The translations under genes and the position numbers were made by a program. Of a stretch of DNA of 64,000 nt, positions 1-64,000 are shown piece after piece. The notes under the pieces were generated by a model, which had not been told where the DNA came from, did no database searches, and saw nothing but the letters and a program-made list of their open reading frames with translations. The stretch comes from Cavenderia fasciculata (lineage: Eukaryota > Evosea > Eumycetozoa > Acytosteliales > Cavenderiaceae), in the NCBI RefSeq assembly GCF_000203815.1, contig NW_004457644.1:124001-188000 (forward strand), read 5' to 3'. The number at the start of each line of letters is the position of its first letter. Position 1 is the stretch's first letter.

Positions 1-891
1 TTCTAATGAATGTTCAAGTTGACAAAATATATTTGATAATTGACCAGACACTAATTCTTTGGTTTCTTTACTTGCATGAGTAATAGTATTTGTTAAAAAC
101 AAATAAATTGATTTTAAATTATTATTGTTATTTTGTTTACTATTATTATTGTTATTTTTGGTTGATGATTTAAAGATTGGAGAAGGATTTAAAAATTGTT
201 GTAATATTGTCAAGACTTTATTCACAGTCTCCCATGTTTGAACGATTTGGATTGATTGCAATGAGTTTCTAGAATGGTGGAGGATGGATTCGAGGGATCC
301 TGAATCGAATATGTTGGTTGGTTGGACATCGGCGAGTGCGAGTGTATCGACATTTGTATAACGATCGATCGTTAGGGAGTGCAAGTTACCAAATATCAAT
401 TTCAAATCTTCATCAGTCTTTAACTTGCCAAGTATATCTATAACCACATTTGATTTTGAAGTTGCGCGAGTATAGGATTGAAAGTTGAACCTAAAGTTTG
501 ACAATGATTTAATGATACATTGTGGTGACCGTAAATGTGTCTTGTACGTATCCAATGTCGATATCGATGTTCCAGATACCCAACGGCTGTGTACAAGGGG
601 ATTAGGAGTGATTCCGAATAGATGGTTATAATGACAATCATTTAAAAGCTTTAATAAATGACCAAACCATCTCTTGCAAACCACGTTTAAATTAAATACT
701 TCTACTCTATTGTATGGGGTGTATAGTAATGTAGACATAGACTTTGAGATTGACGTTGACTTTACAGGACAACCATTATTGCCAAAATACTCTGGTTGAG
801 CACTACCAAGATCTTGACACCCAAATATATTATTATCTGTGAAATAGTGGTCAAGTATCTGGTACTCTAGATAATGTAAAAGTTTTGTCAT
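1..891 (-). CDS. F-box-like/LRR-like protein, copy A (3' end outside window)
   Basis: The minus frame is open from the ATG at 889-891 to the left edge (297 codons), so the C-terminal part is missing. The N-terminus resembles a degenerate F-box: LLHYLEYQILDHYF, then the typical VVCKRWFGHLLKLLND stretch. Leucine-rich segments and an Asn-rich tract follow. F-box proteins usually recruit substrates to SCF ubiquitin ligases; that role is inferred from the fold only. A second copy lies at 4168-6010, and the two are nearly identical in sequence and in the upstream spacer. Copy A reads continuously through the site where copy B is frameshifted, so it is the better template for the family. It is transcribed divergently from the ankyrin-like gene at 1150. 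Confidence 0.7.
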   Translation of the reverse strand, partial: MTKLLHYLEYQILDHYFTDNNIFGCQDLGSAQPEYFGNNGCPVKSTSISKSMSTLLYTPYNRVEVFNLNVVCKRWFGHLLKLLNDCHYNHLFGITPNPLVHSRWVSGTSISTLDTYKTHLRSPQCIIKSLSNFRFNFQSYTRATSKSNVVIDILGKLKTDEDLKLIFGNLHSLTIDRYTNVDTLALADVQPTNIFDSGSLESILHHSRNSLQSIQIVQTWETVNKVLTILQQFLNPSPIFKSSTKNNNNNSKQNNNNNLKSIYLFLTNTITHASKETKELVSGQLSNIFCQLEHSLE

Positions 892-1149
892 AATAGACTA
901 AAATATCTATTGATATCTATTATTTCTTTCTATCAAACAAACATAGATACAAGTAAAGTAGCTAGTACATCTTTGTGTTGTGAACATGATGTGAGAAAAT
1001 AACAATAAAAAAACTATAAAAAAAGAAGTAGAAGCACTTTACTATGAAGGGTGCATAGCAAGTATGATCATTCATTCTTTTGACAAAGAAATAATAATAG
1101 AGATAAAAGATAATATTATTATTATTACTTTTATTTTATTATTTATTTG
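892..1149. promoter_or_regulatory. Shared divergent promoter, copy A
   Basis: This 258-base AT-rich spacer separates the start codons of two divergent genes. Most of it recurs nearly unchanged at 6011-6262, including a block with ATCAAACAAACATAGATACA. It must hold both promoters. I recognise no specific factor site. Confidence 0.5.
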
Positions 1150-2433
1150 ATGAATCAACAACAACAACAACAACATAAACCTATTAATAATAATAATGAT
1201 GAAAAGATAACAACTATTACAATTAAAACAATATTGAATAATCGGTTTATAAGTAATCAAATATTTCAACATGTTCACAAGATTGGAATAGATATTGTTA
1301 GAAGAGTTAGACATTCGGTGATATTAGAACCATATGTTGGATCGGGTGAACGAAGAGGTGCAAGACCGTTGGATGACAATTTGATTGTTACACCCCCCAA
1401 TTACACCAATGCTGCACATGATCTTTTAAAATACTTTGGTTTGTTGGGTGGTGTTGCCAAGTATAGAGATATATCGAATGCAAAGTGGATGTTAAAGAAT
1501 GGATATATCGGGTTGCTATTGGACAAGATTAAACGTGGTGACAAGGTGATCTTTGGTCTTGGCTCACTCAAGTTGATGTCACGTATGGGGTTACCACTCG
1601 ACCAATTCAAACAAATAATCAGTGCCTATCCATTGATGCTAAGCGATATCGCTGGACAGACTACTGACATGGTCTGCAAATGTTACGTAGAGTCTGCCAA
1701 AGGTGATGACACAAATTATCCAGTATTTCAATATTTACAACAAAAACTAGTGTCTACTTCTACTACAACCCCTAGTAGTGACCCACATGTAAAGGCATTA
1801 GTACAGTTGTTTAATAGTGCTAAACGTCCATCACTTTTAATTTTGACGTCGTTGGTTGAATCTATCAAACATCTACCAAAGGAAAAGTTTTGGTTGGCAG
1901 ACACAGATGTACTACGTAATCACGACCTCGTTGATTATTGGTTGCGAAATGTCGATCGAGTACCCATCACAGTGTCTAGTCTCGGACTACTCTTGGGAAC
2001 ACTTGGACATAATCATCACCTATTCGTGGGAATGGTTCATAAACTCCAACCGGATAAAGACACTGACAATATTTTCAAAGCATGTCTACTCTACCAGACT
2101 GCTCTTGAAGACCAACCCATCATCAATAGAGATCTCTGTCTGTCAGCTCACTACATCTCCACCAGCCTCGTCACTAGGCTACCTCCAAACACTAGTGTCA
2201 GTGATATTCGATCGATCGATTTCTACCAATCAAAAGTACTAAAAGATCTCCAACAAATTGACTCTTCTCTCACCAACCCCAATTCAATCCATTGCTATTG
2301 GGAGTTTGTCTATTTGGAATATATCGCCTATCTTCCAGGTGTAGTAAATGAATTACAACCTCTATCAAAACATTTAAATTGTTTAATATTATTAATATTA
2401 AAGAAAATTAAATCAATCATAAATAATAATATA

Positions 2434-2491
<58 letters not shown>

Positions 2492-3765
2492 TTGATAATA
2501 GTATACAACATTATTTATGGAAATATTTATTAAAATCATATGGTAGTAAATATATTTTATTGGATTTATTGATTAAAGTAGGATTTGGATTGGAATATAT
2601 TAAAGATGCATATGAAACGTATGGATGTCAATCGTATATAAAGGTTCTATCTAAATGTACAGACCTAGATGTTATGCAATTCATTCAATCAAAGCTTTGT
2701 AAACCAAATTCAACCGACTATTATCCTCGTGGACTCAAACCCATCCACATTACCAACCAGTCTACGACAAAAGAGGTAATGGTGATGGCCCACCTTTACA
2801 CACCACGTAAAAAACTAGACAATGATAATTGGACCACTGAAATGGCTGAACTCGCAATTGTTACCGATAATTATAACGCATTTAAAGTCATCCTAATGAA
2901 GACAAAGGTATTGGCTCTAAAATATACAAACCCATTGAATGGTTTAATTCGTCTCAAAGATCGAATCAAAGTGTCTTCACTTGAATTCATTGCCTTTGTC
3001 TACAAGTACTATGACAAGTTGACGAGTAAAAACATACTTTTACTAAATAGAGAAGATTATGTTGGATTGTTTATGTATGCTAGTGTACGAGGTGACATTA
3101 ACATGCTACAGAAAATTCATACATTGTATCCAACCAAAGGTTTGGAATCATTGAAATCATCTCGTTGTAGAATACTAGATATTGCATACCTATGTGGCAA
3201 TCAAAAGTCACTAGACTTTATATTAGATAATCGTCCATTTGAACGATTATCTAATAAATTATGGACAGCTATTGGTAGAATGAATAATGTTGAATTATTT
3301 AAATTGATTTATAATTCAAAAAAGGATGATGATAATAGTTTACCACAAGGAGAAATCAATGATGCAATTGTTCATTATGGTAGTTTTCAACTATTACTAC
3401 ATATGCAAGAAGCTGGTTTACATGAACGAATCAGTTCTGGACAATTGTATTGGGCAATACAAAATAATCATCATGAAATTGTTCAACACTATTGTAACAA
3501 TTATCTTCAAAAGGATACCAAACTTAACCTACCAATATACCAAAATATTATCCATGGATTTGGAGAGATGGTTCCATATTGGGAATTTATCACTCCTCAA
3601 ATGATGGATGTATTTATCAACGCCGTACCACTACAAGTCATGCTAGACAAATCCATCTACCTACCTTCAACATTTAATAGAACATCAAAATTAATCAAAT
3701 ACTTAAAATCTATTAAAAAGTTAAATTCATCTAAAAATTCAAATCCTAATTGTACTATAATGTAA
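1150..3765 (+). CDS. Ankyrin-like repeat protein of a dictyostelid-expanded family, copy A
   Basis: A single uninterrupted exon encodes 871 residues. The first ATG is at 1150, straight after an in-frame TTG. The N-terminus has a Gln run and then a segment, ILNNRFISNQIFQHVHKIG, of the type that opens many dictyostelid ankyrin-like proteins. An Asn tract of about 24 residues interrupts the middle (2430-2491). The C-terminal third has degenerate helical repeats of about 30 residues resembling ankyrin repeats, for example DINMLQKIHTLYP, NQKSLDFILDNRPF and NNVELFKLIYNSK. No catalytic motif is visible, so a protein-binding scaffold is the best guess. It is paired head-to-head with an F-box-like gene, and this pair is duplicated downstream as a ruined copy. 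Confidence 0.75.
2430..2491 (+). repeat. AAT trinucleotide tract coding for poly-Asn
   Basis: An almost pure run of AAT codons lies inside the ankyrin-like gene and gives an Asn homopolymer. The pseudogene copy (about 6867-6930) has a shorter, broken version, so the tract has changed length since duplication. Confidence 0.9.
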
Positions 3766-3936
3766 AAATTATAATAAATTAATATTATTTTAATTTATTA
3801 TTACAAATTAATAAACAAATTAATTATTAAATTATTAATTTGTTTATTGTTACAAAAAGAATATATCGTTGACATGTGTTAATTTTGATGTTCTATTAAA
3901 TGTTCAAGGTAGGATCAATGGCAACGCAAGGCATAC

Positions 3937-4125
3937 ATGTGTGATGCTTTGATGACAGTATGTCACAAGGAATTAGAATCAATGATCAAATCTCGTACAA
4001 TGCCAAACAAGATAAGTGAAATCGTCAAACGTGCAAACGTAATCATATCAGTATTTAAAAAACAAGAAGAAGCAAAAGCAAAAAAAGAAAAAGAAGATGC
4101 TAGAAGAGCTGGAAGAAGATATTAA
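3937..4125 (+). CDS. Small lysine-rich hypothetical protein or 3' gene fragment
   Basis: This 62-codon frame begins at ATG 3937. It encodes a helical N-terminal half with two cysteines (MCDALMTVCHKELESMI) and a highly charged tail, KKQEEAKAKKEKEDARRAG. Composition is protein-like and unlike the AT-rich spacers on either side. The same frame is open upstream to a TAG at 3910-3912 that could instead be a splice acceptor. It may therefore be the last exon of a broken gene rather than a complete small gene. It sits between the two copies of the duplicated pair and has no copy beyond the second. I do not recognise the family. Confidence 0.35.
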   Translation: MCDALMTVCHKELESMIKSRTMPNKISEIVKRANVIISVFKKQEEAKAKKEKEDARRAGRRY

Positions 4126-4167
4126 CAAACAAAATAATATATAAAGAAAGAATTAATTTATTTTTAT

Positions 4168-6010
4168 TTAAATTGGAAAAGAAATATTCTTTCTAAAACA
4201 AGTTTGACCATTATTATGATATCTAGAATAGAGAGAATTAAAATGATTACCATAAAATATATGGGCTAGACCTTGAACACCTATAAAATCAAGGCGAGGA
4301 TGTTGTAATAGTAGATTTTCAATGTCGGGTGTGTAGACCATGAGAGGGGGAGCTTGATGACCCAAAGAAGATAATTGGAGTGCTGCAAGATTAGGATTAT
4401 GGTCAATCAATGTCTTAAAGAGTGATCCACCGTGATCACACCAACTAGTATACTTTGTCGATATTCTTAATAGTTTGATATTGTAGGCTTGACCAATCAA
4501 CGTATGGAATTGATAGAACCCAAAGAATCCATTATCACAATCAATGTCAAGCAATTCTAAAGATAGTTTTAATAATTGTTTGTTATCTAATCTAATTGGA
4601 CATATTGGACTATTATTGTAATTAATATCAGTTGTTGGCAATCTGACAATTGGAAGTGGTTTGATTGATTTACTGATAATTATCTTTAATTCGGTGATAT
4701 GTGATGGAGTGGTAAAGGGAAGTATAGAGAGAATAGATTCATCGGTAAAATTAATCTCTATAGTCCACGCCAAAACTTTTGTATTGGTGGTAATGATTTC
4801 AATGGTTTGGGAGGTTAACGTCATTGTATTTGATACTCTTGGGACTTTGGTTGTCAATAGGTATTGCAATAATCGACTATTGACTGTGGGAGGTGAGCGA
4901 GTGACTATATTAATCTCTTGTAGTGATTTCATACGGTCAAGATTCGAATACTGAAAGGTTGTATCATCTAGACCCGACAAATAGAGGTGTACAAGATTCG
5001 GGTAAATCTCATCACCCGCATTACTAGATACATGTCCAAACAACGATTCAATAGCCAGCTGTGGTATAGGCGTATCAAATGGTGTCACATGTCTTAGTGT
5101 TATAGATTCTAATGAATGTTCAAGTTGACAAAATATATTTGATAATTGACCAGACACTAATTCTTTGGTTTCTTGATTTGCAATAGTAGTATTTGTTAAA
5201 AACAAATAAACTGATTTTAAATTATTATTATCATTATTATTGTTGTTACTATTATTTTGTTGTCTTTGATTATTATTATTATTATTATTAGCCTTTAAGA
5301 TTGGAGAAGGATTTAAAAATTGTTGTAATATTGTCAAGACTTTATTCACAGTCCCCCATGTTTGAACGATTTGGATTGATTGCAATGAGTTTCTAGAATG
5401 GTGGAGGATGGATTCGAGGGATCCTGAATCGAATATGTTGGTTTGGTTGAGCATTGGCGAGTGCATCGGCATTTGTGTAACGATCAATCGTTAGAGACTG
5501 CAAATGACCAAATATCAATTTAAAATCTTCATCAGTCTTTAACTTGCCAAGTATATCTATAACCTCTGTGGCCGTGGCTGATGTCGATCGAGTATAGGAT
5601 GCAAAGTTGAACTTAAAGTTTGACAATGATTTAATGATACATCGTGGTGACCGTAAATGTGTCTTGTAGGAATCCAACGTCGATATCGATGTTCCACCAG
5701 ATACCCAACGGCTGTGTACCAGTGGATTAGGAGTGATTCGGAATAGATGCAACTTGTTACCATCATTTAAAAGCTTTAATAAATGACCAAACCATCTCTT
5801 GCAAACCACGTTTAAATTAAATACTTCTACTCTATTGTATGGGGTGTATAGTAATGTAGACGTTGATGTTGAAGTTGACTTTACAGCATTACCATTACTG
5901 TCAAAATACTCTGGTTGAGCACTACCAAGATCTTGACACCCAAATATATTATTATCTGTGAAATAGTGGTCAAGTATCTGGTACTCTAGATAATGTAAAA
6001 GTGTTGCCAT
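4168..6010 (-). pseudogene. F-box-like/LRR-like protein, copy B, one-base frameshift
   Basis: The gene starts at ATG 6010 and ends at a stop at 4168, about 613 codons if the frame is corrected. The N-terminal frame (6010 down to 5393) and the C-terminal frame (about 5440 down to 4168) differ by one base. In copy A the equivalent bases read as a double GGTTGGTTGG; here there is GGTTTGGTT, an extra T at 5442-5444. The shifted frame ends at 5393, removing about 420 residues of LRR-like sequence. An Asn/Gln-rich tract lies near 5225-5290. The long C-terminal frame is otherwise open, so the lesion is recent or is a sequencing error. Confidence 0.7.
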
Positions 6011-6262
6011 AATAGACTAAAATATCTTTTATCTATAGATATCTATTATTTCTTTCTATCAAACAAACATAGATACAAGTAAAGTAGCTAGTACATCTTT
6101 GTGTTGTGAACTAATATTTGTGAGAAATTAATAATAAAAAAAAATATGAACAAAGAAAAAGAAGTATCCGCCCTATACGACGAAGTGTGAATGATCATTC
6201 TTCAAGAAAAGAATAATAGAGATAAAAGATATTATTATTATTACTTTTATTTTATTTATTTG
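6011..6262. promoter_or_regulatory. Shared divergent promoter, copy B
   Basis: This is a near copy of 892-1149 between the start of the frameshifted F-box-like gene and the dead ankyrin-like gene. Blocks beginning AATAGACTAAAATATCT and GATACAAGTAAAGTAGCTAG are preserved. Confidence 0.5.
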
Positions 6263-7514
6263 ATGAATCATCAACAGATACAAACATAGAAAAGAAGAAA
6301 AGGAAATCAAATGAAGGAACACTCTGTCCAACAAAGACAACAACATAAACCTACTAGTAATAATAATGAAAAGATCTTAACGATTAAAACAATATTAAAT
6401 AATCGATTTATAATTAATTAAATATTTCAACATGTTCACAAGATTGGAATAGATATTGTTAATGCTGAAGAGGTGCAAGACCGTTGGATGACAATTTGAT
6501 TGTTACACCTCCCAATTACACCAATACTGCACATGATCTTTTAAAATACTTTGGTTTGTTGGGTGGTGTTGCCAAGTATAGAGATATCAAATACGAAGTG
6601 GATGTTAAAGAATGGATATATAGGGTTGCTGATGGACAAGATTAAACGTCGAATATCCATCTGAACACTCTCTACCAATCAAAGGTACTAAAAGATCTCC
6701 AACAAATTGCTCTTCTCTCACCAATCCCAATTCAATCCATTGTTATTGGGAGTTTGTCTATTTGGAATATATCGCCTATCTTCCAGGTGTAGTAAATGAA
6801 TTACAACCTCTATCAAAGCATTTAAATTTTTTAATATTAATATTAAAGAAAATTAAATCAATCATAAATAATAATATAAATAATAATAATATAAATAATA
6901 ATAATAATAATAATATTGGTATTGATAATAATTGGACTACTGAAATGGCTGAACTCGCAATTGTTACCGATAATTATAAAGCATTTAAAGTCATCCTAAT
7001 GAAAACAAAGGCATTGGCTCTAAAGTATACAAACCCATTGAATGGTTTAATTCGTCTCAAAGATCGAATCAAAGTGTCTTCACTTGAATTCATTGCCTTT
7101 GTCTACAAGTACTATGACAAGTTGACGAGTAAAAACATCCTTTTACTAAATATGTATGCTAGTGTACGAGGTGACATTAACATGCTACAGAAAATTCATA
7201 CATTGTATCCAACCAAACGTTTGGAATCATTGAAATCATCTCGTTGTAGAATACTAGATATTGCATACCTATGTGGCAATCAAAAGTCACGAGACTTTGT
7301 ATTAGATAATCGACCGTTTGAACGATTATCTAATAAATTATGGACAGGGTAGAATGAATAATGTTGAATTATTTAAATGATTTATAATTCAAAAAAGGAG
7401 GATGATGATAGTTTACTATTATATGTAGTAATAGTTGAAAACTACCATAATGAACAATTGCATCATTGATTTCTCCCTGTGGTAAACTAAACAATTGTAT
7501 TTGGCAATACAAAA
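6263..7514 (+). pseudogene. Decayed ankyrin-like gene, copy B
   Basis: The region is homologous to 1150-3468 but destroyed. The ATG at 6263 meets a TAG after eight codons (6287-6289). A deletion of roughly 690 bases joins sequence matching about 1540 to sequence matching about 2222 (near 6648-6672). A second deletion of about 330 bases removes the region after the Asn tract. The block matching 3049-3072 is missing near 7150. A 67-base segment at 7421-7487 is inverted relative to 3338-3404. The longest surviving frame is 6762-7352. The surviving blocks remain very similar to copy A, so decay came by large rearrangements rather than slow drift. Confidence 0.85.
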
Positions 7515-8471
7515 TGCTTATGAGCCGATAATCAAACAAACATCACGTATCATCAAACATCGTCAAGTTGACGAACTTACAACGAACGACTAACGTTCAA
7601 GAATGTACGGTTGGGAAAAACAAGGCTTTATAGGGCCGCAGAATATGTAAAGGAAATTTTCTTTTCCCCAGACTTGAAAGAAGAAACAATCACAAAGAAA
7701 TATCCAATAAAAAAATATCCGAGGATAAAATTTTAAAAATTTTAACCAATTCGTTTGACCTCTGCGGGATCACACAACATCATTAAACTCCTATGTTGTT
7801 GGGGTTGACAATAATGATGATGTTAAAAAAAAAGTTGATGTTCTAACCACAACCATTCTTTTGTTTCTAAATCAACACCTACCTTCTTTCTTAATTTGTT
7901 TTTTTTTTGTTAATCTTACTATTTTAAACATAGAGATAATTACAAACAGATAAAGATTATATACCAATATAATAATAATAATAATAATACTATTTTTTTT
8001 ATCAAAAAAGTCCTCAAGAGTCGAGAGAGTAAACAAACAAACACGATTAGATTATTAAAATAACTAAGATTTAAATCTGCTGCTTTTTTATTGTCAACAC
8101 TACCCCCACTACTACTCACCCCACCAAGCAAACATTCACTCGCACTCCATTTATACAACATCGAGTACCAAAACACCCCACTACCTCCACTTTATATATA
8201 CCTTTTTCACCAAACATCAATTCGAGAGAGTGCTACTTTTTTAATAATTTTTATCAAAATTATTATTATTATTAATAATAAACACCAAATTCGAATCATA
8301 TAGTTTTATATTTATTTTCATACCAACCACTCTACTCTCTCTTTTTTTCTCTCTCCTCTTTGTCATTCATTCTGTATCTCTATATATCATTATTAGTTTT
8401 TTTACTAGTATCAGTACTTTCTATATAAATAACAAATCAATCAATCCTTTCAAGTTGGAAAAATAAAAAAT
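7515..8471. other. Intergenic region, no supported gene
   Basis: Nearly 1 kb lies between the pseudogene and the TLC-domain gene. At 7520-7700 the sequence is less AT-rich, with a near-palindrome TCGTCAAGTTGACGA, and it matches nothing else in the window. The rest is AT-rich with long T and A runs and CT-rich stretches near 8330-8370. The short frames at 7940-8176 (-) and 8091-8303 (+) overlap each other and look accidental. Confidence 0.5.
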
Positions 8472-9564
8472 ATGATATTCAAATTATTAGGAAACAGTCA
8501 CAATATAGTGTCACTTACTGATTGGGATATAGAGTTGATGACCATATGTCTCTACTTTACAACCTTTCAGCTATCACATTATATTACACCTCTCTTTTAT
8601 ACCAATTTTAAAAAGTTTTCAAACAATGATAAAATAGAATGGAATTCTAGGTAAGCAAAGAAATAGAAAGAATACAACAATCAGTCTTTTCCATGATATT
8701 GACATTTGTCTTTTTTCTACTTTTTTATTTTTTTAGAATCGTATCAAATCTAAATGCAGTTTTATGTACTATAGGAGCCATCAAATGTTTGTTTTTTGAT
8801 AATACTACATGGTCAGAGAATCCATTCCTTGGTGCTACACCCAACAGTTTATATTGTCTCCGTTTTATACTTGGTTATTTCATTTATGATACAGGTGTTA
8901 TTCTAGTCCATCAAAGTTTATTGGATATTCCAACTCTTACACATCATTTAATGGCTTTATTATTATATTATTGGGGAAAGGTAAAAAACAAAAAACTAAT
9001 AATAATATTGATAATAATAATGAATTAATATTAATATTTTTTTTTTCTTTTTTTTAGACAAGTTTATATTGTCATTTTGTATTGATTTCATTTATGTTTA
9101 CTGAAATTACAACTCCATGTGTTAATATTAGATGGTTCTTGTTGAGAACTAAAAAAGGAGAAAGTAAAGCATATATAGTCAATGGAATGATGATGGCTTT
9201 TGGATTTTTGATTGCTCGAGTCGTTTATATTACTGCATCGGTTGGTGGTGCATTGTACAAACACTATAGTGTAGCTGTCAATCTACCCTCCTATATATTC
9301 TGGGGTACCTATGTTGGATACACCATTATCAATGTTTTAAATGTCTATTGGGCATTCCTCATTTGGAGAGGTTTGCTAAGAGCTGTACTTGGAAAGAAGT
9401 CTACCAGGTCATCAGCATCATCAGCGGTTGATGTGAAACAAGAATCTTCAGATCAACAAAAACAACAACAACAAAAGTACCAACAACAAATACAATCACA
9501 ACAAATTAGTAATATTAATACAATAATTAATAATAGATCTTCTAGAAAACCACAAGAAGCTTAA
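8472..9564 (+). CDS. TLC-domain membrane protein, TMEM56/TLCD4-like
   Basis: Three exons, 8472-8650, 8737-8980 and 9058-9564, join in frame to give 309 residues. Both introns are GT..AG with a T-rich 3' end. The protein has several hydrophobic spans. The TLC core spans the second intron: LTHHLMALLLYYWGK with the family His pair, then FTEITTPCVNIRWFL, very close to the E-x-S/T-x-P-x-x-N-x-RWF signature of TMEM56/TLCD4. TLC proteins are ER or plasma-membrane proteins linked to lipid sensing or synthesis; the substrate here is unknown. Ceramide synthases are less likely, because the homeobox-like segment is absent and the RWF motif is of the TMEM56 type. The C-terminal tail is Ser- and Gln-rich and presumably cytosolic. 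Confidence 0.85.
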
Positions 9565-10160
9565 AGCTATAGAAAAAGTAATAGAATATTGTGATAATAT
9601 AGATATAGTAGAATAGATAATAATAATATAATAATAATAATATAAGTATAATATTAGAAACGTTAAACAATGATTATTTTAAAATAAATAATTTTGAACA
9701 AGAAAGAAAGAAAAGCAAACGACGATTAATGATCATTGATCGCCTCATACTTTATGATGGCTGTATCATATAAATGTGTGTATACCATCTGATGATCTTG
9801 TCTACGTTGAGAGAAAGAAGATCATCTGAATTTTCGTCGTTCCCTTTCGAGACTACCAAACACAGAATGACGCAATGAAAAAGAGGACCACTTGCGGCTT
9901 AGACCAAGTTTTTTTTTAGACGATGTCCTTTGTCAATGTTTTTTTTCGATTTCTTTGAGCTGTGAGATATTTTTAAACTCTGCTGTTGGCCTATCATGGC
10001 TTTATGTTCATTCTATCAGTGTCGACATCAATGGTTTAAACTTTATTTAAAACTAATTAGAGTTGTCTTTTTTCTATGCACATCCATCACCGTTATAAAT
10101 GTGTTCACTCTTTCAACCTCATTTCAAAAGAAATCGAATATATAATATAATCATATAAAA
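9565..10160. other. Intergenic region upstream of the SDR gene
   Basis: About 600 bases with no coding frame. A less AT-rich island at about 9715-9845 carries nested inverted repeats and is listed separately. The last 60 bases before ATG 10161 are the SDR 5' leader. Confidence 0.5.
9718..9841. ncRNA. Possible structured RNA (nested inverted repeats)
   Basis: AACGACG at 9718-9724 pairs with CGTCGTT at 9835-9841. Inside it, TCTGATGATCTT at 9788-9799 pairs with AAGATCATCTGA at 9818-9829 with one mismatch. No box C/D or H/ACA pair fits well. Short inverted repeats also arise by chance, so this is weak. Confidence 0.2.
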
Positions 10161-11027
10161 ATGGAAGGAAAAGTTATCGTTGTTACTGGTGCTGGAAGGT
10201 AAATAAATTCTAATATACATAGATCAAATTAGTACTATAGTAGTATCACAGTATTAATATTAACACTTTGTTTTTTTTTTGTATCTTTTTAATTTTATTT
10301 TAGTGGTATTGGAAGATCAGTTTGTTTAGAATTGGTTGGTCAAAAGGCAAAGGTTGTAGTTGCTGATATTAACTTTGAATCATGTCAAGAGACTATCAAG
10401 TTGATGACTGAATTGGATGCTGCCGTCGAAACTGTTGCCGTTGCTTGCGACATTTCCTCAGAGGAAGACGTCACCCGTTTGATGCAATCCACTGTTGACA
10501 AGTTTGGCCGTATCGACGGTGCCGTCAACAATGCTGGTATCTTGGGCAAGATGCAACGTGTTGGTGACTATGAATTGGCTGATTTCACCAAGATGTTGGA
10601 CGTTAACGTCAAGGGTACTTTTATGTGCATCCGTTCTCAAGTCAGACAAATGGAAAAGCAAGGCCCAGGCAAATACAGCATTGTCAACGTTTCATCCATC
10701 GCCGGTATCCTTGGTTTCCCATACAACTCTGCCTACTCTTGTGTCAAACACGCTATCCTCGGTCTCACCAAGTCTACCGCCGCTGAATACGGTGCTGCCC
10801 TCGGCGTCAGATGCAATGCCATGTTGCCAGGTGCTGCCGATACTCCAATGTTGAGACAATACATCCCAACAGATGCTGCTGCCCAACAACTCAAGGCTCA
10901 CACCCCACTCGGTCGTACTTGCGAACCATCTGAAATCGCCAAGCCAATCGTCTTCCTCCTCAGTGAACAATCATCCTTTGTCACTGGTCAAAATCTCATT
11001 GCTGATGGTGGTCTTTCAATCGTCTAA
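10161..11027 (+). CDS. Classical SDR-family NAD(P)-dependent oxidoreductase
   Basis: Two exons, 10161-10198 and 10304-11027, encode 253 residues, the usual classical SDR length. The intron splits the cofactor loop: TGAGSGIG (residues 9-16) is only complete after splicing. Also visible are NNAG (88-91), the catalytic Ser near 143, and Y157-SCV-K161 of the YxxxK motif. The end, ITGQ-like then ADGGLSIV, is typical of bacterial-type 3-oxoacyl-ACP-reductase-like SDRs. The substrate cannot be predicted. Codon use is strikingly biased to C-ending codons (GCC, GTC, ATC, CTC) compared with its neighbours, which suggests high expression. It converges on the saposin-like gene. Confidence 0.9.
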
Positions 11028-11283
11028 AAAAAAAACAAATATATCTCGAAGACCCAACAACAACAATAATAATAATTAATAGTAATAATAATAAGTATTT
11101 CTTTTATATTATTTGGTTTGTCTTTCATCTTTACCCTCTCGAATTCAAACCAAATTTAAATAAATTTAATAATAATAATTGTAGTAATTATCACATAAAG
11201 AAAAAAAGGGTGGTGATGTATTATAAGGGAATTAATAATACATTTATTTTGATGATATTAAATATCATCATCATGATTTTGTT

Positions 11284-11707
11284 TTAATGGAAATTGTTAC
11301 CAATGATTCTAACATCTTGTTGTTGAACCTGACAAATGTTTAATGATTGACAAACTGATTCACCAGTGGCACCGTTTGATCTGATTGAATTCATCAACTT
11401 TTCAACTCCAATAAACGAACAAATACTATTACAATTTAATTGTTCTTGACTATCCAAATTGCTACATAAATCCTAAGTAGGTTTAAAAAAATAAAATTAT
11501 CAATTTATGGTCAAGTACTAAGAAGAGTCTACTACTACATACATCACATGAAGATGGTGATAATACAGACTTGAATGTATTCAAGTTATTTCCAACAATA
11601 GATTTACATGTTGAACATCTTGGGACATGATCTTTATGTACCCTTAACCCTAAAATGGCTGTGCTAAATAAAAATACAGATAAAATAAATAAGATAATAA
11701 TTTTCAT
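11284..11707 (-). CDS. Secreted saposin-B-like small protein
   Basis: Two exons, 11543-11707 and 11284-11472, give 117 residues. The start at 11707 was chosen because it begins a clear signal peptide (MKIIILFILSVFLFSTAILG); an in-frame Met 15 codons upstream would bury it. The mature part has cysteines spaced as in saposin-B domains: CSTC near the start, a central Cys pair across the splice site, CNSIC, and a final VCQSLNIC. Saposin-like proteins bind or permeabilise lipids, and in dictyostelids include amoebapore-like proteins and countin-type secreted factors. Which of these applies is not visible. The intron (11473-11542) begins GTATGT and ends TTAG. Confidence 0.75.
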
Positions 11708-11888
11708 TTTTGATATATAACTTTGTAATGATGTTGACAATGAATGAAACATTTTAAAAAAGTTGCATTGGGATTGTTGGAAGAGTAAAAAACAATTGAT
11801 TGTCGGCCCGATAAAATATCTATTTGGGTATTGTTTTTTTTACCCGTTGCCATGGATAAAAATAACTAAATAATTAAAATTAATTATT

Positions 11889-13958
11889 TTATTTGTTGTA
11901 ATTGATTTTAATTCTCATTACAGAAAAGTTTAGAGTTATTTCAAGACATATTGGAGAATAATGATTCTTGATGAAACCACCTAAAAGAGAGGATTTTTCT
12001 ACCATTAAAATATTGTTTGGGCTGACCCTTGTTATAGAAAATCGATAATCACCTTTTGGATGACTGATTCTAAGTGATTGTATATTTGAATGATACAATA
12101 TATCGTTTAATGGGATGGAATGTTTTTGGATAAAACCTTCGGATGGTAATCTTAGGTGTAGTATCGAAAGAGACGTTGGAATACGACCATCGACAAAGTA
12201 ATCAATGAATTCAAAATCACTTTCATGATTGATACTTAGTCGAGTTAACAAAGAGTGTTCTGAATATTGGATCTTGTTAAATGTTGATGGATTTGAAGGA
12301 TTTCCAATTGACAGTCGTCGTAACGTTGGTGGTAGAGAGACTGGGAGATTACAATGATTGGTGTCTCCACTAGAATGTTTAATCCCAAGATATTCAAGTT
12401 GATTTGGGAGTGGACCAATGGTCGATAGATCAGCTTTACAATCAATCATGATAAGATTCTTGATGCTATTTGGTATAGAATTTGGTTCGATCTTTGTATT
12501 GAGTGATGTAATATGTAAAGTTTCAATTCCTTCTAAAATACATCCCTTTTCAATTTTAAATGGTTGTAAACATGATCTGTAAAAGAGAGAGAGGGTAAAT
12601 GATATTAATATTAATTAATTTTTAATGATAATTGGAACTTACAATTTTAATATTTTAAGAGATGAAGGATAAACTTTAGGTAAATAAGACGAATCTCCAA
12701 CCAAAAGACAGAGTGATGTGATATTACCAAGATAGGTTGGACTGGATGGTAACTCGTTGGTACTATATAGTCCAAGTGTAGTGACACTTGGCGGTACGGA
12801 TTTCAATGTGGCGGGCAATTTTGTGAGTGATAGAGTGTGTAGGTTGCGTGCATTGACGGGAAGAGTTGGCATGTCGGCTGTCAATTTGGCGGCATACAAA
12901 GACAATTCTAAAAGGTTGGAAAGATGTAACAAACAGTCAACACCAGTGTCATTGGCAAGAGTATGTAGTGTCAGAGATGTGAGACTATCGGGAAGATAGT
13001 TGGCCGGTATCAACTCTTTACATGAAAATGTAAACTGATTAAGTGTCTTTGGAAACGAGTCTTGTGCAAAGTCTTTAAACGAAACGAAAAAGTGTAACGA
13101 TAGCGATGTAAGTGATGTAAAGGGTAAAGAAGGTTCATTGGTCAATTTAAATGCCGAATACCCATATATCGTTTTGTTGACGACCAGTCTCTCTAGTGAC
13201 CTAGGAAGCAGACAAACCTTGTCTCCATCATCATCATCATCCTCTTCAAATAAATTATTTTGACAATACAATACTAATTGCTTGAGTGGCGATGGTTGTT
13301 GTGACTGTGACTTTTGTTCCTTTTCGTTTTGTTGTTTGAATACATTTCTAGAGAATTCTAATTGAGTTGAATGACCAGAGACCATAATACTTTCAAGTCC
13401 TTGTAAAGGTAGAGATTGAAAGGACTTTGAAGCAAATGAATCAGTAATATACAGATTCTTGGTCGACGCAGGTATAAAGTCAGATTGGTACAATACATCT
13501 GTGATTTGATTGTGGTCTCTAGAGATGTCGTCAGATGATGCAGGCACTGAGTGGTGGAGGAACATTTGATGATCAAGTGATCGATCAAAGATATGTTGAA
13601 ATGACTTTAAATGGAGACGACCATTGTACCCTTCAGTGTCTGTTGTGAGTATCTGGTCTGTTGAAGGTACCAAGAATGGTGTCTTTCCACTGACTTGCGA
13701 CGTTGCATTCTTGTCAATAAGTAGTAGATCAGAGCATCTAGCAATACTTGTATCTACGTGTGTCAAAAGTGTAAACAACTTTTTACATGTAAGAGATAGA
13801 CATAGTAGATCAATTAAACTAGTTGATCTGTGACGATGATGTAATGACGATGATGGCGATGATGAAGATGATTTAACAACAAAACCAATAATATTTAATA
13901 ATATTATTTTTGGTATGCGATCATTGATATAACATATATTGTTATCTTGTTCATCCAT
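11889..13958 (-). CDS. F-box-like protein with FNIP/LRR-like repeats
   Basis: Two exons, 12643-13958 and 11889-12576, encode 667 residues. The first ATG is at 13958; the frame extends a few codons further only to a TTG. The N-terminus (RIPKIILLNIIGFVV, then LIDLLCLSLTCKKLFTLL) is an F-box-like motif. The rest consists of irregular repeats of about 22 residues with the pattern L-P-x-S-L-x-x-L-x-L and, across exon 2, IPNSIKNLIMI, as in dictyostelid FNIP-repeat proteins. A substrate adaptor for SCF ubiquitin ligase is the likely role, by analogy only. An acidic run of Asp lies near 13225-13245. It shares the general plan, but no close identity, with the F-box genes at 1-891 and 4168-6010. Confidence 0.75.
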
Positions 13959-14374
13959 CTCTGAGATACAAGTATATAACAAACTAACTATTTATAAATA
14001 TATAATTTAATAACATGTTTTAGATGTGATGATTGTAGTATGAAAGTAAATAAATAAATTTTACGAGTTCAAAAAATATCTTGGGATCGATATTCTGTGT
14101 TCCACTTCCATCCAATTCCTTTGGCTCCTTGATTATCCAGAGGGAAGGGAGATATTACAATAAAAGTAAACTAATACTAATTAATAGATTGATCGATAGA
14201 TAAACTTATAATACTAATGAATTGGAGAGTCTAAGTTTGGTCAAATTAAATTAATTTTTTTTTTTTGAAGAAGTTCAGTGCAGACACCCATTCTTTTTCC
14301 TTCTTTCAATATTATAGAGATATATTGATTGATTGATTGATTGATTGATATCTAGATTAAAGAGAGAGAGAGAT
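13959..14374. other. Divergent promoter region with TTGA microsatellite
   Basis: This spacer separates the start codons of the F-box/FNIP gene (-) and TMEM208 (+). It holds T runs and a perfect TTGA tetranucleotide repeat at about 14325-14349, just before the TMEM208 start. No other signal is recognised. Confidence 0.5.
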
Positions 14375-14973
14375 ATGGCAGGATCAGGAGCAAAGAAGAG
14401 AAAACAACAAAACGAAGGAGAGATTAAAAAGTTGGTGATTGCATTGGCATCGATCAACGCTTTGTACTTTATATATAGAGTTTGGTATCATTCCGATTCC
14501 TTTACATTTGGTAATTGGGTACTATGGTTCATCGTCATGGCAATGGAAGGTGTTGCCCTTTATCTCATTAAATTGATGGCTCAACCTACCTACAATGAAC
14601 AAGGTGAATTGATTGATGGTGGTTCTGATCTTTCAATGAAAGGTTTATGCGAGTATGAAATAGAAGATAGATAGGAGAAATATATATACAATCATTACTT
14701 ACACTCTTTCTATTACTATCTAGATATTACTTTGATACAATTTATATTTGTTTGATTGTACAACTATTGGGATTGATTTCAGATAAATTCTTTTACTTTA
14801 TTTTGGTGATACCTGCTGCCATTGCATACTTTGGTTGGTCTAAAATCGCTCCATTCATCTTCCCACCAAAGGAAGCTGATAAGGAGATGACGGCAACCGA
14901 ACAAGCCGCTCTCAAAAAGAAACAAGAAAAGCAAGAAAGAAAACAAAACAAGGTTAAATTTGTTAGAAGATAA
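14375..14973 (+). CDS. tmem208: TMEM208/SND2 homologue, ER membrane targeting factor
   Basis: Two exons, 14375-14652 and 14724-14973, give 175 residues, the size of TMEM208. The family features are all present: a basic N-terminus (GSGAKKRKQQ), four hydrophobic spans, the central QPTYNEQGELIDGGSDLSM segment matching the vertebrate DGALMDGGMDLNM motif, and a highly basic C-terminus (KKKQEKQERKQNKVKF). The intron was placed so that GLCE joins YYFDTIY and IVQLLGLISDKFFY, which aligns with the human sequence. The protein sits in the ER membrane and belongs to the SRP-independent (SND) route for inserting membrane proteins. An in-frame ATG at 14345 would add ten residues and is less likely. Confidence 0.88.
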
Positions 14974-15083
14974 ATGAACATAAGAATGAAAGAATGAAAG
15001 AAATATAAAACACGTATATTGTATTATTGTTAGCGAAATTTAGACATTATTATTATTATTATTATTATTTATTATACTTTTAT

Positions 15084-16921
15084 TTAATTTTGTTGTTGTT
15101 GTTGATGTTGAAATTGTTTAAGATCATTACTAATATGTTTAAGTTTAGATTCTAAAATTTGGACTACATTATCAACGATCATTCTATCGTTGGCAGTTTT
15201 AGTCCATTCTTTGGTGAGGTTGGCAAGACGTGGGTTACGCTTGTTGATACCCTCTACTTCACGGATTGCATTGTTCAAGTCACCTTGCTTGAGGAATTCT
15301 TCGGCACGAGCCAATGTACTGTCGATATCGTCACCTTGGACCATACCCTTCTCAGGGACAATGAGTTTAGAGGCAATGGCCGATAGCGCACGGCCGAGGA
15401 ATGACTCGTCGTCTGGCAACAATGATTCCTTTCTCAACTCGGCCGACATTTCTGCAAAGCTGTCGCGGATCATGTTGATGGATGCAACACCATACTGCGA
15501 TACGCTGGCTGGCAGTGCCTTGACAACAGTGTCGATGAGGTTGTCCGTGTCGGCCATTGCCAACTCTTTCAACTGTTTGACTTGGTTGTGTAGAGGTGTG
15601 TAGGCGTCAAATTCCTTGACGGCACGTTTCAAATCGACCAATGACACGGTGAGTGCGCTGATGAGCTTCTTGTCGGCTTCAATGTCTTGAATACGTTTCT
15701 TTTGACCTTCGAAAATACCTGTTAAATTGTCACGTTGTTTCTTAACAGAGTCATTCAATTGGTCGTATGATTGATCCAATGTTTGCTTGAATGATTGTTC
15801 CATCTCTTCCAACTTGCCAATCGAATCCTTGGTAATCTCTCTCACCTTTTCATCAAATTGTTCATTATACAACTTTTGAATTGCATCTTCAAATTTCTCC
15901 ATATATCCTTTTTCACTTGATTTAATTGATTCTATTTCTTCTTTTAATTTAACCTAAATAGAATAGTAATCGGTAAATATATATTATAATCATTAATCAA
16001 ATTAATAATTTGATTAGAAGACATACATTTTCCAATAATAATTGTTTGATTTGAGTAATATATTGCTTTTCTAAAATAGCAAGTAAATGATCTAAATTAT
16101 CTATTGGAACATCCTTTGTTGGTGAAGAGCTATCCTCTTGTTGTTGATCTTCAATGGAAGAAGATGGAGTGGTGGTAATGGTGGTTGTATTGGTTTGATC
16201 TTGTTCATTTGGTTGAATGGTGATATCTACTTGTTCATTTTCATCATCACCAATAATCTTATCTAGTGTATCATAGATTTTAGTTGTATCTGTATATTCA
16301 TCAGATGGTGTAACTATAGTGGTTGTAATGACTTCAGTAATAATTGGTTCTTCATCATCACCATTTTCTTTCTTATCTTTTTTATCTTCTTGTTCCTTAT
16401 CTTGTTCTTCTTCTTGTTGACTGACAATGACCAATGTTTCAATTTCATCCAATAAATCATCAATGATTGGTTCAACTCTTTTCTGGATGATAGCTTCGAG
16501 TGAAAGATCAGGGATCTCTTTCTTGTCCAATTGTTCGGTGGCGTCGTTGGCTTGTTCCTTGACAACGTCTTTAATTGTCTCTGCGACCACTACTGTCTTT
16601 GGCTCGATCAATTGATTCTCCAATGTTTGTACCAACTCTGAAATATTCTCAATCACATCTCCTTTTGAATGGTGGTGTTCAGGTGTAGTAGTAGTAGTAG
16701 AAACAGCTTGCTTATTACCATTTGAAAATGCAGCAGCGATATGATTGAACTTCTCAACCATCTCTTTGTTGACATTACCAATATGTGAAGAGAACAAGTA
16801 CTCTTCATTGAAACAATACTTGTATCCAACGAAACCAACAGTAAAACCTAACCCTAATGCCAAAAGGTATCCTCTAGCAGTACGACCAAACTCTCCACTA
16901 CCATTACTACCATTACTATTA

Positions 16922-16965
<44 letters not shown>

Positions 16966-17297
16966 GTGACTATTTTCAAACTTTGATAATGGTTGTGATG
17001 TGATTGATGGTTGATCCTTATTTAATTTGAAGTTAGAGTAGTATCTATAATTGCTATTGTTATTGCTATTGCTATTGCTATTATTGTGATCGTATTTATA
17101 GTGAATACTATTTGATGAAGATGATGATACTAAAACAACATGATTGTTTAGTCTTGATGATGAAATCACCTATATTATACAGTCAGGCAAAGGAAACTAT
17201 TAGTTACCTCTTCTTCAAACTATTATAGTCAGCGTATGTATGTATGTGTAACCGAACCTACCTTTTTTGCTAATGATGGTGCTTTATTTGATAACAT
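15084..17297 (-). CDS. immt: Mitofilin/MIC60, core subunit of the MICOS complex
   Basis: Three exons, 17262-17297, 16027-17169 and 15084-15953, encode 682 residues. The first exon is only 12 codons. It supplies the sole good ATG and starts a basic, acid-free mitochondrial presequence (MLSNKAPSLAKK, then VISSSRLNNH); without it the frame begins at GTG. After an Asn tract (16919-16967) comes one membrane span, ARGYLLALGLGFTVGFVGY. A long acidic Thr/Gln/Glu-rich region and a coiled coil follow. The C-terminal mitofilin domain shows TVVKALPASVSQYGVASINMI and, later, LARAEEFLKQGDLNNAIREV. MIC60 forms crista junctions in the inner membrane, facing the intermembrane space. It converges on TMEM208, with about 110 bases between the stops. 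Confidence 0.9.
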
Positions 17298-18262
17298 TCT
17301 TTACTTTGTTATTCTCTCTTTTTGTTGAAATAGAGATAATTATACTAGTTTGTAAATGCAAACAAACAATGACGCAAAAAAAAAATTTATTTATCTTATC
17401 TTTTATTTTTTTTTTATTTTATTTTTTGAACTTCATTCAAATATTACCATATTCATGAATAACCACTGACAATTCCCCTATTTAACACAATGTATAAAGT
17501 TAATGTATTCACCATCAAAAGAATAGTCAATGGTCTTGTATCTAAACACGAAAATTGAAACTCGAATAGCAGAAAGTTTAATTGTACATCTCAACTAATC
17601 TCAAGATCAAAGCTTCAATCGTTGCTCAGTACAAAGAATCAAGATTTATTATTAGAGTTGGTATATGTATACTATCACAACAACTTTCATAGTAAATACT
17701 TAAAGTATGTATTACATCCGATCATCATCATCATCATCAATGTACTTGTACAAATTAATTAGATTTATAGAAATTTATCATACCTTGTGAACAACTTTTC
17801 CTTTTATTCATTGGGATCTATCTATTTCTCACTGATTATACGTGCCATCTTGGTTGTGTGATACAGAAAATCTTGTATGTTAGAGAAATGTACATTTCTC
17901 CTCCCAATTAGACATATCTGAATATGGTTGATTCAATTGTCATCGCTCGAGTTGACCCAAATCCCTGTTGATATGTTAGAAAACTTTGGGGGACAGTATT
18001 CCCTCTTTCCATTATTGGTCTGAAGAAATTTGTAATGACTGATTGTTTGTCTAGTGTATCAGCAATATTCTCCCTTTAATGTATACCGCGCGGTCTATAG
18101 AGTATTGAAGGTACACTGGACAAACAATCAGTCATTCGTGCTCAATTGCACATGTGTGTCTGTCCCACCAACACCGTATAGTATACTAAACGTGACAAGC
18201 GAACCAACAACAAGCTAGCTTTGCACCAACTACACACAAATAATATTATTAATTAATTTAAT
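17298..18262. other. Long spacer upstream of MIC60
   Basis: About 965 bases without a convincing coding frame. It contains the MIC60 promoter, an ATC microsatellite near 17725-17742, and the long hairpin at 18034-18136. The small frame at 17267-17458 overlaps the MIC60 first exon and is T-rich noise. Confidence 0.5.
18034..18136. ncRNA. Long imperfect hairpin, candidate small-RNA precursor or foldback element
   Basis: The 25-base arm at 18034-18058 (AATGACTGATTGTTTGTC then TAGTGTA) pairs with 18112-18136 at every position, with one U-G wobble. After a small internal mismatch the pairing continues for about nine more pairs (CAATATTCT with AGTATTG). The loop contains the GC-rich ACCGCGCGGT. 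The stem of about 36 pairs with a loop of about 30 bases is far longer than chance. A miRNA-like or siRNA-producing hairpin, or the relic of a small inverted-repeat transposon, are the main options. The strand cannot be told from sequence. Confidence 0.5.
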
Positions 18263-18733
18263 TTATTTATTTAACCAAAGATTTATTAATACAAGAGGAA
18301 CATGAATAACAGCCAACATAATGACAGTGTATAATCTGGCATAGTCTAGTACTGCAACACGAGATGATTCTTCGAGTTCATCGATGATACCAGTATTGAA
18401 TTGTGAACGACCAGTATTAAAGTATCGTAGCAATGCACCTATATCGAATCCCCAACCAATATAGCAACTAAATAGTAGACCAAGATCTAAAAAGATCATG
18501 CCATACTTGACCGATGGGGTTTGTATAGATAGAATTGCTTCGGTTACTGGTTTGGCCAATACCCATCCTGCTACGTTTGATCCACCCAATAATGTTGCCA
18601 ATATATTTCTTCTCTTTGATGAAGAAGATCCAATTGGTCTCGGGGGTGGCGATAATGTAATCACTGATACATCCCAAAATATTGTACTTATTGATGATCC
18701 CAATAAACCATATAATATTCCTTTTAACAACAT
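18263..18733 (-). CDS. Unknown small multi-pass membrane protein
   Basis: One exon encodes 156 residues from ATG 18733. There are about four hydrophobic segments: residues 1-25 (LLKGILYGLLGSSISTIFW), one around 50-65, one around 80-105 (IFLDLGLLFSCYIGWGF), and the C-terminal MLAVIHVPLVLINLWL. A Pro/Ser-rich loop, SPPPRPIGSSSSKRR, follows the first. No known motif is seen. Codon composition is coding-like. It may be an organelle or ER membrane protein; no function is proposed. Confidence 0.65.
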   Translation of the reverse strand: MLLKGILYGLLGSSISTIFWDVSVITLSPPPRPIGSSSSKRRNILATLLGGSNVAGWVLAKPVTEAILSIQTPSVKYGMIFLDLGLLFSCYIGWGFDIGALLRYFNTGRSQFNTGIIDELEESSRVAVLDYARLYTVIMLAVIHVPLVLINLWLNK

Positions 18734-18980
18734 TATTTATCAATAGAAGTAATATTTATATATAAATACAGTATATCTATCTATTTAAATAGCTTCTATA
18801 CAAAGGTTGTTTATGATATTTCCTCACAAATAGATGCTCACCTTTTTTTCTTGTTTTTTCATCGTAGTCGAGTCACTGGTGATATTGTGATCTTAATTCT
18901 TTTCAAAGTTTACAACAAACAATTTGGGTTGGGTTGGGATTATGACAAAAAGCAACAAAGTATCTAAAGGGGTTGTTGTC

Positions 18981-19079
18981 GTTTCCTAAGAGAATTGCAC
19001 TCCTATACCTGCAATGACATACTCTTATTGCTTAGAGCATTACGAATATACAGTACATTACTAATTATGTTAAGGAAAC
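18981..19079 (+). ncRNA. Structured repeat element, copy 1 (candidate RNA gene)
   Basis: It begins GTTTCCTAAGAGAATTGCAC, continues TCCTATACC, and ends with ACATTACTAATTATG then TTAAGGAAAC. The ends can pair (GUUUCCU with AGGAAAC). The interior differs from copies 2 and 3 but holds its own small hairpin, GCAAT..ATTGC, near 19011-19031. Confidence 0.6.
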
Positions 19080-19112
19080 TTACTATACCACTTCTTTAAA
19101 TATCTTCAATGC

Positions 19113-19185
19113 ATTTCCTAAGAGATTTGCACTCCTATACCGGAAGATTTGATCTTCGGGACATTACTAATTATGTTAAGGAAAC
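19113..19185 (+). ncRNA. Structured repeat element, copy 2 (candidate RNA gene)
   Basis: This is the shortest copy, 73 bases. It has the same 5' block (TTTCCTAAGAGATTTGCACT then CCTATACC) and 3' block (GGGACATTACTAATTATG then TTAAGGAAAC). Between them is a compact hairpin: CCGGAAGAT, loop TTG, ATCTTCGGG. It is followed by TTTT, a possible RNA polymerase III stop on the plus strand. Confidence 0.6.
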
Positions 19186-19302
19186 TTTTGTTCATTATCA
19201 AAAACTAGATCAGATCAAGATATTTGGTCGTTGTGGTTCAAGTAGTATTTTTCTTATGGGATTTATCATTATTCCCTAATTTGAGATATATATATAAAAT
19301 GT

Positions 19303-19445
19303 GTTTCCTAAGAGATTTGCACTCCTATACCGATCGGGAGTGTTGAGGTTCACGATCCACAGGAAAACTGCAACTAGTTGCGATTACCTAGATCTGTGTA
19401 ACCAATCTGATTCCCCAGGGACATTACTAATTATGTTAAGGAAAC
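19303..19445 (+). ncRNA. Structured repeat element, copy 3 (candidate RNA gene)
   Basis: The ends are the same as in copy 2, but the insert is about 85 bases and folds as one long nested hairpin. The nested pairs, outside to inside, are GGGA/TCCC, GGTT/AACC, CACAG/CTGTG and GCAAC/GTTGC. A T-rich run with ten consecutive T bases starts shortly after the 3' end. A TATA-rich stretch (GATATATATATAAAATG) lies just upstream. Confidence 0.6.
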
Positions 19446-19752
19446 TTTGTTTCTTTTTTTTTTGGAAGATGTTTAAAGATACCTATGACTTGGTCCATCA
19501 AGATTTGCTCAAAATTTCTTTGTTATGGGATATTTGGGTTTGTTTGTTTGATTATTTGATTGTTTGTTTGTTTGTATGATTGATATTAAACATATAATAT
19601 ATTTATATGTTTTATTTATTGAGGTTGAATGGAATATTTATATATATTTATAATTATAAAAGAAAAAGAATAATAGTAAGATGGATTTTGGTTTGAGGGG
19701 GAGGGGAAAATTAATTAATTAAAAAAAAAAGAAGTATTGGATAAATGTTTGA

Positions 19753-20823
19753 TTATTGTTTAGCATTGCTTTGACTTTTCATTCTTGGTAATAAGGATCT
19801 TCTTTCTTGATCGGAAGATCTAGAGTGGAAGAGTTCTTTGGTTCGTTTAAGACGAGGTTGATTTCTAATAACTGATATGACATTGAGTTGTGTAAGAATG
19901 TTTTGGGCGGCCTTCCATTTGCTCTCTGGACGCAAAAGTGGAGTACTCTCTATATCAATGTCGATGGGGACGTCGTTTTGATGGATGGGTTTGACCGATT
20001 GTTGCACAGGTACAGAATCCTTGACGGGTAGACACCGCAAACAAAAGCCCCACACCAAGCCTCCCGTACCAATAATCACGCAAAACAACCATTGATAGAT
20101 ATCCAATGGACGTGTACCAAAGAATTCTCCACCAACTTCAACCAATAATATTTGAATACCAATCGTTCCAATGAAAATACCAACAAATAAATAACTTTTG
20201 TGAATATTTCTAAATACATTAAAGTCTAAAATAAAAATAAATAAAAAAAAGTAAGATTAGTAAAAGAGTTCTATATATATTATATATAAATATTTTGATA
20301 ATAATTTTTTTTTTTACCATTATTTAAAACACGACAATTAATTTCATTAAAGAATTGACAAAATACAAAGGTATTAAAGATGATGGTGTGATAGACCATT
20401 TTGTCATTGGGAGACCATTGACCTTGAGGTGGTAGATCAAAGAGGGTGGTGAGAGTGGCAGCACCATACATAATGGCAAAGAGGAATGACAATTGATAGA
20501 TGGACTGTCCAATGATATTTCTCCACATGCGTCGAGTGATGAGCTTGTCAAATCGACCATATGGTAAACGATCAAACAGTGATTCTGTAGGTGGTTCAGT
20601 TGCCAATGCCAACGCTCCCAATGTATCCATAATCAGATTAACCCACAACATTTGAATTGGTCTAAGCGGACTCTCTCCACTGGTACATGCACCTGCAAAT
20701 GCAATCACTACTGCTACTATATTTACAGTTAATTGGAATTGAATAAATTTACGAATTGAATCATATACCTAAAAAAAAATAAAAATAAAAAGAAATATAA
20801 ATATATAATTATAATTTTGTTTG

Positions 20824-20854
<31 letters not shown>

Positions 20855-23271
20855 GATTCTTTACATTTCTACCCCATAAAACAGCTTTTGAAATTGAATT
20901 AAAGTTATCATCTAATAAGACAATGTCACTAGCTTCTTTGGCAACTTCAGTACCTGCGATACCCATAGCAAATCCAACATCGGCTTCTTTGAGTTGAGGA
21001 GCATCGTTTACACCGTCACCAGTGACTGCAACCACTTCACCTAGTTGACGGAGTTTGTGGACGAGACGATACTTGTCAGTGGGAGAGCACCGAGCCATGA
21101 CTTGGAGGTGTGGTACGACAATGTCGAGTTGTTCGTCGGTCAATTGTCTAAATTGTGGACCTTCTAGTGCGACACCACCTTCCTTGAGGATACCACACTC
21201 GCGAGCAATGTTTTTGGCCGTGAGGAGATTGTCACCGGTAAGCATCTTGATTTTAATGCCTGCATGTTGGCACTTGAGGACGGCGGCGGGCACCTCGGGA
21301 CGAACGGGGTCTTTGATGCCTACGAGTGCGAGAAAGGTGAAGCCGTCCTTGTAGAGGTCTTCCTCTTTGAACTTGGCAGCGTCTCCCTTGACATCTTTGT
21401 AGGCGAGAATGAGTGTACGCAGTCCGTTGCTAGCATACACTTCAATCTCCTTGGCAATTATCATCTTTTCGTCGCGGGTAAAGTTACGTGACGACCCATC
21501 CTCATCAATCGACGCTGTACACTTTTCCAACATAATTTCACTTGCTCCTTTGGCATGGAAACGCAATCCTCCTCCTCCACTATTATTACCGCTTCCATCC
21601 TTTTTAACGAGGATACCTGACATTTTCTTTTCTGAACTGAATGGGAATGCACGGACTGCACGTGCTTTGTTGAGGTCACGGTATGTTTCATAGTCGACGT
21701 TGAGTTTGATGATAAACTCGAGTAGTGCGCATTCGGTCTTGCTGCCCTTGTGCTCGTTGACTGGTGCACGTACGACAATGTATGCTGTCGAGTTGAGACA
21801 GATCGACTCGGCTAAAAGAGAGACAATATGCTCGCTTGGACTTGCAATGTAACGACCGATGGTCGATCGCTCCACCGACATACGGTTCATTGTCAGTGTG
21901 CCAGTCTTGTCCGAGCAGATTGTTGTCGCTCCACCCATCGTCTCGCAAGCTTCCAAGTGACGCACCAGGTTGTTGTCTCGCATCATCTTGATCATCGAGT
22001 AGGCCAACGAGATGGTGACTGCCAACGGCAATCCCTCGGGCACAGCAAGCACAATAATTGCAATCGCCGTCACCAAGTAGCCCATGATCGTTCCCAACTC
22101 GCTCCAAGCCCACACGCGGTGCTCCGTCTTGAACACAACAATGTACTTTATGATCAGTACCAAAAACGTCAGTATCGCTGCAGCCAGACCAAACTTGCCA
22201 ATCAGCTGTGCAAGATTCTCTAGTTTCTCGGTCAGTGGTGTGTCGCTGCTTGGCGCCGACAGCAAACTCTTGAGTTTTCCCCACTGCGAATGGTCTCCAA
22301 CTGCAGCCACCAGATACGTGCATCTTCCCTCCAACACTTGACATCCAGACAACATAAATGGTTCCTCCTTTTCAGATTTTGATTTTTGATCAGATTCTCC
22401 AGTCATTGAACTTTCATCAACTGCAAAGTCTAAAAATAAATAAATAAATAAATAAATATATTAATATTCAAATTTACAAAGATTACATTTATGTTTGTTA
22501 TTGATTATACATACTAGCACCATTAATAAAGAAACCATCAGCTGGGATAGTATCACCAGCTTCCAATTGAACGACATCACCGACTACGATATCAGTGGTT
22601 GGAACAGAGGTGATACGACCGTCACGCATGACTGATGCATTTCGTTCGTTTCTGATAGAGTTTAGTTTTCTAAACTTTTGTTCCTTGTTGTAGTCATTAC
22701 CAGCGGTGACCATGACGACAATGACTACGGCAAAGAGGATAGCTGTGCCATCGATCCAACCAGTTGATCGATCTTCAACAGTCAAACCGAGTACGATAGA
22801 GATGATGGCAGCAACCATCAGAATGATCAATGTCTTGTCGTGAGCAGCCTCCCAGATAAAAAAGAGCAGTGACTTGGGTGCCACCTCTGCAGTTCTATTC
22901 TCACCATACGAATCGATTCTAGCTTTACTAGTAGCCTCTGCACTCGTCAATCCTTGATCTACATTACTCTTTAACATCTCTGCAACACCTCTTACACCTC
23001 CATATTGGTGTTCCAATCCATCAACATTTTCGTTTGATATCAAATTTGCTAAATCATCTCTTGTAACTCTATTATTACTACTACTACTACCTCTATGAAC
23101 TAATCCATTATTATTATTATTATTATTAATATTATTATTAATACTATTTGATTGATAGTATTCTTGTTGTTGTTGTTGTTGAGGTGACAATGAATTATTA
23201 TTATCGTTGATTAAATTCTTTTTTCCATCATCGTCGTCATCTGATTTATTTTTTTTGTGAAAGAAGTTCAT
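19753..23271 (-). CDS. Plasma-membrane-type Ca2+-transporting P-type ATPase (PMCA family)
   Basis: Four exons, 22515-23271, 20865-22429, 20318-20768 and 19753-20225, join in frame to 1081 residues. Visible family marks are the actuator loop (GDTIPADGFFINGA, completed across intron 1 as DESSMTGES) and PEGLPLA in TM4 near residue 383. The phosphorylation site DKTGT has its Asp near residue 426, and the hinge reads TGDGVNDAPQLKEADVG. The TM8-10 exon ends with WGFCLRCLP. The C-terminal tail has WKAAQNILTQLNVISVIRNQ, which aligns with the PMCA calmodulin-binding helix. The N-terminus is Asn/Gln-rich. D. discoideum PatA of the contractile vacuole is the obvious relative. The pump expels or sequesters Ca2+ in exchange for protons. 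Which membrane it uses here is not known. Confidence 0.93.
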
Positions 23272-23802
23272 AATTTAATTAAATTAAAATTTTAATTAAT
23301 TATTTCTCTCTATCACTTTATATATATATCTATATCTCCAAACTATATACTCTCTTCTATTACTATTTATATTATTATGATTGATTGATTAATCTGTTCT
23401 GACTATCAAAGAGATAATAATTATTTGATTTATTGAATTATCTACTCTCTCACTCACTCATTCATTGTGAAGTAAAACTCTGATTACAAATTTATTGGTC
23501 TAAAATAAAAACATACCTCAGGTATGCTCATCCAATGATATATATCCATTTAAATTTAAATTAAATTAAATTTTATTATTTTTATGTATAAACCAATCTA
23601 CTTTTGGTGAACTATTTATGTACAGACAGCACTTCCCAAAAAGAAGGTGTGGTCTCCAAAAAGGCATATCATGCTATTTACACACACCCCAACCATCAAT
23701 CGATTTTTGTGTGAACAGCTCGTTCATTCATTATTGTGTGTTTGCATATATTGTACAGATAATTATATTTATTTATTTATTTATTTAATTTAATTGTTTA
23801 AT
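23272..23802. other. Spacer between the Ca2+ pump and the LRR-EGF receptor gene
   Basis: Both neighbours are on the minus strand, so this holds the pump promoter and the 3' flank of the receptor gene. It is AT-rich with a TTTA microsatellite near 23765-23785. Nothing else is recognised. Confidence 0.5.
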
Positions 23803-26800
23803 TTAATTGTTGTTTAATTTTTTCATTAAAATCTTTTTCTTTATGGATGATACACGGAATCTGAATGAATTACTGTTACGTAGGTAGAGAGCAGATGCTA
23901 CGACGAGTGCGATAAAAACGACTCCACCAATTGTTGCACCGACGATGATCTTCCATGTGTTGGATGATGACGACGGTGACGAGCAGTCGACTTGTTGGTT
24001 GCCAGCGGGTCGATCAGCAATCAATGCAAAAAAGTCGGGGTCTAATAGACACTGCTGACATTGATTGAGATTGATACCAATCAATGCCAATGATTCATTG
24101 GATCGATTGGGTATAGTTGTCTGATTGACCAATTGATTTCTCGAATACGATCGTTTACCATCTGAAAAAGAGTAGGATAGGAATCGACCATAAAATTGTG
24201 TGTCATTGTGAATGACTCGAAGATAGCTGTCACTACCAACAACCTCTTGAAAGGTTGGAACACTATCTGACGAGCATGACTCGATAGTAGTTTGTTGGGT
24301 GTTGACAATGGTAGAGAATACAACACGGAGATGTGACAAGACCGAGGTGTACTGCCACCCGGTAATGTTTAATCCCACCTTTATACTATTTGGTCCGATA
24401 GATACGATTGAATCACCAAATGGAACCTGTCTGTCTTGCAGAGAGTGTTCAATAAGAGTGGTGACATTGACCAATGCCAAAGTAGGGTTCAAAGTACTAT
24501 TAATCAATAATTTGTAGTGCACCGATGTCAACCCAGCACCATCAGACAGATCAGTGACATTCCATTGATCAACCAACACCTCTTGTACAACGTTATCGTC
24601 AATATCCAATTCCTGAACAGACACTAATGCAAAATCAAATCTATATCCATCCAAATCAAATGATGCCACTGGTTTGGTTATATTTGGTACAAATGTTACA
24701 TTTGGATTCACTAATGAAAAGAAAGATTAATATTAATATACAAGTATTATTAATAATTACTTTTTTTTGTTTTATCATACATTTAAATTTACAATCATCA
24801 TAATAACCTTGATTACAAACACATATGCCAAATGTAGTACATTGACCATTACCATTACAATTATTGGTTGTTGCTTGGCATTGGTCTTGTAGAGATTGGG
24901 ATGGTGGTGGTAGGATAACAATCAAGTTGTTGAGGGTGGCTGTATAATTGTCTACCGATAGATTAATGGTGATTAGACCGGGTGGTAGAGTTGATTGGAC
25001 GGTGCAATCAATAGTTGAAGAATTTCTAAATGTTGGTGTACATATTATACTATTACTATTATTCAACTTGACTGTTACCCATTCAATCTTGTTGCCAGCG
25101 GCTCCAAAGAATCCATTCAATCGGATGAGTGGAAGATCTGATTGTAGTGATTGATGGACGGATCCAGAGGTGACCAATGGATAGGTGATTTTACCAAAAT
25201 CACCAACTGGAGCACTCATTCCAACTTGATTATAACTATTTCTTGCCAAGATATAATAATTACCATACACTAAATCCGATGGTGAATCACAACGTAGTGT
25301 ACTCAGAGCGTCAATGTAGGCAGTACATGTATAGGTAATATTGAAATGATCAAGATTGATAAAGTATACATTGGTTACCAAGTTTGGGTTGGTTATTACA
25401 CTGTCAAATGCCACTGAAAATGAATATGAAATTTCCGAATAGGTTGTACTATATACAAGGTCAGCCTTGTAAAGTGTCAATTCAATAGTATATCCCATTA
25501 CTTGATTCAATGTTACATTTAAATTCAATGGATTAAATGTTGTTAATAATGGATAATTTAATCTAAAACAAAAAAGAAATGATTAGTATAGTAATAATGA
25601 ATGAAAGGTAGAGAGTGACATCAAAATTTGAGACATACGCTATAATTTTGTTTCCAACCACTGGAATAAGATCTATATTATTACCAAAACCTAGGTTATC
25701 ACCTACTATTTTTCCAATTCCTTCAACAATCCCTACATTCTTTTCAAATGTGATATCTTAAGGAAAAAAAAAAAAAAAAAACCAATTAAATTAATTTAAA
25801 AAAAAGAAATTGTAAACTACGACTAATAATAACATACTACAATAAAAACTTCCAAGTTTTTGTAAACTAGTTGATATAATATTAGGGTCTTGATAATAAC
25901 ACCAATAACAATCTAAATAATAGATAATATGAATAATTATTATATTAGTAAAGTGTAAAAATCCTAGGGTCTATTCAATAGACTGATCATGTTACTTACC
26001 TGGTATCTTTGATATTAATGTATTTGAAATACGTAATCTATTGGCACATATGAAATCAGGTACTGTTCCAGTTAAAAGAGAATTATCTTCTAAATTAATA
26101 ACCGAATTTTTTAAATTTGAAAAAATAGTCCATGGTACTGTTTTTAAAGAGTTTTGTTGGTCTCTTAAATTACTATATATGTAATGTATTAATTAATATA
26201 TTTGATAAATAAATAACGATCGGTTTTTTTAAAACACTTACTATGAATAAACGGTTGGTGGTAAAACTATATTGGGTATAGTTTCAAAATTGGATCCAGG
26301 TAAAAGTCTAGATAAAAATAATAAAATAAATAAATAAGTAAATTGACTATTGTTGGTTTGCTTGCTTTTGGCTTACAAATAAGATAAATTTTCTGGGAAT
26401 ATACCATTCAAGAATGGATAGTTTGTCAGTGTTGAGTTGTATGAACGGAATGAGATCAATTTACTATAGCTATGAGTTGGAATAATAGATCTTCCAAAAA
26501 TTTCCCTTTTAAGAGTTATAAAATATTAATATTTCTTAAGATATTTAGACAATGAGAATCGTAAATTAGGTTATCTTACAAATATGTAATTTTAGAGGCA
26601 TTGACAATGGTCGGATTAAAAGATGGTGATTCGGAACCTAATGCCAACAATTTCAAAGTTACAAGTGTTGGAATATTAATTGTAACATTTACTGTAATTC
26701 TTCCATTTGATGATATTGTCCTATTTATAAAAAAATCAAATAAGTATTAATATTTAGTCTAAAAAATGTACTGTCATTACGTAATCATAATACATACAAA

Positions 26801-27757
26801 TCAGCTAATACCGGAAATGATTTAGGTGTAAATACAAGAGAATTGGAAGAAGTAAAAGGAGTAGTGGGATTGATCGACACCCTAATAGCTGCTACACTTG
26901 GGTAATAGCTGGATTGGTCAATCGTGACACCACCAAGTATATTCTCACCAGAGACAAAGATTTGATATGCACTCGAGCCATTAAAGAAATTCCCTAACGA
27001 TTCCAAAGCATCACAATCTTCCAAATAAATAGTTCGTACAACTGGCATATTAAGTGAGAATCCATTTGGAATAGATTCCACCGAATCATCATCAGTTATA
27101 CTAAAAAATAATAATAATAATAGTGTTAACATATTGTAGCAATGCATGATAATTTAAATTAAATCGCATTTGACATACGTGAATTGAATTAAACTGTTCA
27201 TTATTGGACTATTCAAAAACATTGATAGAATGTTGAGATTGGGATCTGAAATACCATTCGTTCCATTAATAAACAATGAATTTAAATTGGGGAGTGCTAA
27301 TGATCCGATGGCTGCATCGGGAGCGCCCTGATTTATAAATTCATCAGTTACGGCATTACTAGTCATAATAATATTGTGTAAGTGAAAGAGAGACAGTATT
27401 AAATAAAAGTAATTCCTAGTAGGTAGGTAATGTGTTGTGTATAACTTCTTACATTCTGATTACATGGTATCCATCAAGACCTTGGTGACAAGTGAACCTT
27501 TCAGAGTCTGCACAGATGGCCGCTTCATTTTGTTGAGTCGGTAATCCATACTGTCTAATCAACCAATAACAAGCATCCACTATTCATCATTAAATATAGA
27601 TATAGATTTAAGTTAGAAGAGAACGTTGTTGTGTGTTATGTTTATGTTATCACTTACATTCATCAGGGGGAAGATTTTGTGCATAAGCTCTATTTTTCGA
27701 CTCGAATAGAATTAATGCACTAAAATAAATAAAAATAAATACTTTAAAAGAAAACAT
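23803..27757 (-). CDS. LRR-EGF-ComC-type cell-surface receptor, 12 exons
   Basis: Exons: 27658-27757, 27453-27579, 27179-27358, 26798-27100, 26580-26720, 26377-26505, 26242-26307, 26000-26172, 25838-25912, 25639-25756, 24781-25562, 23803-24710. They join without a stop to 1033 residues. A signal peptide opens the protein (MFSFKVFIFIYFSALILF). Leucine-rich segments occupy exons 3-8 (for example LALPNLNSLFINGTNGISD), then IPT/TIG-like beta-sandwich sequence in exon 11 and one EGF module (CNGNGQCTTFGICVCNQGYY). Exon 12 carries the ComC supersandwich-type domain, one membrane span (IIVGATIGGVVFIALVVASA) and a basic tail (VSSIKKKILMKKLNNN). Such proteins act at the dictyostelid cell surface in development and adhesion. 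The gene stands at the head of a three-gene receptor cluster. Confidence 0.8.
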
Positions 27758-27976
27758 CTTATCTGTATCTATTAATTTATACAATATGAGGAATGATGGT
27801 GATGAATAAGTTGATGGTCTAAAGACGTTTAAAATTTGGTACAAGGACAAGAGATACTAATATTGATACCTGGTACCTCCTTGTTCAAACAGAGATCTTT
27901 TCGATTTTTTGGAAACCTATTAATATCTTTGTTTATCTATTATTTTATTCTTATACTAGGTTATATCTTGTCAAGT

Positions 27977-30900
27977 TTAATGATATTTTTGGATCGACGA
28001 CGAAGTTGTGAGATCATTGTACATTCGAATGTACATATTCTTTTTGATGACTGTGATGAAAAGTACTACTAAAATGGCAGCACCAACAACAGCAACTATT
28101 ACAGCAATCTTCCATGTTTCAAATGAATTCTCTTTTGTTTTAGTTTCTCCACAATCTGATGTATCTTGATCATAATCAATTAATACCGAAAAATCTATTA
28201 ATGTAAAATAAATGATTAATAAATAAATAATTAATTAAATAATTAATCAATAAATTAATAAACATACCAGGATCAACATCGACAAGATTATTAAAATGAG
28301 GGATAGCAGTACGAATAAGTATAGTTGTTTTGTTGGTGTCAGAGTAAGAGACAATGTTGTTGGTCACTGTTTTTTTACCATCAACTAAAATCTGATCAGA
28401 GAAACGACCATAGAGTGATAGTTGATTGGCTCCTACTTTGATGTAATGTGCATCTGATTGTTCACCTCCAACATCAATGTTGTCATAGGTGGAGCAGATT
28501 GGTACTCCTGGTATTGCTTCTGAACTCCAAACTAATTGAATTGTGCTGAGTGATGATAGGAACTGGTATGACTTGATCGATGCAAAGTATTTGACTGATC
28601 GAGGTGGAATCTTGATTGTACTATTCAACCAAACAATCTCACTTGCTTCGGCAAATGTATAAACACTGACTGTTACATTACCAGTATCGTTGATGAGAGG
28701 CAGAAGATAATTGGAAAAAGTTTCATTCTTTTGTTGAAGTTGCCAATTACCAAGACTGTGAACTCGTAACAATTCACCTGTGAAATCAAACTCTTCAATA
28801 GCAATGAGTTTAATTGTAAATGTTGTCTCTTTTGATTTATCATTGACAAGTTTGGTTGGATCGGTTGGAGTAGTACCAGTGTTGTTGTTGTTTTGAAAAC
28901 CTGTAAAAGTACTGGTTGGATCACCTGGTGATACTGTTACATTGTATGTACTGTGTGTGTCAACCAGAGTTGAACAATCAGATCCTGTATAATTACTATT
29001 GCAACTACAAATAGAATCAATACATTGACCATGACTTGTACAATTGTTTGGACATTGGTAGACAAGGTATTTTGAACAATCATCCAATCCCCATCCCAAT
29101 TGACAACGGCATAAATTTCCAGCCAAACAATCTCCATGGCTACTACAATTATTTGGACATACTGGTGACACATTTCCACCACCTCCACTACGAATGATAA
29201 AACTATACACACTACCAAATGTAACATTGAATGGTAATGGTGGCAAGGCAACATTTGATTGAATAATAAATTGAGTATCTGATTTTGTAAACAAAAGTGA
29301 AGCTGGTTGACCATTAATCTTTATATTATCTCTTTCATATCCAAATCCAGAACCTTCCATCTTTATCTGTTTTGTTACTGGATCCAATGAATATTTCCAA
29401 ATATTTGGTCTCTTTGCATTATCTAAAAATTAAATTAAAATTAATTAATTAATAATAATTGATAAATGATTTTGATTTAACTTGCTGTACTTACAAGACA
29501 AAGAAAATAAATTTAAAGGTTGAGGATTGGTGGGAGTATCAGTTCCAAATACACCACCCAAAGCATCAACAATTCTCCAAACACCTAAATTATAACCACG
29601 CAAACCCCAATTAAGAGGAATGTTGAGTGTGGCCTCATATATTAGATCAGGAGCTGTACTTTTGATTCTAGATACAAATGAAATTTGATCATTTGATTCG
29701 TATTCTGTGAGATAGACAATTGGTGGATTTTCAAAGGTATTTAATACAACTGAAGCATTCTCATGTTGAACCGTAAAAGTATAAAGTACACTTCTAAACT
29801 CACTTGATACATCCAATGAACTTTGATTAAATGTTCCACTTACAACTACTCTTTGAGTATAATCATATTCTAAATCACACTTATTAGTATAACCTAAAAA
29901 AAATAAAATTAAATTAATAAAATTATTATTTTCTTTTTTTTTCTTTTTTTTCTTTGTACTTACCAACCATTTTATAAAGTGAAAACATTGGGTATGATTC
30001 ACAATAATTTGTATTATCACATGCTTGTTCAACATACATAATGTAGTGTTGACCACATAGACCAAAAGTGACTGGGAATTGAACTTCTGGGCCAACGGTT
30101 GCATTACCTTGGTACCATACTGATCTAGTTGGGTATGGTGATGATGGATAGAGAAGTGCAACTGTCATATTCTTCATATTACTCCAACTGTTGGTTGATA
30201 TACTGACCTTAAATATATTTGTACCACCATCAGCAGTAAGAATCCATGGAACAAATCCACTAGGTTTAATGTTGATTGATAACTCACTAGATGCTACCTT
30301 GGAGGGACCAGATGAATAGGATGGAGTGGTGTAGTAGAGAAGATCGGATGTTGATAGTGTTGGTTGGACCGTTCCATTGACATTGAGGAAAAGTCCAAAA
30401 TAAAAGGTAGAGGATGAAGATACTGGAGCGAATTGGTATAATTTGGTGTACGTGAAGAGACTATAGGTTGAATATCCCAATGTCAGTGGGACAGATGCAA
30501 TCAGATTGGTGTTTTCCTTGTCAGAGTAGATTAAAAGAGTTACCAAAGTGATTGTAGTGTATGTAAAATCTGGATTGAGTAGAGTGACTGTAAGCAATAC
30601 ATTGTTGTTTGCTTGTTGTGTTTTATAGTCTACGTGTAGAGGTCTGACACGATGATGGTTTGGACAAGTTGAAGGTACGTCAAATATAATGTTACCACCT
30701 GGTGAGGTGGCATTAACACTAATCAAGTTGGAACGGATGTCTTGGAGACTGACATGTGGTGGTACACATTCTACACGTTTGTATGTGAATGGGAAGTAGT
30801 ATTCTCCATCCTTGGCATCACCCCTGATACGATTGGCCGATGTAAACTTGAATGTCTGACCTGACATGACGACTGTACTGGGGGACGCCTCACCAATACC

Positions 30901-33061
30901 CGACTGATCCTTGACAGTGACTAAAAAGTATGATACTTCACCACCACTGTTGACATCTTCACAGACTGCCTTGAATTTGAATATTGGGTTGATCACATCA
31001 GTTGAAATGTTGTGAGGACGGTTATCTTGTAGTTGATCGAAATAACTGTAGGTATCGGCAATAGTAATTTTGAACTCGGATGCAGCGTAATCGTGAATGT
31101 ATCGGTACGATAAATCGATGTATCCCTGATAGGTAGCACCCAAATATTGGAATGGATACCTCGATGGAGACTGCGCTACACCAAACGTTTTTTCATTGCC
31201 ACCCAATACAGTCCTTATATTCATATTCATCTTGGTGTTTGGTATAATTCCAACCATCGATACACCCGATTGATACTTGATCAATGTTCGATAAGATGTT
31301 GGTGTAGTTGGCATTAATGAAATGACTGTATAAGATGGTACTCCTGATTTCCCTAAAAGAAAAAGAAAAAAGAAAAATAAAATTAATAATTATTTTTAAT
31401 AGCAACTGTTGTTTTTTTAATCATTTGATTTACACATACATGTCATTGTAAAACTTCGAGGATTTTGATGAGATTCTCCATCACGTGTAACAAATATTAT
31501 ATTGATATTAACTTTTGAACCCAATACAAGGTCCAAAGGGAAAGAGACACGTTTGATATAGTTTCTTCCACAATGGATGGCCATCTCCTTGTCTTTGTAA
31601 ATCAAAATAGTTTGATCGACAAAGTAAGAAGCATAAGAGTACATCGAACAATCAAAATTTTGGACTTCAGCCGAGATTGTGTATCCATAGCTCGGACCAA
31701 TTGACCCAAAGTTTGTATTCCATTGTGGAAAGATATTATATTCATTTAAATCTGTAGTTTGCATGAAAATCCAATTGCCAGTGATTGCTAATAAATAGAT
31801 TGTGAGAAAGAGAGAGAGAAGATATTTTTGTTAATAAATGACACACACTCTCTCTCTATTTATATATACTTACTACCATTACTATCTAAATTGGGTGTTG
31901 CAGAAAGAGTAAAGGTCATAAAATCAAATTTGAGAGCAGGGTCAACCTTTTGTTTCTCAAATTTAATAAAATAGATTTCCTCTCCTACGATTCTCTTTGG
32001 GTATGGTACAAATACCTGAGACGAAGCATATGTATAGGATAAACCTACACTTCCAAAATCATACTGTGAATACAACTAACCAATATACACTGGTACATTT
32101 AAAACTCTTTGTTCGTACAACATGTTTAATGGACTAGTAGCTAATAAAAGAAAGAGTAAAATGATAAGTAAAAGTTGTGTGACTGAGATTGGATAGATAG
32201 ATTCGATTTCCACATTGGACTGATAGAGACAAGAACTTACTAATTTGAAAACAATTTAAAACATTGCTATAGTATATTGGGGTATCGTATAGACCTGACA
32301 TGATATAAGGGGAAATAGAGCCACCAGCAAGTGCATAGGCAATTCCTAAGAGGATATCAGTTTGGTTATAGTCTACGACATAGTTGTAGTTGTCTAGACG
32401 AGCATCACCGAGTACTAGTCTGTGATAAGGGTTTGCAAACGAACGAGCATAGTTGATGAGCAGACTATTTCGACCCTCTGGTGCAGCCGATGTCATGAAA
32501 CCATACGTCGAGGATGATACGGTTGACAGAGCAGAGGGACTGAGCATGACATCGTTTTGTCTCCCGACCGGGTAGAATTGGTAGAGAGGGTTAAAGACAA
32601 TGTCATAGTTGGTGGCTTGTACGATAAAGGTGTACGGTTGTTCAGTACCAGTAAAGAAATCATTTGACGGCACTACGAATGAATGAGTGAATCCATCAGC
32701 TGAAGCCTGTGTAGTATATGATCTCTGTACGGATGATGGTGTAATCGATACCGTCATAGGTATCGTTACTGACGTATCCAACGTTAAATTAAAAGTAAGT
32801 AATTCATAGTAGAATGGTGATATAATATAATCATCTGGTTGATTAACAAAAACAACTTTTGTGACTACAAATATATGTTGAAAAAAGAAAATGAATAAAG
32901 AAAAAAGAAAAAATAAAAATATATAGGGTTAGGGTTAGGGTTAGACTATGAGTGAGTATAAATCAATTACTTTGAAGGTTGATGACAGCTGTTACTATGT
33001 ATTGACACCATATAATCCCAAACAAGAAAAGATATAAGATTGGGGATTTACTCAATCTCAT
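27977..33061 (-). pseudogene. ComC-like EGF receptor paralogue 1, with an in-frame stop and shifted tail
   Basis: Eight exons: 32971-33061, 32241-32864, 31874-32140, 31440-31787, 29964-31352, 29495-29893, 28268-29422, 27977-28194, about 1496 codons. The plan is a signal peptide (LYLFLFGIIWCQYIVTA), several beta-sandwich segments, EGF modules (CPNNCSSHGDCLAGNLCRCQ and CPNNCTSHGQCIDSICSC), the ComC supersandwich-type domain, and a membrane span (KIAVIVAVVGAAILVVLFIT). A TAG at 32076-32078 falls at codon 260, where paralogue 2 has TTG. The cytoplasmic tail is read in a different frame from paralogue 2 (ends IQKYH), although a basic tail survives in the other frame. All other frames are intact, so the damage is recent or the assembly is wrong. 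Exon 7 shares its frame with a functional-looking ComC domain. Confidence 0.7.
32924..32944. repeat. Interstitial TTAGGG telomere-like repeat
   Basis: Three consecutive TTAGGG units plus partial units lie inside the first intron of the ComC-like paralogue 1. The homologous intron of paralogue 2 lacks them and has a poly-A tract instead. Confidence 0.85.
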
Positions 33062-33413
33062 CTTGCTAGTATTGAATTGTATCTATTATATATTCTCTCT
33101 CTGTTGGTTTAGTTAAATAAAAAATAAAATTATAACTATAAAGAGAAAGGAGAGGGTTTTGAGCAATGGTTGAAATCCCGTGAGGGTTGTCACTCACAGT
33201 TGATTGGCCAATGGTGCATGATCTCAAACCGTTGGTTTTTGTTCAAAAATATCTAAAAAATAATTGAGTGGGGATCTTCAATTAGAATTACCGAGTTGTG
33301 TCGGGGAGCGTATCGTTACTTAATTGGTGATAGTAGGGTATTATTTGTAGAGTCGACCGAGAGAATCCAACAACCGACTAAGTTGATCAAACCATTTATT
33401 TGTTTTGTTGTTG
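33062..33413. other. Spacer between the two ComC-like paralogues
   Basis: About 350 bases form the promoter of paralogue 1 and the 3' flank of paralogue 2. It is less AT-rich than most spacers. No motif is recognised. Confidence 0.5.
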
Positions 33414-36400
33414 TTATAACTTGCTAAGTTTGATATTTTTAGATCGACGAAGTTGTGAGATCTTTGTTCTAATATACATATTCTTTTTGATGATTGTGAT
33501 GGCAGCGACTACTAAAATGGCAGCACCAACAACAGCAACTATTACAGCAATCTTCCATGTTTCAAATTTCTCTTTTGTTTTAGTTTCTCCACAATCTGAT
33601 GTATCTTGATCATAATCAATTAAAACTGAAAAATCTATTTTTAAAAAGATATAAATAAATAATTAATAAATATAAATAATTAATTAATTATTCAACATAC
33701 CAGGATCAACATCGACAAGATTATTAAAATGAGGGATAGCAGTACGAATAAATATAGTTGTTTTGTTGGTATCAGAGTAAGAGACAATGTTGTTGGTCAC
33801 TGTTTTTTTACCATCAACTAAAATCTGATCAGAGAAACGACCATAGAGTGATAGTTGATTGGCTCCTACTTTGATGTAATGTGCATCTGATTGTTCACCA
33901 CCAACATCAATGTTATCATAGGTGGAGCAGATTGGTACTCCTGGTATTGCTTCTGAACTCCAAACTAAATTGAATTGTGCTGAGTGATGATAGGAACTGG
34001 TATGACTTGATCGATGCAAAGTATTTGACTGATCGAGGTGGAATCTTGATTGTACTATTCAACCATACAATTTCACTTGCCTCTGCAAATGTATAAACAC
34101 TGACTGTTACATTACCAGTGTTGTTGGCAAGTGGCAATAAATAGTAAGCATAGGTTTCATTCCTTTCTTGAAGTTGCCAATTACCAAGACTGTGAACTCG
34201 TAACAATTCACCTGTGAAATCAAACTCTTCAATAGCAATGAGTTTAATTGTAAATGTTGTCTCTTTTGATTTATCATTGACAAGTTTGGTTGGATCGGTT
34301 GGAGTAGTACCAGTGTTGTTGTTGTTTTGAAAACCTGTAAAAGTACTGGTTGGATCACCTGGTGATACTGTTACATTGTATGTACTGTGTGTGTCAACAA
34401 GAGTTGAACAATCAGATCCTGTATAATTACTACTGCAACTACAAATAGAATCAATACATTGACCATGACTTGTACAATTGTTTGGACATTGGTAGACAAG
34501 ATATTTGGAGCAATCCATCAATCCCCATCCCAAATCACACACGCACATATTTCCTGTTAGACATTGACCATGACCACTACAATTATTTGGACATACTGGT
34601 GACGCATTTCCACCAATAATAAAACTATACACACTGCCAAATGTAACATTGAGTTGTGTTCCAACTGGAATATTCAAGCCGACCAATGAAATGACACCTT
34701 GTGTATCTGATTTTGTGAATTGAAATTTAGCCAACTTTCCATTGACTGTAATATTATCTCTTTCATATCCAAATCCAGATCCAGATAATAGAATCGAATC
34801 TCCTCTTTTACTTAATACATATTTCCAAATATTTGGTCTCTTTAAATTATCTAAAAAAAATTAAAATAATAATTAGAATATGAATTTGATTATTAATTTA
34901 AAATTCCTATACTTACAAGATAAAGAAAATAAATTTAATGGTTGAGGATTGGCGGGAGTATCAGTTCCAAATACACCACCCAAAGCATCAACAATTCTCC
35001 AAACACCTAAATTATAACCACGCAAACCCCAATTAAGAGGAATATTGAGTATGGCTTCATAGATTGGAGCAGGGGTTGTACTTTTGATTCTAGATACAAA
35101 TGAAATTTGATCATTTGATTCGTATTCTGTGAGATAGACAATTGGTGGATTTTCAAAGGTATTTAATACAACTGAAGCATTATCAACTTTTAGCTTAAAA
35201 GTATAAAGTACACTTCTAAATTCACTTGATACATCCAATGACGTTTGATTAAATGTTCCACCTACAATTACATTTTGAGTATAATCATATTCTAAATCAC
35301 ACTTTAAATTATAATCTAAAATATAAATAGATTAATAAAATGATACAACTTTAAAATATTATTTCTTTTTTGTTTTTTTGTTTTTTACATACTAAATATT
35401 TTATAAAGTGAAAACATTGGATATGATTCACAATAATTGGTATTATCACATGCTTGTTCAACATATACATTATAGTGTTGACCACATAGACCAACAATAA
35501 TTGGTAGTTGAATTTCATTTCCAACGGTTGCATTACCTTGGTACCATACTGATCTAGTTGGGTATGGTGATGATGGATAGAGAAGTGCAACTGTCATATT
35601 CTTCATATTGCTCCAACTAGTTGTTATACCGACTTTAAATATATTTGAACCACCATCAGCGACATAAAGAATCCATGGAACATATCCAATTGGTTTAATG
35701 TTGATTGATAACTCACTAGATGCTACCTTGGAGGCAGAAGAGGAATAGGATGGAGTGGTGTAGTAGAGGAGATCGGATGTTGAGAGTGTTGGTTGAATGG
35801 TTCCATTGATAGCTAGGAAAAGTCCAAAGTAATAGGTGGTGGATGAAGTTACTGGAGCGAATTGGTATTGTTTGGTGTAGGTGTAGAGGCTGTAGGTTGA
35901 ATAGTCATATGTCAGTGGGACAGATATATAGGGAGACGTGTTTTCCTTGTCAGTGTAGATAAAAAGAGCTACAGCGGTGATTGAATTGGATGCAAAATTT
36001 GCACTGAGTAGAGTGACTGTAAACACAACAGAGTTGTTTGCTTGTAGTTGATAGTCAATGTGTAGTGGTCTTACACGATGATGGTTTGGACAAGTTGAAG
36101 GTACGTCAAATATAATGTTACCACCTGGTGAGGTGGCATTAACACTAATCAAGTTGGAACGGATGTCTTGAAGACTGACATGTGGTGGTACGCATTCTAC
36201 ACGTTTGTATGTGAATGGGAAGTAGTATTCTCCATCCTTGGCATCACCCCTGATACGATTGGCCGATGTAAACTTGAATGTCTGACCTGACATGACGACT
36301 GTACTGGGGGACGCCTCACCAATACCCGACTGATCCTTGACAGTGACTAAAAAGTATGATACTTCACCACCACTGTTGACATCTTCATAAACTGCCTTGA

Positions 36401-38466
36401 ATTTGAATATTGGGTTGATCACATCAGTTGAAATGTTGTGAGGACTGTCATCGGGGGATTGATCCAAAAAACCGTAACTATCGGCAATTAAAATCGTGAC
36501 ATTAGATGCAGCGTAATCGTGAATGTATCGATACGATAAATCGATGTATCCCTGATAGGTAGCACCCAAATATTGGAATGGATACCTCGATGGAGACTGT
36601 GCTACACCAAACGTTTTTTCATTGCCACCCAATACAGTCCTTAAATACATATTCATCTTGGTGTTTGGTACAATTCCAACCATCGATGCACCCGATTGAT
36701 ACTTGATCAATGATCGATGAGATGTTGGTGTAGTTGGCATTAATGTAGTGGCTGTATAAATTGGTACTCCTGATTTCCCTAAAAGAAAAAGAAATAATTT
36801 AAAATTATTAGAATATTATTCTAGTCTTTTTTTTGTTTGTTTGTTTGCTTATGTTTTTTCTTTCTTTACACATACATGTCATTGATAATTGCATTGAAAA
36901 TTGATATTTTGATCCATCATGTGAAACAATTTCAGCAGTGATAATAGATGTAGGTCCCAAAGCCAATTCCAAAGGGAATGTGACACGTTTGGCATACTGT
37001 CCACTACAATGGATTCCAATTTCCTTGTCTTTGTAAATCAATATAGTTTGGTCGATATAGTATGCCACGTATGAAAACAACGAACAATTAAAGTTTGTAG
37101 CTTCAACCTTTACACCGAATCCATAACTTGGGCCCATTGACCCAAAGTTTGTGTTCCATTGTGGAAAGATATTATTTACCTGTAAATCTGGTGATATGAC
37201 TACATTTGGAGTGGTGATACCTAATTAATAAATAGAAAAAAAGTATTTTAGTATTGGTGGTGTACTCTCTTTTCTCTCTCAATATACACACACACTCTCT
37301 CTCTATTTATATACTTACTATCATTACTATCTAAATTGGGTGTTGCAACAAGAGAAAAAGTAGTAAAATCAAATTTGAGAGCAGGGTCAACCTTTTGTTT
37401 CTCAAATTTAATAAAATAGATTTCCTCTCCTACGATTCTCTTTGGGTAAGGTACAAATACCCGAGACGAAGCATATGTATAGGATAAACCTACACTTCCA
37501 AAATCATACTGTGAATATAACAAACCAATATATACTGGTACCTTTAAAATTCTTTGTTCATACAACATGCTTAATGGACTAGTAGCTAAATATTAAATGA
37601 ATAAATAGTAAGTTAGTAATTGAGAGAGAGACAATGTATCTTGATGATAATTCTTACCAATTTGAAAACAATTTTTAGAACTGCTATAGGTTATTGGAGT
37701 ATCGTATAGACTTGACATAACATAGGGAGAAACCGAGGCACCAGCATAGGCTATTCCTACTAGGATATCAGTTTGGTTATAGTCTACGACATAGTTGTAG
37801 TTGTCTAGACGAGGACTACCGAGTACTAGTCTGTGGAAAGGGTTTGCAAACGAACGTGCATAGTTGAACAACAGACTGTTTCTACACTCTGCTGCAACCG
37901 ATGTCATGAAACCATACGTCGAGGATGATACGGTTGACAGAGCAGAGGGACTGAGCATGACGTCGTTTTGTCTCCCGACCGGGTAGAATTGATAGGCAGG
38001 GAGAAAGATAACTACATCGTTGTTGGCTTGTACGACAAATGTAAACGGTTGTTCATGACCAGAAAAGAAATCAGATGACTCCACTGTAAAGACATGGTTG
38101 TATCCATCAGCTGAAACTTGTGTAACATATGATTTCGACAAGGCCGATGGTGCAATCGATACTTTCATCGCTGTCATAATCGACGCTTGCAACGTAAAGT
38201 TAAAAGTAAGTAATTCATAGTAGAATGGTGATATAATGTAATCATCTGGTTGATTTACAATAACAACTTTTGTAACTAAAGAGGTTTAAAAAAAAAAAAA
38301 AAAAAAAAAGGTTACTATTAAACAAAAGTTCGATGGGTGTGCTGATCGTTCATAGTACAAATACTAAGATATTATACATACCTGGGATGGTTGCAGCTGT
38401 TACTATGTGTTGACACCATATAATACCAAACAAGAAAAGATAAAAGAGTGTTGAAACCAATCTCAT
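33414..38466 (-). pseudogene. ComC-like EGF receptor paralogue 2, one-base frameshift in the ComC domain
   Basis: Eight exons: 38382-38466, 37658-38275, 37319-37585, 36876-37220, 35393-36778, 34917-35315, 33701-34850, 33414-33634. They match paralogue 1 exon by exon, about 1490 codons. The signal peptide (LFYLFLFGIIWCQHIVTA), EGF modules (CPNNCSGHGQCLTGNMCVC) and membrane span are intact. The tail is basic (KISQLRRSKNIKLSKL). In exon 7 an extra A at 33967-33969 (CTAAATTG against CTAATTG in paralogue 1) shifts the frame inside the ComC domain. The protein would end about 16 residues later and lose its membrane anchor. Exon 7 is one base out of phase, which confirms the insertion. A single-base error in an A run is a plausible alternative to true loss. 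Confidence 0.7.
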
Positions 38467-39075
38467 CTCTCTCTCTCTATCTATCTTCTATCTGTGTCTA
38501 TCTGTATCTATCTTCTATTGTTATAACAAAGAAATGGATGATGGTTCTTAAAAAGTTTTTAACCGCCATGTTTATACAAATAAATATCTTGTCGGTCTGC
38601 GAAAATAGGTTGAAAGAACACGAACTTGTCAAGATCGACAAATAACTTGAGAGAAAGAACATAACATATGGTGTACCAACCGGTACTTCACTTTTCAGTC
38701 TAATCTCAACTTGTTTGAATTTAATATATTATTATAAATAACATAATTATAAATAATATTTACAGAATACTATGTTGTTCATGATTATTATTATGATGAT
38801 AAAAAAAAAGCTCACAGCTGTAACCTCATTGAAACTAGCTTTCTCTCTTTGAAAAAATAAAATTAAAAAAAAACAAATACTTTTAATTAAAGTTGGCTCT
38901 CGGCAACAGTCTTCGAATCTTGGGAACCACTAGTTAGTTTAATATATTAATGAAGAAGAAGATATAAAAAGGAAGGAAGAGATAGTATAGATTAAAAAGT
39001 TGTAGTATAGGAGATACGAGAGCGTAGAAAGAAGAAGCAAGGAGAGTAGAGTCATTGTACTCCTCATCATCAAAA
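38467..39075. other. Divergent promoter between ComC-like paralogue 2 and the EPG5-like gene
   Basis: About 610 AT-rich bases between opposite start codons. It holds CT-rich and TCTATC-repeat sequence close to the receptor start, A runs, and AG-rich leader sequence before 39076. No coding frame is convincing. Confidence 0.5.
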
Positions 39076-39160
39076 ATGAACAACAACAACAACAGCACTT
39101 CGAGTAGTCTCAGTAGATCCCTTCTCGACTCTGATTTAGACCCTTATTCTCCAGGTTATC

Positions 39161-39196
<36 letters not shown>

Positions 39197-42100
39197 GTCA
39201 ACAACAACAACAACAACAACAACCAAATCAACCACCACAACTACAGCAACAACAACAACAACAACAATCAATACCCATCCCTCCTCAACATCATGGAGCT
39301 AATCATCAACAATCAATAGAAGAGATGTTTGACAAGATTGATTTATTTGGTGATATTGGTGGTGGTTCCGGTTTAGATACTCCCAAACAACAACAACAAT
39401 CAACATCACAATCATCAAAAACTATCAATAATAATAATCTATTGGATTTATCTGGATTTGAACAAATATTATCAATTAATAATAATAGTAATAACAATAA
39501 TAATAATAGAAATAATAGAAATGATGAAAAGGATGAAGAGATAAGATTTAAAGAAAAGATATTTAATAGTAATAGATTGGATTCATTGATTGAACAATTA
39601 AAAGAGACGACATTGATACATGGAGAGATTCAATCGGAAAAGGCAATCAATGAGAATAACATTCGATCTTTGTACAGACAGTTATGGATCGTTGCCGATG
39701 ATGTACAGACGCTTTCGGAAACGTGTCCATGTGGATCGACCGTCAACCACGTTGTCAAGAACCAAGTGTCACGTCTCAACATTGATATTGCCAAGCAGCT
39801 CGAAACACTTCTTACCCAGAACCACCATTACAACACCTCTCAATTTGTCGGCTCTCTCTTTTCACAATCTCTCAATGAGTTGCGTGTCCTAATCTATTTG
39901 TATAGGTTTGTTTGTCGTGACCTTGAAAATAGTAATAATAATAATAATAATGATTTGATTGACGACTTGTCTGATGCATCGGATACTGATACATCTGCAA
40001 CATCAGCTGCCAAACTACTCAACACTGAAACGATCATACTTGACAAACTCGTGACTGCCTATAGTAGTAGTGATAACACGACTGTGCCGTCACCACCTAT
40101 CCTCAGTTTGTTGTGTCAACTTACACTCAAGCTCAAGTCTAAACTTGATACTTATAGTATCAGTGCTAGTAAGCAGCAGCAGTCGTCATCAACCCATGGA
40201 TTGGATGGAAGTGGTAACCTAATCGACACGATTGATTTTGAAGACGATATATTGACATCAACGACTACACCACAATCACTACTCCAACAAGAAAGTGTTA
40301 AACGGTACAACAAGATTATTGCCGATGTTACATTCAACTTTAAACAAGAGTTTGTTGCATGGGGATACATATTGATTCAACCGACCATCGAAGATGTGTT
40401 TCAACGCGACTGGTTACTTAAACTATTCCACATACCCGATGTGTTGGCTGCCAACCAAGCAGGTGTCACACCCAACATCAAATATCTCTCCGAACAATCC
40501 TACATCAACCTCGTCTCTCAACTCGACTTTAAGAATCGATTTGCCAGACTCACCACCTACCAAAACCTCAACGTCCACGATAAAATACTCTATCCTCTTC
40601 AAAAAGCTTTGGAACTCTCCATCTCACTTAAAATGATGCAATTATCTCAAACCATTTGTAAAATATTAGCTGTATGTAAAAAAAGAAACAAAAAAGAAAA
40701 AGAAAAGAAGATAGATGTATTAATCTTTGTTTTTATTTTCTATGTTTAGTTGATATCATTTTATTTTGAAGATGAAAGTGAAAAATGTTTGGGGATATTA
40801 TTCAAGAGTGTATGGCCGTCACAGTTGCTGTCGTGTACGGTGATGCCAATGTTTAATTGGAAGGTGATTAGTTTGGAGAGTTTGCCATTGGTGTTTATGG
40901 ATGTATACCAGATAACACTGCCACCACAAGAGTACTTGAGATTATCTGATTCGGCCAAACAACCGATTCGATATCAATTCTTTCACACTCTGATCAGCTA
41001 CCAGTACATTATCAACCAGGTGTACGCATTTGATAATACTGTGCAGAGTTTTAATTCCAATTCACGATTCCCACAATTGCAACTGCTACGTCGTTTGGCA
41101 CAGAAATCAGTGGCTGATGAAAACACCATGTTTGAACTACTCAATGACGGTGGTACAACGTGTCACCTATCGCGTATCATATTTGACGAGTTGTTTTATT
41201 TGGCATTTATCTTTAAAATGCCCAATATGATGTATCAGCAGGGTACGTTCCCTACAAGTCTAGTGCAGACGCTGCGATCAGAGATATTCTCACAACTCCA
41301 CATCTTGTTGCAGACACACCCATTCTTGGCCAATCGGTTCATGTATAATGTCGCGCAGTCGATGGTGTCGATTGATGTAGAGTCGGTCACGATCTTTCTC
41401 GATCCGCAGGGGTCAAAGTCGCCACTCTACTTTTGGGATCTGACGGGTGATGGGCTCAACTGGCTCATCTTTATCGTGAGCCAGCGATTGTTGCCCACTA
41501 ATATCCCCGACTACCAGATACTCGACCAACCACGCTCCTTTGTACAGCAGTTTGTGATTGACCCGCCTCCATACGAGATCACACAGCAACACGCCAACAT
41601 AGCGTCGGCGATCGCCAGTCGCGTGCTCATGTCGATTCACTGGGCCAAGGCAACACCGGTCGGTCGCTACAAAACGATTTTGATGTTACTTGGAGGCCGC
41701 AAAGTGCTCGGCAAGTGGATGCCCACCTTTGTCAACCACAGTCGACTCTTTACCAACCCCGATGCCGGGTCTATCCTGCGTCCTCAGCTCATTGAAATAC
41801 AAGAGATTAATCCACGTGCACACATGTACTTTTCACAGGATGGTGGGTTATTACTCTACCTGCAACTCTTGTGCTTTATTAATATGGCCGTTGTAGACGT
41901 CCCGGAAATGTCTACCAACGACATTCAATACAATCTGATCAATCGAGTCAAGCAGTTTGTCTATGGCAGCTTCTTGCCAATGATGGGAGGTGGCAACGGC
42001 GGCATTGTCCTCAACACCAACAACACAGTCCAATTCGAAATACTTGCATCGACATTGACTATGGTCATGTATCTCGTCAAAGACCATCTCAACCAACCCA

Positions 42101-45100
42101 TCCTCAACGATCTCTCGGAACTATACCATCAAATCACCCAACGTAAACAACAATTCTCCCCAAATTTGAATATTTTATTATTATTTATTAAACCTTGGTT
42201 TAGTAATACAATCGATTGTTATTCAAATTTATTAAATAGTTGGATTAAATTATTAAAAGTTAATGTAAGTCAAAATAGAAAGAAAAAAAAAAAGAAAAGG
42301 AAATCTATTTATTTATTTATTAATTTAATTTTCATTTAGTTATTTGATGAAGAGAATTTAACAATATTAAATTATTTAGCATGTGGTAGTTATTTAAAGA
42401 ATTATGGTAATGAGATGATAAGAGAATTAGAATCATCTTCTGTATCAAATCATGATATAAAAGCAATGACCAAATCATTGGAACGTAGACCATGGATTTG
42501 TTATATGATATTAATGGCACATATACATACACAAAAGAAATCAATGTCACAACCAAAGTTAAAGGATTGTTTGGTACTGATAAAGGAAATGGCTATCGAC
42601 CTCAAAACCAATGCCATTTCACTCATCTTTTGGGAACAATTTTGGGTTCTCTATTTTGAATTACTCATGACTAATCAAACTGATCCCATGTCTCAAGACA
42701 CCAAGAATAATCTATATTCCACAATCTCTCTCTACATGAACAAATATCCAATGACTCCTCCAATTAAAAAAATATTTGAAACTTTTACAACTTGGAACAA
42801 ACATACTATATTGTAAGAAGAAAAAAAAACAAAAAGAAATATAATATAAATTAATTTAATTCTTTTTTTATTTAGATCATATAATGGAGAAAAATTTATA
42901 ACACCATCAAATGAAGAATTATATAAAATATTTATAACCAATGCATTATGGGTATTTGCAAAGAATGAAGATAAATTAAATCAAGAACGTAATCAAAAAC
43001 ATTGGTTGTCTGGATTTTCAAAGATTATTGATCCCAAAGTATTGTGTGATCAATTGCCAATGATCAAACCTGCAACTGCCAGTGACTTTAGTTTGGAAGT
43101 GAAGAAATACAAAAATTTCATAGAGATTTTAACAACCACCTCTAAAAATCTTTCAAATGGTCATAGACACAGTAATTCTGGTGAATTTGAAGGCATCAGA
43201 TTATTTAATGATCTAAAATTATATATTGGTCATTCTAAAAGATTATCAAATGATATTTTAAATGATGATAAAGTATTTTTAGATCTTAGTCAAAATTTAC
43301 ATACTACTACTACTTCAAAACAAAATGGTAAAAAAAATAGATATAGAAAAAAAAGAATTATATGTTTACTTACTTATTTTAATTTTTTTATAGTATTATT
43401 AAGATGTACAAATGTTTGTATTGGGGTAACAAGTCAATATGATCAAAAAATATCAAAACCAAATACTCATATTCAAATGGAGATTCAAGAGAATAGAAAA
43501 AAGTTTAATCAAAATTTCTATTCATTGTTTGAAAGAATCTATCAATTATCACTATTGGCATGTGTTGTAGAAGATGAACATCTTTTAACCATGTTTAAAG
43601 GAAGAGAAATTGATCTATTCAAACATCTTGTCGATTTGGTTCAAGATAATCATACTGATAGTATTGTATCAAAGTTGATTTGTACTATTAGAGAGATTGC
43701 AATTGACATTGGTAGAGAGATTTTGACCAAAGATCCATCAAATCAACAATTCCTTGTTGATTACTTTTTCAAAAAGGATCCAAAGAATGGTACCACTTCG
43801 GGTGACTTTTCCATTTTTATCAGTTTATTCTCACCATCCAACATTACAAACATCAACACTTATTTGGATGTATTAGAGGATTGTGTTCGTTTCAATGGTA
43901 TATCAAACAAAGAAAAGAGAGAAATCATCGACTTGTTTAAATTGGAAAATCGTATTCAACAATTATTTACTTGTCCAAGTGGTAAAGATCGTCTTGTTAA
44001 TCTCTTACCTTATTTTATTACTTTACCAATGATGGAATCAACTATAGTTTTAATTAATTCTTTATTATTTGTATGTAAAAAGAAAAATAGATATATATTT
44101 ATTTTTAAATATTAATATTCATTATTTTTTTTTATTTATTTAATTTTAGATTGACTCATCACATTTAATTAATATAACATTAATGATGGTAAAATATAAA
44201 GCATCATTTGAATTGATGGAAAAGGTGTTTGGTAAAAGTAAACCATTTTATGAATTTTTAAAGTCATTGGGTCACTCGGACCAACAGAATCTTATCATTC
44301 AGACTATCATCGAGTTGATGACAGACACCAAGTCTGTGAGTGCACTGTTTTTGCTTGGTAATATTATATCGTATGATTTCCTCAACCGACCATTCCTTCA
44401 GTCGCTGTTGACCAAGATACGTCTTATTTACATCCAAGCGATCCGACCAATCGACAATGCCACCTCACCAAGCCAACACAGTCAACCCTATGTATTGAAC
44501 AATACCGAATTCAAACTGTCGTTGGATTTCTTTGTCGATTTGACATTGTTGATCCCACGTGCCGTCAATATGCTCTGGGAGGTATTCTACTATGGTTATA
44601 TGCCACTTCTCGATCAAATGGAGACACATGGCAGCTCGGGTGTGGCCGATCGTCACACTCAGGAATTGGTCGAGTTGATTGGTAACCTGGCGATTGGAGG
44701 TCACATGAACGTGGCCACGTTCCATATTCAGAGCGCCGATGTATTAGAGCAAATGTGTCATGTCATTTGTCAGACCATCTACTCTGATATTGTAGTGGCT
44801 ATTTTCTCTATTGTCGATTGGAATCTTCTCTTTTCAATGGAAAAGATTCCAGATGTCGTTGCACTACACTATCTCAAGCTATCGATCTACATGTCGATCA
44901 TGAATGGTCGTTCCGTGTCGGCACCAGAGACTGGATTGGCATTGGCATCGGAAGGTGTCTCTTTGGATTGGTACAAGTGTGGTGATTTGTCTGAAGCATC
45001 GGTTGTCTTTGATGGCAGTACCTTTACCTCCATCATTGCAAGTCCCACCCTAAAACTCAATCCCTCACAATCCATCGTCGAAGCATTGACACTATTCAAA

Positions 45101-46570
45101 GAGATTACTCTCTACCTTGACAATTATTCTCTTGCTATTGCTCTAACCTTGGAAATTCGTTCATTGTTATATTTTATTGCTCAAAGTTTTGATCATTCTT
45201 CTTGTATGTCTAAAAAAAAAGAAAAAAGAAAAAAGAAAAAGAAAAGTATTTATTTATTTATTAATTTAATTTTGATTTTGATTTATTTATTTTAGATTGG
45301 TATTTACCATTTGTAGATCAATTAAATTTAGTACAAAATTTATTGTTACCATTGATTAGATCATTGGCAGAAAACAAGGCAGCCAAAGATCAAGAACAAT
45401 CAGGTATTCAACAAAGAATGAAATCGATTTTAAAGATTACCATGTCATGTTTGGAATTCTCTCAACATTTGCCCAAGACTGATTGTCCACTCTTTTACGG
45501 ATCACTCACTACCGTCGATGAACAGGGACACTTGGATTCATACAACAAGATTCAAAGAATTATGATGGCATTTTGTTCATCTCTATCGATGAATCTTTGT
45601 TTACAAATCATGCCAATTGCTCATATCGTTCTTCACGGTACCAATTATTGTCAAGTAATGGAATCTGTTCTACATTCTTTCTTTACCGATGACACTATCC
45701 CAGTTTCAACTTTAATTAACAAATATTTAGTATTTACAGACCCTCATTTAATTATTGAAGTAAGAATGGAAATCGAAATCAATTTAATTTAATTTAATTT
45801 AATTTATTAATTTAATTTATTTTATTTTAAATTTTAGAAATCAATTCAAAATGGATGTCCATTATTATTGTATATAGTTGTTTTACAACAAATTAAAACA
45901 AATACTTTTGATGTAAATTATTTCTTGGATCATATCTGTTCGATTCCATGTGGTAGTAATCGAGAATATGAACTTTGGGTGATATGGATTCTGATTATCA
46001 AATTGATTCGAACCAATAGTATCAATCTAAAGAATAACAAACAGATTGGTCAAAAGATTAATACCATCAAATCTTGGATTCAATCTTATTTTGGTAATAG
46101 TAATCCTCTCACCTCCTTATTCTCAAAAAACAAAGCTGTCCTACCTCAAACTCATTTAGCTTCACGTGCTTGTTGTGTATTTTTACAAAGATCTATCCTT
46201 CAACAAATTGGTGTATGTAAAAACAAAACAAAAACAAAAAAAAAGAAAAAGAAAAAGAAATCAAATATTAAATATTTTAATATTAATTTATTCTTTTCTT
46301 TTTTTTTAATAGAAATCAAAAGAAGATGAATCATTATTAAATACAACATCAGATTCATTAATGGAAATGAAAAAGAAATCAAGTCCAACATTTAGTAGTG
46401 GAGCAGGAGGTGGTAGTGCAACACAATACCATGCTTTTAATCAATTTTTTGAACAAGCCGAAAACTTTTTATCGCCCATTGTAGAGATTGATGATTTCTC
46501 ACAAATCCTTGTACAAACTCTTATCCCATTTGCTTCCTATCTATTAAATTTATTAAAGTATGATCCTTGA
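39076..46570 (+). CDS. epg5: EPG5-like giant autophagy tethering protein
   Basis: Nine exons: 39076-40671, 40750-42264, 42340-42812, 42876-43327, 43394-44070, 44150-45203, 45296-45759, 45838-46212, 46313-46570. They join in frame to 2287 residues, near the size of animal EPG5 (about 2,580). The N-terminus is Asn/Gln-rich; the remainder is predicted helical throughout. I assigned it from remembered alignment: the order of segments around ESLPLVFMDVYQ, RIIFDELFYLAFIFK, LRSEIFSQLHILLQTHPFL and SPLYFWDLTGDGLNWL follows human EPG5. EPG5 is a Rab7 effector that helps autophagosomes fuse with late endosomes or lysosomes. Identity is low, so another large helical protein is possible. The fourth intron (43328-43393) has no in-frame stop and is a multiple of three. 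Confidence 0.6.
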
Positions 46571-46836
46571 AGAGAGAGGGAGAAGTAATTAATAAATTAA
46601 AATAAAGTAAAAAGTGAATGGAATTTCATCATCTTTTCCTTTTTAGTCCTTTTTCGATCGATCTCCGACTCTACTGGTCCGTGCCACGCTTGCATCGTCT
46701 GCTCACGTAGTCTATTTAATTTATTTTAATTTTTTCGGGTTTTTACCAAGAATCGAAGGACACAGCCTCTGATCCCTCAAGAGAGAAAGGTGGCCCTTTT
46801 GATTTCATTTTTAATATCTTTTTTTTCTTTTTAACA

Positions 46837-47661
46837 ATGAAATTAATATCAGTATTTATATTAGTCGTGTTGGCTGTTACTACCGTCGTTAATACACAAA
46901 CAACAGTTGACTCTTGTACATACATTGATAAATATGGGTATTACTATGACTTGCGTGCACTAGCTGGTCAAAACTACCAAGTCGGGCCTATCATATCACA
47001 ATTTGCGTCTGGCTGGACCCAATTGTTTTCGGTCTGTTCTGTCGACACCCAATGTCAATCGTACAACTACGCAGGTGCTAGTGGATGCTCGTATTGGAAT
47101 GGAAATCAGCTCCATGGTTTAACTGCTAATGCCGTCACTCAACGATTCGGACCTGTTGCCCCAGGCACTGGAGTGAACCTCATTTCCAACTCTACCCAGA
47201 GTAACCTCGTTGTCAATATGGTGTGCAGTGTCTACAATAACCAACAATCAACTTGCGTTGAAAGCCCACAACATACCTACACATGTACCATCTACTCGAA
47301 TGAAGCATGTCCATTCTATCAAGCTAATGTCATCCCAGCTACCAAAGTCTTAGTGTCTTGTCAACAAGGTGCAAGTGGATACGGTCCAAGTGGAATCCCA
47401 TACACCAACTATCAATGCGTTGTACTCAATACCTCACCATTATCACAATACGTCATGTTGTACGCTGTCATCGGTGATACCGAGATTGTCAACATTGAAG
47501 GCAACTTTTCACCACTTGAATCATCCAACAATGGTACTGGTCTATGGTACCCTTCTCAAGCAGCCTCTCCTCTCCACCCATTCTCCAAGGTCTCCTTTGG
47601 TTACACTGTAGAAAATAATGAACAGAATCCTCGTTTCTTACCTGTTGTAGTATCTGATTAA
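46837..47661 (+). CDS. Secreted MRH-like cysteine-rich protein 1
   Basis: One exon encodes 274 residues. A signal peptide (MKLISVFILVVLAVTTVVNT) is followed by a domain with the mannose-6-phosphate-receptor-homology pattern: Cys, GYYYDLRALAG, then FSVC, SGCSYW and VNMVC. A second conserved half has TYTCTIYSNEACPFYQ and NTSPLSQYVMLYAV, and ends FLPVVVSD without a membrane anchor or ER-retention signal. MRH domains bind mannose-type glycans, and this protein may do so; the classic binding residues were not verified. It is the first of three tandem paralogues; number 2 is very close and number 3 is more diverged. Confidence 0.65.
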   Translation: MKLISVFILVVLAVTTVVNTQTTVDSCTYIDKYGYYYDLRALAGQNYQVGPIISQFASGWTQLFSVCSVDTQCQSYNYAGASGCSYWNGNQLHGLTANAVTQRFGPVAPGTGVNLISNSTQSNLVVNMVCSVYNNQQSTCVESPQHTYTCTIYSNEACPFYQANVIPATKVLVSCQQGASGYGPSGIPYTNYQCVVLNTSPLSQYVMLYAVIGDTEIVNIEGNFSPLESSNNGTGLWYPSQAASPLHPFSKVSFGYTVENNEQNPRFLPVVVSD

Positions 47662-47882
47662 AATGTATCATTTTTTTTGACAAACAAACAAATAAATAAA
47701 TTAATATTTTGTAAATAAACAAAGAGAAAGAAAAAAAAAGAAGAAGTATACTTGCTCATTTAATATTATATTATAGTTTGCTCTATATTTGATTTATTTT
47801 AATTTTTCGAGTTTTTAACAAGAAAGGTACAAGCATGCTTTGCTTTCAAAAACCACCAACTTCTTTTTTGTATTTACAAACA

Positions 47883-48713
47883 ATGAAATGTATTTCAATA
47901 TTTATATTTGTTGTATTGGTTGTTACTACTGTTGTTGTTAATACACAAACAACAGTTGACACTTGTACATACATTGATAAATATGGGTATTACTATGACT
48001 TGCGTGCGCTAGCTGGTCAAGACTTCAACGCTGAAATCAAATCAATTTTTTCTAGTGATTGGACCCAATTGTTTTCAGTCTGCTCTATAAACACCGAATG
48101 TCAATCGAAATATAGTTACCCAGCTGCTAGTGGGTGCTCGTATTGGGGTGCAAATAAACAACTCGATGGTTTAACTGCTGAAGCCAACACTCAACGATTC
48201 GGACCTGGTGTTGTCCCAGGCACTGGAGTGAACCTCATTTCCGACTCTACCTCTAGTACTCTCATCGTTAATATGGTGTGCAGTGTCGACAAGAAGAATT
48301 CGACTTGCATTGAAGCCCCAAAAAAAACATATACATGTACCATCTACTCTAAAGAAGCATGTCCATTCTATCAAGCCAACATCATACCAGCTACCTCCAC
48401 TATCCAAGTGTCTTGTCAAGGTGCAAGTGGATACGGTCCAACTACAATCCCCTATACCGACTATCAATGTAGTGTACTCAATACCTCACCATTACAATCA
48501 CAATACGTCATGTTGTATGCAGTCGTCAGCGGTGACACCAAGCTTGTCGATATCAATGGCGACTATTTACCACTTTATAGTAATGGTACGGGTCTATGGT
48601 ACCCTTCTCAAGCAGTCTCTCCTCTCGTTCCATCCTCCAAGGTCTCCTTTAGTTACACAATAGAAAATAATCAACCAAGTCCTCGTTTCTTACCTGTTGT
48701 TTTATCTGATTAA
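47883..48713 (+). CDS. Secreted MRH-like cysteine-rich protein 2
   Basis: A single exon of 276 residues, closely related to the gene at 46837 along its whole length (KYGYYYDLRALAGQ, CPFYQAN, GTGLWYPSQA). The start at 47883 places the signal peptide (MKCISIFIFVVLVVTTVVVN) at the N-terminus. An upstream in-frame ATG at 47835 would add 16 residues before it and is disfavoured. The upstream sequence also resembles that of copy 1: TTATTTTAATTTTT followed by CGAGTTTTTAACAAG here (about 47795-47822), with the matching CGGGTTTTTACCAAG in copy 1 (about 46722-46750). The promoter was therefore duplicated with the gene. Several Asn-Gly and Asn-x-Ser/Thr sites suggest glycosylation. Confidence 0.65.
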   Translation: MKCISIFIFVVLVVTTVVVNTQTTVDTCTYIDKYGYYYDLRALAGQDFNAEIKSIFSSDWTQLFSVCSINTECQSKYSYPAASGCSYWGANKQLDGLTAEANTQRFGPGVVPGTGVNLISDSTSSTLIVNMVCSVDKKNSTCIEAPKKTYTCTIYSKEACPFYQANIIPATSTIQVSCQGASGYGPTTIPYTDYQCSVLNTSPLQSQYVMLYAVVSGDTKLVDINGDYLPLYSNGTGLWYPSQAVSPLVPSSKVSFSYTIENNQPSPRFLPVVLSD

Positions 48714-49305
48714 AAAGTAGAACAACCAATACAACTAACTATGTTGTATCAAACATCATCATCTTGAGACAAAAAAGGAAATCACAAGATGGAATTAAAT
48801 ATTTGTAAATAAATTAAAGAAAGATCCTATAGATCTTGATTCTAAGATAATCACCCGTTGTAACCCTTAATCAAAGAATTCATACAGATCAACAGGATAT
48901 TATTTAACAATATTATTATTATTTTCAGAGTGACAAACAAAAACACAAAGCGCCGACGTCAGCACAAGTGGTTGTTTTCTTTACGATTGTTTTAGAACAG
49001 CGAAAGAGGAAAGAGAGAGAAAAGAGAGTGAAGGATGTAGAGACATTGATCAAACAACAAGCCCGCCCACAACACACTGCACTCACACACACAAGCTAGC
49101 TACATCAGTGAAACAGCAGGAAATTTCCAATGGTCGTAATGATAAGGAAGGAATAAGAGACATCATTAAACAACACCAATCATCATCTTCATCTTCATCA
49201 TACTAGTCCAATCAGAATTTAAACTCAACTCTCTTTTTGAGTTGTTCAATCAATATATAGATAATAATAATAATAGATAATAATAGATAATAATATTAAT
49301 AGATA
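48714..49305. other. Spacer upstream of MRH-like gene 3
   Basis: About 590 bases without a coding frame. The stretch 48940-49110 is less AT-rich, contains GACGTC and AG-rich runs, and is followed by ATC/TTC-rich sequence and an AATAGAT-type repeat (49262-49303) just before the start codon. Confidence 0.5.
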
Positions 49306-50266
49306 ATGAAACAACAATTAATAACAACACTTTTATTGATATGTGTTTTTTACAACATTCAACCTTTAAATGCTCAATTAACAAGTAACAATTGTACATT
49401 TACCGATAGTAATGGTTATTATTATGACTTGACACAATTAACAGGGTTTGTATTTCTCTCTCTCTCTCAAAACTAAACAAAAACAAATTAAAAAATGTGT
49501 ACTTACTTATTCTTTTTTATTTTCTATTTTTAGGGAAGATTATACAATTTACCCAGTTCAAAGTAAATGGGCATCACAATGGAAACTTGTTTATTCAGTT
49601 TGTGGATTGAGTAAATATTGTTCGGCTGTATTCCCAGATGGCCAAGGATGTCAATTCTGGGCACCCAATCCTTCGAAATATATTGGTTTGTCGGGACTCG
49701 CCTCAACACAAACCTTTGAAACATTGACAACTAGTGTTGGAGAAGGTCTCATCTTGTCATCGAGAGCCAACCCCAAGACTGTTGGAGGCTGTCAAGATGG
49801 AGTATTCTTAAACGTCCATTTCCTATGCTCCGAGTCAACACCCATCACACAACCAACGGCTGTCGAGGACCCCCAATGTACATACACTGTCCAAGTACCA
49901 ACACTCTCAGCATGTCCATTTGGCGGATCAAACGTTCACCCCATTCCATCAGGTACCGTTGAAATCGATTGTCAAGAGACTGCCACTGGTATGACTGTCG
50001 ACGGTCAACCCTACACTTCGTATGAATGCACTGTCATCAATACATCGAGTAGTTTCCAAGAAGTAGCACTCTATGCCTACACTGGAGAACAACAATTATC
50101 CAAAGTATGGGGTCAATTTAGACCAGCCAATGGTGAAACAGGTCTCGGTATTTGGTATCCAAAGAACGGTATCTCTCCAATGAAGCCTGAAACTGCCGCC
50201 TTTTTTGGATACATGACAATCAATTCAACCACTCAAATTAAATTTTTACCTGTATCATTTAAATAA
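49306..50266 (+). CDS. Secreted MRH-like cysteine-rich protein 3
   Basis: Two exons, 49306-49445 and 49534-50266, encode 290 residues. Exon 1 gives a signal peptide (LITTLLLICVFYNIQPLNA) and the motif SNGYYYDLTQLTG. Exon 2 continues EDYTIYPVQSKWASQW, then VYSVCGL, GCQFWAP and VHFLCSE. It keeps the second conserved half seen in copies 1 and 2 (TLSACPFGGSNVHP, GIWYPKNGISPMKP). The intron falls exactly where copies 1 and 2 read without interruption, so those two have probably lost it. No anchor or retention signal is visible, so secretion is expected. Confidence 0.7.
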
Positions 50267-51015
50267 TAATAATAATAATAATAATAATATTAGAGATATA
50301 TATTCGTAATCCATCATCATCTTCATCATGAACCATATTTATTATTCTTCCTCCTCTAAACTGTATATTTTATTAATAAAATAAAAAGACTATTTTGTTG
50401 ATCACTCCACCAACTTCAAGAGAGAATAGAATGAATGCTTTAAACAATTATTCTCTTTTAAATTAATCTAATCTTGAACTTCGAATGTTTGAGAAAAAAA
50501 AACAAAAAAAAAAAAAGAAAATAAGTTTGAAACTTTTTGAATCATTCTCTCTATTCAAAGGTATTTTTTTACTTATTTACTAGCAAGACAGAGACCACCA
50601 TCAACACACAGATCACTCATTCTTTCAATCTATATATAACTATTTTTCAAAAAAATATTTACTAGCAAGACAGAAGATCACCACCAACACACAGATGAGT
50701 AATGCATGAGAATGATGACTCAAATCAACCTCCAATAATAGAAAACAAGCACTTGTATTTATAATTCTTTATATAAGTAAGAAGATAAATGGCTTGTCGA
50801 AGGCACTCAAGAAATTAATCCATTCATCTATTTCAGGTATGCATACTATCCCCCCACCCTTTACAAGGGATAATATCGACCTAGAAATAGATGGATGGAG
50901 AGACTAGAGAGAGAGAGAGAGAGATGAATGACCAAACGAAAAAGTAGAGTATGTATAAATTAATTTGTTTGTTTATTGTTGTTTGGGTTGATACGATCGA
51001 TATATTCACAAAATA
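50267..51015. other. Spacer between converging genes
   Basis: About 750 bases between the stop codons of MRH-like gene 3 and the C2-LRR gene. It begins with AAT repeats, contains A runs and the direct repeat listed next, and an AG microsatellite near 50904-50922. No gene is seen. Confidence 0.5.
50575..50696. repeat. Direct repeat pair of about 40 bases
   Basis: ATTTACTAGCAAGACAGAGA at 50575, continuing CCACCATCAACACACAGAT to 50613, recurs at 50657-50696 with a few changes. The spacing is 82 bases. It looks like a small local duplication. Its role is unknown. Confidence 0.7.
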
Positions 51016-53294
51016 TTATGGCAATAATTCTTTAATCTTTTTAAGTGATTGAACAACACCGATAACAAGTGGAGGGTCTGTAGAATTTGGAATCAATTGG
51101 TAACAAATATCCAAAACATTGTCGATATCATCGATCGACGATGAAATCAAATCCTTTAGTTGCTCCAATTTATCATTGCCAGAATGAATTTTACCTGATG
51201 ACCCTGAATATGGTATATCTGGCATTGGATAATTACTTGGGATCAATGACTTTATAGCTTCACTTTCCTATATATATATATAAAAATAAGTAAATGTATT
51301 AATTAATAAATAAATAATAAATATATATCCTATTACTTATCAACTTACAAGTTTAATTTGTTTAATTAGATTTGCAACAGAAATACCTTCTTGAATATTA
51401 ACACATCTTAGTACTTGAGATTTGATTTTGTTGATTTTTGGTCTGAGGTCACCTCTAATGGTACCAATAGCCCAATTCTTTAATGCAATGGTCTTTGTCA
51501 AGACGTCTTGGGGTACTGGCATTGGAGGTGCCTTGTTGTTTGGATTGCTTAAACCAACCGATGGTTTTGGTTGAAAGGTTGATGGTTGTTGTGGTTGTTG
51601 TTGTTGTGGTGGTTGATTTGGTAAAGATGGAGATGGACCTGGAAGTTGAGTTGGTTGTTGTTGTTGTTGTTGTTGTTGAATTAATTGTTGAAGAGAGTTG
51701 GTAGATGGAGCAGCTTTATATACAGATTTGGGGATATTTCTATTATCTGGTAATTCGTATCCCTTGATGGCCATTCTCTTTTCCAAATAGTCCATCAAAT
51801 GATCGTTACCAATCTTATATTTTTGTTTGATTTCATCCGATGAAATGGGGTTACCCTCGATATTGATACCTGCACCCAATTTACCAAGTGCATGACAATA
51901 ACCAATCGATAATGGTAAGTCTGTTAATTTGTTATCCATAATATTTAATACAACCAATCTTGTCATTCTACCAATTTGTTCTGGTAATTCAATCAACTAA
52001 ACAAAAACAAAAAATAAATAAATATAAATATAAATATTACAAACACTCAAAAATAACCCATCTATCAATATCTATAGTTTACCTTATTGTTACCAAGATT
52101 TAATTCCAATAATCTTGTAAGTTGAGTAAATTCATCGGGTAATTTAATCAATTGACAACCATTGGCATCCAAAACTTCAAGGTTTTGTAAACCACTAAAT
52201 GAAGAGGGGAATGTCAATAGTGGATTACCAGACAAAATCAATTCCTCTAATCTTGCAAGTTCACCAACCTCTTTACATAATGTTGCAATCTTGTTGTTTG
52301 CAATTTCCAATTTCTCCAATGCTACCAATTTATTAATTTCTGGCTACAAACAAACAAATAAATAAATAAAAAAGGTTAATAAAAGATTGATTAATTTGGT
52401 TTGTTTTTTTTTTAAATTTCTTACAGGTAAAGAAATTAATTGATTTCCATTTAAAGATAAAACTTTAAGTTGAGGAAGATCTAATAGATCACCTGGAATA
52501 TTCATGATTGAATTACCAGAGAGAGCAAGTTGTTGAAGAAAAGCAAATGTTTTGACAGAGGGGAACATTTTGATTTGATTGAATCCCAAATCCAAGTTTT
52601 CTAGCTTTGGCACGTGTTCAGAGAGAAACTCTGGAATGGTCTCTAGACCGATACCAGTGAGATCTAAAAGATCACCGTTTTCATCGTACTGTGAAACACG
52701 GTTGTTGACCTCGGTCAATAGATTCGAAGGCAAACGGTCACGTTGTGCATTTGACGATGTGACGATACGTGCTTTGATACAAATCTCACCCTTTACAAAA
52801 TCATCTGGATGCGATGCTCTTGGTTGAAGAGTATGCCATGTTGGTTGATCGTCCAATGTCGATAAATCCAAAAACACCTCCCCCAAAAAATCATCCGATG
52901 ACAATGCATCCCAATCCAATACAATTATATGTAATCTTGTATCCATTGGTGATATTCTCCTACAATTCATATAAATAAATAAACAATATTAGGTATATAT
53001 ATTTGTATCAGCGTATTATTCTATACTATTGTACATTGTTACATACATTAAAAAGGTTTCAGCCCATTTAGGATTTAAAGTCTTTTTCTGAACCTTTGTC
53101 TTTTTCTTTTGAGGACCTAAAGCTAAACTAACATAGGGATCTGAGAAACCATTACTATCAGATGCACATAAATCTCTTGCTTCGAGAACTACACAAACAA
53201 ATATATATATATATGTAAGTATTCTTTTTTTCATATCAATCTATCTATCTATCTATCAATCAATCTAGTTACCATTAAGTTGTAATATATTCAT
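51016..53294 (-). CDS. C2 domain plus leucine-rich-repeat protein
   Basis: Six exons: 53273-53294, 53047-53188, 52425-52959, 52083-52343, 51349-51996, 51016-51267, giving 619 residues. The first exon is only seven codons. The N-terminal C2 domain reads [20 protein letters not shown], with the Ca2+-binding-loop aspartates, then [10 protein letters not shown] and [15 protein letters not shown]. So Ca2+-dependent membrane binding is likely. At least seven canonical LRRs follow (for example [16 protein letters not shown] and [15 protein letters not shown]). Then come a Gln/Pro-rich linker (about 51560-51700) and a helical C-terminal region ([20 protein letters not shown]). The LRRs are of the Ras-binding plant-type or SHOC2-like class; the partner is unknown. 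Confidence 0.85.
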
Positions 53295-53646
53295 TATTAT
53301 AATTTCTCTATCTCTCTATCACAATCTCTTTCTTTTCTCTTTTGTCTCTATATTTTCAAAAATATCTACTACTCTTTCAATGCTTGTCTTTTAGTTTTAT
53401 AGATGATAGTTTTGTTTTTTTTTAATGTTTAATGCTTGTGTGTGTTTAAAATCTGACCAATGATCTAAAGAGCTGTTGTAAGTAGTAGGTTGATAGAATG
53501 GTTGCATTGTGGTCCGTTCCCCTATTTAAAAAAAAAAATGAAAATTAATTAATTTTCGGATAAGCAGTGGGGTGTGATATCGATCGAATCGACAACGACT
53601 CTTTAAATTTAAACATATAGATTTTGATTTATTATTGTTATTAATA
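53295..53646. other. Spacer, promoter of the C2-LRR gene
   Basis: About 350 bases between two minus-strand genes. It is AT-rich with CTAT repeats and T runs. Nothing else is recognised. Confidence 0.5.
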
Positions 53647-54101
53647 TTAATAATCATCGAGTTGAATCTTTAATTCAACTTCTGGTGCACGATATTTTAC
53701 AACCTGTTCACGATGACCTGTTCCAGAGAATGAATATTTACTACTAAACGATGTGGTGAGGTCCATTGCTAAAGCAAACTTGTCATTGTCCTCTGGATCA
53801 TCTCTTGTATCGATATATGCAATCATATCACCATCTCTAAATAACCATGGTTTACCTCGCAATTCATTGGGGTTGTGTTGAATAGCTGCAAGTTTCTTTT
53901 GTTTTGGTGGTGGAGGTGGTGGTCTTGGAATATTACTATTATTATTGTTGTTGTTGGTATCTTGAGATACTTCTACATCTAAATCGACATCTATAACTTC
54001 TGGAGAAGTTTCACCATCAACTTGACTTGATTCAATATCATCTTCTATCATTTCATCATCTGATAAGAATTCTTCTAAATTGGTTGTATCTGGAACTTGA
54101 C

Positions 54102-54135
<34 letters not shown>

Positions 54136-56787
54136 ATCAATAATTAAATCTTTTGAAATTGAAACAGTTGTAGTTGTTGAATCTTTTTCCTTTTCTTTTT
54201 CTTTTGACTTTTCCTTTTGATGTTTGATAAATTGTTTTTTAGATTGTTTTTTTCTTCTTGCTTCAATGATTCTCCAAGGATTGATTCTTTGATGTGTGAC
54301 ATATTTGAATATTTTCAAGTATTGTGGTTCTATTTTAGTGGTTTCAGAGATGAATTGTTTCAAATCATTAATATCCTTGCCGGTGAAATAGGCTTGGGTT
54401 GGAGGATACTCGAAACTTTGGGATTCTGGTAATCTCTTGTGAATGTACAATAGAATGGGTGGAGGTGTTTTTGACTGATCAACCTTTTTCTGTTTGGGGA
54501 TAATTAAACTTTTCTTTTTATCCTTTACAATTACCACTTTTTGAGGACGTGATTCCTCTTGATCGTCTCGGCCACTTGATTTATGATGTTTCTGTAGTTC
54601 TTGTTCTTGTTGCATAATTTGTTTATCATCATTAAATTCAATAATGATATTTGCTTCTTGTTGAACATGTAGTTTTGCAAGAGACTTGCTCATTCCTGTA
54701 AACGATGTGAGTAGTTTTTCATCATTCCACAATCTAATATCCATTTCTTTGGCATCCAACTTTTCCACATCCTCTTTTGATAATAGTTCACGGAATGCAC
54801 CCCATTCCAAGACCAATTGTTTCAACTGTGAAACCAATGTCTTTTTGTCTACTGGAAAGTCACCAATAGGCGACACAGTGTAGAGATCGGCTGTTTGTGG
54901 GATGAATTGTGGGTTGAGATGGAGTGCAGGCGAAGCTGGTAGAGAGAATCTTGTAAACGTCGTCGTACCATTGTTGAATCGATACACACTAAACTTTAGC
55001 AATATCTGATCCTTTGATGGCAAGATACCTCGTTCTAAAAACAATGTATCTTCATTTCGAATGGCTCCTTCCTCTAACGTTCTATCTTCATCCACTAGAA
55101 TCACATCTGGTTGATCAAATACATCTGACGTCTTTAATATATAATTTGATTCATTTTCACTTATATTTAATCCTAAAAATCTTAATAAATATTTTTTCCT
55201 ACAAATCAAAAAAGTAAAGTAAATAAATAAATAATTTCTTTTTTGTTTCTTTTTTTTTTTAATAACGTACAAAGAAAGAATAGTATTCTTTTTAGAATAA
55301 TTAATTGAATGTTTACCAAGATCTTCATGCATGATGTTAAGGGTGATGGTTGGGGTAGTGACAGTACCACGTTCGATAATGATGAGTGAACCACCTGAAA
55401 GACCGACATGTTGCAGACTAAAGGTGTCGTCAGAGATGATGGTGCCTGGGGAGCCACCAACTTGTGTCTTTCGGATGATGGTTTGAGTGACAAACTCTTG
55501 TTTTTGTTGGGTTGATAGGTTGGGACGGACAATGTCGAGGATCATCTCTTTGAGTTGGTAGATGGTCGATCCAGTGTCAACAAAGAGTTTGTGGGGTGGT
55601 GGAGGTGCACCATAGGCAAGATTGTCGTTATAGTCGATACGATCAGTCACAAAGATGTGGACCTTGTCACGATGTCTCTCAAACTCTTGCATCAACATGC
55701 TTTGTCCGACTGACTTTGAAATGGTGCCCATTTCACCCAACGAGCTATTAGGTGTACGCTCTTCAACATAGAGTTCTGTACCACTGAAAATACGGTCACC
55801 AAGAGGTACATTTGGCATATCATCTTCCATCGGTACGAGGTTAGAATTGACTAGGTTATAGACAACTAGTTTGTCTAGAGGAATACCTGATTCTTTAGAC
55901 AGTAGTTGTTGTACATTGGCAAAGGTTGATTCTCGTTCAATTGACAAGTACCGTTCCTCTACATTAACTTGATTCGTCGTACTATCCTTGATATACATCT
56001 TGGCGCAGAATCTAATGGGGGGAGTATGAACACCATGCACTTTGGTGCCATTCCAAATCAACAGTCTTTCTCCTTCACGAAGTCCAGCTTTTTTAATGCC
56101 TAGTGACGATACTGATGACAGTGGAGTAGCCAATTGCACACGACCGTCTCTAGTCGATTGAATCTCTTGAATGACCAACACATCAGTTTGACTGAACCGG
56201 TCTGCATAGTTTTCACGAACCAATCGATACAATTCCTGAACACTTGTACCAATATCCAACTTTAACTGTTCCTCCTCATCATCTCTTCCTTGGTCTTGTC
56301 TAATCTTTACCTTTTCGGCTTCCTTTATCTCTACCAATTGACCATCTACAACCTTGTAATCATGACCAATAAATTTAGGATAAACAAACAATGTATTGAC
56401 CGATGTTTCATATTTCATTCTTTGATCCTCCAAAGTTAAATTAAATGCTTCAATTTCCTTTTTCAAATGATTTGGTATATCATCATTTTTTAAATTTTCA
56501 CCTAATTCTTTTGATCTATAAACAAGCATATCTTAAAAATAATAAAAATAAAATTAAAATTAGAAAAAGAAAAGAATACTGATTGATTGTGAGATTACAT
56601 ACAAGCTGATTCATGCTTATTACCAAATTGTTTTTCAATTGATGAATCTGGAATAATCGTAACTGAACTATCATTGAAATCAAACCATCCACTATAAATT
56701 GGTTTCTTTGATGATGAAACAGAAGAAGATTCTTTTTCTTCTTCTCCCTCTTCTCCTTCTTCTTGTTCTTCCAATTTATCTTGACTT

Positions 56788-56822
<35 letters not shown>

Positions 56823-58916
56823 TACATCTTTTTGATCTTTTGCTTGTTCTTCTTCATTTTCCTTTTGATCCTTTTGTTCATCTTGTGGAATATTAACTTG
56901 ATTTGATACATCTTTAATATAGGAATGATAATGTCCACCATAAGCACCACCTGAATGAATTAAAACAGCAAATAATTCATAATATTGATCTTTTGGTTTA
57001 ACTGGTTTCAAACCATTCTCTAAATCCTTTTCATAGGTTGACCATTCAGCTGTATATTTTGTCATATTTATAGTATTTGGGAATTTAAACTTTGATGTAA
57101 TTTTTACTCTTGATCCCTAAAATAAAATTAAATAATTAATAAATAAAAAAATTGATTTATATTTGTTTCTATCTTACTCTTTTCATATCAAAATCAAATC
57201 TACGAAGTGGAATTGTTAATACTGGTGGTAATTTACCCATTTTTACACCGATAGTAGCTTTAACTCGTTCATTACAACTATCACAAAAATATTTGTTATC
57301 ACCATCCAAAACCTCTGGTGTAACAAAAGATTTAAAACTTTCTTCCAATGTTTTAAAACCTTTAATTGCAACTGGTACATCTTGGAAAAATTCTTCTCTA
57401 TCTTTAATTTCTATAAATTAAATAAAACAATAAGTTTTAATAATCTTTTTTTTTGTTTAATATTATTTTTTTTTGTTTATACATACTACCACAATTTGTA
57501 CATTCAATTCTATTAATTAGGACACCACGATATAAATTTACAATTAAATCTTGAATAGTAGTACCTTTGAGAGAATGTTCGACTGCATCGAAAAGAATAC
57601 GATTCAATTCATGAATATCTTGTTGTTGTACGACTTGTCCACTATCCCATCCAAAACTTCTTGTTAGGTTTTCAGTACTAATCGATGATACATCACCTTT
57701 TTGTAACATTGAAAATAATCTTTGTAATTCATATGCAATAATTCTACCTTTTTTCTTTTGTTTTGTTTGATTATTATTATTATTATTTGATACAGTTGCA
57801 GTAGTAGATGTTGTTTCATTATTATTTTGATTATTATTATTGTTACCTTCATTATTTTGATTATTTTGATTATTATCTTGTGGCATTGTAAAAATATTTT
57901 GTTGTTGTTCTGAATTGTATAATACAATTGCTTTGTTTTGATTATTATCATTGTCATTTTGAAATCCAGTGTTTGAAAATGCTCCAAAATATTCTTCCGA
58001 AGTTGCATAGGTTGGTGTTGGTGGATATGTTGATATTTCATTCATATTATAATCATTATCAACATCATTATTATTATTATAAGAATTATTATTATTTTGA
58101 TTATTATGTTGATTTTGGTCAATAATAAAATCTTCTTCATTTGCAGTTAAAATCCAATCAATTAACTTTTCTTGTTGATAGGTACTTGGAAACTTTTTAA
58201 GACCGGCCAATACTTTATACTCTTCAAATCCAAATGCAAGAATCGATTGAACATAGTCTTGGTCATAATCAGCAAATGAAATGGTAGTGTTCATAACAGT
58301 ATTGGCAATATCATCATTCAAACCAAACACATCGTCTGAGAATATATTTGGTCCGATTGTTGATGTTGCTGAAGATGATGCAGTTGCAGTGGTTGAGGTT
58401 GTATCTTCATTCATAAATGTCAGTTCCCTTGACATGGTGGTTGATGTTGTCGACATGGTTGTTGTATTATCACTTGCAACTTCACCTATACTCTTTTGAT
58501 TTGTTGTTGTTGTAGTTATAGAAGATGAAGTTGATTGATCTTGTTGTTGTGACTGAGACTGTTGAGACTGCTGTGATTGTTGTTCTTCTAAACCTAAATC
58601 CTTTAATCCCAATGAATATAAATCATTCTTTAATTCTGGTGTCATATACATCATTTGAATTAAACTGTTCAAGTAACATGTTGCTCCTCTACAACAATGA
58701 TTGAATGAAAAGTGTATATTATATAAGTACTAGTTTGATCAAAGACTATGAGGTTGAGACATACTGATTTAATAAACCAACAAAACCATTTGGAGTTCTC
58801 TTGTCCATAGGTTTTCTATGATATGAACTGGAATAACTACGACTACCAGCATAGGCTGATGCGGCTGGGTATGGTGCCCTATCATCTTCATCTCCTTCAA
58901 ATAAATTTCCCAACAT
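53647..58916 (-). CDS. usp40: USP40-type ubiquitin carboxyl-terminal hydrolase
   Basis: Six exons: 58765-58916, 57487-58688, 57178-57410, 56603-57116, 55271-56531, 53647-55198, giving 1637 residues. The Cys box is split by intron 1 and restored as NQGATCYLNSLIQMMY, with catalytic Cys55. The next block, LQRLFSMLQKGD..SFGWDSGQ..QQDIHELNRILFDAVE, is diagnostic of USP40. The His box is SGGAYGGHYHSYIKD (His near 591), followed by WFDFNDSSVTIIP. Asn-rich inserts break the catalytic domain. The long C-terminal part has ubiquitin-like segments and ends with the USP40-type PWLFRDGDMIAYIDTRDD. The enzyme would remove ubiquitin from proteins; substrates are unknown. Intron 5 (55199-55270) has no in-frame stop and is a multiple of three. 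Confidence 0.85.
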
Positions 58917-59232
58917 TCTTCCTTTTTTTTTTGATTATATAAATGCAATGTGTAGACTATGTGTAGTGTATATAAGATGAGAATATGAAAATACAAATAG
59001 ATAAATAGATAGTTATTAACTTATCTCTTCAAAAGATAGAGATAATAAGACAAGTTGGTGTTTTAAAAATTTAATTTGCAAAGCACTTTGAAGATGACAT
59101 GATTGAACGCCATTCAAAAAACTTGAGAAAACTTCATTATTTTAATTTCATTACATAACCTTGGTTCGTTCATTCATTCTTTTATGATATACTTATTATT
59201 TGTTCGTTATCTATCTATTTATCTATGTTTAT
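58917..59232. other. Spacer, promoter of the USP40-like gene
   Basis: About 316 bases between two minus-strand genes, AT-rich with runs of T and A. No feature is recognised. Confidence 0.5.
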
Positions 59233-60069
59233 TTAATTTATTGGTTTTTGAAGAGATATCATTAAAAACATTGGACGATGAGCTTCAATTGCGAGAGAGG
59301 GAACTTGTTTAATTTGATCGGGTGAAGGTGTAAACTCTTCGACCTTTCGAATATTGAAACCAACATTGATGAAGTGATTAATATAACTACTTATCGTACG
59401 ATGTTGTTTGACAACACCCTTGACAATCCAATTTTCTATTCTATCACCTTCCATTTGATAGTTGTATAATGGCCATACTAATCTTTCTTCTCCTTGTTTG
59501 TATCCCAATGTTTCTTTCTCTTCTTCTTGTTGTTGATTAGGGTCAGTGGGTGTTTGAGTATTATTGTTTATCCAATTTCTAATGGTTGGTGCACTGTATA
59601 TAGGGTGCTCGATGATGACTATAAAATGACCACCAGGTTTAACCGACGCGTAGACAGTATCGAGTAGAGTCGATAGATTGACTATATAGTGCAGTGTCAA
59701 TGAACTAAAGGCAAGGTCAAATGCAAGTGGTGGTAGTTTGATCGTCTCTAAATCAGCTTGTGCGTATTCAATCGATTCTTCGTGTTGATTTAGTTGTTTG
59801 GCACGATCCAACATTTTAACCGATAGATCGTATGCTTTGATACTCTTGACATGTCTCTCTCTTGCCAAGTAGCCACTAAACCATCCATAACCACATCCCA
59901 AGTCCACAACACTCTCCAACGTTGGTTGATGCTTTGATTGCAGTGCTTCGTCTAGCATCTTGATCGTCGAATCCCATTCACAGATACCAGCTGCACCCTT
60001 TACCGATCTATCCATCTTTGCATATCCATCAAAGAATTCTTTACTATCATATATATTTTGTTTACTCAT
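59233..60069 (-). CDS. Class I SAM-dependent methyltransferase, bacterial-like
   Basis: One intronless frame of 278 residues from ATG 60069 (MSKQNIYDSKEFFDGYAKMD). The frame extends further only to a GTG inside the promoter. Motif I is VVDLGCGYGWF (residues 54-64), the acidic end of strand 2 is IKAYDLSVKML, and LDLAFSSLTLHYI-type motif IV appears as FDLAFSSLTLHYIVNL. The opening NIYD..EFF.GY..M.RSV.G pattern and general layout match a widespread bacterial small-molecule methyltransferase group (UbiE/Methyltransf_11 type). That points to possible acquisition from bacteria. The acceptor substrate is unknown. A Gln/Glu-rich insert (QQQEEEKE) near residue 215 is a dictyostelid-style addition. Confidence 0.85.
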   Translation of the reverse strand: MSKQNIYDSKEFFDGYAKMDRSVKGAAGICEWDSTIKMLDEALQSKHQPTLESVVDLGCGYGWFSGYLARERHVKSIKAYDLSVKMLDRAKQLNQHEESIEYAQADLETIKLPPLAFDLAFSSLTLHYIVNLSTLLDTVYASVKPGGHFIVIIEHPIYSAPTIRNWINNNTQTPTDPNQQQEEEKETLGYKQGEERLVWPLYNYQMEGDRIENWIVKGVVKQHRTISSYINHFINVGFNIRKVEEFTPSPDQIKQVPSLAIEAHRPMFLMISLQKPIN

Positions 60070-60591
60070 TCTTGACAAGAATATATCTATCTCTCTCTTT
60101 CTCTTTTCAACAATGAATATGAAAGATAGCTTGTCCCGACTTCGTTCGTCATATTTTTTTTTTAACGTTAACACCGTACTTGCATAATACTCATCTTTCT
60201 TTCTTTCGCAAAGTATATTTAACTCTCCCTCTTTCTCTTATATCTTGACACATCAATGTGACGATAGTTAACATAGTTTGTTCGCGTCTCAGCTCATCCG
60301 ATACTAAAGGATGGGCGCATTACCAAATTCGGATACAATAATATAAATCTTTAAAGATTTAAATCTTTTTTTGCAATTTGCTGTGCTTCCCTGCTTGCTT
60401 CCCCTGCTTGCTTCTCCTCTGAAAGTCGTTGAGTTTGGGTGTACGCACACTATTCGTAACACACACAACCGAGTACTATAAATACTTTGGTGAAGATGTA
60501 GTCATTCAATTCATTCAATTAAAGATATATATCAAATCTATAAATATACAATCATAATATCAATCAATTATACATCTATTTAAACAAAACA
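60070..60591. other. Divergent promoter, methyltransferase and DFR-like genes
   Basis: About 520 bases separate opposite start codons. A less AT-rich stretch at 60240-60480 includes a CTGCTTGCTTCCC repeat (60392-60418). The last 60 bases are an AT-rich leader. Confidence 0.5.
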
Positions 60592-61692
60592 ATGTCAAAT
60601 AATAATAATAATAATCAAACTATTGTATTTGTAACTGGTGCAGCTGGGTATCTTGGTAGTAATATCGTTCACGATTTATTGGTCAAGGGGTATAGTGTAC
60701 GTGCATGTGTACGAGACCATACTAATGAAGCCAAGATTGCTCATCTCAAGGCATTCAAGGATGCAGATCGATTGTTGTCGTTTGTTAGTGCTGATTTGGA
60801 GAGTGCAGACTATTTGTCACTCATCAAAGATGTAACGTACATTATTCACACTGCTACACCTTTTATTCATGTTTCACCAGACCCAGAGAATGATATTGTC
60901 AAGCCTGCTATTGCCGGCACACTCAGTGTCCTCAAAGCAGCCGCTCTCACACCGTCTGTCAAAAAGGTAGTCGTCACCTCGTCGTGTGGCGCCATCGTCA
61001 ACTCGATCGACCCACACCTCAAGTCTGACACTTACACCTACGATGAAAGTCACTGGAACACTACCTCTTCCTTGACATCCGGTCCATACTTTTACAGCAA
61101 GGTTCGTGCCGAACAAGCAGCCTGGGAATTCTATAAACAAAATCAATTATCATCTGTAAGTCCAACCATTGTCTAAACTAATAATAATTAATTAATACAT
61201 TATACTTATTTATTATCTCTTTTGTTTTTATTGTTTTAGGAAACAAATAAATTAATTGTAATTAATCCAAGTTTAATTATTGGACCTAGTATGACACCAA
61301 ATATAAGTGCAAGTTTAATGTTGTTGGTGGGATTGATCAAAGATGCAAAGGTACCATTTCCAACACAGGTGGGGTTGGTCGATGTGAGGGATGTGTCAGA
61401 GGCACATGTGTTGGCATTAGAGACGGACAAGGTGGATGGTCAACGTGTATTGGTTGCCAACAAAGTTGTGCCATGGCCAAAACTAGCGTCACTCCTCCAG
61501 GCTGAATTCCCTCAATACAAGTTCAACTCGAGTACCGTCGACCAGCCAACCACCGTTGCTCCGTGGGTATTTGACCATTCACGTGCCGAATCTCTTGGTA
61601 TCAAATTCATCGATATTCATACCACTCTCAAAGACTCTGTCAATAGTCTTGTTCAATATAAGGTTTTTAATCCTATTCTTATTAACCATTAA
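60592..61692 (+). CDS. Extended SDR, dihydroflavonol-4-reductase-like
   Basis: Two exons, 60592-61155 and 61240-61692, give 338 residues. After an Asn run comes the nucleotide-binding motif VTGAAGYLG (14-22) and the Arg-containing end of strand 2 (VRACVRD), which suggests NADPH. The active site has VVVTSSCGAIV (Ser near 130) and Y166-FYS-K170. The second exon has NPSLIIGPSMTPN and VDVRDVSEAHVLALE, typical of the DFR/cinnamoyl-CoA-reductase/methylglyoxal-reductase group in fungi and amoebae. It reduces a carbonyl substrate that cannot be named. Coding strand composition in the middle (60900-61130) is C-rich, like the SDR at 10161. Confidence 0.87.
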
Positions 61693-61826
61693 GTTAAAAT
61701 AAAATTAAATTAAAAAAAAAACAAAAAACCAATACTGTGAGCAGAGTCGCTCTTTCTTCTTTTGTTGGTCATTCATTGTACAACTATTACAAACATCATT
61801 TATTATTATTATGGATGAAATAAAAG

Positions 61827-64000
61827 ATGATGGATAATAAAGAAGAAGAAAGTAAAGATGATAGATTATTTATATATCAAATAGAAACAAAACAACAACA
61901 TAATAGTAATAATGATTATCAATATGATTTAACAACAACACAAACTAATGATATTGATGATAGCTTAAAAGAAAAGAATATAATAAAGAGATCAGAATCA
62001 AAGAAGAAAAAGAGAAGTCATGATGATTTTGAACACGGTCAAGGTATATATATATATATATATATTAATATATACTTATGAACATATCTTGTAGTTCTTT
62101 TTATTAACCTTTAATCTTTTGTTCTATATTAAAAAGGAGAAGATATAATTTATACGGAGAATGAGTTAAAGTGTAAAGTGAAAAAAGAGTTGATTGTAAT
62201 TTGTACAAGATTGGGTATACAATCATCGATCAATCAATTAAAAGATACAATCATTCAACAAATCATAAAACATCAAAATGATCAACAAGAGTTTAAAAGC
62301 AAGATGATTGATAATAATCCATTATTAGATTACAACAAAGGATCACTTGAATACTCATTACCTTGGCCTATCATCAGAAGAATAATCAGTCAGCTTTGGC
62401 AAGAATCTTCTATTTGTACTTGTTATTATAATCAACAAATCGACAATTTGATTAAAGAAAATCAAAATACGAACCGTTTCATCTATCAAAAGTGGCCACT
62501 CTGTTTAATGTTGTGGAATGAATCAAGAATGAAATGTCCAATGCACACATATCATTACTTTAATGATTTGGATCCATCAACCAATATTTCCAAACTAATT
62601 GCATCTACTTCAAACCAAAAAAACAAATGGAGATTTCAACTGTTAACCATTTCAAAAAGAATCAATCAATTCATATCATCAAGATATTTGGATAATGTTT
62701 TGTTGAGACTAAACCAAGACACATTGAATCACCTCAACAATCAATATTGTCCAATTAAAACACCAAAAGTCCTTTTGTTGTATAATTCAAATGACCTAAC
62801 ATTTATTGGAGACCAAAACACAACGATATTTAATCAAGTTGAAAAGCTCAAAATCCATAGAGTTGACCTCAAACCGCCCAACAACAAGATATTACCTAAA
62901 ATATTCAAAAATATCAAATCAATCACCGCTACCTATTCAAATGTATTGGGCCATTTGCAATATGACCGATTGTGTCAAAAACAATTCCTATCAAGTTTTA
63001 AGAATCTCACATCAATCAATTTACAATCATGTCAACATTTCAACTACAATAGAGATGTATTTTTGACTGCTTTAACAAAAATAACAACAGGAGGAGGAAT
63101 AACCAAATTATTACTTCCAATTGATTGGTGTGCACTACCAATTGATCTTGACACTAAATTAGCCGACAGTATTGTCAACAGCAACATTATTCCACCACAA
63201 CAAATGCCAAATTTGAAAACATTTCATTTTTACAACTATCAAATGGTTGGTTACACGTTTATTGATACAAATCTGACAACTATTGTTGACCACTCTCATA
63301 ATGGTTGTCCAAACATCAATCCATTTATCAACAACATTCCACCAACCATTTCAACAATCAAACTCAAATCTGGTGATGAGATTCTTAAACCTTTACTTGC
63401 TTGTGGTTTGTTGATATTCAATATCAACAAAGTATTAATTGACAGTATATACGAAATGACTGATCAAATGATCAATCAATTTACCAAGATTGGATATAAA
63501 TATCATGGAGCAACATTTAAAAGTCCAACAACAACAAAAAGACAATTCACTTTTATTAAATCAATACCAACTGCACCTAAAATAACTAAAACAAAAACTC
63601 TAACAATATCAACAACAAAAAAAACAACAGCTTGTTCAACAAACCAACGAGTAATAACCAACAGCAACAATAATAATAATAACAATCCAACCCTTCCATT
63701 TTATTTAATTGAAAAGATTATAAAATACTCTTGGCACAGATATTATTGTACTTGTGAACCGGAAACTAACCAAAATGATAGTCTTTTTAAGAAATGTCAA
63801 CAACTCTGTAATGCCAAATCGAAATGTCCAATTCACAAGAATAGTGCTGTGCTTGTTAGTAATATCACCAACTTTACTCTTCATCAAAGTATCAATAGAC
63901 TTCGATTTGGATTGTCACTCACATGCAAACGACTGTTTGAATTTATTTCAAAGAATCTAATCAAGAGAATTACATTTAAAAGTTCTCAAGTCACAAACAT
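61827..64000 (+). CDS. Protein with two F-box-like motifs (3' end outside window)
   Basis: Exon 1 (61827-62043) and exon 2 (62137 to the right edge) join in frame, with no stop in at least 694 codons. The N-terminus is charged, with a basic run (KRSESKKKKRSHDDF). An F-box-like motif, YSLPWPIIRRIISQLW, lies near 62355, and irregular leucine-rich segments follow (for example KNLTSINLQSCQHFN). A linker rich in Thr/Lys and an Asn run (63583-63690) leads to a second F-box-like motif, LPFYLIEKIIKYSW, then LSLTCKRLFEFISKNL near 63915. The two halves therefore look like a duplicated unit. An ATG at 61811 opens an eight-codon upstream frame that overlaps the start. The family is typical of dictyostelid FNIP/F-box expansions. 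Confidence 0.65.

Follow-up and report, generated by a model that had tools for sequence, protein, structure and literature searches.

Several described RNAs resemble the locus reported here in part. In bacteria, tmRNA and the Y-RNA YrlA illustrate how a tRNA-like domain can carry a large insert in place of its anticodon arm, or how a tRNA-like module can be built into another RNA, while in trypanosomes the signal recognition particle contains a tRNA-like RNA, sRNA-85, which we also considered as a comparison. In dictyostelids, class I RNAs are described as carrying an 11-nt motif, with about 60 nt as their median length and with a DUSE, a Dictyostelium promoter box, near 60 nt (PMC7919456), and Sucgang et al. 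place a DUSE about 63 bp upstream of many noncoding RNAs (PMC3188802). Vault RNAs are a further point of comparison, although the list of validated vault RNAs given in a 2020 review names no dictyostelid (PMC7058938).

Here, we analyzed a 64,000-nt stretch of Cavenderia fasciculata DNA (contig NW_004457644.1, positions 124,001 to 188,000; hereafter the window), in which three tandem elements had been noticed. We propose, with a probability of roughly 60%, that they form a three-gene cluster of minus-strand tRNA-like noncoding RNAs, DUSE-driven and probably transcribed by RNA polymerase III (Pol III), in which variable inserts replace the anticodon arm.

Three Tandem Elements with Fixed Ends and Free Middles

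The three elements are real. Alignment confirms the three tandem copies with fixed ends described in the initial annotation, whose coordinates match the paired ends (Table 1). The block ACATTACTAATTATG plus TTAAGGAAAC is identical across all three copies. In the second shared block, copies 2 and 3 agree throughout and copy 1 has one change (AATTGC for ATTTGC). Copy 2 begins with ATTTCC, copies 1 and 3 with GTTTCC, so that the fixed ends show two single-base differences in total among the three copies. On the minus strand, GTTTCCTTAACATAATTAGTAATGT is the 5' end and GGTATAGGAGTGCAAATCTCTTAGGAAAC the 3' end common to all copies. The inserts were said to have no sequence in common, which holds: the middles of 47, 21, and 91 nt in copies 1, 2, and 3 share nothing (lengths counted on the minus strand, from the first block up to the TATAGG of the second, with two shared G included).

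How often these sequences occur was determined in several ways. A 24-mer of one block, with up to three mismatches, was found at three places in the 30,995,898-base genome, all of them at the locus, while the reversed control gave none. The 18-mer TGCAAATCTCTTAGGAAA, again with up to three mismatches, occurs at 36 places vs. 47 for its reversed control; since it is no commoner than the control, only its three places at the locus stand out. When copies 2 and 3 were used as DNA queries against the genome, they matched at their own locus only, these counts being lower bounds, and exact 23-mer scans of viral and prokaryote collections gave no match. An element model built from the three copies (R1) recovered, in a search of the window, the three copies and two weak sites with E values of 0.56 and 2.8. 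The cores are too alike to show any covariation among copies.

Table 1. Positions of the elements, their putative transcription signals, and neighboring features in the window
Feature	Position	Strand	Remarks
Hairpin	18034..18136		38-nt arms, 87% complementary, 27 nt between
Reading frame	18263..18736	-	No Pfam match
T5 run	18947..18951	-	30 nt past copy 1; might terminate a transcript joining copies 2 and 1
Copy 1	18981..19079	-	99 nt; tRNA-like core (acceptor, D, and T arms); 47-nt middle replaces anticodon arm; without a DUSE of its own
Copy 2	19113..19185	-	73 nt; tRNA-like core; 21-nt hairpin replaces anticodon arm; called tRNA-Leu(caa) by ARAGORN at 19111-19185
DUSE box ATCCCATAA	19254..19262	-	68 nt before copy 2 5' end
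T4 run	19296..19299	-	Directly follows copy 3; candidate Pol III terminator (5.8% of intergenic places are expected to have a T4 within 10 nt)
Copy 3	19303..19445	-	143 nt; tRNA-like core; 91-nt middle replaces anticodon arm
DUSE box ATCCCATAA	19523..19531	-	77 nt before copy 3 5' end
P-type cation-transporting ATPase gene	19753..23274	-	Several pieces; elements lie downstream of its 3' end

The Fixed Ends Have tRNA-Type Anatomy on the Minus Strand

Read on the minus strand, the shared ends make up an acceptor of 7 bp, a D-stem of 4 bp with an 8-nt loop, and a T-stem of 5 bp with a 7-nt loop. Pairing is complete on this strand (acceptor 7/7, D-stem 4/4, T-stem 5/5), in contrast to the plus strand, where the same stems reach 7/7, 2/4, and 3/5. 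Across the three copies, all 48 cells defined by the 16 core pairs are paired. We then scored both strands against a list of 15 canonical tRNA positions, of which 13 are matched on the minus strand (U8, A14, R15, G19, A21, Y48, G53, U54, C56, R57, A58, Y60, and C61) vs. 2 on the plus strand. The two misses are A18 and G55, with G19 and C56 kept; G18 and U55 are invariant in 12 aligned tRNAs of this genome. Among 200,000 shuffles with the acceptor fixed, both full stems arose in 128, at least 13 positions in 1, and both together in none. The core differences between copies fall at position 59, which is variable among real tRNAs, and at position 72, where G-C becomes G-U. The G-U pairs, G50-U64 in every copy and G1-U72 in copy 2, are standard when the minus strand is read and would become A-C mismatches on the plus strand.

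The elements thus share with nuclear tRNAs the lengths of the acceptor, D, and T arms as well as the 13 positions above, but they differ by A18 and G55, by 21 to 91 nt in place of the anticodon arm, by their DUSE boxes, and by the absence of an Rfam match. No copy has an anticodon arm of 5 bp with a 7-nt loop. Copy 2 approximates one with a C-C mismatch, and its loop contains U33 and A37 in the ARAGORN drawing, while the middle of copy 1 closes on the minus strand with five pairs at the place of the anticodon stem, one of them U-G.

In the whole window, ARAGORN made a single tRNA call, which is copy 2 on the minus strand, and it made none in Markov sequences (60 × 64 kb plus 4000 × 1 kb); with introns of up to 200 nt allowed, copy 2 was called alone, without copies 1 and 3. 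A covariance model built from 12 tRNAs of the same genome likewise ranked copy 2 top in the window, with 21.6 bits and a rough E value of 2e-4 (next site 11.5 bits, E equally rough at 0.33), and gave partial matches of 4.0 to 5.1 bits to copies 1 and 3. At gathering level, Rfam has no match in the whole window. In 18900-19600, with E up to 10, neither the tRNA nor the vault model matches, and the single match is to a snoRNA family (22.2 bits vs. a threshold of 60). Across the genome, 63 of 1670 candidates were scored with the Rfam tRNA model, and the elements' absence from that list is therefore uninformative. Conversely, the element model found none of 20 real tRNA loci. Since Rfam misses the elements, copies 1 and 3 score weakly with the tRNA model, and the element model misses the tRNA loci, we consider the elements to be tRNA-like rather than tRNAs. 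As this case shows, a tRNA-like gene that Rfam does not report can lie hidden on the strand opposite to that on which a spaced repeat is read.

In folding without constraints, the minimum-energy fold of the minus strand is a full cloverleaf in copy 2 only, the plus strand of this copy being similarly branched; copy 1 folds on the minus strand without D and T arms, and copy 3 with the D arm and without the T arm. Fold z-scores for the whole copies 1, 2, and 3 are -1.94, -2.06, and -1.40 on the minus strand and -1.57, -1.50, and -2.68 on the plus strand. The earlier statement that each insert folds into its own hairpin finds moderate support, with shuffles at least as stable in 19, 20, and 92 of 500 cases on the minus strand and in 155, 21, and 41 of 500 on the plus strand (copies 1, 2, and 3). 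The four nested pairs listed for copy 3 (GGGA/TCCC, GGTT/AACC, CACAG/CTGTG, and GCAAC/GTTGC) are present as letters.

DUSE Boxes Upstream of Two Copies Point to the Minus Strand

Perfect matches to the DUSE pattern, A[AT]CCCA[TC]AA, lie upstream of copies 2 and 3 on the minus strand (Table 1), and copy 1 has none of its own. Such matches number 5 in the 127,982 strand positions of the window on both strands, which at this density corresponds to an expectation of ~0.0016 for a perfect DUSE in a given 41-nt range. On the plus strand, the best matches within 150 nt upstream of copies 1, 2, and 3 have 7, 6, and 7 of the 9 letters. For U2 genes of the same genome, a DUSE is found 53 nt upstream in two of seven and is absent in five; for U6, it lies 58 nt before the single match above cut-off, while a second, subthreshold match has none. 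The DUSE spacing of the elements exceeds that of U2 and U6 by 10 to 24 nt.

The snRNA genes examined for this comparison have two further peculiarities. The five DUSE-less U2 genes (among L014-L020; none in the 120 nt upstream) have instead the sequence TATAAATA some 50 to 60 nt upstream. A partial U6 copy below cut-off (G000:C12:1214667-1214764, L055), ~3 kb from the full U6 gene, has kept the U6 3' part and has a different 5' part.

As for internal promoter elements, the A box matches 10 of 12 letters at tRNA positions 8 to 19, a score equaled in 6.9% of random 20-start stretches, and the B box is weak (7/11), with U55 missing. A weak B box without U55 would suit a gene relying on a DUSE instead.

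T runs on the minus strand follow copies 3 and 1 (Table 1), and none occurs within 80 nt after copy 2. The initial annotation had pointed to T runs behind copies 2 and 3; these are present on the plus strand and are as good as the minus ones or better. With T runs on both strands, terminators do not decide between them. In favor of the plus strand are its T runs and the stable fold of copy 3. The tRNA-type anatomy lies on the minus strand, however, and both DUSE boxes are oriented for it, so the RNA strand is probably the minus strand, opposite to the one first chosen. The view that paired fixed ends around a free middle denote a structured RNA is supported as probable, with DUSE boxes nearby.

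A Proposed Cluster of tRNA-Like RNAs

The conserved core, the tRNA geometry and positions, the strand asymmetry, and the DUSE boxes are evident in the sequence itself. In the model that we favor, the minus strand would be transcribed from the DUSE promoters, probably by Pol III, with copy 3 transcribed alone and copy 2 either alone or jointly with copy 1. Transcription from copy 2 may continue into copy 1, since the minus strand has no T run between the two and a T5 run lies 30 nt past copy 1. A start 53 to 58 nt after the DUSE would leave a 5' leader of 10 to 15 nt in copy 2 and of 19 to 24 nt in copy 3, resembling that of a pre-tRNA, and a leader before the acceptor stem suggests trimming by tRNA-processing enzymes such as RNase P. 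The fixed ends would then fold into acceptor, D, and T arms around a middle that varies in sequence and length from copy to copy. A core that hardly changes next to free middles suggests a common core-binding partner and separate roles for the arms: one protein may grip all the RNAs by the constant tRNA-shaped core, and each RNA may find its own target or partner through its variable arm. Recent gene conversion could also account for the near-identity of the ends.

The elements are probably not used for decoding, since a normal anticodon arm is missing from copies 1 and 3 and the elbow contact 18-55 is replaced at both partners (A18 and G55). Their function would probably be other than translation. 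A constant tRNA-shaped core with a free arm, expressed from an snRNA-type promoter, would be an unfamiliar kind of noncoding RNA; in the titles and abstract openings of the open-licence papers listed as matches, no such tRNA-scaffold RNAs are described, and no such paper was found on tRNA-like RNAs of dictyostelids. tmRNA and YrlA differ in being bacterial, and the elements have no Rfam match. We also entertain, tentatively and with the odds clearly against it, the wider idea of a eukaryotic nuclear family of tRNA-scaffold RNAs with a fixed acceptor-D-T core and an interchangeable arm, which could correspond to the vault RNAs missing from dictyostelids, with TEP1 as the binding protein. If true, this would link vaults to a tRNA-shaped RNA.

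Alternative Explanations

The elements could be decayed tRNA genes with a disrupted anticodon region and lost function, which we consider improbable. Decay would be in keeping with tRNA features in elements on two of which (copies 1 and 3) tRNA models fail, with A18 and G55, which break the canonical elbow, and with the arms not formed when copies 1 and 3 fold freely. However, decay should strike core and middle alike, yet the cores differ at two positions and the middles share nothing, although recent gene conversion is a possible alternative cause of the near-identical ends. Moreover, both core changes obey tRNA rules, perfect DUSE boxes lie upstream of two copies, and the 20 tRNA loci searched with the element model yielded no parent.

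Equally improbable in our judgment, though attractive, is that the elements are this amoeba's vault RNAs, that is Pol III transcripts with tRNA-type boxes A and B in pairing ends and a variable center, which would be bound by TEP1 and carried by vaults. Y RNAs share much of the vault RNA layout, which is therefore unspecific. The elements are like the vault RNAs of vertebrates and Trypanosoma in their clustered genes, in conserved ends that pair and contain a box A and a weak box B, in a variable middle, and in combining upstream and internal promoter parts, but they differ in that neither sequence nor model matches. Rfam gives no match at gathering level, its vault model gives none when E values up to 10 are admitted, and the B box is weak (7/11, vs. 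10/12 for the A box). The layout is nonetheless similar, as described for vault RNAs with internal boxes A and B, upstream elements, paired ends, a variable central domain, and three human genes at one locus (PMC7058938), and descriptions in further papers likewise match this layout (PMC13100048, PMC12547018, PMC7904556, PMC550661, and PMC7916137). A TEP1-like gene, for the putative partner, is present in the genome. In the sections that we cite of a Dictyostelium vault study, a TEP1 orthologue is reported and vault RNA is mentioned in the introduction and references alone (PMC13100048). Should the elements be the dictyostelid vault RNA, the role of the RNA in vaults would become testable in amoebae.

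The TEP1-like gene itself (G000:C14:1330371-1331483; reading frame L059 1985-8581, minus) has a TROVE domain, many WD40 repeats, and a TEP1 beta-propeller match.

The initial annotation had likened the layout to that of class I RNAs on the plus strand. Some properties agree, namely the paired ends, the variable middle, the plus-strand T runs behind copies 2 and 3, and the plus-strand fold of copy 3, whose stability stands out most against shuffles (z -2.68); class I RNAs too have paired ends and a variable loop (PMC7919456). We nevertheless regard plus-strand class I-like RNAs as very unlikely, because of the tRNA-type anatomy on the minus strand and the orientation of the DUSE boxes. No DUSE lies ~60 nt upstream on the plus strand, whereas two of the three copies have one on the minus strand, at 68 and 77 nt. 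On the plus strand, wobble pairs turn into mismatches and 2 of the 15 tRNA positions are matched. The class I motif had already been noted as absent, and indeed CTTACAG and TTACAGC occur in no element on either strand, the variable group 1 form of the motif lying outside the pattern used. The elements were also correctly described as longer (99, 73, and 143 nt vs. a median of about 60 nt). They share with class I RNAs the DUSE promoter type, paired ends, and a variable middle but lack the 11-nt motif, the AAG start, and the CUGU end, and they have a tRNA-like core. Class I identity was therefore rejected, on the absence of the motif core, the greater length, and the tRNA-like core.

Slightly less likely still are functional tRNA genes, with copy 2 as a Leu(CAA) tRNA and copies 1 and 3 carrying introns in the anticodon loop. 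ARAGORN does call copy 2 Leu(caa), and U33 and A37 are present in its loop. However, cytosolic Leu tRNA has a long variable arm, which copy 2 lacks, ARAGORN still finds copy 2 alone when introns of up to 200 nt are allowed, the elements score below the Rfam threshold, and the invariant U55 and G18 are replaced by G and A.

Least plausible of all are mobile-element ends with captured inserts, for although the short inverted ends GTTTCCT/AGGAAAC would fit, no further copy was found in 31 Mb, giving no sign of the multicopy transposon against which the initial annotation had cautioned, no target-site duplication is visible by eye, and the tRNA anatomy and DUSE boxes would be left unexplained.

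Genomic Neighborhood

The elements of the proposed tRNA-like cluster lie within the ~1 kb that separates a minus-strand reading frame from the 3' end of the minus-strand P-type ATPase gene (Table 1). Beyond that reading frame lies a hairpin, with the 18030-18140 region folding at -54 kcal/mol on the plus strand (z -11.7; z -7.0 on the minus strand) and none of 200 shuffles being as stable on either strand. This hairpin is a candidate microRNA precursor or other inverted repeat.
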